Below are positions 1 to 64,000 of a stretch of DNA of 64,000 nt, piece after piece; position 1 is the first letter of the stretch; each line of letters opens with the position of its first letter. The translations under genes were made by a program, and so were the position numbers. Source of the stretch: Deltaproteobacteria bacterium (lineage in GTDB: Bacteria > Bdellovibrionota > Bdellovibrionia > Bdellovibrionales > JAMPXM01). The stretch spans positions 496,001 through 560,000 of the forward strand of contig JAFLCB010000001.1 of the NCBI GenBank assembly GCA_017302795.1. Direction: 5' to 3'. Under the pieces are notes generated by a model that had not been told where the DNA came from, searched no databases, and saw only the letters and a list, made by a program, of their open reading frames with translations.

Positions 1-1
1 T

Positions 2-322
2 TCTCTTACTAGTATCAAAGATATCGAAGTCTATGCTCGCGGAGTTGCATCGCTTGATATAGAAATTTTCATGAAGCTATTCGAAGAGATGATGGATTAC
101 GACGGCACAGCGGTACTTGAGCAAATTCGAGTTCCCACGCTGATCGTCAGTGGCTCTAAAGACGGTGTAACGCCGGCCTCTCATCAATACGCAATGCAGA
201 AAAAAATCAAGGGCAGCGAACTTCTTCGTGTGCCCTATGGCTCTCACTGTACTCAGCTTGATTTGCCTGAATTCGTCAATTTGCGCGTTGAAAAATTCTT
301 GGCGCAAAATCTATACAGCTAG
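2..322 (+). CDS. Alpha/beta hydrolase, C-terminal part (5' end outside window)
   Basis: The reading frame is open from the first bases of the window, so the start lies upstream and only about 106 C-terminal residues are visible. The segment VPTLIVSGSKDGVTP followed by RVPYGSHCTQLDLPE is the usual end of an alpha/beta-hydrolase fold: the strand before the acid residue (Asp in SKDGVTP) and the catalytic His (in GSHCTQ). The nucleophile elbow would be upstream. The substrate cannot be told from this part; esterases, lipases and haloperoxidase-like enzymes share these motifs. It converges on the next gene across a 32-base gap in which I see no convincing terminator. Confidence 0.75.
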   Translation, partial: SLTSIKDIEVYARGVASLDIEIFMKLFEEMMDYDGTAVLEQIRVPTLIVSGSKDGVTPASHQYAMQKKIKGSELLRVPYGSHCTQLDLPEFVNLRVEKFLAQNLYS

Positions 323-354
323 CGCGAGGCTCTAGCCACTCGTGTGGACGGGCT

Positions 355-2619
355 TTATTCTACTTCCTCTTCAGAGGAGATTTCGCGAATAGGATCTTCG
401 ATGTCACCGTAGTCGATGTTGTCATCGTCCGGCACAACGCGGCTGATCTGGCGATCGCGCACCTTTTCTAAGTAGTAAATGCCCTCGATATAGAACCATA
501 GCTCAGCCGCTAGTTGATGATTCGAAACCTGTGGATGCGTCTCTTTTATCTTTTCGACAAAAGACAAATATGCTTTTTGATATTCAACCAACGCGGTATG
601 CGCTTCGCGAAGACCTTTTTTGAAATCAGTCGATATGTCTTCTTTCGTCGCTTCATCAATGGTCAGCAACGTTTCCTTCAGGCGCGCTTCAAGCCTCTCT
701 AATTCCTTTTTCAAAAACTTTGGCGATGGCGCTTGCCGCTTCAGTGAGAAAGATGCGTCTGCGGACTCCGCCGGCAATACAAGAAGGCGACGACCCGTCA
801 CCACATCACCGATTTGGCTCTTAAGACTCATTCCGTCTTCTTTGTCAAGCGTGGCCGCAAGCAACCCCATGAACTCGTTCTCCATTTGCTTGCGAGTTTC
901 GTCGAGCTCAGATTTCTCTCGTATTGAAGCTGCCTGCTGATAGCTCTTTTCTAAAAGTTTATCAAAAAACTCTACAGCTTTTTTTCTTAAGCTCTGAGCT
1001 GCAACCACTGTTTGAGGTGCTTCACCAGAAGAGAGACCAGCTGCAATCAATATGTCGTTGAATCGTGTATCGAGATTCAGCTTGGACTGTTTCAGCACTT
1101 GCGCGCGACAGAACTCTGCCATCGACGGCTCTTCGATTATTTCACATGCGCGAAATCGTTTCCATTTGCCTATACCGTCTTTGCGCGCGGCCAGTTCGAT
1201 AACCAATTGGTGGCGATCAGCTTCGCCGCCCGACCAGCGGCACGCGAGACTAAGTGCTTCTTTCAATTTTTTCCGGTCGCCAGCGTTTGCAAGTTTGTCC
1301 AACTTCTTGGCCTCGTTAAGTTCGGGAAATTCTGCGGCCTCTGGCGCTGTTAAAATTTCGGCTGTCGCAGCTTTGTTTTTTGCGAACGACTTGTGGATTT
1401 TAAAATCGCCTTTTTTTACAAACAGCGATGCCTCCGGATCATCCTCGTTCGGACAGGCCGTCTTCAATACAGCCGCTGCTTTCAATTGCTCGATAGCCGG
1501 CGCGTCCACAGCTCGTGGAACGCGCGTTGTAATGGGAAGCGTTCCTTCAAGCGGCGGCTCGGCCATTAAATTCACGACCGTCATTCTTCCAGCATACCGT
1601 TCTTTCGCGTTGAAGCTTTGCACTTGTTTCTTTGCCCACAAACGTCGAGCTTCCGGCTGACCACACCGCGCCAGCATTTTAAGTGAATCCTGACTTGGGA
1701 TTTTATCTTCGTCTTCGTCAAACGGACGAGCTTCTGTTGCCCAGAACTTCGCATCTTCAGCCCCTTTTTTTGCAAGGTCCGTCGACCACGCGGCTAAAGT
1801 TTCTGCATTGAGATCTGCGGTCAATAGTCCACGGCGGTGAAGTCGGATGAGATCCATTTTCGCAAGATCATATCCCCCTTCGGCCGCTTGCTGAAGAAAG
1901 TTTTGTCCTGCTGGAACGAACGCTCCGGATTCACCGAAGAGCGCGTACGCACGTGATACTAATGCGTTTGGTTTATTTTTCAGGGCAGCTTGCTCGAGGC
2001 GCTCGCCAAGAGCTTTGTGCCATTTTTTTCCAAAAAGTACATAGGGGGAATCGATGGTCCACACAGCTTTCGCGCGAACTGGGTAGCGATTGCGAATTGC
2101 CTGTCTCGTTACTGACTCGAGTTCCTCAAGACTTAAAGTAGTTGATTCAGCAACGAACACGATCTTCACTCCACCGATCCAACCGGCCAACGGAGTGATG
2201 TGTTCATCGGATACCGGATATGCAATGACTGTGTTCGTTGAACCTCGGTCAGCCTCAGCGCGTACAAGAACAAATCCCGATTCAACAGGAGCGACGTTAA
2301 ATCGGAGTGCGGCTGGAAGCCATTTCTGCATGAGTTTGTGCGGACCTTCTCGGCCAACATCGACGGCGTAAATGCTTAGACGACTAGCGGCTCCCGTCGC
2401 GCAGATCGGCGCAACCGGTGTCCACTGCCCAAGGCTTAATGGATCTTGATTGATAGCATTCACCTGTCGCCACCCCTTTGGAGGCGCGACAGACATCGTG
2501 CGAACAGGTCCATCTAAATTTTCGCCAGACTTTGCACGGAACATTGGCGAGGAGGCCGACGCGGAGTTTGGCAAAAATATTAAAAGGGCAGCAATTGCGA
2601 CAACTGGTTGTTTCAACAT
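355..2619 (-). CDS. Large secreted protein with Sel1-like segment, function unknown
   Basis: A protein of about 754 residues. It starts with a clear Sec signal peptide (lysine, hydrophobic core, then SASAS around residue 23), so it is probably periplasmic or exported. A segment about one third of the way in (ALFGESGAF, QQAAEGGYDLAKMDLIRL) resembles a single Sel1/TPR-like repeat. The C-terminal half is rich in charged helices (long Lys/Glu/Leu runs) and ends in an acidic tail (EEEVE). I chose the ATG at 2619 because GGTGA lies five bases upstream; a GTG at 2628 would add three residues. It sits 114 bases downstream of the secreted protease in the same direction, with an inverted repeat between them, so the two may be co-transcribed. 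No catalytic motif is recognised. Confidence 0.7.
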   Translation of the reverse strand: MLKQPVVAIAALLIFLPNSASASSPMFRAKSGENLDGPVRTMSVAPPKGWRQVNAINQDPLSLGQWTPVAPICATGAASRLSIYAVDVGREGPHKLMQKWLPAALRFNVAPVESGFVLVRAEADRGSTNTVIAYPVSDEHITPLAGWIGGVKIVFVAESTTLSLEELESVTRQAIRNRYPVRAKAVWTIDSPYVLFGKKWHKALGERLEQAALKNKPNALVSRAYALFGESGAFVPAGQNFLQQAAEGGYDLAKMDLIRLHRRGLLTADLNAETLAAWSTDLAKKGAEDAKFWATEARPFDEDEDKIPSQDSLKMLARCGQPEARRLWAKKQVQSFNAKERYAGRMTVVNLMAEPPLEGTLPITTRVPRAVDAPAIEQLKAAAVLKTACPNEDDPEASLFVKKGDFKIHKSFAKNKAATAEILTAPEAAEFPELNEAKKLDKLANAGDRKKLKEALSLACRWSGGEADRHQLVIELAARKDGIGKWKRFRACEIIEEPSMAEFCRAQVLKQSKLNLDTRFNDILIAAGLSSGEAPQTVVAAQSLRKKAVEFFDKLLEKSYQQAASIREKSELDETRKQMENEFMGLLAATLDKEDGMSLKSQIGDVVTGRRLLVLPAESADASFSLKRQAPSPKFLKKELERLEARLKETLLTIDEATKEDISTDFKKGLREAHTALVEYQKAYLSFVEKIKETHPQVSNHQLAAELWFYIEGIYYLEKVRDRQISRVVPDDDNIDYGDIEDPIREISSEEEVE

Positions 2620-2669
2620 GTATTTCACCCACTAGTCTCGTCGACATATTGGGCGCAGGGCTAAAGCCT

Positions 2670-2705
2670 GTGATCGCAGTTCTCAATTAAAGACGCTGCG
2701 ATCAC
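2670..2705. other. Perfect 10-bp inverted repeat between protease and secreted-protein genes
   Basis: GTGATCGCAG at 2670-2679 and CTGCGATCAC at 2696-2705 are exact reverse complements separated by 16 bases. It lies downstream of the protease stop and upstream of the next gene's start, both on the minus strand. There is no T-run after the stem on the minus strand, so it is not a standard intrinsic terminator. It may be an RNA-stabilising hairpin, an attenuating structure or a protein-binding site. Confidence 0.45.
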
Positions 2706-2733
2706 CGACCAAGGTCTAGTTCACCGTCCTAAT

Positions 2734-4428
2734 TTACTCAGACAGAACGGATTCCACGTCGAATCCATAGCCATTTACAGTTTCGTCTGACGAAAACTTA
2801 ATCACCAAAGTATCTCCGTGAATCAACGGCGAGGTGATTCCGGGATCTTGCTTTCCGCTGAGAGAACCAACGAAAGCACCATTTCCATCGAAGAACGAAA
2901 GCGTGTCGTAACCGGGCTCCGTTTCAAGCCGTGAAAATCGAACCGCAAGTTTTTTCGCACCGGCAATAGTGATTCGATGTGTGGCCTTCGTATTCTCTTT
3001 GTACGGGTGATCAGAGGAATATGAGTACGGGGTAATATTCGGAAGTCGCGACGGATCATTCGGATCTTGGGGAGGCGTTTGCCCGCTAAGCGCATAGTAG
3101 GCGTCGGCAACTCCCCCAGAGCTGACGCGCGCCCTCAGATTATACAGCGGTCGCGCAGACTCGATGATTCTTCTTTTCAAATCAAGATGCGTCGCCGAAC
3201 CGTTGTATGCCAAAAGCAATGCCGCGATCCCCGCAACGTGCGGAGTCGCCATCGAGGTTCCTGAATACGAATCGTACTTTGCGCCGGGCACAGTGCTAAC
3301 TATGTTCACACCGGGTGCGGCAACATGAACGGTTTTCTGGCCCCAATTAGAAAAGCTCGCAAGCGCGCCGCGATTGTCGATTGCGGCGACCGATAGAACG
3401 TTTTCAACATCGTAGCCCGCTGGGAATGTGGGATTCGCATCGTTGTCGTTGGTTTCATTGCCGGCTGCTGCAACAAACAAGATTCCAGCGGCGTTAGCAT
3501 CGACAATCGCCTTCTTTAGAACTTCGGACGGACCGCCACCGCCCCAGGAGTTACTCATGATATGTGCGCCGTTGATTCGAGCATAGTCGATCGATTTAAC
3601 TGCGTTTGCCAGCGTTCCACTTCCCGATTTGTCGAGAAATTTTACCGCCATCATGGAAACATCCCAGTTGACGCCGACCAATCCTTTGCCGTCGTCACCT
3701 TTTGCGCCAATTGTTCCCGCGCAATGTGATCCGTGACCATTGTCATCAGTAGCGTCACCCTTGTTGCCGGCAAAGTTGAAGCCATTCACGTCATCTACAT
3801 AGCCGTTGCCATCGTCATCGACCCCGGTCTTGCCATTTTTTTCTTTCTCGTTCACCCATGCCTGTGCCGCCAAATCTGGGTGGTTGAAATCGATTCCCGT
3901 ATCAATCACTGCGACAATGACGGATTTCGATCCTGTCGAAATATCCCACGCGGATTCCGCACCAACGTCAATTCCGGCAAGTCCTCTTGCCCCAGTGGAA
4001 TCAGCAGCCCCGGAATTTTTTAGGCCCCACAGTTTTTGTATATCGGGATCATTTGGCAATTTCACCGCTCGATAGACGTAATTAGGTTCAGCGAGTTCGA
4101 CCGCCGCCAGGCTGGAAAGTTTGGCCGCAAATTTCTTGGCCGAAAGAATCCCGACTTGGGACGATTCCCCCGCTGCGCGGACCAGAATCAAATCCTCTCG
4201 GAGGGTCTCGGCAACTTCGACGCCCAATCCCCGGATTTGTTTTTCAAAGCTGGCAAAGCTTGCCGACGTCTTCAATTGAATAACGAATTCACCAGGTACA
4301 CTTTCAACTTTCAAATCGGATTCGGACCTCACCGGCGGAGCCAGAAGTAACGCTGCTGTGATAACTGTGATGCCGGACATCGCGAGTGTTGCCATCCTAG
4401 CAGCCCGTCGCGCGGGAATTTTCGCCAT
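2734..4428 (-). CDS. Secreted subtilisin-like serine protease (S8) with C-terminal beta domain
   Basis: A 564-residue prepro-protease. The N-terminus has arginines followed by a hydrophobic segment (about residues 12-34), read as a signal peptide or anchor. An inhibitor-I9-like propeptide region (about 45-120, GEFVIQLK to AEPNYVY) follows. The S8 catalytic triad is complete: Asp176 in VIDTGID, His232 in GHGSHCAGT and Ser392 in SGTSMATPHVAG, with Asn324 in AAAGNE as oxyanion residue. After about residue 450 there is a Pro/Asp-rich linker and a roughly 100-residue C-terminal domain with CUB-like character (LAVRFSRLETEPGYDTLSFFDG), which in other secreted proteases often binds carbohydrate or protein. 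The RBS (AGGAGG, six bases before ATG) is strong. A palindrome lies just upstream. It probably degrades extracellular or prey proteins (inference). Confidence 0.92.
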   Translation of the reverse strand: MAKIPARRAARMATLAMSGITVITAALLLAPPVRSESDLKVESVPGEFVIQLKTSASFASFEKQIRGLGVEVAETLREDLILVRAAGESSQVGILSAKKFAAKLSSLAAVELAEPNYVYRAVKLPNDPDIQKLWGLKNSGAADSTGARGLAGIDVGAESAWDISTGSKSVIVAVIDTGIDFNHPDLAAQAWVNEKEKNGKTGVDDDGNGYVDDVNGFNFAGNKGDATDDNGHGSHCAGTIGAKGDDGKGLVGVNWDVSMMAVKFLDKSGSGTLANAVKSIDYARINGAHIMSNSWGGGGPSEVLKKAIVDANAAGILFVAAAGNETNDNDANPTFPAGYDVENVLSVAAIDNRGALASFSNWGQKTVHVAAPGVNIVSTVPGAKYDSYSGTSMATPHVAGIAALLLAYNGSATHLDLKRRIIESARPLYNLRARVSSGGVADAYYALSGQTPPQDPNDPSRLPNITPYSYSSDHPYKENTKATHRITIAGAKKLAVRFSRLETEPGYDTLSFFDGNGAFVGSLSGKQDPGITSPLIHGDTLVIKFSSDETVNGYGFDVESVLSE

Positions 4429-4455
4429 GAGATCCTCCTGATCTTCATTTCAGAA

Positions 4456-4490
4456 TTTGGGATCGGTTCCAAATTGGAACCTGATCCAAA
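4456..4490. promoter_or_regulatory. Palindrome upstream of the protease gene (possible operator)
   Basis: The core is GGTTCCAA-A-TTGGAACC (4465-4481), perfect over eight bases per arm. Flanks continue it imperfectly (TTTGGGATC on the left, TGATCCAAA on the right), giving about 35 bp of dyad symmetry. It ends 28 bases before the protease start codon, so it falls in the promoter or 5' leader. This is where a dimeric transcription factor would bind; a leader hairpin is the alternative. Confidence 0.5.
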
Positions 4491-4573
4491 ATAGTACCTG
4501 ATATGAGGAGTGATTTTATGGAGCGAGCATCACGACGCGACCTAATCTGGCGGTTGGGCCAACGGACTCGCGA

Positions 4574-4924
4574 CTAGTCTGTGCCTGTGTCGTCGAAGAG
4601 CCGTAACTGTTGCGGCACTGTGGGATAGTCGATTGGAAAGTCAGTGCTTTGACGCGAGTTTCGCACAGATTTTTCCACCGAAGTGACTGAAGAATTCTGA
4701 AACTCGTTTTCCTTTGATGGGAGTTTAACATCTTGGTTTTCTGAAAGATTCATCTGACGGATAAACTCTCTTGCCGCTTCGTGACCGTAGGCTGAACGAA
4801 CCAAGTTCACTATCAGAGCCCGGCCTGTTGAAACCGGAGCATCCGGTCGGAAGCCGTACTCTTTCAGAAGTTCATCTATTCTCTTAGGTTGCGGTACTTT
4901 AGATCGATTTGAATCATGGCTCAT
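4574..4924 (-). CDS. Small hypothetical protein (116 aa)
   Basis: I do not recognise a family. The product from the ATG at 4924 begins MSHDSNRSKVPQPKR and holds one probably folded, helical segment (about residues 15-60: RIDELLKEYGF, ALIVNLVRSAYGHEAAREFI), then a polar tail rich in Ser, Asn, Gln and Asp. There is no signal peptide and no membrane segment, so it is probably cytoplasmic. The ATG at 4924 is favoured over longer frames (the frame can be opened to 5026) because GGTGGGG lies six bases upstream. It is co-oriented with the protease gene but separated from it by 145 bases. Coding status is likely but not certain. Confidence 0.5.
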   Translation of the reverse strand: MSHDSNRSKVPQPKRIDELLKEYGFRPDAPVSTGRALIVNLVRSAYGHEAAREFIRQMNLSENQDVKLPSKENEFQNSSVTSVEKSVRNSRQSTDFPIDYPTVPQQLRLFDDTGTD

Positions 4925-5288
4925 GCGCATCCCCACCCTGTCAGATTGTCTCGAAATTACTGTTCGGATGCTGAGCTCATGATGTGGACAAGTGATGCGA
5001 AAACTCGATGCAAGTCTCGCAAACAATGACTCTATCTTATTGAGCGTTGGTTAAATTGATGTGAAGCGTCGGCAAAGACCGTCTCGCAACGAAATTATCA
5101 ACCGCTCGCCCTCAAAATTGCCGCGGTGCGGGCGCCATCATTGTCACTGAATAACAGATTCTGTTCTGAGGTCGAGTATGTGGAAAAGTCTGTGGGTTCA
5201 AAGAAAAAGCCCTCTGTTTCGAGGGCTTTCAATCATTCATCCGGATGTTCGTTTTATTTGCGCACGCTGCTTTTTAAGCAGTATATGG
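4925..5288. other. Intergenic region, 364 bases
   Basis: No convincing gene. It contains the sdhCAB terminator (5204-5229) and, nearer 4925, the presumed promoter region of the small hypothetical gene. I could not find a good -35/-10 pair. Short frames here are antisense or non-initiating and are not supported. Confidence 0.5.
5204..5229 (-). terminator. Intrinsic terminator of sdhCAB
   Basis: AAAGCCCTC at 5206-5214 pairs exactly with GAGGGCTTT at 5221-5229 around a six-base loop. Read on the minus strand, the stem is followed at once by TTTTTCTTT. It lies 60 bases beyond the sdhB stop codon. Confidence 0.85.
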
Positions 5289-6062
5289 TCATCCACGCTC
5301 GAGTGCAGATGCGCGCAAGAATTCGGAATTGAGTTTAGCAATGTTTTCGAAGCTAATCTCTTTCGGGCACGCAAGTGAACATGCGCCCGTGTTCGAGCAG
5401 TTACCAAAGCCCGCCTCTTCCATGGTTTTCATCATATTAAGAACTCGACGCTCTCGCTCGGGCACGCCCTGTGGCAGATAGCCCAAGTGCGCGACTTTCG
5501 CAGATGTGAAGAGCATCGCAGACGAGTTGGTGCACGCAGCAACACATGCGCCGCAACCAATGCAGGCAGCGGCTTTAAACGCGAGCTCCGCTTTTTCTCG
5601 GGGCACCGGCATAGCATTCGCGTCAGGCGCATTTCCCGTGTTCACGCCAACGAACCCACCAGAAGCAATGATGCGATCAAAAGCCGACCGATCAACCGAC
5701 AAATCCTTAATGACCGGAAACGCTTTTGCACGGAATGGTTCGATCGTAATCGAATCGCCATCGCTGAATTTTCGCATATGAAGCTGACAAGCCGTTGTTC
5801 CCTTTTGCGGACCGTGCGGATTACCGTTGATCGTCATCGCGCACGAACCACAAATTCCCTCGCGGCAGTCGTGATCGAACGCAATCGGATCTTTTCCGTC
5901 AAGGATGAGACGGTTGTTAACAACGTCCAACATTTCAAGAAACGAAGCATCCGTCGAGATTCCGTCAGCGTCATAGTCCTCAAAATGTCCATCGGACTTT
6001 GGGTTCTTTTGACGCCATACTTTTAACTTAAGCTTCAATGTCGCAGTGCTAGTTCCACCCAT
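5289..6062 (-). CDS. sdhB: Succinate dehydrogenase / fumarate reductase iron-sulfur subunit
   Basis: The 257-residue product carries electrons from the FAD subunit to the quinone site at the inner membrane. The plant-ferredoxin [2Fe-2S] cluster ligands are visible as Cys66, Cys71, Cys74 (CREGICGSC) and Cys92. Cys167, Cys170, Cys173 and Cys177 ([11 protein letters not shown]) and Cys222, Cys228 and Cys232 ([11 protein letters not shown]) supply the [4Fe-4S], [3Fe-4S] pair. Length and motifs fit type-B enzymes (Bacillus/Wolinella style). It is the last gene of sdhC-sdhA-sdhB, 12 bases after sdhA, and is followed by a strong terminator. Sequence alone does not decide succinate oxidation against fumarate reduction; co-location with etfBA and respiratory genes favours an aerobic TCA role. 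Confidence 0.95.
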
Positions 6063-6074
6063 GTTACGCCATCC

Positions 6075-8003
6075 TCACTTGTAGCTTCTAGTAGCTAATT
6101 GTACTCGTTCGAAATTGAGCGGCTCGATGTGACGTGCCCAATCTTTTTTGCCCGTTGTCGTGTGATCACCTTTGTATTCCCAAGCAGCGACATGACAGAA
6201 GTTTGCATCGTCCCGAAGCGCTTCATTGTCAGGCGTTTGGAATTCTTCGCGGAAATGTCCGCCGCAAGATTCGTCCCGCGCCAATGCATCACGCGCCATC
6301 AGTTCGCCAAGTTCGAGAAAGTCGGCAACCCGGGATGCTTTTTCAAGCTCGGGGTTCATGTTGTTTGCGTCCCCAGAAACTCGAATGTCTTGCCAGAAGC
6401 GTTCGCGCAAAGCGCCGATGTCTTTGATCGCTGCCTCGAGGCCCGTTTTGCTGCGAGCCATTCCGACTTTTTCCCACATGATGAGACCAAGTTCGCGATG
6501 CATGTCATCAACGGTCTTTGAGCCCCTCAGCGACAGAAGCTTCGTGATGCGGTCCTGAGCGGCCGCCTTTGCTTCTTTAAACGCGTCGTGATTTTCATCG
6601 ACTTTTGAAAGCGTATTACTGGCGATGTAATGACCAATTGTGTATGGAATTACAAAATAGCCGTCGGCAAGTCCCTGCATCAGAGCCGAGGCACCTAGTC
6701 GATTTGCTCCGTGATCCGAGAAATTCGCTTCGCCAAGAACGTGAAGGCCTGGGATCGTCGACATCAAATTGTAATCCACCCATAGGCCGCCCATTGTGTA
6801 GTGGACCGCTGGGTAGATTCGCATCGGCACTTTGTACGGATCTTCACCGGTGATCTTCGCGTACATGTCGAAAAGGTTGTCGTACTTTTCTTCGATTCCC
6901 TTTTTGCCTACGCGCTTAATCGAGTCTCGAAAATCCAGGTACACCGCGACTTTCGACGGACCGACACCAAGCCCCTCATCGACGCGGTATTTTGCTTGGC
7001 GCGAGGCGATGTCCCGAGGAGCGAGATTTCCAAAACTTGGATACACGCGCTCGAGATAATAATCGCGCTCGTCATCGGGGATCTTGTCAGGAGAGCGTGG
7101 ATCATCTTTTTTCTTTGGCACCCAACAACGGCCGTCGTTGCGGAGCGACTCGGACATCAGCGTCAGCTTTGACTGATGATCGCCCGAATAGGGAATACAG
7201 GTCGGATGAATTTGCGTGAAGCATGGGTTGCCGAACGCTGCACCCTTACGGTGTGCACGCCAAGAAGCAGTAACATTGGATTGCTTTGCATTGGTCGAAA
7301 AATAGAAAACGTTTCCGTAACCGCCGGTCGCCAAGATAACCGCGTCCGCCGAGTGCGATTCCAGTTCTCCAGTGACCAAGTTGCGAACAATAATTCCACG
7401 CGCTTTTCCGTCGATCACAACAAGATCCAACATTTCACGTCGGTAATGGAGCTCGACCGCGCCGGCCCCCACTTGTCGCATCATTGATTGATAAGCGCCA
7501 ATTAAAAGCTGTTGGCCTGTTTGCCCACGAGCATAGAACGTTCTCGAAACTTGTGCACCGCCAAACGATCGATTTGTCAGAGTGCCGCCGTATTCGCGAG
7601 CAAACGGAACGCCCTGAGATACACATTGGTCGATGATATTCGGTGAAATCTGAGCCAAGCGATAGACGTTGGCTTCACGCGCACGGAAATCGCCACCCTT
7701 CACCGTATCGTAGAAAAGTCGGTAAACCGAGTCTCCGTCGTTTTGATAATTCTTGGCGGCGTTGATACCGCCTTGGGCCGCGATCGAATGCGCGCGCCGA
7801 GGAGATTCGTGTATGCAAAAAGTTTTTACCTTATAGCCAAGTTCGGCCATGGTTGCAGAGGCCGATGCCCCCGCAAGGCCTGTGCCGACAACGATGACGG
7901 TGTGCTTTCGTTTGTTGGCCGGATTCACAAGCTTCATTTCGAATTTGTGCTTGGACCATTTTTCTTCAAGAGTTCCGCCAGGAATTTTAGAATCTAATTT
8001 CAT
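6075..8003 (-). CDS. sdhA: Succinate dehydrogenase / fumarate reductase flavoprotein subunit
   Basis: A 642-residue FAD-binding catalytic subunit that oxidises succinate to fumarate (or the reverse). The dinucleotide-binding motif is [12 protein letters not shown] (about 38-49). His72 in AHSIAAQGG is the expected site of covalent FAD attachment. Further family signatures are [33 protein letters not shown] near the active site, and [29 protein letters not shown] in the capping/FAD region. The length of about 640 fits type-B enzymes. It is separated from sdhC by three bases and from sdhB by 12, so all three are one transcription unit. Confidence 0.96.
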
Positions 8004-8006
8004 CGA

Positions 8007-8666
8007 TCACCTTCCCGCCAAAAAGAAAACGTAAATCGGCTGCGACATGAAGCCTGCAGCTACGATCACCGCATAGACGTATCCGAATTTACTGATCATC
8101 GGCGAATAGCGTGGGTGGTACAGCCCCAGCGTTGCAAACGCAGAATAGAAGCCGTGACTTAAATGAAGTCCAACCGCGACCATACAAACGAGGTAGAATC
8201 CGACATAAAATGGAATCTGGAAAATCTCCAAAACAAGCCGGTGAAGATCGCGCATTTCAACGCCATTATAGGTAACGTAGTAGGTTTTTCCGTATTTGAA
8301 CGTCACAAGATGCCAGACGATAAAAATCAGCAGGAGCATCCCGTGATAAGCCATCCATTTGGACTGAAGGCGCGGAGCTTTGTCGCCAGAGGGAGCCATC
8401 GCGTTTTTCAATGGTCGTGCGGCCCGATTGCCATATGTGACGATCACTCCGTTCACGATATGAACTAAAAGCGTGAGAACTAACCCCGCTTCGGCGATAT
8501 AAATGAGTGGGTTAGAAATCAACGCGTGGCTGTACTTGTTGTAGGCTTCAGCATCAAAAAGAATCAGGAGGTTCGCTGCCATATGCGTGAGAACAAAGAG
8601 GCTCCACGCGAGGCCGGTCAGCGCCATCAGCTGCTTTCGGCCGATCGAAGACATTAGGTACTTCAC
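8007..8666 (-). CDS. sdhC: Succinate dehydrogenase cytochrome b subunit (type B, single anchor)
   Basis: The 219-residue membrane anchor has five predicted hydrophobic helices, matching the single-subunit, di-haem cytochrome b558 family rather than the two-subunit sdhC/sdhD type. Candidate haem-ligand histidines lie in LTHMAANLL, LLVHIVNGV, IVWHLVTF and LHLSHGF. No sdhD is present. The start is taken as GTG at 8666 with AGGAAA eight bases upstream; an ATG at 8654 would shorten it by four residues. It is the first gene of the operon. The 254-base gap to etfB must hold divergent promoters, for which I see only weak candidates. Confidence 0.9.
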   Translation of the reverse strand: MKYLMSSIGRKQLMALTGLAWSLFVLTHMAANLLILFDAEAYNKYSHALISNPLIYIAEAGLVLTLLVHIVNGVIVTYGNRAARPLKNAMAPSGDKAPRLQSKWMAYHGMLLLIFIVWHLVTFKYGKTYYVTYNGVEMRDLHRLVLEIFQIPFYVGFYLVCMVAVGLHLSHGFYSAFATLGLYHPRYSPMISKFGYVYAVIVAAGFMSQPIYVFFLAGR

Positions 8667-8920
8667 CGGTGCATTTTCCTTTCGTCGTTCAAACTTGGAA
8701 ATTCAAAATCCGGTCCCCATTGGGCGAATTTAGCTTTTCCTGTCGGAAGGCGTTTAAGTTTTCCTGAAGAAAAACCTATACATATTCCGGCATTTGAGGT
8801 GTTTTCAGTTCTTTATCAATACGCCTGTTGGCGAAGTCTGTCCAACGCTTCATGCTTATTTAGACTTTTGCTTAACACGAAAGATTCTGACATAAGGGTG
8901 CGTATCGAAGGGGATCTAAA

Positions 8921-9694
8921 ATGAAGATATTCGTATGCGTGAAGCAGGTTCCGGACACGGAAACCAAGATAAAACTGAAAGCAGATGCCTCAGGAATAGA
9001 CACGGCTGGCGTAAAATGGGTCATGAATCCGTACGATGAGTACGCAGTTGAAGAAGCCGTGAAGGCGCGTGAAACCGGTAAAGCAACAAGCGTAACGGTG
9101 TTTTCCGTTGGCCCCAAATCAAGAATTGTTGAAACACTCCGCACAGCCCTCGCGATGGGAGCGGACGAAGCGGTTGCGATCGATGCTCCAGAGGATCTTG
9201 ATTCCGGACTGACTGCAAAAGCTCTTGCCGCAGCAATGAAGGGCGAAGGCGAATTTGGCGCCGTTTTCACAGGTAAGCTCGCGATTGACGATAATTTGTC
9301 AGCCGTTAGCCAAATGCTTGCCGAAAATCTTCAGATTCCGCATACGACGGTCGTCTCCAAACTTGAAATCGGCGATTCGATGGTTGCCGAGCGAGAAATC
9401 GAAGGCGGAACGAAAGAAATCGTTCAGCTTTCAAAGCCCGCCTTGATTGGAGCCAACAAAGGCCTCAACATGCCACGCTACCCAAGCCTTCCAGGCATCA
9501 TGAAGGCTAAAAAGAAAGTCATCAAAGAGCTAACTTTGGACGGCCTTGGCCTAGCCTCTGCGCAAGCTGCATTCAAGCACACGGCATTTCAACTGCCCGC
9601 CGAAAAACCACCTGTGAAAATGCTCGAGGGCGATGCCGCCGCTCAGTCTAAAACTCTCGCCACGCTTCTTCGACAAGAAGCAAAAGTATTGTGA
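8921..9694 (+). CDS. etfB: Electron transfer flavoprotein beta subunit
   Basis: The 257-residue product forms a heterodimer with EtfA and passes electrons from acyl-CoA dehydrogenases to the quinone pool. The N-terminus MKIFVCVKQVPDTETKIKL and the segment VKWVMNPYDEYAVEEAVKARE are typical of EtfB. GPKSRIVETLRTALAMGADEAVAI belongs to the AMP-binding fold. AAGGGG sits nine bases before the ATG. The gene is immediately upstream of etfA (eight-base gap), and the pair ends in a terminator. Confidence 0.95.
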   Translation: MKIFVCVKQVPDTETKIKLKADASGIDTAGVKWVMNPYDEYAVEEAVKARETGKATSVTVFSVGPKSRIVETLRTALAMGADEAVAIDAPEDLDSGLTAKALAAAMKGEGEFGAVFTGKLAIDDNLSAVSQMLAENLQIPHTTVVSKLEIGDSMVAEREIEGGTKEIVQLSKPALIGANKGLNMPRYPSLPGIMKAKKKVIKELTLDGLGLASAQAAFKHTAFQLPAEKPPVKMLEGDAAAQSKTLATLLRQEAKVL

Positions 9695-9702
9695 GGTCGC
9701 CG

Positions 9703-10668
9703 ATGTCAAAAGTTTTAATTTTTGCAGAAATCGCAGATGGTAAAGTCAAAAAAGGAGCCTTCGAACTTTTAACAGCGGCGCGGTCTGCTTCGCTGAGTAC
9801 TCAGGTACTCGCGCTTGGCACCGGTTCAAAAGCAGCGCTGCAAACCTTGAGCGGCTGGTCGATTACAGAAGCTTTCGCCGGCGACAACTCTGCATTTAAT
9901 AACTACAATCCGGAAGTGTTCGCTGAGACCGTCGCGTCGGCGATCAAAGACTCGGGTGCGGACATCGTCCTCGCTTCTTCATCCCTTTTGGCGCGCGACT
10001 TGTTTCCGCGTGTTGCTGCAAAGCTAGGTTCTGCAGCTGTTAGCGACTGCACGGATCTCACTTTGGCTGGCGGACTGAAGGTTCGTCGACCGATGTATTC
10101 TGGCAAGTGTTCAGCTGAAGTTACTTTCCTCGCAAATGGACCTAAAATTGTTTTGATGCGTGCCAACCAACTTCCGGTTGGGGAACCTGCTGGCGCTGGC
10201 GCAGTTACGGTAAAGGATCTCCCTGCACCAACAGCGACTGGTCTTCGAACTTTGATCAAAGACATCGTCAAAGGCGCAAGCGGCAAACTTGATCTCACAG
10301 AAGCCAACATCATCGTTTCCGGTGGTCGCGGCCTAAAGGAAGCGGCAAACTTTAAATTAGTTGAAGACCTTGCCGCCACTTGTGGAGCGACTGTCGGCGC
10401 CTCACGCGCAATTGTTGATGCTGGTTGGGTATCGCACTCGATTCAAGTTGGACAAACGGGTAAAACGGTTGCCCCAAGTCTGTACATCGCGATCGGCATC
10501 TCGGGGGCGATTCAGCATTTAGCCGGCATGAGCGGATCAAAGGTTATTGTCGCAATTAACAAAGACGCCAATGCTCCTATTTTCCAAAAAGCGAGCTACG
10601 GAGTCGTCGGCGATCTGTTTGAAGTCGTCCCCGCCTTGACGCAAGAATTTAAAACCTTGTTCCAATAG
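9703..10668 (+). CDS. etfA: Electron transfer flavoprotein alpha subunit
   Basis: The 321-residue FAD-carrying partner of EtfB. The N-terminal domain (MSKVLIFAEIADGKVKKGAFE) is followed by the C-terminal FAD domain: SGGRGLK, GASRAIVDAGWV, then GQTGKTVAPSLYIAIGISGAIQH and INKDANAPIFQKASYGVVGDL, the classical ETF-alpha signature. The start is the ATG at 9703, with GAGGT six bases upstream overlapping the etfB stop. An in-frame GTG at 9691 has no better support. Translation is probably coupled to etfB. Confidence 0.95.
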   Translation: MSKVLIFAEIADGKVKKGAFELLTAARSASLSTQVLALGTGSKAALQTLSGWSITEAFAGDNSAFNNYNPEVFAETVASAIKDSGADIVLASSSLLARDLFPRVAAKLGSAAVSDCTDLTLAGGLKVRRPMYSGKCSAEVTFLANGPKIVLMRANQLPVGEPAGAGAVTVKDLPAPTATGLRTLIKDIVKGASGKLDLTEANIIVSGGRGLKEAANFKLVEDLAATCGATVGASRAIVDAGWVSHSIQVGQTGKTVAPSLYIAIGISGAIQHLAGMSGSKVIVAINKDANAPIFQKASYGVVGDLFEVVPALTQEFKTLFQ

Positions 10669-10708
10669 GTCGGTCCGGCGTTCTGCAATCGAGCTGTTTT
10701 AAAAGCAA

Positions 10709-10736
10709 AAAAGCGGCCCAACAAAGGGTCGCTTTT
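10709..10736. terminator. Bidirectional intrinsic terminator between etfA and a convergent gene
   Basis: AAAAGCGGCCC (10709-10719) pairs with GGGTCGCTTTT (10726-10736), with one G-U wobble and a six-base loop. T-rich sequence follows the stem on both strands, so it can end both etfBA (plus) and the Gly/Asp-repeat gene (minus). Confidence 0.8.
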
Positions 10737-10784
10737 ATTAAAGAATCATTTGTTCAAGATGCCTTTTAGCCGTGAATTTAGGTC

Positions 10785-11306
10785 TTACGCTCCGCCGTCA
10801 CCGCCACCGTCACCGCCACCGTCACCGCCGCCATCACCGCCACCATCACCACCGCCGTAATATGGTAGCTGAGTTGGCATTGGAGCGAATATTGATGGAA
10901 TGATACTGAAGATTACCGTATTTAAACTTCGCTCGTAAGTTCTTGCGACTCGCCCACAACCATCAATCTGCAGAACGCCACCGTTTGTGTCGTACATCAA
11001 TTGAAAATTATTGGGATCCGAACAGCGACGGGCATCAGATTCCAAGTTGGCAACACGCGCATTCAAGGCTGTCGCTTTCTGATTAATAGTAGTGATCTTA
11101 GATTCCGCGATCGTGACCCGTGAAGTGACAGAACTAAGTCTCGATTCTGCGCTTACAACTCGCGAGTTCAGTGAGTTGATTTGAGACTGAAGCTGCGAGT
11201 TGGTCTGAGCGCTCACTTCAGTCGTGCCCATCATAATCAGGGCGCCGCCTAGCAGGGCCACCAATGTTGATCCGGTCTTTTTCTTCTGCTTCGTAAAACC
11301 TGTCAT
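10785..11306 (-). CDS. Secreted coiled-coil protein with Gly-Gly-Gly-Asp repeat tail
   Basis: A 173-residue protein of unknown role. A basic N-terminus (KQKKK) and hydrophobic core ending TEVSAQ (about residue 34) form a signal peptide. Residues about 35-92 form an alanine/serine/leucine heptad coiled coil (SQINSLNSRVVSAESRL and similar), like the trimeric stalks of lipoprotein or tail-fibre proteins. A short globular part with two cysteines (ARRCSDPNN, IDGCGRV) follows. The C-terminus is five GGGD units plus GGA. GGGGGA lies before the ATG. It has no operon partner. The design suggests a surface or periplasmic fibre-like protein (inference). Confidence 0.65.
   Translation of the reverse strand: MTGFTKQKKKTGSTLVALLGGALIMMGTTEVSAQTNSQLQSQINSLNSRVVSAESRLSSVTSRVTIAESKITTINQKATALNARVANLESDARRCSDPNNFQLMYDTNGGVLQIDGCGRVARTYERSLNTVIFSIIPSIFAPMPTQLPYYGGGDGGGDGGGDGGGDGGGDGGA
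10791..10856. repeat. 12-bp coding tandem repeat (GGGD units)
   Basis: Five imperfect 12-base units plus a half unit, of the pattern (on +) gtc-acc-gcc-acc with synonymous changes, encode the Gly-Gly-Gly-Asp tail of the minus-strand gene. Codon differences between units show they are not freshly duplicated. Confidence 0.8.
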
Positions 11307-11518
11307 AAATCCCCCAGTTCTTTGTTGTTGATCAGAACATGACCTAAGTACTTAGCAATTCTGCGACCGGGATTTTTCACGTAATTTCAATATCTTGGCG
11401 CGGTGCGCTCTGGCTACCAACTGAGCACCGACAGTTTCATTTCAGTGCAAGCCTCGTCTAAAGGGTCGATATTTCGAAATTTTTCTTCCGTGTCGATTCT
11501 ATGAGCGGCATCGTGAGT

Positions 11519-11547
11519 TTGACATACCAGTCCGCGACGCGACGAAT
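11519..11547 (+). promoter_or_regulatory. Possible promoter of the HTTM-propeller operon
   Basis: A perfect -35 hexamer TTGACA (11519-11524) is followed after 17 bases by ACGAAT (11542-11547), a poor -10. It lies 23 bases before the first start codon of the three-gene operon. Spacing is ideal but the -10 matches only half the consensus. Confidence 0.3.
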
Positions 11548-11569
11548 TCTGTCATGCAGAGGATAAGCT

Positions 11570-14020
11570 TTGAGAATGAAAAATTACTTCAACTATCAGG
11601 TCCAGGAAATTTCCGTTTCGCGTGCGCTTCGAATTTATGGCGCGGCACTTTCTGGAACTCTTGTCGTTACTGCGATTGCCTGGTGGGGACTTGCGCCGAA
11701 TGTTTTTGATACGGCAAGTTTACCTCTGTGCTGGCCGCAGTTTCCTTTTTGTACCGACATCAGAATGTTCTGGTCTGAATCAGTCATTAAAGTCCACGTC
11801 CTATTGATCGCGGTTTTCGGGCTCTTGGGTGTCGGTGCGTTTTTCAAAGCCAAATCATCGCTTGGATATTGGGCCCTTACCGCCGGGACTGTTTTGAAAG
11901 TTCTAATGCAAATTCAAGATTTTCGGTTCATGGGCAACTACCACTACATGCCCTACTGGCTGATTGCTATTTTCCTTTTTCTTCCGCATAAACGAACGGC
12001 GTTGCCGTGGATGATCGTCGCGTTCTACATTTCTGCTGGTTCGCTTAAATTTAATCGCGAGTGGCTAAGCGGTGCCACCCTCCTCCGGCAATCCTTCATT
12101 CCACTCGATTTAATGGGACCCTTGTTGCTGTACGCGATTGTACAAGAATGTATAATCGTTTTCGGGCTTGTTTCCCGTTTCAAATGGTTTTTTCGCTTTG
12201 CCTTTTTCAACTTCATCGCGTTTCACTTGTTTAGCTGGCACATCGTCGGCTGGTTTTACCCCGTCATTATGTTCCTCGTTCTTTCAATCTTTCCGTTAGT
12301 TCAAAAAGAGTCCGGATCACTTTTCTTCATCGAAGATCTTAAAGATCGCTCAAGGTCGTTTCCGAAATCGGCGCTCGCGGCGCTTCTTATTTTCGCCGCC
12401 ATCAATATCTATCCGCATCTTCTTCCAGGCGAGGCCGCATTGACGGGCAATGGAAGAATGATGGGTCTTAACATGCTGGATGTTATGCCAAGCTGCCGAC
12501 ACACTCTGTTCTTACGTTATAATAAAGACGGCCGAATAAATGAAACCGTCGAGTGGACGAATTCGCTTGTTGGCCTTGCGCCGAGAATCAAATGCGATCC
12601 GATTGTTTTTTGGAATCTCGCGAAGGAAATTTGCCAATCGGAAGCCTCGAACAAAGAGTTTCTGAACCTCGACATGGCACTTTTAGCCAAGCGCCAAACA
12701 GATGGTGCCTATCGACGCATTTTTGCTGTGAAAGACTTTTGCACGACCGGGTCTCCGCCAAACGTGTTCTTCCCAACTCCTTGGGTTCTTCAAGAGTCCG
12801 AAACAACTGTTAGGGCTCGCGAGTTAACCGAGCTAAAAACCGTTGGCCCCGCCATTCATTTCGACAAAATTCCGTTCTCGGCACCGGAAACCAAATTTGT
12901 TCGGCAGTTCCGAGAAAACCACTTGCGAGATGGGGTCGATGCAGATCCGACTGCGTTCGATGTCCGCGCAGCTAAGGTTCTTTGGCGCCAACCGATTGGG
13001 AATGTCGGAGTTCACACAGCGTCGAAAGCAAGCGCGATCGCCGATGCAAGCGGTGTTTACATCGGCTCGGACTCATCTTGGTTTTTCAAATTTTCCCACG
13101 ACGGTGATTTACTCTGGCGCATTCGCCTCGGGCCTGCTGATCGCGGCGTTCACAGCACAGCCGCACTTGATGATCAATATGTGTATGTCGGTAACTATGC
13201 CGGAACCGCATACGCGCTCGACAAATTCACTGGGAAGGTCATCTGGGTAACCAATCTTGGCGATACTATTGGGTCTTCGTTTTTGCTAGACGGAAAATTT
13301 CTTTACGTGTCTGTGGAAACCTTCAAACCAAATGGATACCTCGTTCAACTGGATCGAGCCACCGGCGAACTCCGTTGGGCCTCGCGTTTACTTGGCGAAC
13401 AAGGCCACTCATCTCCGGCACTACATCGCGAAAGCGGGCTTTTGTTTGCCGGCTTTAACAATTTTCTTTTTTATGCCATTAAAGCCACCAGCGGAGAAAT
13501 TGCGTGGAAGCAGCTAGCTCAGCGACCGATCAAGTCGACACCCCTCGTGTTCAAAGATCAGGTCGTCGTTTCTTCTTCAGACGGCTGGATAAGATCCTAC
13601 GAGGTCTTTGGCGGAAAAACTCTTTGGGAAACGAAGGTTTCCTCCGGGGAATTTCGTTCTTCGCCGACCCTCGAATCTACCGAGGGTGGCGGCACTGCGC
13701 TCATTAGCTCTTCCCTCGGCGAGATCATTTCGATAAATTTAAAGGACGGCAAGATTGCTAGACGTCATCAATCAAAATCCAAGTCGCAACTTATTGGAAG
13801 CCCGCTCTCGGTCGCGATTACAGGCGGTCGAGCTTTAATTACTGGTTGCGAGCTGAATGCCATTTGCGCTTTTGGCCAGCGCGGAAATAAGCTGAACGAA
13901 TGGAAGCTCAACGGTGCTACGACCGGCCAACCAGCCCGCTTTGCGAACTCGATCTATGTGGTTGAAGACGCGAACGGCGAGGACTCAGGAGATCTTGTGA
14001 AAATTGGAGTGCCGGAATGA
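11570..14020 (+). CDS. HTTM-like membrane domain fused to PQQ-type beta-propeller
   Basis: An 816-residue two-part protein. Residues about 20-285 contain six to seven hydrophobic helices with features of the HTTM/vitamin-K-carboxylase-like family (ALPWMIVAFYISAGSLKFNREWLSG at about 144-168, NYHYMPYW before it). A region of about 180 residues with several cysteines (about 286-465) follows, probably outside the membrane. Residues about 465-816 are a beta-propeller of PQQ/BamB-type blades: repeated Asp-x-x-Thr-Gly-x-x-x-Trp units (ALDKFTGKVIWVTNLGD, QLDRATGELRWASRLLG, IKATSGEIAWKQL, SYEVFGGKTLWETKV). Without quinoprotein catalytic context the propeller may be purely structural. The start is TTG 11570 (AGAGGA six bases upstream) or ATG 11576. 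It overlaps the next gene by ATGA. Family calls are from motifs only. Confidence 0.7.
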   Translation: MRMKNYFNYQVQEISVSRALRIYGAALSGTLVVTAIAWWGLAPNVFDTASLPLCWPQFPFCTDIRMFWSESVIKVHVLLIAVFGLLGVGAFFKAKSSLGYWALTAGTVLKVLMQIQDFRFMGNYHYMPYWLIAIFLFLPHKRTALPWMIVAFYISAGSLKFNREWLSGATLLRQSFIPLDLMGPLLLYAIVQECIIVFGLVSRFKWFFRFAFFNFIAFHLFSWHIVGWFYPVIMFLVLSIFPLVQKESGSLFFIEDLKDRSRSFPKSALAALLIFAAINIYPHLLPGEAALTGNGRMMGLNMLDVMPSCRHTLFLRYNKDGRINETVEWTNSLVGLAPRIKCDPIVFWNLAKEICQSEASNKEFLNLDMALLAKRQTDGAYRRIFAVKDFCTTGSPPNVFFPTPWVLQESETTVRARELTELKTVGPAIHFDKIPFSAPETKFVRQFRENHLRDGVDADPTAFDVRAAKVLWRQPIGNVGVHTASKASAIADASGVYIGSDSSWFFKFSHDGDLLWRIRLGPADRGVHSTAALDDQYVYVGNYAGTAYALDKFTGKVIWVTNLGDTIGSSFLLDGKFLYVSVETFKPNGYLVQLDRATGELRWASRLLGEQGHSSPALHRESGLLFAGFNNFLFYAIKATSGEIAWKQLAQRPIKSTPLVFKDQVVVSSSDGWIRSYEVFGGKTLWETKVSSGEFRSSPTLESTEGGGTALISSSLGEIISINLKDGKIARRHQSKSKSQLIGSPLSVAITGGRALITGCELNAICAFGQRGNKLNEWKLNGATTGQPARFANSIYVVEDANGEDSGDLVKIGVPE

Positions 14021-14616
14021 ACCTCCGTAATTTCTCGTTCTTGTTCTCTGCGGAAACTTATTTGCTGTTTATACTATTGTCGGCCTTCACTGCCCCGCCG
14101 GCGAAAGCGCAAGTTACAACCCCGGTTGATATTGTCTATCACTATCGCGATGGCGGTTGCTTCAATGATCAGCGAGAACGCGGCAGAAACGCCGGCGCGA
14201 TGGTAGAATGCGGGGCCCTCAAGGGGCGCGTCGCTTTTGGCCTTGCGGGCGTCGATCTCGTTGGTTTTTTCGGTCAATATCTCTATATCCCAAACCTCCT
14301 CTTCCTTAAAATCCGATTCGCCAACACACGTCTCGAGTTAGCGAAGTTTGACCAAACCAAAATTTCTGATTCGGACGTCACCAGTTCAGACTGGCGAGGT
14401 GCGCTGATGAACGGTGTTGAATTTGATAACACACGTTTCAAGGATGTCGATTTTCGCGGCGTGAAACTAAATAATGTGACTTTCCGCAACAGTGAATTGA
14501 AGAATGTAAACTTTGAGGGTGCAACTTTTTATAGAGTTAGATTCATCAATACTCGGACAGAAAATTTGAATATGAATTTCGTCTCCAAGAGTTTTGTCTC
14601 GGGCCTCCTCCCATGA
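14017..14616 (+). CDS. Secreted pentapeptide-repeat protein
   Basis: A 199-residue protein with a signal peptide (hydrophobic core about residues 10-27, ending APPAKAQ). Two cysteines (GGCFND, VECGALKG) lie in a short N-terminal domain. Residues about 90-190 form a pentapeptide-repeat solenoid with the A(D/N)LXX-type pattern: DWRGALMNGVEFDNTRFKDV, then DFRGVKLNNVTFRNSELKNV and NFEGATFYRVRF. Such proteins make right-handed quadrilateral beta-helices and serve as scaffolds. Its start overlaps the stop of the propeller gene (ATGA) and its stop overlaps the start of the acyltransferase gene (ATGA), so all three are translationally coupled and probably act together at the envelope. Confidence 0.75.
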   Translation: MNLRNFSFLFSAETYLLFILLSAFTAPPAKAQVTTPVDIVYHYRDGGCFNDQRERGRNAGAMVECGALKGRVAFGLAGVDLVGFFGQYLYIPNLLFLKIRFANTRLELAKFDQTKISDSDVTSSDWRGALMNGVEFDNTRFKDVDFRGVKLNNVTFRNSELKNVNFEGATFYRVRFINTRTENLNMNFVSKSFVSGLLP

Positions 14617-15266
14617 AAAATCCTGCTTTGCGATGGCTTGCGCCCTGGCTAGGGTTCGTGATTTACAAAATTCTCTACAGCACTTGGAGAATCTCGATCA
14701 GCGAACCCCCCGAGATGCGCGAGGCAATCAAAGCCGGCACAGTTACTTTCGCTCACTGGCACGGAGATGAGCTTGCCATCCTCTATCTCTTGAAGCCGTA
14801 CCGCGCATGCGCCATAACCTCGATCAGCGCCGATGGCCAAATCATGCACAAAGTAATTCAGCTCATGGGCTCGACAACATCACGCGGTTCAAGTTCTCGG
14901 GGCGGGGTCAGCGCGATCCGAGGAATCCTTCGTCTAACAAAAGAGGGTTGGAACCCAAGTGTTGCTGTCGATGGTCCAAAGGGCCCTCGACACAAAGTGA
15001 AAAGCGGAGTTTTCGAAATTTCCAAACTGACTAGCTCGACGATCTACCCTCTGACTGCTGCGTGTGATCGCGCCTGGCATTTTCCCAAAGCTTGGAATAA
15101 AACCTACCTTCCAAAGCCCTTTGCCAAATTGAGCATCGTCTTTGGTCCAGCACTTCCAGCCGTTAGTCGAGAGGAAGATGCGCACGACGTCGCTCTTGCC
15201 TCACGTCTTGAAGTGGCCCTCTTCGATGCAGAGCGCCACGCCCGGCACCTTCTTGCTGGCACCTAA
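14613..15266 (+). CDS. DUF374-family lysophospholipid acyltransferase-like protein
   Basis: A 217-residue protein of the DUF374/LPLAT-like group. Visible family features are HWHGDELAILYLL near residue 50 (the acceptor His motif region), TSISADGQIMHKVIQLMG, SSRGGVSAIRGILRL and the conserved VAVDGPKGPRHKVKSGVFEISK (about 114-135), with YPLTAACDRAWHF after it. An N-terminal hydrophobic stretch (about 7-22) would place it at the inner-membrane face. It probably acylates a lipid or lipid-A-like substrate; the substrate is unknown. It is the last gene of the coupled trio. Confidence 0.8.
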   Translation: MKNPALRWLAPWLGFVIYKILYSTWRISISEPPEMREAIKAGTVTFAHWHGDELAILYLLKPYRACAITSISADGQIMHKVIQLMGSTTSRGSSSRGGVSAIRGILRLTKEGWNPSVAVDGPKGPRHKVKSGVFEISKLTSSTIYPLTAACDRAWHFPKAWNKTYLPKPFAKLSIVFGPALPAVSREEDAHDVALASRLEVALFDAERHARHLLAGT

Positions 15267-15285
15267 CGCCTTTGTTAGCCTTTTT

Positions 15286-15319
15286 AAGTCACGGATTGGC
15301 CGAATGGGCCTGACTTTTT
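15286..15319 (+). terminator. Possible terminator after the acyltransferase gene
   Basis: AAGTCA (15286-15291) pairs with TGACTT (15311-15316), with an inner GGCC/GGCC pair and a six-base bulge. The stem is followed by TTT. The bulge makes it weaker than the other terminators listed. Confidence 0.35.
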
Positions 15320-15331
15320 AAGGGGTTAACG

Positions 15332-16153
15332 ATGATTCGTCTCGTCGCATCAGGTTTTTTGGCCGCAATGCTGGCTTCAACAACAGTCGTCGCACAACAG
15401 GGCAGCGACATCGTTGCCGTTGTCGGTACGAAACAAATCACTCTGAAAGAGTTAAACGAAAAGTATGACGAGGTTGTCCGCAACACGATCAATCCGCCAG
15501 CGAAGGAAATCTTTCTTGAAGATCTCGTTCGCTACGAAATGGGCGTTCAGGAAGCTTACAAGCGCGGACTGCCTGAAGACCCGATCGTTAAGGAGCGCAT
15601 TCGACAAGAAATCTACAAAGGATTAATCGAACGCGAACTCGGAAAAAAAGTATCCGAAATTAAGGTTACAGATAAAGAGATGCAGGAATACTACAAACGG
15701 AGTCCAGAGATCCGAACCAGCCACATCCTGATCGAATTCCGACCTGATGCGAACGAGGAACAGAAGAAAGCCGCAAAAGAGCGAGCTACGGAAATTATGG
15801 ATGAGGTGAAAAAGGGCAAGCGGTCCTTCGAAGAGTACGTGGGACTTTACACGGACGACGTTCTTTCCAAAAAAACTGGCGGCGATGTTGGCTGGCAAAC
15901 AGCACTGACGCTAGTCCCAAGCTACTACAACACTGCGCTTGCTCTGAAGACAAACGAAGTAAAAGGTCTTATCGAAACGCAGTATGGCTTTCACATAATA
16001 AAGAAAACTGGCCAGCGTTCATACCAAGAAGCAAACAAGCGAACAATCCGAGCCGCTGTGTTTGATAATAAACGACGCGCACTATTCGACGCCTACTTTG
16101 CTCAGCTTAAAAAACAATATCCAACAAAAGTGAATAAAGACAAAATCAATTGA
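15332..16153 (+). CDS. Periplasmic parvulin-type peptidyl-prolyl isomerase
   Basis: The 273-residue product has a signal peptide (MIRLVASGFLAAMLASTTVVA, cleavage near residue 21). A SurA-N-like helical region follows (about 35-125; VVGTKQITLKELNEKYDE), then a single rotamase domain (about 127-230: IRTSHILIEF, YTDDVLSKKTGGDVGW, ETQYGFHIIKKTGQ). It probably assists folding of outer-membrane or secreted proteins. AAGGGG lies six bases before the ATG. Its stop overlaps the start of the next foldase gene by one base (TGATG). First of three adjacent parvulins. Confidence 0.88.
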   Translation: MIRLVASGFLAAMLASTTVVAQQGSDIVAVVGTKQITLKELNEKYDEVVRNTINPPAKEIFLEDLVRYEMGVQEAYKRGLPEDPIVKERIRQEIYKGLIERELGKKVSEIKVTDKEMQEYYKRSPEIRTSHILIEFRPDANEEQKKAAKERATEIMDEVKKGKRSFEEYVGLYTDDVLSKKTGGDVGWQTALTLVPSYYNTALALKTNEVKGLIETQYGFHIIKKTGQRSYQEANKRTIRAAVFDNKRRALFDAYFAQLKKQYPTKVNKDKIN

Positions 16154-17184
16154 TGACAGGCGGCCTACGGAACCTCATCTCAAAGACGCCGCGGAAGCGG
16201 CGTTTACCGTTTCCGGCCATTCACCCTTTGCGCCTCACATTCGCTAGTGTCGCGATCCTTATTTTATCCTCGGCTGCCTGCACCCAGCGCGAATCAAGGC
16301 TGGTCCATCGAACCGTCATCGAGGTCAACGGCACAGCGGTTACGACTAAAACTTTTGCCGAACGTTTAGCTCGGCATTTGCGAAATCGCGATCCTTTGAC
16401 TGTCAAAGACCCACAAATTCTTGAGCGTGCGAAGAACGATCTCGCCGACGCGCTTGTTTTACAACTCATTGCCGAACAGTGGGCCGCCAAAAACGGTGTC
16501 GCAATAAATAAGGAAGACGTCGACCGACGAATTTCCGAAGTGAGAGCCGAGTACGCCGATGAGCTCGCATTTAGAAAAATGCTCGCGGACGAAAATATTA
16601 CTATGGAGATTTGGCGGGAAGAATTGCAGCAAAGTCTGCTCCGAAAAAAAGTTTACGAGAAGATCACGGCGGCCGCTGCGGAACCAACCGAAACAGAAAT
16701 CAAGGCCTTGTTTGAGGCGAATAAAAAAGACTTTCAGCGGCCCGCCCGCATTCGACTCCGACAAGTCGTTCTCGAGAAAGAGGAAGACGCAAAGCGCGTC
16801 TACGAAGAAATTCAAAAAGGACGTGAGATCGGTCCAATCGCGAAACAGTTTTCCATTATGCCAGAAGCTTCAGAAGAAGGCGATACTGGCTGGATTGAAA
16901 AAGGAATTTTAGAGGTTTTTGACCAGGCGTTTAAGCTAGGTGTAGGTGGCAAGAGCAAAATCGTCAAAAGCGCCTACGGCTGGCACATTTATCAAGTGAT
17001 TGGGAAAGAGCCCGAGCGCAAATTAACCTTGGAACAGGCTCGGCCGTCGTTGGTTCGAGACCTTAAGGAGCGGCGCGCCCAAAGCGATTTTGGGCGCTGG
17101 CTGGAGGGCCAAATTAGGCTCTCGACCGTTAAGCGGGACGACGCTATTCTCAAGTCGATTTCTCTGTCGACGCGCACTGATTAA
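16153..17184 (+). CDS. Parvulin-type peptidyl-prolyl isomerase, probable lipoprotein
   Basis: A 343-residue SurA/PrsA-like protein. The N-terminus has about 25 basic residues, then a hydrophobic segment ending ILSSAAC, a good lipobox with Cys about residue 43, so it is probably a membrane-anchored lipoprotein with an unusually long n-region. SurA-N-like helices (VVTTKTFAERLARHLRN, then VDRRISEVRAEYADELAF) precede a parvulin domain (about 195-295: RIRLRQVVLEKEEDAKRV, EEGDTGWIEKG, VKSAYGWHIYQVIG). The ATG at 16153 is preferred to the TTG three bases earlier. It is coupled to the upstream foldase gene. Confidence 0.85.
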   Translation: MTGGLRNLISKTPRKRRLPFPAIHPLRLTFASVAILILSSAACTQRESRLVHRTVIEVNGTAVTTKTFAERLARHLRNRDPLTVKDPQILERAKNDLADALVLQLIAEQWAAKNGVAINKEDVDRRISEVRAEYADELAFRKMLADENITMEIWREELQQSLLRKKVYEKITAAAAEPTETEIKALFEANKKDFQRPARIRLRQVVLEKEEDAKRVYEEIQKGREIGPIAKQFSIMPEASEEGDTGWIEKGILEVFDQAFKLGVGGKSKIVKSAYGWHIYQVIGKEPERKLTLEQARPSLVRDLKERRAQSDFGRWLEGQIRLSTVKRDDAILKSISLSTRTD

Positions 17185-17235
17185 ATGCTAGCGTGCTGGT
17201 CGGCACATTTTATAGAATCCGTGCTCGGAGGCTGT

Positions 17236-18219
17236 ATGAAGAAACTTGGATTTCCGCTTGGCGCTTTCTCCCTGGTTTTAACGACTATGCTTTTTGTGTT
17301 ACCCGCAAGCGAAGCTGAAGTCGTGGACAGCATCCTCGCGATCGTCAATGACGAGATCGTCACTCAGAGCGATGTTGCGGATTTTGAAAATCGTCTTAAA
17401 ACAGGTGGGCTCGTAGATGATCAGCTTGTGCCTGACGAGAACGTCCGACAATCCTTGCTCAAGGATCGCGAACTATTGATCCGCAAACTTATCGACGCGC
17501 GATTAATTGACGCCGAAGTAAAACGCCAGGGCCTGTCGGTTCCATTCGAGCGAGTAGAACAAGAAGTTCGCTCGATTTCTAAACGAAATGGAATGCAAAG
17601 AGATGAATTGAAAAACGCTCTACTTGAAAAAGGGATTAGTTTTTCAACCTATCAAGATTTCATTAAAACGGGTCTTGAGCGCCAGTCGCTAGTAGAAAAA
17701 TCTGTAACTTCAAAAATCAAAATCTCAGAAGACGATGTTTTGGCTTCGTTGATTGCAGAGGGGCGTGCTTCCGATACGCAGGCTTTTGAATATTCAATCG
17801 CGCACATCTTGTTTCTCAATTCGAAAAACGGAGGAGCCGACGGCTCTATGGCGCGTGCTGCACTTGCAATTGCAAAGCTTAAAGAGGGTCTGGGCTTCGA
17901 TCGTGTTGCCGCCGATTTCTCTGAAGATCCAAACTTCGAAGTGGGCGGAGCGCTTGGAACATTTAAGTCGGGGGAGCTCTCGAAAAATCTTGAGCAAGCG
18001 ATTGCTAAACTGTCTCCCAATGAATGGACCGCGCCGCTTCCAACGACTGGAGGAGTGCACATCGTCCGGCTTATCAAAAGACGTTTGATTCCGGATCCCA
18101 GAATTGAAAAAGAGAAGGATCGCGTTCGCGCGATCCTGGGCGAAAAAGCTTTCCGCCGGCAGTACGACATGTGGTTAGATTCTCTGCGTACCGACGCGTT
18201 TCTTCGCCGCAATAAATAA
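17236..18219 (+). CDS. surA: SurA-like periplasmic chaperone / peptidyl-prolyl isomerase
   Basis: The 327-residue product starts with a signal peptide (MKKLGFPLGAFSLVLTTMLF, ending ASEAE). The SurA-N signature VVDSILAIVNDEIVTQSDVADFENRL follows at once. One parvulin domain is visible (about 190-290: YSIAHILFLNSKNGG, FEVGGALGTFKSGEL, PTTGGVHIVRL); E. coli SurA has two, so this is a shorter form. It probably escorts outer-membrane proteins. The start is ATG 17236 with GGAG five bases upstream; the longer frame from 17185 is not supported. It is followed directly by pdxA, as surA-pdxA is in E. coli. Confidence 0.85.
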   Translation: MKKLGFPLGAFSLVLTTMLFVLPASEAEVVDSILAIVNDEIVTQSDVADFENRLKTGGLVDDQLVPDENVRQSLLKDRELLIRKLIDARLIDAEVKRQGLSVPFERVEQEVRSISKRNGMQRDELKNALLEKGISFSTYQDFIKTGLERQSLVEKSVTSKIKISEDDVLASLIAEGRASDTQAFEYSIAHILFLNSKNGGADGSMARAALAIAKLKEGLGFDRVAADFSEDPNFEVGGALGTFKSGELSKNLEQAIAKLSPNEWTAPLPTTGGVHIVRLIKRRLIPDPRIEKEKDRVRAILGEKAFRRQYDMWLDSLRTDAFLRRNK

Positions 18220-19230
18220 ATGAAAAAGCGTTCCGCTCAGAAAATTGTGATTACATCGGGGGACCGAGACGGCGTCGGCCTCGAAGTCACGTGTAAAGCT
18301 CTGACAGCTTTAGGCCCCCAGGCTAATACGCGGTTCTTGGTCACGGCTCATATATCTACGTTCGCGGAATTGAGCAAAGCTACGTACTTTCTGGCACTTC
18401 AAAAAAAGTTTCGACTGGTAAAGATCTTCGATGTTCCAATGAAGGTCGCCGCTAAAATTATGGAAGATCTTAAGGCCGGTGAAATCGCGGTTCTGCTGGA
18501 TTCAAATCGCGGTTTAAACTCAGAGGCACAGTGGGTGTTGGCGGCTGCGGAGCTCGCTCACGAAAAACTTATTTCTGCTCTCGTCACCGGGCCGGTCTCT
18601 AAAGAGCGATTTGAAGCACTTTTCCCTGGGTGCATGGGGCACACTTCCCTGCTCGCTAGAGTTTCGGGCAAGCCGGTTTTTCAAGGCTACATTGGACCGA
18701 AAATGTCGGTGGTGCTGGCCACAGATCATATTCCGTTGAGCAAGGTAGAGTCATTCCTCACTGCAATGAGATTGCGTGGGGCTTCGGATGCAGTTTTGCA
18801 GTTACGCCGTCTTTTGCCGGCGAAACGAAGAGCTCTCCCCGTCACCTGGTTGGGTTTGAACCCACATTCCGGCGAGAATGGACTTATAGGTAAATTCGAA
18901 AACCGTATACTCAAGAAGCGGTTAATTCCTCGAGCGTTTGGACCACCTCTTCCGGCCGACACCGCGTTTGGACCAGAAAAGTTGAAATCCACCTCAGTTT
19001 ATCTTTCGCTATACCATGACCAAGGACTTATCCCATTTAAGATGCTGCATGGCCAAGACTCTGGCTTCCAGATCTCTTTGGGACTACCTTTTATCCGCAC
19101 AAGTGTTGATCATGGAACCGCTAAGACAATATTTGGAAAAGGCATCGCTAATTCTGGGTCAATGATCGACGCCATTAAGGCGGCAATGGTGGCGGCGAAT
19201 AACGCTCGCCCACCACGAAACAAGAAGTGA
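18220..19230 (+). CDS. pdxA: 4-hydroxythreonine-4-phosphate dehydrogenase
   Basis: A 336-residue PdxA, an NAD(P)-dependent enzyme of pyridoxal-5'-phosphate synthesis. The three metal-ligand histidines are present: His170 (TDHIPL), His216 (NPHSGENG) and His266 (YHDQGLIPFK). VTGPVSKE at 122-129, CMGHTSLLA at 138-146 and SVDHGTAKTIFGKG are further signatures. The usual N-terminal GDPAGIGPE is GDRDGVGLE here, a divergent form. The start codon abuts the surA stop. There is no pdxJ in the window. Confidence 0.92.
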   Translation: MKKRSAQKIVITSGDRDGVGLEVTCKALTALGPQANTRFLVTAHISTFAELSKATYFLALQKKFRLVKIFDVPMKVAAKIMEDLKAGEIAVLLDSNRGLNSEAQWVLAAAELAHEKLISALVTGPVSKERFEALFPGCMGHTSLLARVSGKPVFQGYIGPKMSVVLATDHIPLSKVESFLTAMRLRGASDAVLQLRRLLPAKRRALPVTWLGLNPHSGENGLIGKFENRILKKRLIPRAFGPPLPADTAFGPEKLKSTSVYLSLYHDQGLIPFKMLHGQDSGFQISLGLPFIRTSVDHGTAKTIFGKGIANSGSMIDAIKAAMVAANNARPPRNKK

Positions 19231-19231
19231 G

Positions 19232-20611
19232 ATGAATATGATGAATCCGGTTATTTTTCGAGAGTATGACATTCGCGGTGTAGTTGGAAAAGATTTTGAC
19301 GACGCCTTTGCTTATGATCTTGGTCGTTCTTACGTCTCCTTTGTTGCCGAAAAAACCGGGAAGAAGAAACTTACTCTTTCAGTTGGCTACGATGCGCGGC
19401 TCTCGTCGCCGACTCTTGCTAAATCGCTAGAAAACGGGATGCTCGATTCGGGCGCAAATGTAATTCGACTCGGCCTAGTTACAACGCCAATTTCCTACTT
19501 CTCGTGCTTCGCGCTGGAGATCGACGGCGGATTCATGGTGACCGGTAGCCACAACCCACCCGAATACAATGGTTTCAAAATTTCGGTCGGCAAAACAACG
19601 ATTTACGGAAACGATATCCAAGAACTCCTGAAAATCATGGAGTCAAAACGCTTCATCAAGCTGAACGGCGTCAAAGGCGAAGCCAAAGACCATGATATTT
19701 TCCCGCAGTATGTTCAGCGATACAAAGAAGAATTCAAAGGACTTGAGGGAGTCAAAGTCGTCTTGGATTGTGGAAACGGTGCCGCGGGTTGCATAGCTCG
19801 CCGCCTCTACGAAGCCGTTGGACTTAAGCCCGTGATTCTTTTCGAAGAGCCCGATGGACGCTTTCCCAATCACCACCCAGATCCAACTGTCGAAGAAAAT
19901 CTCGATGCATTGAAAGCTGCAGTTCGAAAGGAAGGGGCGGCTGTAGGAATTGGATTTGATGGCGATGCAGATCGAATTGGCATCGTGGACGAAAATGGTC
20001 GCTTTGTATTGGGCGACGAAATGATGGTTATTATTTCCCGGGCGGTTTTAGAAGCAAATCCCGGCGCAAAGATAATTGGAGATGTTAAGTGCTCTGATCG
20101 TCTCTACGCTGATATTAAAAATCACGGCGGCATCGGAATCATGTGGAAAACCGGCCACAGCCTTGTCAAAGCTAAGATCAAAGAAGAAAAAGCACCTTTT
20201 GGCGGCGAACTTTCCGGCCACGTTTTTTTTGCTGATCGCAATTACGGTTATGACGATGCACTTTATGCCGGCCTTCGTCTTGTCGAGATTATCGCCAAGA
20301 AAAAGAAGCCACTATCTTCTATGCTTGACGGTGTTCCATCAGCGCACAACACGCCGGAAATTCGAATCGACACCACCGAAGAAAAGAAAGTTTCGATCGT
20401 CGAAAAGCTGCGCTCTACCTATGGCAACGGAACGGCCGACAAAAAAGTTAATCTCATCGATGGAATCCGCATAAGCTTCAACGACGGTTGGGCGCTAGCG
20501 CGCGCATCCAATACTCAGCCTGTTCTCGTTTTGCGCTTTGAATCTGAAACTGAAGCTGGGCTTCAGCGAATCAGAAAAGAAATTGAATCTGTTGTTCAAC
20601 CGCTTCTCTAG
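19232..20611 (+). CDS. Phosphomannomutase / phosphoglucomutase
   Basis: A 459-residue alpha-D-phosphohexomutase of the AlgC/ManB group, interconverting hexose 1- and 6-phosphates for polysaccharide and LPS precursors. The phosphoserine loop TGSHNPPEYNG places the catalytic Ser at 106. The metal loop GFDGDADRIG gives Asp243, Asp245 and Asp247. The sugar loop GELSGHVFF and the C-terminal phosphate loop RASNTQPVLVLRFE are present. FREYDIRG at the N-terminus fits the bifunctional PMM/PGM class. Two later in-frame ATGs (19238, 19241) are alternative starts. It follows pdxA by one base. Confidence 0.92.
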   Translation: MNMMNPVIFREYDIRGVVGKDFDDAFAYDLGRSYVSFVAEKTGKKKLTLSVGYDARLSSPTLAKSLENGMLDSGANVIRLGLVTTPISYFSCFALEIDGGFMVTGSHNPPEYNGFKISVGKTTIYGNDIQELLKIMESKRFIKLNGVKGEAKDHDIFPQYVQRYKEEFKGLEGVKVVLDCGNGAAGCIARRLYEAVGLKPVILFEEPDGRFPNHHPDPTVEENLDALKAAVRKEGAAVGIGFDGDADRIGIVDENGRFVLGDEMMVIISRAVLEANPGAKIIGDVKCSDRLYADIKNHGGIGIMWKTGHSLVKAKIKEEKAPFGGELSGHVFFADRNYGYDDALYAGLRLVEIIAKKKKPLSSMLDGVPSAHNTPEIRIDTTEEKKVSIVEKLRSTYGNGTADKKVNLIDGIRISFNDGWALARASNTQPVLVLRFESETEAGLQRIRKEIESVVQPLL

Positions 20612-20635
20612 CGCGTTGGGTTTGAGGCGGTAACT

Positions 20636-23278
20636 ATGTCTAAAGATACTGGGTCTGAGGACTTCGGCTCGATCGTCATTCGTGGCGCAAAGGAGCACAA
20701 CCTAAAGAACCTATCGCTAGAAATCCCTCGCGGAAAAATTACGGTCATAACTGGTCTCAGCGGATCAGGAAAATCGAGTCTCGCGTTTGATACTATTTAT
20801 GCCGAAGGGCAGCGTCGCTACGTGGATTCGCTTTCGACCTACGCGCGAAATTTTTTGGAAAAACTATCTAAGCCCAACGTTGATTCTATTACTGGCCTTA
20901 GCCCGGCGATAGCGATTGATCAAAAGTCTGTCGGACTTAATCCGCGATCCACCGTCGGGACCGTCACAGAAATTTACGATTATCTTCGACTACTGTATGC
21001 TCGTGTAGGCGAGGCTCGCTGCCCGGATCACGGAATCAAAGTCGAAGGTCAGCTGCCCGATCAGATCATCAATGAAATTTTAAAACTTCCTCCGGGAACA
21101 AAACTTTATCTTCTGGCTCCTGTTGTTCAGGGAAAGAAAGGCGAGTTCTTTCAAGACTTTCAAAAATGGATGAAGAAGGGCTTTGTTCACGCGAAAGTCG
21201 ACGGCGAATACATCGAACTTTCATCGGCGAAGAAGCTGACAAAAACAAAAGTTCACGACATCGATCTCGTCATCGATCGGTTAGTTATTAAAGAAGGGAT
21301 AAAAACACGCGTCGCAGAGAGTGTTCATTCGGCGATTCAGATGGCCGAAGGCCAAGTGGCAATCGAAATTCAGGGGAAGGGCACACGGAAAGCATACTCC
21401 ATTCATTCCGCCTGCCCGACCTGTGGCTTCGGGTTTCCAGAGCTTGAGCCAAGGTTTTTTAGCTTCAATAACCCTAGGGGTGCGTGTCGAACCTGCAAAG
21501 GTCTCGGCACGATCGATATCGAAGAAATTGAATCGCGCGATGAGGGTACTAACGAAGCAAGCATAGCGACCAATGTCTCCTACCGTCTTGCCGACCGCGT
21601 GAAACGAAAATCAGACGATGATGAAGAGAGCGATGGCCAAGTCGATATGATGGCCATTCGATCCTGCCCTGATTGCAAAGGCACCAGACTGAGTCGCGAA
21701 TCGCGTAGTGTTTTTGTCGCCGATCGCTGCATCACCGATTTGTCATCGTTGCCGGCGTCTGAACTTTTAGATGCCATTCGAAAGGCGCAGTGGTCGCCAA
21801 GGCAGTCAACTGTGGGCGATAAAATTTTAAAGCAAATCGAGCAGCGCTTGGACTATCTCGTCCGCGTCGGTGCAGGCTATTTAAGTCTTGATCGCCCTAC
21901 CCGAACTCTCTCGGGGGGCGAAAACCAACGGATTCGCCTAGCTTCACAAGTTGGGAGTTCATTGATTGGCGTTCTTTACGTCTTAGATGAGCCGTCGATT
22001 GGACTACATCCTCGCGATCATCGGCGACTGCTCTCTATACTTCGCGATCTTCGTGATCTTGGAAACACCGTGCTCTTGGTCGAACATGATGACGACACGA
22101 TTCGCACAGCAGATCACGTGATTGATATCGGCCCACGCGCCGGTCGCCTCGGCGGCGAAATCATCGCTCAAGGAACCCCCGATTACATTGCGAATCACCC
22201 GACGAGTGTCACAGGACAATACTTGAGTGGACGCAAGACTGTCCCGATCCCTAAAGTGCGCCGAAAAGGCAATGGCCATCAGCTGATATTGAAAGGCGCA
22301 AAAGGAAACAATTTGAAAGGGGTCGATGTCGCGATTCCACTGGGAACTTTGACCTCCGTTACCGGCGTGTCCGGCTCGGGTAAGTCGACAGCGATTATGG
22401 ACACTCTTTATCGTGCGCTTTCAAACCATTTTTTTCGCGCTAATTGGACAGTGGCCGAACACGAATCGATCACCGGAATGCAGCATTTGGATAAGGTCAT
22501 TGATATCAATCAAAATCCAATTGGTCGTACGCCGCGATCCACACCCGCTACTTATGTAGGCTTGTTTCCACTCGTACGCGACCTTTTTGCATCGCTCCCA
22601 GATTCGAAAGTTCGAGGTTATGCTCCTGGACGGTTTAGTTTCAATGTCAAAGGCGGCCGATGTGAAACCTGCCAGGGCGGCGGACAAATTAAAGTAGAGA
22701 TGCATTTCCTTTCGGACGTGTTCGTCGGTTGCGACGCCTGTCGCGGACGACGCTACAACAAAGAAACAATGGCTATTCACTTCAAAGGAAAAAGCATCGC
22801 AGACGTTTTAGAAATGACGGTCGCGGAAGCGCTCGAGTTTTTCCAAAACCATTCCAACATCTACCGAAAACTGGAAACTCTGAATCGCGTCGGGCTTGAT
22901 TACCTTTCGCTTGGACAAAGCTCTACGACATTAAGCGGAGGAGAGGCTCAGCGCGTGAAGCTCTCAAAAGAGCTTTCCAAGCGGGGCACTGGAAAAACAC
23001 TCTATATCTTAGACGAGCCCACTACGGGTCTTCATTTTGAAGACGTCGCGAAACTTGTCGAGCTTTTACATGAACTCGTCACGCAGGGAAATACCGTCCT
23101 TGTCATTGAACACAATATGGACGTGGTGAAGGCATCGGACTATGTAATTGATCTTGGTCCTGACGGCGGACGCGGTGGTGGTGAGATTGTGGCCCAGGGT
23201 CCACCGGAAGCAATCGTTAAGGTGAAGCGGTCAGAGACTGCGATCTTCTTAAAACGCGCCCTTGAGCATTCCGTTTAA
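20636..23278 (+). CDS. uvrA: Excinuclease ABC subunit A (short form)
   Basis: The 880-residue DNA-damage recognition ATPase of nucleotide excision repair. Both ABC halves are complete: Walker A GLSGSGKSS (40-48), signature LSGGENQR with YVLDEPSIGLHPRD, second Walker A GVSGSGKST, signature LSGGEAQRV and YILDEPTTGLHFED. Zinc modules are visible at Cys260/263/284/287 and in GGRCETCQGG with CDACRG. The stretch between the first zinc module and SCPDCKGTRL (Cys344/347) is about 57 residues and very acidic, shorter than usual, which explains 880 rather than about 940 residues. No uvrB or uvrC is nearby. The stop overlaps the convergent gene by four bases. Confidence 0.95.
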   Translation: MSKDTGSEDFGSIVIRGAKEHNLKNLSLEIPRGKITVITGLSGSGKSSLAFDTIYAEGQRRYVDSLSTYARNFLEKLSKPNVDSITGLSPAIAIDQKSVGLNPRSTVGTVTEIYDYLRLLYARVGEARCPDHGIKVEGQLPDQIINEILKLPPGTKLYLLAPVVQGKKGEFFQDFQKWMKKGFVHAKVDGEYIELSSAKKLTKTKVHDIDLVIDRLVIKEGIKTRVAESVHSAIQMAEGQVAIEIQGKGTRKAYSIHSACPTCGFGFPELEPRFFSFNNPRGACRTCKGLGTIDIEEIESRDEGTNEASIATNVSYRLADRVKRKSDDDEESDGQVDMMAIRSCPDCKGTRLSRESRSVFVADRCITDLSSLPASELLDAIRKAQWSPRQSTVGDKILKQIEQRLDYLVRVGAGYLSLDRPTRTLSGGENQRIRLASQVGSSLIGVLYVLDEPSIGLHPRDHRRLLSILRDLRDLGNTVLLVEHDDDTIRTADHVIDIGPRAGRLGGEIIAQGTPDYIANHPTSVTGQYLSGRKTVPIPKVRRKGNGHQLILKGAKGNNLKGVDVAIPLGTLTSVTGVSGSGKSTAIMDTLYRALSNHFFRANWTVAEHESITGMQHLDKVIDINQNPIGRTPRSTPATYVGLFPLVRDLFASLPDSKVRGYAPGRFSFNVKGGRCETCQGGGQIKVEMHFLSDVFVGCDACRGRRYNKETMAIHFKGKSIADVLEMTVAEALEFFQNHSNIYRKLETLNRVGLDYLSLGQSSTTLSGGEAQRVKLSKELSKRGTGKTLYILDEPTTGLHFEDVAKLVELLHELVTQGNTVLVIEHNMDVVKASDYVIDLGPDGGRGGGEIVAQGPPEAIVKVKRSETAIFLKRALEHSV

Positions 23279-24819
23279 CCAGATTTTTTTGCGATTTTTC
23301 TTTTAAGACTGCTGACAGAGGCGTGTTGTCGAAACGCCGACGACGCGCTTTTGGTTAGGTAAATAGACTGCTTACTGCGAGAGCTTAGTCGCGTCGACTG
23401 ACCACGAGAAATTGAGTAGCCTTCTTTGACATACTTTACGTATCGCCCGTTCAAGGGCAGATGTAGAAACACTTCAAAATCAAGGCGCGCCCCTGGCTCG
23501 ATAGCATCGGGTTTCACTGCGATCATCAGGTCGGGCGTTTCGACGATCTCTGGTTCCTCGGGGACAAGGTCTAAGACGGCGATTCCCACCTCTAGTTTGT
23601 CCGATCGACTTACTGCATTTGTAACTGCAGCCAGGAATGCATCTTCGGCAGCAGACGCAGGTGTGATTTCATACCGTTCGATTTCACCAATACCGATGTC
23701 TACGCCGGCTTGAATGATCTGAAATACAAATTCTGTCTCGATCGATTTTAACATCTCGGTGTGATCAAACTTCCCGCTTCCCACGGCAAATAGAACCGAG
23801 CCGCGAAAGAAGCTTGTGTGAAAGACGAGAACCGACACTGTGCGATATTCTATCAACGCTTCTTTTTGATCGCGTGGCCAACCAACGCACTCTTTAAGCG
23901 CTGCACGAACGCATCGATCTAATACATCCACTGCTTGCTGAGTAGGTGTCGTGATGGGCACTTCGGTTTCTGGCTTAATACCTAACGACTCGGAACCTTC
24001 GATCTGCGACGGGGGATTAAGAGTCGATGCGTTTATTCTTGGTTGAGCGGGCTTCATTTTGCCCGCTTGCACTGCCTCACGGATACCGGTTTTTGAAGCT
24101 TTGGTGGGTGGCGGTACTAAAAGGTGAAGCTGCCCGCGATTTCCCTTCTGAATTGCAACGCCCGCCGCAAGGCCAGAAAGCGCTACCGGCTCCGATGCAC
24201 TCTGATCGCCGAGCTCGGCCATCAAACGCTTCATCTTCTCGACACTCTTCACAGGTGTCGTACCACCTTTGACATTAATCGATTGCTCCTCTGAAGCATG
24301 GGAGGACGCCTTTGCGATCGAAGTTACATCGTCATCAATTTGGTTTTGTTCTTTTAAAATCTGAGTGAGGCGCATCAGTACAACCGGCCCGCTGACCGAG
24401 CCAAAAATAATGTGCTTGGCTTTCGAAGCAGTCAGACGAGTGTTCGACTTTCTATCGCTTTGTTCAGCGAAGACCAAAGTTTCAACGTTGAAACTTTGCG
24501 CGAGTAGCTGGGGAACCATTTCAATTTTAGGATGGGGATAATTAAGACTTAGAAGAATTAATCGTGTCCAGTCGGCTGCAAGCTTATCCACTGCTTCCTG
24601 AAATACAGTGGTTGCGAAAACTTCAACACCTCGACGAACCAAAAAGCCAGCGGTTGCTTTCACTGTCGCTGCGTCTTTCGACAAAATCACAAGACGAATT
24701 GCCTGCTCGGCCGAATCGCCGGCGTCATTTGAGCCGGTCGTTTGGACGCCATCATCAATCGCAGATCTTTCCGCGCTGTTTGATTCATCTTTTTTCGGGG
24801 GAACCGATTGCTTACTCAC
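23275..24819 (-). CDS. Degenerate receiver-domain protein, function unknown
   Basis: A 514-residue cytoplasmic protein. Residues about 40-160 look like a response-regulator receiver domain (RLVILSKDAATVKATAGFLVRRGVEVF), but the strand that should carry the phospho-accepting Asp reads LILLSLNYPHP, with Ser91 in its place, so it is probably not phosphorylated. A polar, disordered linker follows (about 165-290). A mixed domain (about 300-420: CVGWPRDQKEALIEYRTVSVLVFHTSFF) and a C-terminal segment FLHLPLNGRYVKYVKEG come next; similar segments precede output domains in Bdellovibrio-type regulators (recollection, not checked). The basic tail RKIAKKSG is notable. It overlaps uvrA tail-to-tail. Signalling or scaffolding is inferred. 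Confidence 0.6.
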   Translation of the reverse strand: MSKQSVPPKKDESNSAERSAIDDGVQTTGSNDAGDSAEQAIRLVILSKDAATVKATAGFLVRRGVEVFATTVFQEAVDKLAADWTRLILLSLNYPHPKIEMVPQLLAQSFNVETLVFAEQSDRKSNTRLTASKAKHIIFGSVSGPVVLMRLTQILKEQNQIDDDVTSIAKASSHASEEQSINVKGGTTPVKSVEKMKRLMAELGDQSASEPVALSGLAAGVAIQKGNRGQLHLLVPPPTKASKTGIREAVQAGKMKPAQPRINASTLNPPSQIEGSESLGIKPETEVPITTPTQQAVDVLDRCVRAALKECVGWPRDQKEALIEYRTVSVLVFHTSFFRGSVLFAVGSGKFDHTEMLKSIETEFVFQIIQAGVDIGIGEIERYEITPASAAEDAFLAAVTNAVSRSDKLEVGIAVLDLVPEEPEIVETPDLMIAVKPDAIEPGARLDFEVFLHLPLNGRYVKYVKEGYSISRGQSTRLSSRSKQSIYLTKSASSAFRQHASVSSLKRKIAKKSG

Positions 24820-24902
24820 CTGATGTCTTTTCGGCAGAAAAGCCCGGAATTTTGAATGATTCTAATGGTCTTGAATGAATCTGTTTGCCAACAAAGAACA
24901 AA

Positions 24903-24931
24903 AAAAAGCCGGACCTGAGGTCTGGCTTTTT
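24903..24931 (-). terminator. Intrinsic terminator of the atpBE-side operon
   Basis: AAAAAGCCGGACC (24903-24915) pairs with GGTCTGGCTTTTT (24919-24931), with one G-U wobble and a three-base loop. On the minus strand the stem is followed by a long T-run. It lies 35 bases past the atpE stop. Confidence 0.85.
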
Positions 24932-24965
24932 CATTTACGAAAACATCAGCTAAAGAGCTTCCGTT

Positions 24966-25340
24966 TTACTTTACAACTTTTAGCGCTTCTGTGATCGCAC
25001 CAGTCATTTGAAGAGCAATGATCAAGGCAAAAAGAACCAAAGATTCCATAAGAGCGAGAGCAAGGATCAGGTTACCACGGATGTCTTTAGCAGCCGATGG
25101 GTTACGAGCGATACCATCGAGAGCAGCGTTTGCTGCTTTCGACTGACCAAAAGCGCCACCGAAAACAGCTAGACCCATCATAAGTCCAGTTCCAAGTGCC
25201 GCCCAGCCGACTGCGCCACCAACGCTGACAGCTGCTGCTGTCGAAGCAACCGCAGTTGAAGTAGCGACCGCAGCTTCCTGTGCGAAAGCTGAAGATGCTG
25301 CCAAGAGTGTTGTAACAAACATGAAGAGATTCTTTTTCAT
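24966..25340 (-). CDS. atpE: ATP synthase F0 subunit c with N-terminal signal peptide
   Basis: A 124-residue rotor-ring subunit. It begins with a signal-peptide-like segment (MKKNLFMFVTTLLAASSAFA, cleavage near residue 20) and an Ala/Val/Thr-rich spacer before the normal hairpin, so it is about 45 residues longer than the typical 75-80. The two-helix hairpin holds the loop ARNPSAAKDIRG and the ion-binding carboxylate Glu99 in ALMESLVLF. Gln66 and Ser100 occupy positions that also occur in sodium-binding c-rings, but similar residues occur in proton c-rings, so ion type is undecided. Last gene before the terminator. Confidence 0.93.
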   Translation of the reverse strand: MKKNLFMFVTTLLAASSAFAQEAAVATSTAVASTAAAVSVGGAVGWAALGTGLMMGLAVFGGAFGQSKAANAALDGIARNPSAAKDIRGNLILALALMESLVLFALIIALQMTGAITEALKVVK

Positions 25341-25415
25341 CGCTATTTCCTTTATGAGTTTCTTCGTTAAGCCATTTATTTGTTAATTCGTTCGCAATCA
25401 ATAAGTGTTGGTCGT

Positions 25416-26108
25416 CTAGTGATCGTCGGCCGTCGCCAAAGACACGTAAACCATCGACAACATAGTGAACACGAACGCTTGTACCAGAGATACAAATGTT
25501 CCCATGCCGTAGAAAATTACGGGCACGAGGACCTTTGTTAAATCGATAAACGTGCCTAGAATCGTGTGATCCGCTGACATGTTAATCGAAAGACGCATGC
25601 CCAGACTGAAGGGGCGCACAGAGTGAGAAATCAATTCTATTGGGAGCATCAGCCAAGCTAGCCACCAAACCGGTCCAAAAAAATGTGCGATATAATGCCA
25701 TCCACCGTGCATCAGCCCAATGATGTTGTAAGTAGCAAACGAGAATAGCCCAATTGCCAATGCTGCGTTGATGTTACTCGTAGCTGCCGTCATCCCAGGA
25801 ATTAGGCCAAATAGATTGCTGAAAGCGATGAAAAGGAAAACAGCGCCGAACAACGGAACGTATTTTCGCCCCTCAGTGCCGATGACCTCACGGACTAAGT
25901 TGTCCATGAATTCAACGACGACCTCGAACATGCCCTTGATCGAAAATTTCGGTGCGGGAGTGATCGCGGCTTCACCCGAACCTAGAGAGATTTTTGCGGC
26001 GACACTCAAAGCAACGACAAGACCTGTGACAGTAACGTTTGCCGCCACGTAAGTGTACTCGTGTGGTACGTGTGCGAGATCAAATAATGTAAAGTAACTT
26101 CCTGCCAC
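25416..26108 (-). CDS. atpB: ATP synthase F0 subunit a
   Basis: A 230-residue stator subunit that forms the proton (or ion) half-channels against the c-ring. It has about five to six hydrophobic helices. The essential arginine is Arg172 in FSLGMRLSINMSADH, and SNLFGLIPG and GLMHGGWHYI are typical. It is upstream of atpE and downstream of atpI on the minus strand. The other ATP synthase genes are about 22 kb away on the opposite strand. Confidence 0.93.
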   Translation of the reverse strand: MAGSYFTLFDLAHVPHEYTYVAANVTVTGLVVALSVAAKISLGSGEAAITPAPKFSIKGMFEVVVEFMDNLVREVIGTEGRKYVPLFGAVFLFIAFSNLFGLIPGMTAATSNINAALAIGLFSFATYNIIGLMHGGWHYIAHFFGPVWWLAWLMLPIELISHSVRPFSLGMRLSINMSADHTILGTFIDLTKVLVPVIFYGMGTFVSLVQAFVFTMLSMVYVSLATADDH

Positions 26109-26150
26109 GAACTTTACCTCTTCACCGTACAGTCTTTTTCACGGTCCTCT

Positions 26151-26642
26151 TCACGATCTTCTGCGGCCTTCAACTTTGTCGACCGGCGGTTCATTTGGAT
26201 CACCTGTGGAAGAACTCTTTAACAAGTTCTCTCCAACAAAGACACCAAGAACCGCAGGAAGTATCGATGCTAAGCCTGCTGAAAACACGATCAAGGTCAT
26301 AAATGTCGATCCCATCTGCAGGTCGGAGCCTTTAGTTGCCTCAACGGGCAAGTTGGATAAGACCCACAGATTGAACCGATCGAAGGCGGACGGAGTCGTC
26401 AGCCAATAAAGTACCCCGATCGACAATGCGAATTTGGATACAATGATACCAACAGAGAGGGCAACGCTTTTTTTCTCGAGAATTCGCGGCCATGCGAACG
26501 ATGTTCCCACCACATTGATGACGCCCAAAAAACCGCCGCACAGAAACGGAAGAAAATAGACCCAGCCAAACAGTAACCCGACGCTCGGTGCCCCAACGGC
26601 TAGAAAAATTAACTGATTCCTAACGATCTGTGCACCTTCCAA
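26151..26642 (-). CDS. atpI: ATP synthase subunit I-like membrane protein
   Basis: A 163-residue protein with four hydrophobic helices (IFLAVGAPSVGLLFGWVYFL, FLCGGFLGVINVVGTSFAW, VGIIVSKFALSIGVLYWL, FMTLIVFSAGLASILPAVLG) and a polar C-terminal tail. Size, topology and position directly before atpB match the AtpI family, which aids c-ring assembly or Mg transport. Sequence motifs in this family are weak, so the name rests mainly on context. It is two bases after the small AtpZ-like gene. Confidence 0.75.
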   Translation of the reverse strand: MEGAQIVRNQLIFLAVGAPSVGLLFGWVYFLPFLCGGFLGVINVVGTSFAWPRILEKKSVALSVGIIVSKFALSIGVLYWLTTPSAFDRFNLWVLSNLPVEATKGSDLQMGSTFMTLIVFSAGLASILPAVLGVFVGENLLKSSSTGDPNEPPVDKVEGRRRS

Positions 26643-26644
26643 GC

Positions 26645-26848
26645 CTAATCCTCTTTATCGATCTTATTTAGGACTGCGAGAATGTGCACAAACCAGGCAA
26701 CCAGCATGATCATGCAACCGAGAGCTGGGCCATAACCCTTTTTGCCCAAATAATGATCAAAATGGTCGCCAACCCAAAACCCGCCTAGTACCGCTACGAG
26801 CGCCTCGATTCCCATTCCTGCAAACACCAACGACTTATTGTCCTTCAT
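26645..26848 (-). CDS. Small AtpZ/AtpI-like membrane protein
   Basis: A 67-residue protein with two hydrophobic helices (LVFAGMGIEALVAVLGGFWVGDHFD and YGPALGCMIMLVAWFVHIL) and the G-x-x-x-G-x-x-x-D pattern of the first helix seen in AtpZ-type ATP synthase accessory proteins. It begins with ATG overlapping the stop of the TPR lipoprotein gene by four bases and leads straight into atpI, atpB and atpE. It probably helps F0 assembly. Confidence 0.7.
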   Translation of the reverse strand: MKDNKSLVFAGMGIEALVAVLGGFWVGDHFDHYLGKKGYGPALGCMIMLVAWFVHILAVLNKIDKED

Positions 26849-27654
26849 TTTCGGAAGCCCCTCGCCCCAGGCTGTTGCGCCTGCCGGTCTTTTAACGATC
26901 TAATTTTTTCATCAAAAAATGAGCGCCGCGGATCGTATTCTCTGACTTTCTCTAGAACCTCGATAGCCTTCGTGAAGTTTCGCTGCTCTTCGTAGGCAAC
27001 AGCCAACATCAAAGCGATCGAGTCGCGTTTCGAACGGTCAGGAAACTGCGCAATCATAGATGTAAGTACTAGACCCGCCTGATCGTGCTCTCTGGCTCCG
27101 ACGTGGATATTGGCTTTCAAAAGATAGGTTTGATAAACGGCCTCTTCGTCGACACCAGTTGCGATTTTTAACAGCCGATCTGCCTCCACGGACGATTGAA
27201 AGTAGTTTCCGAGGTAGTAGTAAGCTTTTGCAATTCTGCTTCTCCACTCAATTTCTTCAGTTGAACTGTGTTGAAGTTCCATTAGCTTCGAATATTCAAC
27301 GACTGCCCCCTTAAAATCTTGCACGTCGTAAAACAGAAGGCCGGCAATTTTTAACTGAGCCTCGCGCCGAATGGACGAATCTGAAGAGCGGGCGACGACC
27401 GAGCGGTAATTTCTTATCGCGGAATCGAATCGCTTTAGGTCGTACTGAAAGATCTTGGCTGCTTCAAATGAGGCGACAGCTGCCTCGGGTTTATCCCCCA
27501 CGCGGGCAGCCACACGTTCGAACAGCGCCGCTGCTTCAGCTGGTTTTTTTTCCGCCAACAGCTGGCGAGCGCGCTTCATTTCTAATTCGGTGGACGAAAG
27601 ACAGCTGCTCAACAACAAAGCCGAGATTGAAATTAAAAACTTCAATCTCGGCAT
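26845..27654 (-). CDS. TPR-repeat lipoprotein
   Basis: A 269-residue protein with a short signal peptide ending LLLSSC (lipobox, Cys about 18), so it is probably an outer- or inner-membrane lipoprotein facing the periplasm. Residues about 25-250 form tandem tetratricopeptide-like helices (ARQLLAEKKPAEAAALFERV, RFDSAIRNYRSVVARS, FKGAVVEYSKLMELQ, NYFQSSVEADRLLKIA, NFTKAIEVLEKVREYDP). BamD and other scaffold lipoproteins have this layout, but position between gyrA and the atp genes gives no direct clue. It begins four bases after gyrA and overlaps the next gene. Confidence 0.8.
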   Translation of the reverse strand: MPRLKFLISISALLLSSCLSSTELEMKRARQLLAEKKPAEAAALFERVAARVGDKPEAAVASFEAAKIFQYDLKRFDSAIRNYRSVVARSSDSSIRREAQLKIAGLLFYDVQDFKGAVVEYSKLMELQHSSTEEIEWRSRIAKAYYYLGNYFQSSVEADRLLKIATGVDEEAVYQTYLLKANIHVGAREHDQAGLVLTSMIAQFPDRSKRDSIALMLAVAYEEQRNFTKAIEVLEKVREYDPRRSFFDEKIRSLKDRQAQQPGARGFRK

Positions 27655-27658
27655 TGCA

Positions 27659-30160
27659 CTAGTTTTTCACCGGAATATTAGTCGGCACGCCGCCAGTTCC
27701 GTCGCCATCGATTTCGCCGGTGTCGCCGATTGTCGCGATTCCCGTTACCTTTTCATCACTGTTCAAAGTGATCAAGCGGACACCTTGAGTGTTTCGACCG
27801 AGGACTGAAATGTCAGACGCATTCATTCTGATTGTCTGACCTTTGTCGGTCGTGATCATTAATTCATCCGTATCAAGAACCATTCGTGTACCGACAACTG
27901 CTCCGACTTTGTCCGTCGTTTTTTGCGTAATAATACCTACGCCACCGCGTGACTGAATACGGTACTCGTCGATTGGAGTACGTTTTCCGTAGCCGTTTTC
28001 AGTGACCATCAGGATAGTCGCCTTAGAAGCCTTGTCGAGGATTTCCATTCCGACGACGATGTCCTCTTTGCCCAAAGTTACTCCCTTCACACCGCGAGCC
28101 GAACGACCCATCGCGCGAACGTCGCCTTCATCAAAGCGAATCGACATGCCTTCTCTCGTCGCAACGAAAACATCGCATTTTCCGTTCGATAGTTTTGCGT
28201 CGATCATGTTGTCGTCTAGATCCGTGGTCAATGCGATGATCCCGGACGGTCGCGGATTTGAAAAGGCGTCGAGACCTGTCTTTTTGATGATGCCTTTTTC
28301 GGTCAACATCACAACGTATCGATCTTCATCAAACTTATCGACTGGCAAAATAGCGCGAACCTTTTCTGTATTTGATAGGCTGAGGACGTTTGCTATCGCC
28401 TTACCTTTTGATGTTCGATTTCCAAGTGGAAGCTTGTGGACCTTCAGCCAGAACAATTTTCCTTTATTCGTGAACACGAGAAGCATCGTATGAGTGTTCG
28501 CAACGAAGATCTCAGTGACGAAGTCTTCTTCTCGCGTTTCAGCGCCTTTGAGGCCTTTCCCGCCGCGTTTTTGGACTCGGTATTCATCCAAAGGAATTCG
28601 CTTGATGTAACCAGTATCAGTCATCACGACGACCATTTGTTCGTTCGCAATGAGGTCCTCGTCATCGAGATCAGTCGCATCACCTGTGATTTGAGTTCTG
28701 CGCGGATTCGAAAACTTCGCTTTAATCTCGACAAGTTCTTCGACAATGATGTCGTAGATCTTTTGCACGTCTGAAAGAACACCCTTTAGCCACGCAATTT
28801 GTTTTTCGATCTCAAGCAATTCATCGACGATTTTCTGTCGCTCAAGACCAGTCAGTCTTTGAAGTCGCATTTCCAAAATGGCCTGAGCTTGGCGATCACT
28901 GAAATCAAATCGTTCCATCAGGTTCGATTTTGCGATTTGAACTTCTTTTGATTCGCGAATAGTCGCGACGACCGCATCGATCATGTCGAGGGCTTTTTTC
29001 AAGCCTTCCAAAAGGTGAGCCCGTGCTTCTGCTTTTTTAAGTTCGAAGATACAGCGTTTGGTAACGACATTCTGGCGATGTTCAATAAACGCCTCGAGCA
29101 TCGACTTTAAATCGAAAGTTCGTGGCTGATTTCTTGAATCGAGCGCGAGCATCCGAATGCCAAAGCTTGTCTGCATCTGTGTGAACTTATAGAGACGGTT
29201 CAGCACAACACTTGCGTTTTCACCACGCTTTACGAGAATGACGATACGCATACCTTCGCGTGAAGACTCGTCGCGAATATCTGAAATGCCCTCTAGCTTT
29301 TTATCTCGAACAAGATCCGCGATCGATTCGATCAGCTTCGACTTGTTTACTTGGTATGGAATTTCCGTGACGATGATCTCTTCTCGATCTTTTACATTGA
29401 CGATTTCGGCTACCGCTTGAAGAGAAATAATTCCAGCACCTTTTTTGTACGCCGAAATAATGCCTTCGCGCCCACTGATCACGCCGTAGGATGGAAAATC
29501 AGGTCCAGGAATTCGTTCAATCAAGTCATCGATTGAACAACCTGGATTTTTGATGAGGTGAACAACTCCGTCGATGACTTCCCCAAGATTGTGCGGCGGA
29601 ACGTTGGTCGCCATACCAACGGCAATACCCGTCGAACCATTGACGAGGAGATTTGGAAATTTGGAAGGAAGAATCAACGGAATCTGCAGCGAATCGTCGT
29701 AGTTCGGCCCGAAGGGAACTGTTTCTTTTTCGATATCCTCGAGCAAAGCTTCTGCAAGCTCAGTCATTCGAACTTCTGTGTATCGAGCAGCAGCTGGGCT
29801 ATCGCCATCGATCGATCCGAAGTTCCCCTGACCGTCGACAAGCGGGAAGCGCAGCGAGAAATCTTGCGCCATTCGAACCATTGTGTCGTAAGCGGCAACG
29901 TCACCGTGTGGATGATATTTACCGATGACGTCACCCACAACACGCGCTGACTTTTTGTATGGTTTATCGTGCGTGTTACTTAGCTCATGCATCGCAAATA
30001 AAATTCGCCGGTGCACGGGCTTCAAACCGTCGCGCACATCGGGAAGTGCACGACCGACGATGACGCTCATTGAGTATTGTAGATATGCGTCCTGCATTTC
30101 GCGATTGATATCAATTCGTGAAATACCTTGCTCTGGTGGTTTTGGAGTTTGATCTGCCAT
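27659..30160 (-). CDS. gyrA: DNA gyrase subunit A
   Basis: An 833-residue type IIA topoisomerase cleavage subunit. The start is the ATG at 30160 with GAGG nine bases upstream; a TTG at 30166 would add two residues. The quinolone region reads [23 protein letters not shown]. The usual Ser (E. coli Ser83) is Val (codon 29897-29899, residue 88 here), while the nearby Asp is kept. The active-site region [18 protein letters not shown] is intact. The C-terminal wrapping domain has the GyrA box as QKRGGKG. The C-terminal tail is short and Gly/Asp-rich. Immediately follows gyrB. Confidence 0.97.
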
Positions 30161-30172
30161 ATTCAATAACCT

Positions 30173-33915
<3,743 letters not shown>

Positions 33916-33917
33916 CT

Positions 33918-35159
33918 CTAGATTCGCATCGGCATGACGACGCAAGTGTAACTTTGGTCGTTTTGGGGGCGCATTAGACCTGGCGATAGCTGGTCGTTCA
34001 AATGCAAATCAACACCCTCATCATCGAAGCTGTTCAGAACATCAAGCATGTAGCGAGCGTTGAAACCGATTTTTAGATCTGCGCCTTTGTAATCGACTTC
34101 GATTTCTTCTTTCGCATCACCTAGTTCGGGATTGTTCGACGTGATTTCTAAACGACCGGTCGTTAACGCGAGTGTTACGCCTTTGTATTTTTGGTTCGAC
34201 AAAAGTGAAACTCGTTTCAAACAAGAAAGTAGCGTTTCCCTCGGAATCTGTACACGATTTGGGACCGACTGTGGAATAAACTGTTGATAAGAAGGGAACT
34301 TCCCTTCAATCAAGCGAACCATCAAAACTGTTGAACCACGGCGAACCACAAGCTGCGATCCTTCGACTGCTAGATCAAAGTCGCCTTCGATGGTTTCAAG
34401 CATTTTACGAATTTCAAATAAGCCTTTGCGCGGAATGATTACGCCGGTCGCTGGAAACGCTGATTGGCTTTGTTCTTTTGACAAAGGCATTTCGCGATCA
34501 ACGATCGACAAACGGAATCCGTCGGTTGCGACCATTCGAAAAGAATTTTTTCCGTCTTTTTGAACTCGTTCGAAGAAAACGCCGTTCAGGTAATAGCGAG
34601 TTTCGTCATTCGACACCGAGTAAATAGTTTTTTCGATCATGTCCGCGAACACGGACGAAGAGACCGTCATGAAATCTTTTGTCGCATAGGACGGAAACAC
34701 TGGATATTCATCAGCGGCTATTCCGACCAAATTGAAAACTGATTTCCGTTGTTTAATTTCAAGCCAGTTGTTGTCACGTTTCGTTAACGTCACAGGACCG
34801 TCATCAAGCTCTTTCACGATTTCAAACAAGCTCTTTGCCGAAACTGCGACTTTGCCGGTCTTCTCTTTCAGCGTAGGTACTTGATCCGTGAGACTGACTT
34901 CTAAATCTGTTGCAAAGACCTTAAGCACGCCGTCTTTTGCCTCAAGGAGCACATTGATCAAAACCGGCATCGTGTTTCGCTTCTCAACGATGTTTTGAGT
35001 TTTGCCGAGAAGGTTTAGAAGGTCCTTTTTTTCCACTTCCACCATCAACGATGAATTCAAAGAAGGTGACGTCGTTGCTGAGGTCGTTGCAGCGGTCGCT
35101 GAAGCGGTCATCGTCGGTGGCTGTTTCGTTGATGGCGTTGTTTGCGTCGTCGTATTCAT
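33918..35159 (-). CDS. dnaN: DNA polymerase III sliding clamp (beta) with N-terminal extension
   Basis: A 413-residue clamp. The three clamp domains begin at MVEVEKKDLLNLLGKTQNIVEKRNTMPVL (residue 39), and the end EGVDLHLNDQLSPGLMRPQ with CVVMPMRI is the standard C-terminus. Before it are 38 residues that are almost all Thr, Ser and Ala (TQTTPSTKQPPTMTASATAATT). The ATG at 35159 has GAG about eight bases upstream, whereas the ATG at residue 39 (35045) has no ribosome-binding site, so the extension is probably made. The clamp core is about 375 residues, a normal length. It follows dnaA after a 242-base origin-like gap. Confidence 0.92.
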   Translation of the reverse strand: MNTTTQTTPSTKQPPTMTASATAATTSATTSPSLNSSLMVEVEKKDLLNLLGKTQNIVEKRNTMPVLINVLLEAKDGVLKVFATDLEVSLTDQVPTLKEKTGKVAVSAKSLFEIVKELDDGPVTLTKRDNNWLEIKQRKSVFNLVGIAADEYPVFPSYATKDFMTVSSSVFADMIEKTIYSVSNDETRYYLNGVFFERVQKDGKNSFRMVATDGFRLSIVDREMPLSKEQSQSAFPATGVIIPRKGLFEIRKMLETIEGDFDLAVEGSQLVVRRGSTVLMVRLIEGKFPSYQQFIPQSVPNRVQIPRETLLSCLKRVSLLSNQKYKGVTLALTTGRLEITSNNPELGDAKEEIEVDYKGADLKIGFNARYMLDVLNSFDDEGVDLHLNDQLSPGLMRPQNDQSYTCVVMPMRI

Positions 35160-35427
35160 AATTAATCTCTTTGTTTCCTGTTTCGCGCTCTCTCTATTCT
35201 TCTTTCTTTATATATATAAATCAGAAGTAGTAGTAGGGCCTGTGGTTAACGTCTCTTTTAATCTAAGTCGCTGTTTTTATTTCTTTTTCTATGTGGAAGA
35301 CTTGGGGTCTTAACCGTCGTCTTGGTCGCTCCGAAATGTGCAGTACCTGATTCCACATCCTTGTTCGAAGCTCCGTCCACATGGTTTTCCATGATCCACA
35401 TTCACACCCCTGTGATATTGTGGATAC
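35160..35427. other. Candidate chromosomal origin oriC (dnaA-dnaN gap)
   Basis: Several sequences match the DnaA-box core TCCACA: 35292-35300 (TGTGGAAGA), 35349-35357 (GATTCCACA), 35392-35400 (TGATCCACA), 35419-35427 (TGTGGATAC, inside the dnaA 3' end), plus one-mismatch versions at 35241-35249 and 35375-35381. An AT-rich tract TTATATATATAAAT (about 35207-35221) could be the unwinding element. The region is flanked by dnaA and dnaN, the most common oriC context in bacteria. Confidence 0.65.
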
Positions 35428-37018
35428 GTACCTGCAACTCATCGATATCTCTCTTCATATCTAGATTTGTGGTCAGTTGATCGTCGATTCGATGCAATGC
35501 ATTCATTACCGTCGTGTGATCTCGACCGCCAAAGTGACGACCAATTTCGACGAGCGATTTATTAGGCAGATTCTTTTTTATTAGCCACATTGCAATCTGA
35601 CGAGCTGTGACAATTGGCTTTGGGCGCGCTTGCCCGCGGAGATCAGTGGCTCGCAAGCGGTAGTGGGTCGCCACTAAGCTTTCGATGTCTTCCATGGTAA
35701 TTTGGTTGCCCTCGGAATCGAGCGCTAGAATTTGTTTTGCGCTTTCCAGTGTTACCGGTGAGTTGGAAAAACTGAAATAGACTTCTATTTTATTAAGATT
35801 GCCTTCGAGTTCGCGAACAGATCGCTTGGACACCTTCGCAACATACTGCAACACAGAATCGTCAATCCTCATTCGCCGCTGCTCAGTTTTCGAACGAAGG
35901 ATTGCCAGACGCGTTTCAAAATCTGGCATTTTAATGTCGGCAACGAGACCACCTTCAAGCCGCGTGCGGATTCGGTCTTCGAGGCCGGGAATATCCTTGG
36001 GTAGTCGATCGCTGGTCACCACGACCTGCTTACGCATCAAATAGAAGTGGTTGAATGTTTGAAAGAACTCCTCCTGAATTTGTTCACCACGGCCCAAGAC
36101 GTGGATATCATCCATTAACAGGACGTCGCACTTCTCACGGTATTTTGCATGAAACTTGTCCATGGTGCGATGACGAAGGCTACTCATGAATTCTGACAAG
36201 AATCGGCTTGTATCCACATAGGTGACCCGCAGGTGTGGAAAACGCACGCGAACCTGATTCCAGACGGCGAACATCAAATGTGTTTTACCAAGACCGGTTG
36301 GTCCGACGATGAATAACGGATTATAAGTGGTGCTTGGATTATCTGCGATCGACAAGCTCGCATTGTAAGCAAATTCGTTCGTTCGCCCGACAACGAAAGT
36401 TGAAAACGTCATATCCGCGCGGGGTTCATTCCCTGAAGGAACAAGAGTTTGGCCAGATGGCGCTGGCTGGGCCGCAGGACCGGCTTTAAGCCCCTGCTGC
36501 ATCTCTTGTTGATGAAAGTATTCATCCAACGTAGTTGGCTCGGCCGAGTTTGCGGCCGGCCTACCAGTGATGCGGATTTCAGTCGTAAATTCTCCTGAGT
36601 AGTGAGCGCGAATTTCTGGATAAAACCGATCAATGTAGTTTTCAATTTGTTCTTTATGAAGTCGTGAAGGTACTCCCAGGACAAATTTTAGGACACCACT
36701 TTCAGTTGGCTCGATTTCTTCCAACGTCGTTGCGGTTAACCAATTCCGGAAAGCTTTGTTATCAGGGTTCAAATTAAGAAGGTTATCCACAACCTTCTTC
36801 CAAAAGTCGGTTTTCGAATCCAGTTGGCTATTTGCTTGGTTGTTCGATAGTGCAGCAGCTGGCTGGGCTACTGGCGCCGGACTTTGTGGATAGATCTGTG
36901 GAGAGACGAGAGTATTCATTTGAGCCTGCGTCTGAACGGAATTGGAGTCCATTTCCACGTTCTGATTAAAATTTTGATCGAATGGATGATCGTATGTTTG
37001 ATCCACTGTGTGATCCAT
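35402..37018 (-). CDS. dnaA: Chromosomal replication initiator DnaA
   Basis: A 538-residue initiator. The AAA+ core has Walker A GPTGLGKTH (239-247) and Walker B DVLLMDDIH (298-306). The C-terminal DNA-binding domain includes GRDHTTVMNALHRID. The domain-I-like helical region starts near residue 68 (KTDFWKKVVDNLLNL). Residues 1-67 are an extra Asp/Gln/Asn-rich segment. The start is the ATG at 37018 with AGGGG seven bases upstream; the frame continues to 37138 but those extra 40 residues have no ribosome-binding site and cover the upstream repeats. It is divergent from rpmH, as in many bacteria. Confidence 0.95.
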   Translation of the reverse strand: MDHTVDQTYDHPFDQNFNQNVEMDSNSVQTQAQMNTLVSPQIYPQSPAPVAQPAAALSNNQANSQLDSKTDFWKKVVDNLLNLNPDNKAFRNWLTATTLEEIEPTESGVLKFVLGVPSRLHKEQIENYIDRFYPEIRAHYSGEFTTEIRITGRPAANSAEPTTLDEYFHQQEMQQGLKAGPAAQPAPSGQTLVPSGNEPRADMTFSTFVVGRTNEFAYNASLSIADNPSTTYNPLFIVGPTGLGKTHLMFAVWNQVRVRFPHLRVTYVDTSRFLSEFMSSLRHRTMDKFHAKYREKCDVLLMDDIHVLGRGEQIQEEFFQTFNHFYLMRKQVVVTSDRLPKDIPGLEDRIRTRLEGGLVADIKMPDFETRLAILRSKTEQRRMRIDDSVLQYVAKVSKRSVRELEGNLNKIEVYFSFSNSPVTLESAKQILALDSEGNQITMEDIESLVATHYRLRATDLRGQARPKPIVTARQIAMWLIKKNLPNKSLVEIGRHFGGRDHTTVMNALHRIDDQLTTNLDMKRDIDELQVRIHNITGV

Positions 37019-37380
37019 AAAGCAGCCCCTTGCCACGGCGGACGTGTATTCCCGACGTGTATTCATTGCAAACTTGCTGAAAGCCCCCTCGCAGCAAATT
37101 TGAGCCGTGTTTTCCACAGCGTTTCCAGGATCTGACAAAACCTGTCAGTTCTCTGGCGGCAGATCGATTTTAAGCCTCTTTGACAAGGCCTTTGGGACGA
37201 TCCTCCCAATCTGCCAGCAGCCCGCGAGTCGGTCGTGGTGCTGAATTCGTGATCCGCAAGCTTTGTGGCAGCCGGAGGTAGATAACAGTGGCGCTCTCGG
37301 TTTTCAACACCTTGACGGTCGCGCTGCAGTGTGCTTTTTTAGGCACCTTTGAATTCTGAACCGCAGCCGAGGAATCGATC
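37019..37380. other. dnaA-rpmH intergenic region with repeats and a DnaA box
   Basis: No gene is supported in these 362 bases. They contain the divergent promoters of dnaA and rpmH, but I see no strong -35/-10 pair. A DnaA box TTTTCCACA is at 37110-37118. The 11-bp direct repeat GACGTGTATTC is at 37041-37051 and 37054-37064. An inverted repeat CTGACA-N5-TGTCAG is at 37132-37148. These could be autoregulatory sites for dnaA. Confidence 0.55.
37041..37064. repeat. Direct repeat upstream of dnaA
   Basis: GACGTGTATTC occurs twice, at 37041-37051 and 37054-37064, with a two-base spacer (13-bp period, a little more than one helical turn). It lies 23-46 bases upstream of the dnaA ATG, the place for a tandem-binding regulator. 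Confidence 0.55.
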
Positions 37381-37530
37381 ATGAAACGCACTTATCAGCC
37401 AAGCCGTCGTCGTCGCAAAAATACTCACGGATTCCGCGCCCGTATGGCCACAAAAGATGGTCAAGCAGTTCTCAATCGTCGCAGAGCTAAGGGCCGTAAG
37501 CGCCTTGTGGTTGCTGTCAGCGGCAAGTGA
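37381..37530 (+). CDS. rpmH: 50S ribosomal protein L34
   Basis: A 49-residue basic protein, below the usual ORF-length cut-off. The start [20 protein letters not shown] and the end [12 protein letters not shown] are the L34 signature. GAGGA lies nine bases before the ATG. Its last bases overlap the GTG start of rnpA by four. It sits directly across from dnaA, the conserved rpmH-rnpA-yidD-yidC order. Confidence 0.97.
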
Positions 37531-37967
37531 GCCAAGTAAAAAAAAAGTCTTCCCTCGATCCTGAGCCAACTCGGTTGGCTCGCGTTCGTCTTAGCGTTTT
37601 AACAAAGCGGTCAGATTATTTGCGGACTTTTCGCTTCGGGCGAAAAATTCGACCCTCTGAATGGGTCGTGTTCAATGTTTATAGAAAAAAACTCTCGCGT
37701 GATGGCGATGAACTTGGGTTCCGATGCGGGTGGACGTGCCCTCGAACCGTAGGATCAGCAGTAGTGAGAAATAAGCTGAAGCGTTGGTCGCGTATATGGT
37801 TCCGGCAGAAGTTGAAAGATTCCAAGTTATTGGGAATAAGTTTGCCTGAGGTCGATTTAAATCTTGGATTCCGAGCGATGCCGGAAGACTTTTATCGCCG
37901 GCTTCGCTATGAGGACTTTGCAAGAGTCTTAGAAAATGGCTGGGCAGAAATCTTGAGCCTGAAGTAG
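37527..37967 (+). CDS. rnpA: RNase P protein component
   Basis: A 146-residue basic protein that assists the RNase P RNA in 5' tRNA maturation. The motif [16 protein letters not shown] corresponds to the RNR region, and [20 protein letters not shown] fits the N-terminal domain. It has about 20 extra residues at the start compared with most members. The start is GTG at 37527, overlapping the rpmH stop, so translation may be coupled. Confidence 0.9.
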
Positions 37968-37992
37968 AACCTGAACTAGAAATGGTGAAAAG

Positions 37993-38307
37993 GTGATCGC
38001 CTTTTTCAAAGCGAAAGTGTACAGCCTATTGAACACTCTTGCACTTGTGCTGATCGCGTTTTATCGAGCGGTTGGTTCTTTGTGGCTCAGTGGTAGTTGT
38101 CGGTTCGAACCAAGTTGTTCTGTCTACGCGCAAGAGGCCGTCGAGCGATACGGATTTTGGTTGGGCGGCAAGCTGGCGCTGAAGCGACTTCTAAGTTGTC
38201 GACCAGGCGGGCCGGTTGGCTATGACCCGGTGCCTGATTTAGAGCCTGTTTTAGGACCTGTTTTTGATAAGATGCCGGTGAAAAAACCGGGAGATGAAAG
38301 TGAGTGA
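37993..38307 (+). CDS. yidD: Membrane protein insertion efficiency factor YidD
   Basis: A 104-residue protein with one N-terminal hydrophobic helix and the YidD core GSCRFEPSCSVYAQEAVERYGFWLGGKLALKRLLSCRPGG, containing the conserved cysteines. The GTG at 37993 is the likely start, 25 bases after rnpA. It overlaps yidC by 14 bases, in keeping with its role in aiding YidC-dependent membrane insertion. Confidence 0.9.
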   Translation: MIAFFKAKVYSLLNTLALVLIAFYRAVGSLWLSGSCRFEPSCSVYAQEAVERYGFWLGGKLALKRLLSCRPGGPVGYDPVPDLEPVLGPVFDKMPVKKPGDESE

Positions 38308-40021
38308 GCAATTGGGACCAGATTCAAATAAAACTTTTCTTGATCGCGGGACAGTCATCGCGCTGGTGCTTGTCGGCGCTCTTTGGTTTGGTTGGTCTAA
38401 ATGGGTTGAATCTCGGTATCCAAACTCATCTCGGTCGTCAGCCGCAAAGGTTGCGGGCTCCGACGTAAAAGTAGCTACACCCGATACAGTTGCGACAGGA
38501 GCCTCTCCCGCTCTTACGCCACCAACTGCTGCGGCCGATTCATCGGCTACTTCGGCCACACTTCCTGTTTCGAATAACGGTCAGCCACAGATTGTTTCCG
38601 CACAAACTAGCTTGGCGCCAGAAACCTTTGAGGCCATTGAGACCTCGCAGTGGGTCGGTCGGCTGTCATCCCACGGAATGGCGCTCGTTGGGACGGACCT
38701 TAAGAACTACAAAACTCGAGACGATAAACCGATTTTGATCGGCACGCACACGGGCGGCTTGTTTGCCACGAAGCTTTTGGGGACAGAAGCCCCGATTTCA
38801 TTCTCGCTATCTAAGGATGGCGATTTGGCATGGATTGGGACCGCCAATATTGACGGGTATCAAGTTGTTAAGCGTGTTGAATTGGTTAAAGACGGTGAAG
38901 CAGCAGGGCGCGCGTTGACCGTTACGACTTCAGCAAAAGGCGACTTAGCGAAGTTTCCTGGTTTTGCGGTTAGTCTTGCTGATGTCGTTCAGGCTCCAGC
39001 AAGCTCAAGCTTCCTTGCGCCTTCGTACGATCACTACGATTGGTTTGTGCGGCATGAAGATACTAAAACCCGCGCCGTCATTGCCCCGGATAAGCCTGCA
39101 GTACTCGAACACAAGACGGTTTTGTCAGCTGCCCTTTCGTCCCACTATTTCACGTCTGCGATCGCGGATCGATCTTCCCTTCGTCCCGATTTTCGTGCCG
39201 AAGCTGTGGCGAAGTCGGGCGATCAGTACGTTTCTTCAGGTACACTGACTTATAAGCCGATGTCGAAATCTGATGAATTTAAGATCGAACAGGTGATCTT
39301 TGTTGGTCCGAAAGACATGAAAGCGCTTCGTGCGGCAGACGCTGAGCTTGTTGAAGTTATCGATTACGGGATGTTCGCTATTCTTGCGGAACCGCTTCTT
39401 TGGTTAATGCGCCTGTTTTTTTCGTGGTTCGGTAATTGGGGTTTTGCGATTATCGGTTTGACGATTGTTGTTCGTGCACTGGTGCTGCCGTTCAATATTT
39501 ATTCGTTCAAATCGATGAAGATTATGCAGCAGATTCAGCCCCAAATTCAACAAGCGCGCGAACGTTATAAAGAGGACCCTCGTCGTATGAACGAGGAGGT
39601 CATGCGTTTGATGAAAGAGAATAAGGCAAACCCGTTAGGCGGATGTTTGCCAATGCTTCTTCAGCTCCCGGTTTTCTTTGCGCTTTACCAGGTGTTAGCG
39701 ATGTCAATGGATCTCTATCGACAGCCCTTTATCTTTTGGATTCACGACTTGACGGTTAAAGATCCATTTTTTGTTCTGCCTATCCTGATGGGTCTTTCGA
39801 TGTTCCTTCAGCAGAAAATAACTCCGGTTGCCGATCCCCAACAGGCGAAAATCCTTTTGTGGATGCCGGTTGTTTTCTCGCTGCTCATGTTTACGTTACC
39901 AAGCGGTCTGACTCTTTACATTTTCGTGAGTACGCTCTTTGGAATTACTCAGCAGTACGTACTCATGCGTGACAAGTCGCCTGCGCAAACACAAAAAACT
40001 GTCCACGAGGCTAAAGCCTAA
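38294..40021 (+). CDS. yidC: Membrane protein insertase YidC
   Basis: A 575-residue inner-membrane insertase of the Gram-negative type. One N-terminal helix (about 20-36), a Ser/Ala/Thr/Pro-rich linker, a large periplasmic P1 domain (about 100-350) and the conserved C-terminal five-helix core (about 355-560: LLWLMRLFFSWFGNWGFAIIGLTI, NPLGGCLPMLLQLPVFFALYQVL, FQ-like IFVSTLFGITQQYVLM). It works with YidD and Sec to insert membrane proteins, including F0 subunits. Overlaps yidD by 14 bases. Confidence 0.95.
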   Translation: MKVSEQLGPDSNKTFLDRGTVIALVLVGALWFGWSKWVESRYPNSSRSSAAKVAGSDVKVATPDTVATGASPALTPPTAAADSSATSATLPVSNNGQPQIVSAQTSLAPETFEAIETSQWVGRLSSHGMALVGTDLKNYKTRDDKPILIGTHTGGLFATKLLGTEAPISFSLSKDGDLAWIGTANIDGYQVVKRVELVKDGEAAGRALTVTTSAKGDLAKFPGFAVSLADVVQAPASSSFLAPSYDHYDWFVRHEDTKTRAVIAPDKPAVLEHKTVLSAALSSHYFTSAIADRSSLRPDFRAEAVAKSGDQYVSSGTLTYKPMSKSDEFKIEQVIFVGPKDMKALRAADAELVEVIDYGMFAILAEPLLWLMRLFFSWFGNWGFAIIGLTIVVRALVLPFNIYSFKSMKIMQQIQPQIQQARERYKEDPRRMNEEVMRLMKENKANPLGGCLPMLLQLPVFFALYQVLAMSMDLYRQPFIFWIHDLTVKDPFFVLPILMGLSMFLQQKITPVADPQQAKILLWMPVVFSLLMFTLPSGLTLYIFVSTLFGITQQYVLMRDKSPAQTQKTVHEAKA

Positions 40022-40037
40022 GGATATTGGAGGAAGT

Positions 40038-40610
40038 ATGACGGGTTTTTTCAGCAAACTTTTTGGCAATAAAGCGTCGGCATCATCGGCAGAGACAAAA
40101 GCGGCCGGCATGGTAGAAGAAACAATTGGTGGCGTGATTGAGCGTTCTGGCCTCGCGCTTGAATTCGTAGCGACCAGCAAAATGAACGGCGATTTCGAAG
40201 AAGTGACAGTTGAGTTCACAGGCGCTGATTCGGAAATGTTGAAGGAAGAAAACGGCGAACTTCTGGAATCTTTCCAGTTGTTCGCGAAACGCGTACTTCA
40301 GCATAAACTTCCAGATGCTCGCGTTGAGGTTATTGCAGACGTTGATGGTTTCCGCGAGAAGGCGACTCAGTCATTGGTCGACCTGACAGACAAGTTGAAA
40401 GACAAGTGTCTTCAGTCTGGAAAATCCCAGTACATGCGTCCGTTGGCACCAAAAGATCGCAAGACAGTTCACCAACACCTTGCGGGCGACGAGCGTGTAC
40501 GAAGCCGTTCGATCGGCGAAGGTCATTTCAAAAAAGTTAAAATCTATCCAGCAAAGCAGGCAACTCGTGAAGAGACTGACTCGCGCGATGACAATTTTGG
40601 AAACGTTTAA
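40038..40610 (+). CDS. jag: Jag-type RNA-binding protein (KH and R3H domains)
   Basis: A 190-residue protein of the Jag/KhpB family. The N-terminal part starts MTGFFSKLFGNKASAS. A KH-like domain follows (about 40-120), and a C-terminal R3H domain is recognised by QYMRPLAPKDRKTVHQHLAGDERVRSRSIGEG. Its place right after yidC is classical (the spoIIIJ-jag pair). The start is ATG 40038, with GGAGGA four bases upstream; the longer frame is antisense to nothing but lacks an RBS. Confidence 0.9.
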   Translation: MTGFFSKLFGNKASASSAETKAAGMVEETIGGVIERSGLALEFVATSKMNGDFEEVTVEFTGADSEMLKEENGELLESFQLFAKRVLQHKLPDARVEVIADVDGFREKATQSLVDLTDKLKDKCLQSGKSQYMRPLAPKDRKTVHQHLAGDERVRSRSIGEGHFKKVKIYPAKQATREETDSRDDNFGNV

Positions 40611-40616
40611 TCCGCA

Positions 40617-42011
40617 ATGATAAGTGTTCGTCCCGGCGATCGTGACACTATTTGCGCGTTGGCTACAGCACCTGGTGTTGGGGCCATCGCAGTTGTTCGG
40701 ATCTCTGGGGGAAAGTCCCTTGAAATATCCCGTACGATAGCGAGTTTTCTTCCGTCGACTCCGGAATCCCACAGGGCGTATTTTGGATCTTTGAGAGCTA
40801 GTGGTGCTCTTCTTGATGAGGCGCTGGTTACTTATTTTGCCGACGGATCCTCTTTTACCGGACAAGAATCGCTGGAATTTTCCGTTCATGGTGGGGCGCA
40901 AATCGCTGGTCGTCTCATTGAAGTACTCATTGGCGCAGGTGCCCGGCTCGCGAATCCGGGAGAATTTACTTACCGCGCCTATATGAACGATCGAATCGAT
41001 CTTGTTCAGGCGGAAAGTATTTTAAGTTTGATCGAATCCCGCTCTAGTGAGGGATCTGCGAATGCACTTGCACAGCTGAAAGGCGAGCTAAGCGGAAAGT
41101 TTCTTGAAATCGAGGATTCGTTGCTTTGGCTAGGCGCTCAGCTTGAAGCCAGCATCGATTTTTCTTCCGATGGAATTGAGCTTAAGCCTTCGAAAGATTT
41201 GTTGGATCGGGCCCTAGGCCTTCAGGCCGATATAAAGGCTCTTATTCAGACTTACCAAAAGGGACGAATTTTGCGTGATGGTTTGACGGTTGCTCTTATT
41301 GGGGTCCCAAACGCGGGGAAGTCTTCGCTTTTGAATGCGCTCGTGGAAGATGACCGCGCGATTGTTACGGATCACCCAGGTACGACAAGAGATTTGATTC
41401 AGGTGGAAACCCTTTTGGACGGAACTCCAGTCACGTGGATTGATACGGCCGGTATTCGTGCCTCGGAAGACGAGGTCGAGCGACTTGGTGTCGAGCGTTC
41501 TTTAAAGGTTCGAAGCGAGTCTGATTTTGTCGTTGTCGTCATCGATTTGGCCGACCGCAGTTGGCGCGAACGTCTGTCAAACTTCGTTCGTGAGGGCCGG
41601 AAAGACGAATGGTATTTTTTCAACAAAGTTGATCTTGATCGGTCTGGTGAATGGGTTGCGACCGCAGAGGCCGAGGCCGAGAAGTACGGCATTTCTGCTC
41701 GGTCGGTGTTTGGCTCTGCTAAGAAGGGAACCGGCCTTGAACAATTAAAAAAGGCGGTTCTCGCGCCAGTGCGCGAAAAGCTGTCGGTCCAGGGCGGCGT
41801 TGTGGTGACCCAAAGCCGGCATGTCGAAGGTCTGCAGAAAATCGATGTTGCGCTTGAGAAGGCTTTAAAACTGATTGGTTCTGACGGTAGCCCCGAGATT
41901 ATTGCTTACGAACTTCAGGTGGCTGTGAAATCCGTCCACGAATTACTAGGTAAGGTCTTTCACGAACAGGTGATCGATCGAATCTTTAAAGAATTCTGCC
42001 TCGGGAAGTAG
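40617..42011 (+). CDS. mnmE: tRNA uridine-34 modification GTPase MnmE
   Basis: A 464-residue GTPase that, with MnmG, installs the carboxymethylaminomethyl group on U34 of certain tRNAs. The N-terminal formyl-THF-binding domain contains [16 protein letters not shown] and [17 protein letters not shown]. The G1 motif is GVPNAGKSS (229-237), followed by [10 protein letters not shown] and DTAGIR. The C-terminal motif FCLGK provides the catalytic Cys461. It is 6 bases after jag and 13 before mnmG. Confidence 0.96.
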
Positions 42012-42024
42012 TACAACCCTTCGA

Positions 42025-43974
42025 ATGGAAGATTTTGACGTTATAGTAGTAGGTGCGGGACATGCGGGTCTTGAGGCATGTCTGGCTTCGGCCCGCTTGG
42101 GCGCGCGCACGGCATTGGTGACTTCGAATCTTTCCCGCATTGGATACATGAGTTGCAATCCGTCGATTGGGGGCCTGGCTAAGGGACACATGGTTCGTGA
42201 GGTCGATGTTCTTGGCGGCGAAATGGGTCTCGCGGCGGATGCGACCTGTATTCAATTTAAAAGGCTCAATTCTAGAAAAGGTCCGGCGGTTCGCGGTTCG
42301 CGATCCCAGTGCGACAAAGACCTCTACATCGACTTCATGGTTGATCGCGTTCGAAGCACGGCTGGACTTTCAGTCGTCGGTGGCGAAGCAAAGTCGTTTC
42401 TTTTGGAAGGGGGTCGCTGTGTTGGGATCTCGCTTCATGATGGATCTTTTCTTAGGTCTCGTGCAGTTGTTTTGACGACTGGCACTTTCATGCGCGGAGT
42501 TATGCATATTGGCCTTCGGCAAATTGAGGGTGGTCGTATAGGCGATAAGGCCACGATTGGGATCAGTGATCAATTGCGCGAGCACGGCTTCAACGTTCAA
42601 CGTTTGAAAACAGGCACACCGGCGCGTCTCAGAGCGGGTTCCATTGATTTTTCTAAAACGGTCGAACAAAGAGGCGACGAGGTTTTTTTTCCGTTTTCTT
42701 CGCGGAGCTCTAGAAACCTTACGTTGCCACAAGTTTCTTGCTGGCTGAGTCACACCAATGAACGCACTCACGATATCATTCGTTCGAATCTCGATAAAAG
42801 CCCGATGTACTGCGGAAACATTGAGGGCCGCGGGCCACGATATTGTCCGAGTATCGAGGATAAGATCACCCGCTTTGTCGATAAAATTTCTCATCAGACC
42901 TTTCTCGAGCCGGAAGGACTTACCACGGATTCGATTTATCTCCAGGGAATCTCGACAAGCTTGCCGGAAGAAGTTCAGCTGCAGTTTTTAAAGACGATCG
43001 ATGGTCTAGAGAACGTCGAAGTTTTGAAGTACGGCTACGCAGTTGAATACGATTTCGTCGAGCCGACACAGATTAAACACTCTCTTGAAACTCGAAATAT
43101 TCCCGGGCTTTTCTTGGCGGGTCAGATCAATGGCACGAGTGGTTACGAGGAGGCCGCAGCTCAGGGTTTTATCGCAGGTGTTAACGCTGTTCGAAAAGTG
43201 CGTGAAGAAGAGAGTTTCGTTCTCGCAAGAGACGAAGCTTACATTGGCGTTTTGATCGACGATTTAGTGACAAAAGGAACGCGCGAACCCTACCGAATGT
43301 TTACGTCGCGTGCCGAACACAGACTCGTCCTTCGTGAGGACAATACCCTGGAAAGACTATGGAATCGCGCGACCGAACTTGGGGTTTTAGGCCCTGACCA
43401 GGAGTCTCGACTTGAAACGATTTTGGAAAAACGTGACGAACTTCGGAAGATTCTCAAGTCTACAGTTCTTACCCCGACCCCCGAGACACAATCTAAACTT
43501 GAGTCAATGGGTACTGCCAAGTTGCTTAAACCGACCACTGGCGAGGAACTTTTAAGACGACATGAAGTATGCTTCGAAGATCTGGCGGCGTTTGGAATTT
43601 CAGGAGACTATGATGTCTCGGTTGTTGAGCCAGTTGAGATTGAAGTTAAGTACGCTGGTTACATTGATCGTGAGAAAGAAGTGATTCGCGCGAGCCGCAA
43701 ATTTGAGTCGTTTAGGATTCCAGAGGGTTTTGATTACACAGCAGTCAAAGGTCTATCTAAAGAAGAACTGGAAAAACTTCTCGAGAAAAGGCCAGAGACT
43801 CTTGGACAGGCCAGCAGAATGAGTGGAGTGAATCCTTCAGCGATCCAAGCGCTTATCGTATATCTAAAGTCTAAACGGAGTATTGTTGACGCCGACCAAG
43901 AAGAAACCAGAAGACGATCTCGATCTTTCAGTCGCGAGCTCCAAAACAGAGGGGCCGACGGGCGAGCGCCTTAA
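42025..43974 (+). CDS. mnmG: tRNA uridine-34 modification enzyme MnmG
   Basis: A 649-residue FAD-dependent partner of MnmE. The FAD-binding loop is [19 protein letters not shown] (8-26). Further signatures are [38 protein letters not shown] and [20 protein letters not shown]. The last roughly 28 residues ([19 protein letters not shown] and after) go beyond the usual end and overlap rsmG, so they may be an extension with no conserved function. Confidence 0.96.
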
Positions 43975-44593
43975 TGAATGGGCTCCTCATTTAACACCTG
44001 ATCAAATCAAAGCCTGCAAAGTATATTTGTCGGAATTACTCCGTTTTAATAAGCGCTTGAATTTGATCTCGTCGGCGACCGTGCCCAAGGCTGACGCGGT
44101 GCATATATTGGATGCGGTTCGGGCCTGGAAGTTGATTGAACCGCTGATTCCTTCTGGTTCAGTTGTTTATGACTTTGGTACTGGAAATGGTCTTCCTGGA
44201 CTTTTGTCTGCGGCGCTGTCCCCTGACCGTCAGTTTCGGCTTGTCGATCGAGATCAGCGAAAGATGGAGTTCTGTAAGCACCTCGGCGCTACATTGAAAT
44301 TAACTAATGTTTCTTATCTGTGCATGGATCTGAAGGATGTTCCAGACTCTTCTGTTCAGTTTGCGATTTCACGAGGTTTTGCGAGCGTTAGCAGCTCGAT
44401 GCTTTTCGCTCGACGCCAGTTTGCAGTTGGCGGGCGATTTTTTATGTTGAAGGGTGAGGGCTGGTCCCGTGAGCTGGCGGAAGTTCAGCCACAGCTTTTC
44501 AGTTTCTGGCGTGCCGAGATGATTGGTCAATATAGTCTTCCGGATTCTGTCGCTGAGTACGTGGTGATCGCTGCAGAGAAGATTTCCGTCTAA
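43883..44593 (+). CDS. rsmG: 16S rRNA (guanine-527-N7) methyltransferase
   Basis: A 236-residue SAM-dependent methyltransferase. The SAM loop is [28 protein letters not shown] before it and [11 protein letters not shown] after it are typical. Only TTG start codons (43883 or 43886, with GGAG upstream) serve this frame, since the region after the mnmG stop has no in-frame ATG/GTG/TTG, so the gene overlaps mnmG by about 90 bases. It may be shorter in reality only if a non-canonical start is used. Confidence 0.88.
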
Positions 44594-44609
44594 TGTTCCA
44601 CGTGGAACA
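44594..44609. promoter_or_regulatory. parS centromere site 1
   Basis: TGTTCCACGTGGAACA is a perfect 16-bp palindrome identical to the ParB-binding parS consensus of many Gram-negative bacteria. It starts right after the rsmG stop codon. Confidence 0.95.
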
Positions 44610-44622
44610 ATAAGTTTTATGT

Positions 44623-45171
44623 CTATTTCGACGTTTTGATCTTCTCGTCTATTTCAGCCCGCATTTCCTCCGGTGACTTCCTGTTATAGCGGTCGGTTTT
44701 CTTTAATCTTGAATTCCACTCTCGCGGGGAATCCTGTAGGCGTCGCTGTGCCTTATATGCTTCGAAGTCTTCGGGCTTTGGCCACTCTTCGCCAGCATTG
44801 AAAGCGTCCAGATACTCTTTTCGGGCATATTCTTTCCGTTGTTGGACCCGAATTTCGAAATAGAGGGCCTCCTGATCTGCCACCATAAGGCGCGTTTCCT
44901 TTTGTGAGAGATCCTGCTGAAGTTTGCGTCGGCTAGCATCCCGAGGCGGAAGAGCCTCGAGATCCGCCTTCAGAGTTTTGATCTCTTCTTTAACTGACTC
45001 AGATGCGGCCTTTGCCAGGGCACCGCGACTTGAGAGATCGAGATAGATCGGATCCTTCAATTCAGGAGTCGGATTCGGACGTGAACAACCAGAAAGTAGC
45101 CCCGTGAGTATCATGATCATCCAAATAAATCCGAATCCGAACGTTGTTAGATAATCATCTCCGTGTCGCAT
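44623..45171 (-). CDS. Small lipoprotein, function unknown
   Basis: A 182-residue protein from the ATG at 45171: a short basic start, a hydrophobic core and a lipobox LLSGC (Cys about 30), so it is probably lipidated. The mature part is almost wholly charged, helical and Lys/Glu/Arg/Leu-rich (VKEEIKTLKADLEALPPRD, RKLQQDLSQKETRLMVA, then EYARKEYLDAFNAGEEWPKP), suggesting a coiled coil. The frame is open to 45231, but that longer start lies across parS site 2 and is rejected. It is the only gene between the two parS sites and is transcribed against its neighbours. Confidence 0.65.
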   Translation of the reverse strand: MRHGDDYLTTFGFGFIWMIMILTGLLSGCSRPNPTPELKDPIYLDLSSRGALAKAASESVKEEIKTLKADLEALPPRDASRRKLQQDLSQKETRLMVADQEALYFEIRVQQRKEYARKEYLDAFNAGEEWPKPEDFEAYKAQRRLQDSPREWNSRLKKTDRYNRKSPEEMRAEIDEKIKTSK

Positions 45172-45210
45172 AGCCACTTTGCCCACCCTTGACTGATCAC
45201 ATAGCCAAAA

Positions 45211-45226
45211 TGTTCCACGTGGAACA
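45211..45226. promoter_or_regulatory. parS centromere site 2
   Basis: A second exact copy of TGTTCCACGTGGAACA, 601 bases after the first copy and 128 bases before the parA ATG. A TATACT-like -10 sequence (45253-45258) lies 27 bases downstream, so ParB bound here could also affect parA transcription. Confidence 0.95.
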
Positions 45227-45338
45227 TCCACCTATTCAGCGATTCATATCTGTATACTTATCGGAATGCCGGCTAGCGAAATGAGTTGAAAATCAATTGT
45301 GAGCGCGATCTAACTTTATGCGTCCACTTGGAGGGACT

Positions 45339-46208
45339 ATGGCGCGTATAATTTGTATTGCGAATCAAAAAGGTGGGGTCGGTAAAACGACGACATCGGT
45401 GAATTTATCTTCTTGTCTGGCGGCACGAGGCCGCAAAGTCCTGTTGGTAGATTTGGATCCCCAGGGTAATGCATCCAGCGGATTGGGCTTGAAGAAGCAC
45501 GAGTACCAGGAAGCGAATATCTATCACGTTCTCATCGGTGAAAAAACCATCGAAGAGATCCGAATGAACACTTCAAATCCCAATCTGTTTGTTGCCCCGG
45601 CGACGCCGGACTTGGTTGGTGCAGAAATCGAACTTGTAGACGCGCAGCGTCGCGAGTACCGACTTCGGGAAGCAATTGGTTCTGTTGCCGATGGATACGA
45701 CTATGTTCTCATCGATTGCCCACCATCCCTTGGTCTGCTGACATTGAATGCGTTGGCCGCTGCCAATACTTTTTTGGTGCCGCTACAATGTGAATATTAT
45801 GCGCTGGAGGGTTTATCACAGCTGTTAACAACAGCCGGCTTGGTAAAGAAAAACATCAATCCGGAACTTCGGATCGAAGGCATTCTTTTGACGATGTTTG
45901 CCGCCAGCAACAATTTATCGCACCAAGTTGTTTCCGAAATTCAAACGCACTTTGGAGACAAAGTTTTCAAGGCGATCATCCCTAGAAACGTTCGTCTAAG
46001 CGAGGCGCCATCGCATGGCCAATCAATCTTGGAATACGAGCCGCGATCAGTGGGCGCGTTAAAATATCAGGAGCTAGCACAGGAGTTGGACGCCCGGGTT
46101 TATGGTCAGGTGGCTACTCAAACGACCGCTTCAGACATAGAGCCTGAAGCAATGCGATCACCAGTAAATCAGAACAAAGAAGCCTACGTCGAGGGTCCAA
46201 ATGTCTGA
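45339..46208 (+). CDS. parA: Chromosome-partitioning ATPase ParA
   Basis: A 289-residue deviant-Walker ATPase that moves ParB-parS complexes. The motif KGGVGKTT is at 10-17 (deviant Walker A with the signature Lys), DLDPQGNASSGLGL and LIDCPPSLGLLTLNAL follow. The ATG at 45339 has GGAGGG four bases upstream; the frame can be opened to 45318 without an RBS. A possible TATACT -10 at 45253-45258 has no clear -35 and lies beside parS site 2. It overlaps parB by eight bases. Confidence 0.96.
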   Translation: MARIICIANQKGGVGKTTTSVNLSSCLAARGRKVLLVDLDPQGNASSGLGLKKHEYQEANIYHVLIGEKTIEEIRMNTSNPNLFVAPATPDLVGAEIELVDAQRREYRLREAIGSVADGYDYVLIDCPPSLGLLTLNALAAANTFLVPLQCEYYALEGLSQLLTTAGLVKKNINPELRIEGILLTMFAASNNLSHQVVSEIQTHFGDKVFKAIIPRNVRLSEAPSHGQSILEYEPRSVGALKYQELAQELDARVYGQVATQTTASDIEPEAMRSPVNQNKEAYVEGPNV

Positions 46209-47322
46209 AACTACGCCTATTAATTCAAACAATAGTAAAATTGGAAAGCCTCGTCTTGGGCGCGGACTGGGTAGTCTTTTGAGCGGAGTGAATACTCAGG
46301 AAACCACCGGACGTCAGGCATCCGGAATGGAGCATGTCGACGCTGGGAATTCCGTGAACTCGCCAGGTGAATCAGCACCTGTAACCACGTCGAATTTTCA
46401 GGGGAATTCTTCAACAACAGATCAAGCTTCCGCATCTTCATCAGAGACGCCGGTCGTCGCGCCTGTTGTCCCGGAAACTGCAAGGATTTGGAATGTTGCG
46501 ATCGAAAAAATAGTCGCCAACACCCAGCAGCCAAGACAAGTCTTCGAAGGTGTTGCGCTCAAAGAACTTGCTGCATCAATAAAGGAAAAAGGAATTCTTC
46601 AGCCGATCACGGCGCGTCGAAAATCCGAAACAGAATTTGAAATTATCGCTGGCGAAAGGCGCTGGCGGGCGGCTCAAATGGCTGGACTGAAAGAGGTCCC
46701 GGTCATACTGAAAAATGTGACTGAACAAGACTCGTTGGAATTCGCAATTCTCGAAAATATTCAGCGCGCTGACTTAAATCCGGTGGAAGAAGCTGAGGCT
46801 TACGATCACCTGATGAAGGCCTACGGTTTAACGCAGGCCCAAGTTGCGGATCGACTGGGAAAAGAGCGGCCAACCATCGCGAACGCCCTGCGTCTTTTGG
46901 TGCTGCCACCTGAAGTAAAATTGATGATCGGCGGCGGCGAGCTTTCGGCGGGACATGCTAAAGTTCTACTTGGTCTCGAGAGCATGTCCGATCAGATTGA
47001 TCTCGCCAAGGAAGTTGTTCGCGAAAAATTATCTGTTCGGGCGCTTGAACGAAAAGTTGCGGAGATCAAATCGAAACCTACAGGGTCCGGCGTTAAAGCA
47101 AACGTCCCTATGGGATTAGATGTTTCATCTAAGCTTGTTGAAGCACTTGCTGGGGAATTGCAAAAGCTTATTGGTACTCGCGTCGTCATTGACTATGCCG
47201 ACCGCCGCGGCAAACTGAGTGTCTATTTTCATTCAGACGAGCAGTTGACCGAAATCGTGGAAAGGATGCGACGAGGATGGGCGAAACAGAGCGCAGCACC
47301 GAACGTGTCTTCCCGAAGCTAA
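46201..47322 (+). CDS. parB: Chromosome-partitioning protein ParB
   Basis: A 373-residue CTP-binding DNA clamp. The N-terminal ParA-contact motif KIGKPRLGRGLGSLL (13-27) is followed by about 70 low-complexity Ser/Thr/Gly residues. The CTP-binding boxes are GERRWRAAQ (151-159) and ENIQRADLNP (185-194). The helix-turn-helix is about 207-232 (YGLTQAQVADRLGKERPTI). A C-terminal dimerisation domain ends the protein. The two parS sites just upstream are its targets. The last 46 bases overlap the bactofilin gene. Confidence 0.96.
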   Translation: MSETTPINSNNSKIGKPRLGRGLGSLLSGVNTQETTGRQASGMEHVDAGNSVNSPGESAPVTTSNFQGNSSTTDQASASSSETPVVAPVVPETARIWNVAIEKIVANTQQPRQVFEGVALKELAASIKEKGILQPITARRKSETEFEIIAGERRWRAAQMAGLKEVPVILKNVTEQDSLEFAILENIQRADLNPVEEAEAYDHLMKAYGLTQAQVADRLGKERPTIANALRLLVLPPEVKLMIGGGELSAGHAKVLLGLESMSDQIDLAKEVVREKLSVRALERKVAEIKSKPTGSGVKANVPMGLDVSSKLVEALAGELQKLIGTRVVIDYADRRGKLSVYFHSDEQLTEIVERMRRGWAKQSAAPNVSSRS

Positions 47323-47678
47323 TGCCTGAATCAACAATTACAGACGGCCGCCTTACTGCGCTTCTGGATGAGGGATCGAATTTCGAAGGTAAACTTTCGT
47401 TTGAGGGTGTCGTAAGAATTGGCGGCATTTTTAAAGGAGAGATTTTCACCCGCGACACACTCGTCGTGAATCCAGGCGCAATCGTTGAGGCCGAAGTCGA
47501 GGCAGACGTCGTGGTTATCTCGGGTACCTTCGTTGGAAGCGTCGCTGCGCGAAAAAGAGTCATTATGCATCCGCCAGCTGTTTTCCGAGGAACCGTGACG
47601 ACTCCTAGTTTAAGGATCGATGAAGGCGTAACTTTTGAGGGCGCCTCCTACATGCCCACAACTTCAGCAGGGACTTAG
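47277..47678 (+). CDS. Bactofilin-family polymer protein
   Basis: A 133-residue bactofilin. The core (about 25-125) is a run of short beta-strand turns: LLDEGSNFEGKLSFEGVVRIGG, then FKGEIFTRDTLVVNPGAIVEAEV, then VVVISGTFVGSVAARKRVIM and PPAVFRGTVTTPSLRIDEG. Bactofilins polymerise without nucleotide and scaffold polar or cell-wall complexes. I take the ATG at 47277 (GAGG immediately upstream); the alternative ATG at 47322 gives 118 residues and overlaps the parB stop as TAATG. Both place it in the parAB operon. Confidence 0.88.
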   Translation: MGETERSTERVFPKLMPESTITDGRLTALLDEGSNFEGKLSFEGVVRIGGIFKGEIFTRDTLVVNPGAIVEAEVEADVVVISGTFVGSVAARKRVIMHPPAVFRGTVTTPSLRIDEGVTFEGASYMPTTSAGT

Positions 47679-47876
47679 AGCAACAGCCACAAAGGCAAGC
47701 ATCGAAAATAAACAGGAATTTGCCCACGGAAAACGAAGGGCAAACTCCTTGCCACGTCCATTGGGCGGTGCTATTGAAAACCGCTACACGAACATAAACT
47801 TCCGGCCAAATCGCTGAATTTGTTTAAATGATTTAAGTGAATGCGTTTTGGTGCCTGAAGAATCGGTGGAAAAAGA

Positions 47877-48323
47877 ATGGAACTGCTGAAATCGCTCGGC
47901 ATCGACGGAACTTTATGGATTCACATAGCGTGTTTCGCTGTCGGCTATTTGTCGCTCTCGAACTTTGTTTTTAAACCTTACGCCAAAGCATTGGCAGAGC
48001 GCGAAAAGCGAACTGTCGGAGGCGAAGAGCTTGCGCAACAACTTCTAATACAAGCAGGCGAAATCAACGCGAACTACGAACAAAAAGCAAAGGCTATCTC
48101 CGCCTCTATTCGCTCCGAGTACGACAAGAATCGTGCTGAGGCCCTTCGCGAATCGGAATCGCTGATTTCGAGCGCGCGCCAGGAGGCCGCTAAGCTTTTG
48201 GAATCTTCCCGCGCCAAAATCGCATCTGAAATCGGCGCTGCGAAAAACGCTCTCGCGAGCGAAGTTCCAGCGATCACATCCGCAATCGCATCGAAGATGG
48301 CCGGCAAGGAGATCTCGCTGTGA
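47877..48323 (+). CDS. ATP synthase F0 subunit b' (first b-type subunit)
   Basis: A 148-residue peripheral-stalk subunit. One N-terminal membrane helix (about 12-32, LWIHIACFAVGYLSLSNFVF) leads into a long charged coiled coil (AEREKRTVGGEELAQQLLIQ, ASIRSEYDKNRAEALRESE). Together with the next gene it gives two different b-type subunits, the b/b' arrangement known from cyanobacteria and alphaproteobacteria. GGTGG lies about 10 bases before the ATG. A short AT-rich dyad (47822-47836) lies upstream in the 198-base gap. Confidence 0.85.
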   Translation: MELLKSLGIDGTLWIHIACFAVGYLSLSNFVFKPYAKALAEREKRTVGGEELAQQLLIQAGEINANYEQKAKAISASIRSEYDKNRAEALRESESLISSARQEAAKLLESSRAKIASEIGAAKNALASEVPAITSAIASKMAGKEISL

Positions 48324-48913
48324 AAATGTCAACTTGGGTAAAGTTCCTAGCCCTAACGGTCATCTTGGCGGTTCCAGGTCTTCTTATCACCCATTTCGGT
48401 AACGCAGCTGGCGCGAGCGGCCACGAGGGTGGGATTCCAATGGTTCTCTGGCTCCAGGTAATCAACTTCGTCCTTTATATGGGCCTTGTTGTTTATCTCG
48501 CAAAGAAGCCTCTTCAGGAATTGTTTCAAGGTCGTTACGATGGGTTTTTCTCGGCTTTGAAAAAAGCTGAGGCGGCGAAGGCGGAAGCTGAAGCGAAGAG
48601 AAAAGAAATTCAAGATCGTCTAAATAAACTTGAAACGACTAGGGATGAATCAATTCAAAAAGCGCGCGAAGAAGCGGCGGCACTTCGAAATCAAATAGTC
48701 GAAGAGGCGAGGTCACTGTCTTCTAAGCTGAAAGCTGATGCGGAAAAAACGGCGTTTATTGAAATTGAACGTGCGAAAACAGAGCTGCGAGAAGACCTTC
48801 TTGCGCAATCAGTAATTATGGCGAAACGAATTCTAACGGACAAGATGCAAGAACAAGATCAAAAGCGTCTGCAAACCGAGTTTGTCGATAAAATTGGGGC
48901 GGTGTCGCAGTGA
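48320..48913 (+). CDS. atpF: ATP synthase F0 subunit b
   Basis: A 197-residue b subunit. It starts with a hydrophobic signal-like segment (about 5-28), a short Gly/His linker and then the membrane helix (about 42-62, MVLWLQVINFVLYMGLVVYL). The long stalk coil follows (AKAEAEAKRKEIQDRLNKLE, IQKAREEAAALRNQIVEEA). It overlaps both neighbours by four bases (GTGA/ATGA type), so it is translationally coupled to b' and atpH. Confidence 0.88.
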   Translation: MKMSTWVKFLALTVILAVPGLLITHFGNAAGASGHEGGIPMVLWLQVINFVLYMGLVVYLAKKPLQELFQGRYDGFFSALKKAEAAKAEAEAKRKEIQDRLNKLETTRDESIQKAREEAAALRNQIVEEARSLSSKLKADAEKTAFIEIERAKTELREDLLAQSVIMAKRILTDKMQEQDQKRLQTEFVDKIGAVSQ

Positions 48914-49458
48914 AATCAAACACCCTTGCGAAGCGCTATGCGAAAGCGATCTTCTCTTTGTCGCTTGATAATCGATCCCAAGAAAAAGTCCTGAACGACC
49001 TTCGCGCTCTGAGCGATGCTTTTGATTCAGATGCTTCGATCAAAGCCTTCTTTAACTCGCCAATGATCTCGGGCGCACAAAAAGCGTCAACGCTTTCCAA
49101 GGCCCTCGAGGGTCGCGCGCCAACAGAAGAGGTTAATCAGTTTCTGATGCTGTTGGCGAAAAAAGACCGACTGCCAATCTTTGGCGATATCGTTGAAGCC
49201 TTCCAGGCCGAAATCGATGCGGCCAACAATGTGTGCCGAGGCGTCGTCAAGTCGACGATTGCGCTTGGACCAACAGAGCGAATTCAGATCGAAAAAACGG
49301 TCGAAGGCGTCCTGAAGAAAAAAGTCATCATGACCTATAAAGTAGACCCGAGTGTAATCGGCGGTTTAGTTGCACAAGTTGGCAGCCATACTTTCGATGA
49401 CTCTTTGTCCACGCACCTGAAGAGAATGAGTGAAGAACTCAAGAGGAGAACGATCTAA
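48910..49458 (+). CDS. atpH: ATP synthase F1 subunit delta
   Basis: A 182-residue OSCP-type subunit that ties the b stalk to F1. The N-terminal helical domain ([49 protein letters not shown]-like) and the C-terminal motif [25 protein letters not shown] are typical. It begins with GTG overlapping atpF and ends two bases before atpA. Confidence 0.95.
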
Positions 49459-49460
49459 CC

Positions 49461-50984
49461 ATGGAACTTCAAATCCGCGCTGATGAGATCAGTAAAGTTC
49501 TAAAAGAACAGATCAAGGGCTATTCAAAAGCCGTTGAGATGAGCGAAACAGGAACCGTCCTTTCCGTAGGAGACGGTGTTGCGCGCATATATGGCCTTGA
49601 AACTGCCATGCAGGGCGAGTTGATCGAATTCCCGGGCGATATTTTCGGGATGGTTCTTTCGCTTGAGAGCGACTCTGTCGGTGTCGTTATCTTTGGTGAA
49701 GACCGTGGAATCAAAGAAGGCGACACAGTTAAGCGCACAAAGCGCATCGTATCTGTACCTGTTGGTGAGGCACTTCTTGGCCGCGTGGTCGACGCACTCG
49801 GAAACGCAATCGACGGTCGCGGACCGATCAAAACGGAGCATTCAAGTATTGTTGATTTGAAAGCGCCTGGTATCGTTTACCGAAAGTCGGTAACCGAACC
49901 ACTTCAAACTGGGATCAAGGCGATTGACTCAATGATTCCAATTGGACGCGGTCAGCGCGAATTGATCATCGGCGATCGTCAAACTGGGAAGACGACTATT
50001 GCGCTCGACACGATCATCAACCAAAAGGGCCAAGGCGTTCATTGCTTCTACGTGGCAATCGGACAAAAGCGTTCGACAGTGGCACTCGTTGTTGAAAAAC
50101 TTCGTGCCGCAGGTGCGATGGAATACACGACTGTGATCGCGGCAACTGCATCTGACTCGGCTCCGCTACAATATCTTGCGCCATATTCTGGTTGTGCGAT
50201 GGCGGAATACTTCCGCGACTCTGGTCGCCACGCCCTCATCATCTATGATGATTTAACTAAACAAGCTCAAGCTTATCGTCAGCTTTCGCTTCTTCTTCGT
50301 CGTCCTCCGGGTCGCGAAGCTTATCCAGGCGACGTTTTCTACGTTCACTCGCGCCTTCTCGAACGAGCGGCGAAGTTGTCGGATGAAAAAGGCGGCGGTT
50401 CTTTAACTGCGCTGCCAATGATCGAAACTCAAGCTGGTGACATCTCGGCGTACATTCCAACTAACGTGATCTCGATCACGGACGGTCAGATCTTCTTGGA
50501 AGCTGACTTATTTTATAAAGGGATTCGTCCGGCGGTAAATGTTGGTAAGTCCGTATCGCGCGTCGGCGGTAACGCTCAGATAAAAGGAATGAAACAGGTT
50601 GCGGGTACTTTGAAACTCGAACTTGCTCAGTTCAGAGCACTCGAAGCGTTCGCAGCGTTCGCTTCCGATCTCGACAAAGCGTCGCAGCAGCAGCTTGCTC
50701 GCGGTCGTCGTCTTGTTGAGCTTTTGAAGCAGGGCCAGTACTCGCCATTCAACGTTGTTGATCAGATTATTTCGATCTTCGCTGCGACAAATGGCTACCT
50801 CGATGCAATTCCAGAAACAGATGTTCGCCGCTACGAAAAAGAAATGCTCGAGTTTATGAAGCAAAAGAATCAAACAGTTGTGGCCGACATCACAAAAGAC
50901 AAACAGGTAAAAGACACGACGAAGAAAGCCCTTGTCGATGCACTTAACGAGTTTAAAGCGGTTTTTGAACCGACCAAAAAGTAA
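49461..50984 (+). CDS. atpA: ATP synthase F1 subunit alpha
   Basis: A 507-residue non-catalytic nucleotide-binding subunit. Walker A is GDRQTGKTT (171-179), and [50 protein letters not shown] and [18 protein letters not shown] are diagnostic. Length is normal. AGGAG lies before the ATG. Confidence 0.98.
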
Positions 50985-50996
50985 GGGACTGGCAGA

Positions 50997-53290
<2,294 letters not shown>

Positions 53291-53308
53291 TTGAACTTTG
53301 AATGAAGG

Positions 53309-53770
53309 ATGGCGGCTGTTATGGCGGCGATTGAAAAAACATTGAAACTCACACTGGTAACGCCAGAAAAAAAACTTCTGGCGGAAGCTGAGGTCGAAGA
53401 AATTTTCGTACCTGGTTACCGTGGCGAGCTCAACATTCTTCCCGGGCACGCACCGTTGATGACGACGCTCTCGACAGGCGTTGTGAAATACCGCTTCAAG
53501 GGTCAGACGGAACTCAAGCCGATCATCGTTTCTTGGGGTTATTGTGAAGTGAACCCAAATGGCGTAGTTGTCTTGGCCGAAACGGCTGAGCGACCAGAAG
53601 ATATTGATCAAGATCGCGCGCTCGCCGCATGGAAATTTGCATCCGAGCGCCTTGATTCTGGTACCCTAGATCCAGATGCCGCAGAAAAATATCGCCGGAA
53701 AAAAGAGCGCGCGGATTTACGAAAAACTATCGCGAACACCGCGGTTAAGGGCAATCAGACGTCACACTAG
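53309..53770 (+). CDS. atpC: ATP synthase F1 subunit epsilon
   Basis: A 153-residue subunit of the rotor foot with possible regulatory role. The N-terminal beta domain (LKLTLVTPEKKLLAEAEVEE, PGYRGELNILPGHAPLMTTLSTG) is followed by a C-terminal helical part (QDRALAAWKFASERLDS). The ATG at 53309 or the one at 53321 may be used; GGCGG favours neither clearly. It ends the F1 cluster, with the next gene 22 bases away. Confidence 0.95.
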   Translation: MAAVMAAIEKTLKLTLVTPEKKLLAEAEVEEIFVPGYRGELNILPGHAPLMTTLSTGVVKYRFKGQTELKPIIVSWGYCEVNPNGVVVLAETAERPEDIDQDRALAAWKFASERLDSGTLDPDAAEKYRRKKERADLRKTIANTAVKGNQTSH

Positions 53771-53792
53771 TGGCTGATTCGTCTGGAGTGAA

Positions 53793-54422
53793 TTGACCGA
53801 AGCGACACAGTTTTTAGAGTTTGATTTTAAAACCTACGCACCGAACTCTTTGGTTAGTCGTCAGAAGACAAAGCAGAGGCTTCGGTTTTCTATTTCATCC
53901 GTCGCCGCCAAAGCTGAGTTTGTTTTTCGGGCCGAGGAGGGAAGCGGGCTCGAGGGTGAGTTTAGGCTTACGGGAGGATTAGCGACGAAGGCGCTTCAAA
54001 TTGTTGAAGCAACAGAAACGGTCGCAATCGCCAGCGACTACGGCAGAAAAGTACATAGGCTGCTGGTTAGTCGAACAGGATTTCGAGACGAAAAGGCCTA
54101 TCAGTGGGCTGGTCAGAAAGTAGTCTCTATCGCAGAAGCGCCCTGGGTCTTTGAGCATGCATGGGATCAGCTTCGGCGTGCGACCTCGCAAAATACTCAT
54201 GTTGCAGTAACTTTGGAGTTTCACGACGGAGCCAGGGCCCGAAAGATCGCTATATTAAGATCGAAGACTATGAACTCCGAAGCGGACGTGTTTTTAGTTG
54301 AGGAAGGCCGGGCGCTCGAAAAACGAAGACTCGTACTGGGTTTTCAGGGAAATAGACTTTCGATGTTCGCAATTGATGTTCCGGTTATTGGTCTTGTGAA
54401 GTTCGCTCTCGATGAACGGTAA
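53793..54422 (+). CDS. Hypothetical protein downstream of atpC
   Basis: I do not recognise a family. A 209-residue cytoplasmic-looking protein, with mixed alpha/beta character and no signal peptide (DFKTYAPNSLVSRQKTKQRL, FEHAWDQLRRATSQNTHVA, VEEGRALEKRRLVLGF). The start is TTG at 53793 with GGAG five bases upstream. It lies 22 bases after atpC in the same direction, so it may be expressed with the ATP synthase. Its last 38 bases overlap the 3' end of the convergent GH3 gene. Confidence 0.6.
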   Translation: MTEATQFLEFDFKTYAPNSLVSRQKTKQRLRFSISSVAAKAEFVFRAEEGSGLEGEFRLTGGLATKALQIVEATETVAIASDYGRKVHRLLVSRTGFRDEKAYQWAGQKVVSIAEAPWVFEHAWDQLRRATSQNTHVAVTLEFHDGARARKIAILRSKTMNSEADVFLVEEGRALEKRRLVLGFQGNRLSMFAIDVPVIGLVKFALDER

Positions 54423-56235
54423 CGTTTGCGGCATTTGCCTTTCCTAGGTCCAAATAGACTTCGGCGGCGGCTGCACCTACGTCCGGGTGCCTGAAGTGCA
54501 CATCGAAAACATCGCGGTATCGCGACCTTTTCCCTATACTCGCACCCGTTTCGACGTTTACAACAACCATACGTGATGCGATTTGCTCGTCCAGTGAAGC
54601 GATAAAGCTAGCAACCTGACGGCCGGACACGTACGCCACGATCGGCGACTCTGGATGGGTTCGAAGTGCTCTAGCGACTTCGCTTCTTAACGAGGGCTTA
54701 AGGTGATAGCTTTTCACTTTGTGACCAACCGCCCGTTTCCGAAACGAGTTTAGAAAATCCAAACGGGAAGAAAGAACCATCACGGGATCACTGGATTGTC
54801 GAATTCGTTCAAATTCTTCGGTCCCCGCCGGCCGACGTTCTCTTCGGTTTCTAACAGCCGCTCGCAAAACAGCATTCCCAAGATCCACAAAATCTCGATG
54901 TAATAAATTACTCTTCAACTCTTCGTTGGTGGACAGCCGCAATTGCTGAGGAATGTAAGCGCGTTTTACGGCAGCGATTCGCCCAAGGGCCTCTTCGACG
55001 CGGGATCGTTTCAGTCGTCCACTTCGCAAGGCCTCTTCAAGTGAAGTAAGCACCTCGCGTTGAATCTTACGACTCCACGCGATCATCACCATGTCGGCGC
55101 CGGCTTCAATCGCTCGGACGGCACGAATCCCGACATCTTTTTCAGCAGCGGCGCCAGCCATTTCTATGTCGTCGGTCATTACCAGAGCTTGCCTCGAAAT
55201 CAATTGTCGGAAAATTCCATCGACAATTGGTTTAGAAAAAGTAGCAGGTACAGAAGTCCAATCGATTTTTGGAAAACTAACGTGGGCTAGCATTGCGCCC
55301 CATGGACGTCGCAAAGATTTCGCCAGGGCGTAATACGGAACCAAATCGCGACCAGAGAGCCGTTCGAAGGTTGATTGATTTGTCGCGGCGACAAGATGTG
55401 AATCGCCGGATGCGTCGCCGTGTCCGGGAAAATGTTTAGCAACCGGAAGAACGCCCATATCTTGAAGCCCATTCGCAACAGCTGTGGTCATCGTTGAGAC
55501 GCGATTGGGATCATCACCGAATGTTCGAGTTCCTAAAAAAGCGTCTGTTTCGGGATTGGACACATCCACGACCGGCGCGAGATTGACATTGATCCCGAGT
55601 GTTTTTAACAGCCGCCCAGTGGCAATTCCCGATTTCTTTGCGACACCGACATCTTTGGTGAGTGCAATTGCGAGTGCGGACGGGAGAGTTGGAGTGTGTC
55701 GAATGCGGATGACATTCCCGCCCTCTTGATCGATCGCGATCAGAAGCGGCGACCGCGAAACCCTCATCGAAAGATCTTGGGCCTCATGATTGAGGCGAGC
55801 AACCTGTTGAGCAGAGCGAACATTTCTACCAAACAATAGTATGGCGCCCGGTTTTGTTTCCCTGATAACTTCCCCGAGGCCGCTGTTCAGTGTTGTTCCC
55901 TTAAACCCGACAATCAAAAGCTGTCCAAGCGGAAGCTTTGCCGTGGACGGTAGTCGCGTGGGTTCATTTTCTGGCGGAGACCCAGTCGAGTCGGCCGACG
56001 TCGTTGGCTGAAGCGAAGAGCCGGAGGTTGCGTCTTCGTCTTTGGGACCTTCGCCATCGGTTGCATCATACAGCGCTCGTTCGAGTTCTTGATCCTCTTG
56101 AGTTAAAGTTTGTGCGGAAAGTGGAGCCGCTGAAAAAGAAAAGAACATCAAAGCCGCAGCGGCTGCTGAGTGAAAACCACCTTCAATAATATGGCCTCGA
56201 AGGGCTTGAAGCCACTTCGATTCTGATCGCGGCAT
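54385..56235 (-). CDS. Secreted glycoside hydrolase family 3 enzyme, NagZ-like
   Basis: A 616-residue protein. A hydrophobic segment (about 22-41, ending PLSAQ) acts as signal peptide, and an acidic Ser/Thr/Pro linker (about 45-100) follows. The GH3 catalytic domain (about 100-430) has IAIDQEGGNVIR, the Asp-His motif KHFPGHGDASGDSH (267-280, His280) and the nucleophile loop LVMTDDIEMAG (Asp355/Asp356), the pattern of beta-N-acetylglucosaminidases that act on muropeptides. Residues about 430-616 form an extra C-terminal domain. NagZ itself is cytoplasmic and about 340 residues; export plus extra domain suggests action on peptidoglycan or chitin-like sugars outside the cytoplasm. Confidence 0.85.
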   Translation of the reverse strand: MPRSESKWLQALRGHIIEGGFHSAAAAALMFFSFSAAPLSAQTLTQEDQELERALYDATDGEGPKDEDATSGSSLQPTTSADSTGSPPENEPTRLPSTAKLPLGQLLIVGFKGTTLNSGLGEVIRETKPGAILLFGRNVRSAQQVARLNHEAQDLSMRVSRSPLLIAIDQEGGNVIRIRHTPTLPSALAIALTKDVGVAKKSGIATGRLLKTLGINVNLAPVVDVSNPETDAFLGTRTFGDDPNRVSTMTTAVANGLQDMGVLPVAKHFPGHGDASGDSHLVAATNQSTFERLSGRDLVPYYALAKSLRRPWGAMLAHVSFPKIDWTSVPATFSKPIVDGIFRQLISRQALVMTDDIEMAGAAAEKDVGIRAVRAIEAGADMVMIAWSRKIQREVLTSLEEALRSGRLKRSRVEEALGRIAAVKRAYIPQQLRLSTNEELKSNLLHRDFVDLGNAVLRAAVRNRRERRPAGTEEFERIRQSSDPVMVLSSRLDFLNSFRKRAVGHKVKSYHLKPSLRSEVARALRTHPESPIVAYVSGRQVASFIASLDEQIASRMVVVNVETGASIGKRSRYRDVFDVHFRHPDVGAAAAEVYLDLGKANAANVTVHRERTSQDQ

Positions 56236-56335
56236 GATAGCTAAATTCTACCGTGAGCCTGAGAAAAAGAGTGCAGTCCGTCGATTGAGCCCGACCTCAG
56301 CTGGACGGGTCTATTGTCTGGCTTGGCTGTTAGCA

Positions 56336-57322
56336 TCAGAAAAAGTACTGAATCTGAACTTCGGGATGGATCGAAGACTGGCGGTAGCGGCCGCCATAGT
56401 AATGTTGGCCATCCTTGGCGGTGTGAAATCCGATGTCTGACTCTCCCAAAAACACAAACATGTTCGGTCCCGTATTTGGGAGTCTCCAAGTTGCGCTCGC
56501 GCCGATTTGTGCGAGCCAAAATCCAGAGGTCCAACCGGCCGAAAAGCCTATATGGCCCGACGGAACAATCGCATTTAAACCCAAAAATCCGGTCTCGAAA
56601 TTTAAGCGCGCCTGCGAACTGAATCGGTGTTCGATGAGAACCGTGGCGTCAACTTGCCCCTTTATTTCATTAGTTCCGGGGTCGATTCGTATTGAGTAAG
56701 GTAGGTCGTCATTGAAAAAGTAGCTGAACTTTAAATTGAAGTGATAGGTCCGTCGGCCGTTATCTATTCCGTATAGCATATGTGTGGTGATCGCTTGAAA
56801 CTGGTATCTGTTGGGCAGAGCGGAAACCGACTCCGTGAATCGGTAACCCAAGGGGTTAGCCTGACGTCGCTGTTCGACGATTTCGGCTGGCTGATTGGGA
56901 CAGAGATACCCTTCCCATTCCCCTACGCATTTAAGGAACGGTCGATCATCAAAAGTTTCAAAGTACGAAACCATCGCACCGATTCGCGATCCATTAGAGC
57001 GTGGCGTGATCCATTTCAGATGAACATTTGCCGCTTCGTACGATGCCCAAAGCCAGGGGCTGGTAGCAATCGTGACTTGATCGGTGATGCCCGCAGCGAT
57101 GCCGAAGTTCCCGGCAGTGATTTGACCGGCGCCTAATGCGTAGGAACTTGGAGTGGCATTGTGTCCAAGAAAAACGGTTTCAGGGCGGTCGGAAATTTCC
57201 GGAAGCGCGGCCAGAGACTCGGCCAGAGTAGCGACCCGAGACTCGGTCGAAATGCTGCCGAGGGCAACTATTGGAATTGCAACGGCGAAAATAAAGAGCG
57301 AGCGTAACGCTAAAGATCGCAT
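56336..57322 (-). CDS. Probable outer-membrane beta-barrel protein
   Basis: A 328-residue protein with a signal peptide (LFIFAVAIPIVALGS, cleavage about residue 24). Alternating hydrophobic/polar strands and aromatic girdles (ITDQVTIATSPWLWASYE, RRTYHFNLKFSYFF, SQARLNFETGFLGL) and the C-terminal end EVQIQYFF, with a final Phe, fit an outer-membrane barrel of about 10-14 strands. The function is unknown. Its start overlaps the end of mfd by 13 bases and it leads into the GH3 gene after 100 bases, so the three may be one transcript. Confidence 0.65.
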   Translation of the reverse strand: MRSLALRSLFIFAVAIPIVALGSISTESRVATLAESLAALPEISDRPETVFLGHNATPSSYALGAGQITAGNFGIAAGITDQVTIATSPWLWASYEAANVHLKWITPRSNGSRIGAMVSYFETFDDRPFLKCVGEWEGYLCPNQPAEIVEQRRQANPLGYRFTESVSALPNRYQFQAITTHMLYGIDNGRRTYHFNLKFSYFFNDDLPYSIRIDPGTNEIKGQVDATVLIEHRFSSQARLNFETGFLGLNAIVPSGHIGFSAGWTSGFWLAQIGASATWRLPNTGPNMFVFLGESDIGFHTAKDGQHYYGGRYRQSSIHPEVQIQYFF

Positions 57323-60300
57323 AACTTCTCGATCGCCAAAAGTTCGTCATAGATTTTTGGCCACGTGATGGTCTCCATGCGGATGTTCACTCGCATGTCA
57401 GGCGTGAGACTGATGCGTCCTTTTTCGCGGGTCGCGAGTTTGACGACTTCTTGAGGTGGCACTTTCGTTTGTGCCGTGAAGGCGAGCGAAATCGCCTTGG
57501 GTCCCGAGCTAAGGTCACGAATGCCTAGCTTGCGACAAAGGGAGCGAATCAACATCAAGCCCAGCAAATCGATGACCGGCTGAGGCGGCCGACCGAACTG
57601 GTCGGCCATCTGTTCTTCAAGCCGGTCGAGATCATCGGGCCCTTCGATTTGCGAAAGGTTTCTGTACCACGCCAAACGAATACGAATGTCCGGCATGTAA
57701 GTGTCGGGGATGAGCGCTTGGATACGAACATTGATATCGGGTTCAACCGATTCGATGATCTCTTCGCCTTTTAGTTCCTTGATCGTTTCTTCCAGAAGCT
57801 CGAGATACATTTCATAGCCGACGGCCTCGATGTGGCCTGACTGATCTTCACCTAAAAGATTTCCCGCGCCTCTTAATTCGAGATCGTGGTGCGCGATTGT
57901 TATGCCGCTTCCGAGCGCCGTGTTTTCTTGAATGACCTTGAGGCGCTCTTGCGCATCTTTTTCGATTCGCTTATTTGGTGGAATCAAAAGGTAACAGTAA
58001 GCGCGTTCTTTCGATCGGCCGACCCGCCCCCGCAGCTGATACAACTGGCTAAGCCCAAGCTGATGGGCGTTGTCGATGAACATCGTGTTGGCACGAGGGT
58101 TGTCGATACCAGATTCGATGATTGTGGTACTTAGAAGGATATCGATCTCGTGATTGAAGAACGCGACCATCGTGGCTTCAAGCTCATGCTCTTCCATTTG
58201 TCCGTGGCCGATGCGAAGGCGTGCACCCGGAACAAGCTTGCGCAAAGTATCGGCGACTCCGTAAATAGATTGAACTCTGTTGTGGAGGAAGAAGACTTGG
58301 CCGCCGCGCTGAATTTCTGATTCAATTCCGCGCCGAATAGTTTCCTCGTCGAATTTACAAACGAAGGTTCTTGTCGGAAGTCGATCGACAGGCGGAGTGT
58401 TGATAAGGCTTAAATCTCGAATTCCCACAAGCGACATGTTCAATGTCCGGGGAATTGGCGTCGCAGAAAGCGTCAAGGTGTCGACACCGACGCGTAATTT
58501 ACGAATCTTTTCTTTGTGACCAACTCCGAAACGCTGCTCTTCGTCGACAATCAAAAGTCCTAAATCTTTAAACTCGATGTCCTTTGAGAGCAATCGGTGG
58601 GTGCCAATGAGAATATCGACGCGGCCTTCTTTTAGGTCGATCATAGTTTTTCGTTGCTCGGCGGGCGGAACAAAGCGGTTGAGCGCGCGAATGTTGACCG
58701 GCCAATTTTTGAATCGGCGGTTGAAGGTCTCCAAATGTTGAAAACTGAGAACAGTGGTGGGCGCCAATACGGCGATTTGCCTACGACCCTGGACGGCCTT
58801 GAATGCGGCGCGCATCGCGACTTCGGTTTTTCCAAAACCCACGTCCCCGCAAACCAGTCGATCCATTGGTTTTTCGGAAGCCATGTCTTGAGTGATCGAA
58901 TTGATAGCCTTCAATTGATCGTCGGTTTCGTCGTAAGGAAAGGTCGCTTCAAACTGATCAAACTCGTCGTTGGCTTTTTCATCATGTGGAAACGAGGGGC
59001 GAATAGATTGCGCACGTTTCGCGTACAACTGAAGAAGATCTCCGGCTAGCTCGCGAAGCTGCCCGCGCACTTTGATTTTGGTTTTGGCCCAGCCAGTGCC
59101 GCCGAGCTTATCAAGAAGGGCGTCGCCGCCAGGGCCAGAATACTTTTGTATCTGCGCGATCCGGTAGATAGGCAGATAAAGTTTATCGCCTTCTTTGTAG
59201 GCTAGGGCGAGGAACTCGGCCTCGACACCATTCACCTGCATGCGCTTTAAGCCTTCGTAAACGGCGATTCCATGTTGAACGTGAACGACTCGGTCTCCGA
59301 TCTGTAGGTCGGAAAAAGAAAGAGCCGCGGCAAAGTCTTTAAATGTATCGTTCGTCGCCGCTGTCTTTTCGCGCCGCCTAGATTTGCGTCCAAAAAAATC
59401 TTCATCGCGCAAAAGAACAAGGCGCTCGTCAGGTATCCGGAAACTGGAGTCCAAAAGTCTTGGAACAATTGTGACAAGTCGTGGGTCTTGATGCTGACGA
59501 TGACGGACGGCCATCCAATCGTAGTCGTCGTGATTCAAAATTTCGGATCGCCAATCGCTTCGCTCTAAAAAGGCCACCAGACGCTGAGATTGCGCCGCTG
59601 TTCCGGCGCCGATCACAACGGTTTCTTCCCGCTCGCGCCACGCTTGAACCCGGGACAGCGCTTCGATTCCGGTCGGGTTCTGCGGCGTTGGAGGTGCAAA
59701 GCGGAGATCGAAAGTCGAAAGGCGAATATTTGCGGACGCGCCCGGTTGATCGTTAAGAAGGGCACTCGTGCTTTCCTCGTCGTCCAAGGGATTTTGATCA
59801 AGTGCGAGCTTCGAAACGGTGACCGTGGTTTTGATATGCTCGTACGACCAGTCTTCAAATTTTCTATAAAGTGTATTTGGAGCAGGGCAAATCGCAAGTG
59901 TGTTGGAAGCCGCTGATTCGCGCTTTGATGTTTCGTCCAAGAGATCTGCCGCCCGCGCAGTCTCGATCGGGTTGATAATCCACACGAGGTGATCGCGATG
60001 AACGTGATCAAGAGGCGTTTCGAATTTTTCGTGAAAAAGTCCTAAAAGAAAATCGATTCCAGGGAAGAGGTGGCCTTGTGCGAGAGAGTGAAGAGTCATG
60101 TTGCGGTCAACGTCATCAATCGGCAGGTTTTCAGTGCTCACGCGGTAGCCGGCGGATGCCCGCTCGCGGACCTCGTCAGTCAGGACGAATTCTTTTGCCG
60201 GAAGTATGATGGCCTCACGGACTTCGTCGCCGGATCTTTGTGAGGCCGGATCAAAATGCTTGATCGATTCAATCGTGTCGCCGAAAAGATCAAATCGGAT

Positions 60301-60861
60301 TGGAAGGCCGTGCGCCGGTGAATAGATATCAATTACCGATCCGCGAATCGCATAGGTCGCAACGTCTTCAACCAGTGGCGAAGACGAATAACCCAAGCGG
60401 GTCAGTTCTTCGCCAAGAGTTGCCGGAATATCTTCACCTTTTCTGAACTTGCGGGAATTTCGCTGAAGCTCCTGTTGCGGAATCGTGCGCTGCGCCATCG
60501 ATTCAATCGAGCAGGTGAAAAGCTGAAAGGGCTTCGATTGCTGGGCAGCGTGAATCCAAGAAACGCGATCGGCCACTGTTCGGGGGTTGGGATACAGTCC
60601 CGAATACGGAGAGACATCGAACGCGGGAAGGTGGTGAACCCTCCAAGAGTTGCTGAAAAAACCAACAGCCCGCCGAAACTGGCGCGCTTCTTCGTCGCTA
60701 GAAAACACAAGAACATGAGATTCCGGGTGATCTGATGAACAAAGCAGCAGTGCCAGGACATCTGGCGAATCAAACCCGGAAATTTCAAGACGACTTTCCC
60801 CAATTTCGCGAGCCCTGCGAATACCGGCGAGTGTGTGAATTTGAAGCGGAGAATGATTCAT
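57310..60861 (-). CDS. mfd: Transcription-repair coupling factor Mfd
   Basis: An 1183-residue translocase that removes stalled RNA polymerase and recruits UvrA. The UvrB-like N-terminal part (AFDVSPYSGLYPNPRTVADRVSWI), the RNA-polymerase-interaction domain (about 500-570: GDRVVHVQHGIAVYEG), the helicase core with Walker A CGDVGFGKTEVAMRA and DEEQRFGVGHKEK, and the C-terminal TRCF domain are all present. The ATG at 60861 is preferred; a TTG at 60870 adds three residues. uvrA is in the same window but about 34 kb away. Confidence 0.96.
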   Translation of the reverse strand: MNHSPLQIHTLAGIRRAREIGESRLEISGFDSPDVLALLLCSSDHPESHVLVFSSDEEARQFRRAVGFFSNSWRVHHLPAFDVSPYSGLYPNPRTVADRVSWIHAAQQSKPFQLFTCSIESMAQRTIPQQELQRNSRKFRKGEDIPATLGEELTRLGYSSSPLVEDVATYAIRGSVIDIYSPAHGLPIRFDLFGDTIESIKHFDPASQRSGDEVREAIILPAKEFVLTDEVRERASAGYRVSTENLPIDDVDRNMTLHSLAQGHLFPGIDFLLGLFHEKFETPLDHVHRDHLVWIINPIETARAADLLDETSKRESAASNTLAICPAPNTLYRKFEDWSYEHIKTTVTVSKLALDQNPLDDEESTSALLNDQPGASANIRLSTFDLRFAPPTPQNPTGIEALSRVQAWREREETVVIGAGTAAQSQRLVAFLERSDWRSEILNHDDYDWMAVRHRQHQDPRLVTIVPRLLDSSFRIPDERLVLLRDEDFFGRKSRRREKTAATNDTFKDFAAALSFSDLQIGDRVVHVQHGIAVYEGLKRMQVNGVEAEFLALAYKEGDKLYLPIYRIAQIQKYSGPGGDALLDKLGGTGWAKTKIKVRGQLRELAGDLLQLYAKRAQSIRPSFPHDEKANDEFDQFEATFPYDETDDQLKAINSITQDMASEKPMDRLVCGDVGFGKTEVAMRAAFKAVQGRRQIAVLAPTTVLSFQHLETFNRRFKNWPVNIRALNRFVPPAEQRKTMIDLKEGRVDILIGTHRLLSKDIEFKDLGLLIVDEEQRFGVGHKEKIRKLRVGVDTLTLSATPIPRTLNMSLVGIRDLSLINTPPVDRLPTRTFVCKFDEETIRRGIESEIQRGGQVFFLHNRVQSIYGVADTLRKLVPGARLRIGHGQMEEHELEATMVAFFNHEIDILLSTTIIESGIDNPRANTMFIDNAHQLGLSQLYQLRGRVGRSKERAYCYLLIPPNKRIEKDAQERLKVIQENTALGSGITIAHHDLELRGAGNLLGEDQSGHIEAVGYEMYLELLEETIKELKGEEIIESVEPDINVRIQALIPDTYMPDIRIRLAWYRNLSQIEGPDDLDRLEEQMADQFGRPPQPVIDLLGLMLIRSLCRKLGIRDLSSGPKAISLAFTAQTKVPPQEVVKLATREKGRISLTPDMRVNIRMETITWPKIYDELLAIEKLCDL

Positions 60862-60941
60862 CGAGTTCAACTTTCTTTCAAAACGGCTTTGCCGTGTTCA
60901 AACATAGGCCGCAACGCGGCAAGCCCTTGTTTTCTCAGTTC

Positions 60942-60970
60942 TTGGAATCCGCGTTGTGCGTAAGTATAAC
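60942..60970 (+). promoter_or_regulatory. Probable sigma-70-type promoter of the nuo cluster
   Basis: TTGGAA (60942-60947) and TATAAC (60965-60970) are separated by 17 bases, matching the -35/-10 consensus at four and five of six positions. The -10 ends 39 bases before the nuoA ATG. Confidence 0.55.
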
Positions 60971-61009
60971 GAGCTAAACGCATCACGGAGTCTCAACCAG
61001 GAGCCTTTC

Positions 61010-61393
61010 ATGTCAAATTCGGCAAACCTGTTGCCCGTCATAATCTTGGCGGTGCTTATTCTCGCATTCGGCGTCGTTATTGTCGTCGGTACATCCTTAC
61101 TTGGTCGAACGAAGACCGTAAAGTCTAAGGCGCAAATGATGCCTTACGAATGCGGAATTCCTGGAACTGAAACAGGAGATTCAAAAATCTCTATCAAGTT
61201 TTACCTGACAGCGATCCTTTTTATTCTTTTCGATATCGAAATCATCTTCATGTATCCATGGGCAATCAAGTTTTTAGATTCAATCAAAGACGGCACCGGA
61301 GGCTACATGCTTGGGACGATGGGCGTGTTTGTACTTCTGTTTGTGATTGGACTGATCTGGGAAGTGAAGTCGAAAGCATTGGACTGGAAATAA
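61010..61393 (+). CDS. nuoA: NADH-quinone oxidoreductase subunit A
   Basis: A 127-residue Complex I membrane subunit with three helices. PYECGIPGTETGDSKISIKFYLTAILFILFDIEIIFMYPWA is the family signature. The start is ATG 61010 with CAGGAG six bases upstream; longer frames are not supported. It is followed after one base by nuoH, not nuoB. Confidence 0.95.
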   Translation: MSNSANLLPVIILAVLILAFGVVIVVGTSLLGRTKTVKSKAQMMPYECGIPGTETGDSKISIKFYLTAILFILFDIEIIFMYPWAIKFLDSIKDGTGGYMLGTMGVFVLLFVIGLIWEVKSKALDWK

Positions 61394-61394
61394 A

Positions 61395-62549
61395 ATGGGA
61401 AAAGATGTTTTTGAAATAACCGTGAATATTCTGAAGATGTTCGTCATCTTTTTGATGATGGTACAAGCTGTGCCAATATTAGTTTGGCTTGAGCGTCGTG
61501 GATCAGCTTTTATTCAAAATCGCTACGGACCCAACCGAGTAGGGCCACTGGGGCTGGTGCAACTGCTTGCAGACGCAGTGAAGTTTTTGTTCAAGCAACC
61601 TTTCGTTCCGGCAAAAGGAGTAGCGCCGCTCTATTATTTTGCTCCGATCATGGCGCTGATCCCCGGCGCACTTTCGTTTAACTCGATCCCACTTTCGGTC
61701 CCAATCAACATTGAACCATTTGAAATGATGGGACAAATGTGGGGGCCGTACACTTTTGCATTCCAAGGATACGATCTTGGCATTGGGATCGTCTTCATTC
61801 TCGGCGTTTCATCGCTAGGTGTTTATTCGCTGATGATGGCCGGCTGGGGGTCATCTAACAAGTATTCGCTGATGGGCGCTGTCCGGGCGTCAGCACAAGC
61901 GATTTCCTATGAGCTGGCTTTGTCGCTATCGTTGGTCGGAATCTTGATGGTTTATGGAACCTTTAGTTTTAAAGAAATCGTCGATCTGCAGGCTGGACCG
62001 TTGACGTTCCATGCGTTCGGAAAAGAACACGTGATCAACGGCGTGCCGAACTGGGGAATTTTCTTTCAACCCCTAGGTGCGTTGATTTTCTTTGCCGCGG
62101 CATTTGCGGAGGCCAATCGGCTGCCATTCGATCTGCCAGAGGCTGAGGGGGAATTGGTCGCTGGTTTCCATACTGAGTATGCGGGATTTAATTTACTCTT
62201 GTTCTACATAGGCGAGTACGGGCACATGATGGTCGCGAGCGCTTTGCTTGCGACCTTCTACTTCGGCGGTTACGCAATTCCCTTGGTTCCGTCTTCCGAA
62301 GTGTTGGCGTTCTGGCAATCGACGGTGGCAAGTGCCAACCTCGCGTCGGTCCTAACCGCGCTCTCGCACCATGTGATGCTACTGGCGAAGATCGCGATCT
62401 TCTTGTGGATCTTCATTCATATTCGTTGGACGCTTCCGCGCTTCCGCTATGACCAGCTTATGAGTTTGGGTTGGAAAACAATGCTTCCGTGGGCGCTTGC
62501 AAACGTGATTTTCACTGCCATTTGGATGTGGCTTGGCCACCGCCAATAA
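61395..62549 (+). CDS. nuoH: NADH-quinone oxidoreductase subunit H
   Basis: A 384-residue membrane subunit at the quinone-binding junction. LERRGSAFIQNRYGPNRVGP, GWGSSNKYSLMGAVRASAQAISYELALSL, EANRLPFDLPEAEGELVAGFHTEYAG and the C-terminal LPRFRYDQLMSLGWK are characteristic. About eight hydrophobic helices are present. It normally precedes nuoI; here nuoJ comes next. Confidence 0.96.
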   Translation: MGKDVFEITVNILKMFVIFLMMVQAVPILVWLERRGSAFIQNRYGPNRVGPLGLVQLLADAVKFLFKQPFVPAKGVAPLYYFAPIMALIPGALSFNSIPLSVPINIEPFEMMGQMWGPYTFAFQGYDLGIGIVFILGVSSLGVYSLMMAGWGSSNKYSLMGAVRASAQAISYELALSLSLVGILMVYGTFSFKEIVDLQAGPLTFHAFGKEHVINGVPNWGIFFQPLGALIFFAAAFAEANRLPFDLPEAEGELVAGFHTEYAGFNLLLFYIGEYGHMMVASALLATFYFGGYAIPLVPSSEVLAFWQSTVASANLASVLTALSHHVMLLAKIAIFLWIFIHIRWTLPRFRYDQLMSLGWKTMLPWALANVIFTAIWMWLGHRQ

Positions 62550-62560
62550 GGGGAATTGAA

Positions 62561-63100
62561 ATGCCAATTGTTTCTGAGAGTCTTTTATTCTTCATTCTAG
62601 CATCTGTGACCTTGATCTCGGGGCTTGTAGTCATCCTTCAGTCGAACCCCATTTACTGTGCACTAGCGCTGGTGATGACAATGATTTCGATCGCCGGAAT
62701 TTTCGCTTCATTGGGAGCGTGGTTTGTCGCTGGCGTTCAGCTGATTGTTTATGCCGGCGCGGTGATGGTTTTGTTTGTGATGGTCCTAATGCTTTTTGAT
62801 TTGAAGGACGAAGTTCGCGCGTTTTCGCGGGGGCTCGTTTCTGGATTTTTAAAAATCGCCTCCGTCGGAGTCATCGGTGGAGTGATTACTGCGGCGATCT
62901 GGATGTCGGCGGAAACTCTCTTTCCGACGGCGCCGGCAACCGCCAGCATCACGGCAACACAATCAACCAAGCAATTGGCGGATCTGCTCTTTAAAAAATA
63001 CCTCTTCTCGTTCGAAGCGATGGGAGCACTGTTGCTGATCATAGCAATTGGAGCGGTTGCACTGTCGCGAATTCAAGGAGGCACTCATGCCGATCGCTGA
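62561..63100 (+). CDS. nuoJ: NADH-quinone oxidoreductase subunit J
   Basis: A 179-residue membrane subunit with about five helices (SLLFFILASVTLISGLVVIL, WFVAGVQLIVYAGAVMVLFVMVLMLFDLKDE, AMGALLLIIAIGAVAL). The start is ATG 62561 with AAGGGG seven bases upstream. Its 3' end overlaps nuoK by 14 bases. The typical nuoI gene is absent between nuoH and this gene. Confidence 0.93.
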   Translation: MPIVSESLLFFILASVTLISGLVVILQSNPIYCALALVMTMISIAGIFASLGAWFVAGVQLIVYAGAVMVLFVMVLMLFDLKDEVRAFSRGLVSGFLKIASVGVIGGVITAAIWMSAETLFPTAPATASITATQSTKQLADLLFKKYLFSFEAMGALLLIIAIGAVALSRIQGGTHADR

Positions 63101-63419
63101 TTCACTGATGAATGTCGGCCTAAGCCACTACCTAGTGCTGTCGGCGATCCTTTTCACTCTCGGTTTGCTTGGACTGTTGATGCGCCGAAATGTGATCGTG
63201 ATTTTGATGTCCGTTGAATTGATGTTGAACGCCGTGAATATCACCTTCGTCGCATTTTCCAGGTACTCGCCGAGTGGAAACATGGACGGTCAAGCGATCG
63301 TGTTTTTTGTTATGACGGTGGCGGCGGCCGAAGCTGCTGTCGGTCTCGCCCTGGCGACTACGATTTTTAAGAAATTCCGTGAAGTGAACATTCGCTACTT
63401 TGAACACCTGAAGGGCTAG
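63087..63419 (+). CDS. nuoK: NADH-quinone oxidoreductase subunit K
   Basis: A 110-residue proton-pumping subunit of three helices. RRNVIVILMSVELMLNAVNITFVAF holds the conserved Glu in MSVELML, and VFFVMTVAAAEAAVGLALATTIF carries the second one. AAGGAGG is five bases before the ATG at 63087. It is followed after four bases by nuoL. Confidence 0.95.
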   Translation: MPIADSLMNVGLSHYLVLSAILFTLGLLGLLMRRNVIVILMSVELMLNAVNITFVAFSRYSPSGNMDGQAIVFFVMTVAAAEAAVGLALATTIFKKFREVNIRYFEHLKG

Positions 63420-63423
63420 CATC

Positions 63424-64000
63424 ATGAACGAAAAACTGCTGTTTGCGATTCTCCTTCTCGCGCCGGTACTGGGCTTTTTGGCGAACGGTCTTCGCTGGAA
63501 GTCGAAAAATTATATGGTCGCGGGCTCGATCGCGACGAGTGCTGCGGCGATTTCCTTTTTGGCTTCGTTGGCCGTCGTAGTGCGACTGTTTGGCGAAGGA
63601 GCACCGAAGTCTGTCGCCGCAAACTTCTTCAATTGGTTTTCGGTCGGAGGGCTTGAAGTTTCCGCGTCGTTTGTCATCGACCACATCAGCGGCCTGATGG
63701 TGCTTGTAGTTACGGGCGTTGGAACGCTGATCCATTTGTTTTCGATTGGGTACATGTCGCACGACGAGCGGCCGGCGAAATATTTTGCTTATTTGAACCT
63801 CTTCCTTTTCAACATGTTGCTGTTGATTTTGGGCGATAACCTTCTGTTGATGTTCGTAGGCTGGGAAGGTGTTGGCTTAAGCTCTTATCTCTTAATTGGT
63901 TTCTGGTTCTCGGATAAAGAAAAAGCGGCCGCTGGAATGAAGGCCTTCGTTACTAACCGTATTGGTGACGCCGGCTTCTTGCTTGGTATTTTCACATTGT
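63424..64000 (+). CDS. nuoL: NADH-quinone oxidoreductase subunit L, N-terminal part
   Basis: About 192 residues are visible and the frame is open at the window end. The sequence starts MNEKLLFAILLLAPVLG and continues through several membrane helices; FVGWEGVGLSSYLLIGFWF and AGMKAFVTNRIGDAGFLLGI are the antiporter-like (Mrp-related) signature of NuoL. The full family length is about 600-650 residues, so most lies outside the window. GGG in the nuoK 3' end may serve as RBS. Confidence 0.95.
   Translation, partial: MNEKLLFAILLLAPVLGFLANGLRWKSKNYMVAGSIATSAAAISFLASLAVVVRLFGEGAPKSVAANFFNWFSVGGLEVSASFVIDHISGLMVLVVTGVGTLIHLFSIGYMSHDERPAKYFAYLNLFLFNMLLLILGDNLLLMFVGWEGVGLSSYLLIGFWFSDKEKAAAGMKAFVTNRIGDAGFLLGIFTL

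Follow-up and report, generated by a model that had tools for sequence, protein, structure and literature searches.

To our knowledge, the bacterial proteins related to human vitamin K carboxylase GGCX (VKGC), an enzyme that combines an HTTM domain (PF05090) with a luminal domain (VKGC_lumenal_dom, PF22777), have no established protein substrates. An HTTM protein also acts in the SdpA-SdpB-SdpC system of Bacillus subtilis, where it matures a secreted peptide, and in the PEP-CTERM/exosortase and MYXO-CTERM systems proteins are sorted by means of a C-terminal tail. For the MAT fibres of Bdellovibrio, the field has yet to settle which surface element holds them; the main text of the paper on these fibres mentions neither pentapeptide proteins nor operons and describes no link to HTTM proteins (PMC10769870). 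Within the collection of papers that we searched, none linked Bdellovibrio with HTTM, and none linked the HTTM domain with pentapeptide proteins. The locus described here, from Bdellovibrionota, combines an enzyme resembling vitamin K carboxylase with dedicated partners in the periplasm and a candidate C-terminal tag for substrates, and is apparently an undescribed system. It was identified within the window, by which we mean the whole stretch of 64,000 nucleotides that was analyzed, and consists of the following features.

10669-14612, no strand: inserted cassette as a whole, about 3.9 kb, lying between etfA and the DUF374 gene (synteny in relatives)
10785-11306, minus strand: 173-aa secreted coiled-coil protein with an Asp-Gly-rich C-terminal tail, the candidate substrate, missing along with the rest of the cassette from same-genus genomes
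11570-14020, plus strand: ORF1, the HTTM-propeller fusion, 816 aa from a TTG start
11570-12817, plus strand: HTTM / vitamin K-carboxylase-like membrane domain, ORF1 residues 1-416, with transmembrane helices and a periplasmic domain
12860-14020, plus strand: BamB/YxaL-type beta-propeller, periplasmic, fused to the HTTM domain (Pfam, AF2 and fold matches)
14017-14616, plus strand: ORF2, secreted pentapeptide-repeat protein of 199 aa (Pfam), with an ATGA overlap with ORF1
14613-15266, plus strand: ORF3, DUF374 acyltransferase-like gene, 217 aa (Pfam), outside the system

The genes of the cassette are thus those for the 173-aa protein, which is divergently oriented, for the HTTM-propeller fusion, and for the pentapeptide protein. 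The three frames of ORF1 to ORF3 and their two ATGA overlaps were read from the sequence at exactly the positions given in the first-pass annotation, which had passed over both the divergent gene for the Asp-Gly-tailed 173-aa protein and the vitamin K carboxylase fold. An ATG at 11576 is no worse a start for ORF1 than the TTG and agrees with the homologues.

The locus resembles SdpABC in that an HTTM membrane protein adjoins a secreted precursor, and a second pair in the genome of the window (G000) is ordered like sdpC-sdpA-sdpB; it differs from SdpABC in showing no sign of a toxin and no match to the SdpA family, and in having the additional propeller and pentapeptide partners. The resemblance to PEP-CTERM and MYXO-CTERM lies in unrelated secreted proteins that share a short C-terminal motif tracking one membrane enzyme. 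Here, however, the enzyme is GGCX-like rather than a sortase or rhomboid, and the tail lacks the hydrophobic segment and basic end.

Gene order in relatives defines the limits of the system. ORF3 matches DUF374 (Pfam, E 9e-20), and a DUF374 gene was found in 39 of 40 relatives, beside ppiC wherever both genes were placed. It stands directly after etfA in relatives with clear gene calls (G002, G004, G005, G010, G012, G024, G039 and others); in G008 and G006 other ORFs were called between etfA and DUF374, with no cassette homologue among them. Because DUF374 follows etfA in relatives, the window carries an insertion at 10669-14612, and four same-genus genomes are without this cassette of about 3.9 kb (gene order examined in three of them). 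The first-pass annotation had proposed a three-gene system, including the DUF374 acyltransferase, for modification of an envelope lipid or protein. The ATGA overlap at 14613 speaks for that version, but whether or not relatives carry the cassette, their DUF374 gene is found by ppiC and, where the order is clear, immediately after etfA, and in G010 and G031 the DUF374 and HTTM genes are far apart or on separate contigs. Synteny rules out DUF374 as a member of the system: it is a single conserved housekeeping gene, the ORF1-ORF2 overlap is a genuine unit, and the ORF2-ORF3 overlap is a mere insertion junction. The three-gene version is accordingly extremely improbable. A lipid substrate likewise found no support, whereas a surface-protein substrate does have support (see below). 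The GC content of the cassette is level with its surroundings and no tRNA was found, so that neither gave a mark of horizontal transfer; no convincing flanking repeats of the cassette were found, and promoter and terminator scans gave sites no more numerous than in shuffled sequence.

Both periplasmic partners could be assigned from Pfam. Residues 494-801 of ORF1 form a PQQ_2/BamB-type propeller (E 3e-28), the AF2 model of which (pLDDT 86) matches BamB/YxaL. The propeller shares with BamB an 8-bladed periplasmic fold, but it is not a lipoprotein and scores 95 bits against the BamB equivalog TIGR03300, below the cut-off of 285.2. ORF2 is a pentapeptide repeat protein (PF00805/PF13599, E 5e-13) with an A(D/N)LXX-type solenoid and an apparent Sec signal peptide, in agreement with its earlier assignment as an exported protein. 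Against the gyrase-protecting Qnr/MfpA family it scores 23 bits compared to a cut-off of 240, and it also seems to be exported.

The membrane domain was recognized through its predicted structure. Pfam gave no HTTM (PF05090) match in the window protein, for which residues 1-416 were empty and the gathering score was not reached; PF05090 was weakly matched in family members from relatives (best E 2e-4). A 12-row profile (A1) searched against PDB sequences returned human GGCX at E 0.13 and one chance sequence only, and profile A2 returned no matches among these sequences. The AF2 model of residues 1-416 (pLDDT 81) matched human GGCX by Foldseek (E 3.6e-6, prob 1.00), with a Z score of 18.4 over 364 residues compared to 8.1 for the best unrelated chain. 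The model thus predicts that the N-terminal 416 residues of the fusion have the fold of the vitamin K-dependent carboxylase GGCX, the sole strong match, with the likeness extending over the whole domain including the luminal part. Together with the PQQ_2 match in ORF1, the family members and the GGCX structure match bear out the HTTM-propeller fusion of the first-pass annotation.

We also examined the residues of the active site, using for the mapping a GGCX fragment identical to the PDB chain. Alignment with hhalign pairs K160, W165, and F218 of the window protein with K218, W223, and F286 of GGCX, of which K218 is the catalytic base and W223 and F286 are quinone-pocket residues (PMC12589487). 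At the TM4 Glu-pocket motif of GGCX (H160/N159), the window protein has NYHY in place of NHxY, but the register, and with it the placement of the TM4 histidine, is ambiguous by one. The catalytic lysine is conserved in HTTM proteins at large, and K160 is therefore no proof of carboxylation. The window protein differs from GGCX in several respects: identity is 12%, the position of K217 is occupied by Leu, the propeller is fused (fused or paired in relatives), and the associated tails contain Asp, whereas GGCX modifies Glu. Pfam also found no PF22777 in the window protein. The class also has separate, true VKGC orthologues, one at L149 (1495-2862), which carries PF05090 and PF22777, the latter at E 3e-50, and lies upstream of a TonB-receptor-like gene, and another at L150 (1477-2691), near a di-heme-peroxidase-like gene. 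These neighbors suggest that canonical bacterial VKGC may function in metal uptake. Across the family of the window protein, six cysteines are nearly invariant, which would suit an oxidising periplasm.

Within the class, 55 of 144 genomes have HTTM homologues, most of which are fused to a propeller or paired with one, and the family occurs in 56 of 369 genomes of the phylum, 55 of them within the class, to which it is thus almost confined. In relatives, the HTTM-like part and the propeller are again encoded either side by side or in a single fused gene, and a gene for an exported pentapeptide protein often adjoins them; pentapeptide homologues adjoin 33 HTTM genes. Of the trio that had been proposed, the HTTM, propeller, and pentapeptide parts are therefore conserved together in relatives, and their envelope role is supported, but DUF374 is not conserved with them. 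Conservation of individual residues was surveyed in 67 family members, among which every one of the 33 pentapeptide-linked copies retains K160, N123, H125, W165, F218, H219, P231, R296, M302, and four Cys. Copies linked to pgsA, which are without pentapeptide genes, have all lost R296 and M302 and often K160, and retain the cysteines and the propeller. The pgsA-linked copies form one clade with 100/100 support, and the window protein lies near the copies of G010 and G012. Because the site is kept in all 33 pentapeptide-linked copies and lost by the pgsA-linked ones, retention of the active site tracks the pentapeptide partner; some copies without a pentapeptide gene still retain the site. The pgsA-linked clade is likely a pseudoenzyme branch. 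HTTM-propeller pairs next to pgsA that have lost active-site residues (family f4) are located at L028, L030, L078, L079, L083, L087, L090, L091, L093, L096-L102, and L110. A broken HTTM gene copy adjoins an open propeller frame at L026 (6561-7216, G012:C18), suggesting that the cassette is dispensable.

The retained residues bear on whether the cassette performs chemistry at all. It could be an assembly or anchoring platform for fibres and minor pilins, with the HTTM domain as scaffold and the propeller and pentapeptide proteins docking the fibre without covalent chemistry. MAT fibres and prepilin-like genes are common neighbors, the surface element holding the N-terminal domains of MAT fibres is unknown (PMC10769870), the propeller resembles BamB, a non-enzymatic scaffold, and the pgsA clade persists despite its decayed active site. 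Intact catalytic and quinone-pocket residues in 33/33 pentapeptide-linked copies are hard to explain for a scaffold, however, and we consider the platform rather unlikely.

Neighbors of the HTTM loci are often surface proteins, including MAT-type fibres, S74 fibres, prepilin-like proteins (PF07963 was found in two), and lipoproteins. A MAT, prepilin-like, or Asp-Gly-tailed gene lies within 6 kb of 28 of the 33 pentapeptide-linked loci compared to 0 of the 17 pgsA-linked loci, a count in which prepilins were recognized by a simple pattern that admits some false hits; at 5 of the 33 no candidate substrate was found nearby, partly owing to short contigs. Many unrelated neighbor proteins end in Asp-Gly(-Cys) tails, such as GGDCGDGGGDCGN and NDGDGDGDGN, the carriers being MAT fibres, prepilins, a lipoprotein, and small secreted proteins. 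A tail on every substrate can be rejected, several loci having S74 fibres or prepilins alone. In lipoproteins encoded beside the cassettes, the lipid cysteine is immediately followed by a common motif, approximately C-x-x-x-A-x-[LI]-[EQ]-x-[LI], a possible sorting signal (L021 1772-5110, 8127-8759, and 13253-18166; L025 5782-6354; L113 9468-10031).

Of 510 distinct ORFs lying no more than 4.5 kb from a family member, 20 have Asp-Gly tails, versus 1 of 434 elsewhere (p 6e-5), with a tail definition that was fixed after the first examples had been seen; ten MAT orthologues inflate this count, and counting them once gives p 0.0075. The single outside tail belongs to the genome of the window and has a different Pfam-HTTM gene at a distance of about 0.6 kb. 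In a sample that covered 1.26 Mb and 1,122 ORFs of this genome, and in which the window and 2 of the 60 stretches had been picked for HTTM genes and the others had not, two tails only qualify, each beside an HTTM gene. On G000:C5 at about 38-41 kb (L174 / L197), a secreted 132-aa Cys-rich protein with the tail DDGGRGGDGDGGGL is followed by a 168-aa protein and then a Pfam-HTTM protein. The tail of the 173-aa window protein (GGGDGGGD...) is encoded at 10785-10858 by a 12-base tandem repeat with synonymous differences, so its length could change fast between strains; across 60 genomes, GDGGGDG formed a C-terminal tail only at the window's match and was internal elsewhere. Immediately upstream of paralogue 2 of the cassette is the gene for a MAT-type fibre that ends in CDGDGDGF. 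An 8-residue tail with its stop adjoins HTTM paralogue 2 in all ten genomes that have this paralogue and occurs in no other of the 144, and nucleotide differences within the tail all fall at third codon positions, indicating that the tail peptide is under selection.

We infer that the Asp-Gly tail is a substrate or recognition signal. It might instead be a Ca2+-binding or trimer-terminating element that is independent of the enzyme, with co-location arising from shared surface-protein islands, as these islands hold many surface proteins and DGDGDG resembles Ca2+-binding loops. But the tails are on unrelated families and their occurrence follows HTTM genes from two subfamilies, and such an enzyme-independent element is, in our judgment, unlikely.

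Quinone supply was assessed from pathway genes. Of 60 genomes, 56 have menD, a gene of the classical menaquinone route, and the futalosine route was found in 0 of 25. VKOR was rejected as a diagnostic partner; it is present in all 60 relatives and thus uninformative.

We give roughly even chances to the cassette being a periplasmic, menaquinone-dependent maturation device that acts on Asp-Gly-tailed surface proteins. The HTTM domain would be a divergent enzyme of the vitamin K-carboxylase type; the fold, the conserved catalytic and quinone-pocket residues, the gene linkage, and the menaquinone pathway gene argue for this explanation. Tail-bearing surface proteins would reach the periplasm, where the propeller and the pentapeptide solenoid may hold or present the substrate, in the window presumably the adjacent 173-aa protein. 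With reduced menaquinone and K160 as the catalytic lysine, the HTTM domain would produce a strong base within the membrane, and the menaquinol-fed enzyme would modify the Asp-Gly tail itself or a residue close to it. The example of GGCX makes carboxylation a possible modification, in this case of Asp. A more specific proposal, which we regard as distinctly unlikely, is that the vitamin K (menaquinone)-dependent enzyme converts Asp in the tails to beta-carboxyaspartate, a bacterial counterpart of the Gla domain through which Ca2+ would tie fibres, pilins, and lipoproteins to the surface.

With this locus, one vitamin K-carboxylase-related subfamily now has dedicated partners and a concrete, testable candidate substrate tag. 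The hosts belong to lineages whose surface fibres help determine the prey that is attacked, and the cassette suggests a new route by which surface fibres of bacteria may be completed.
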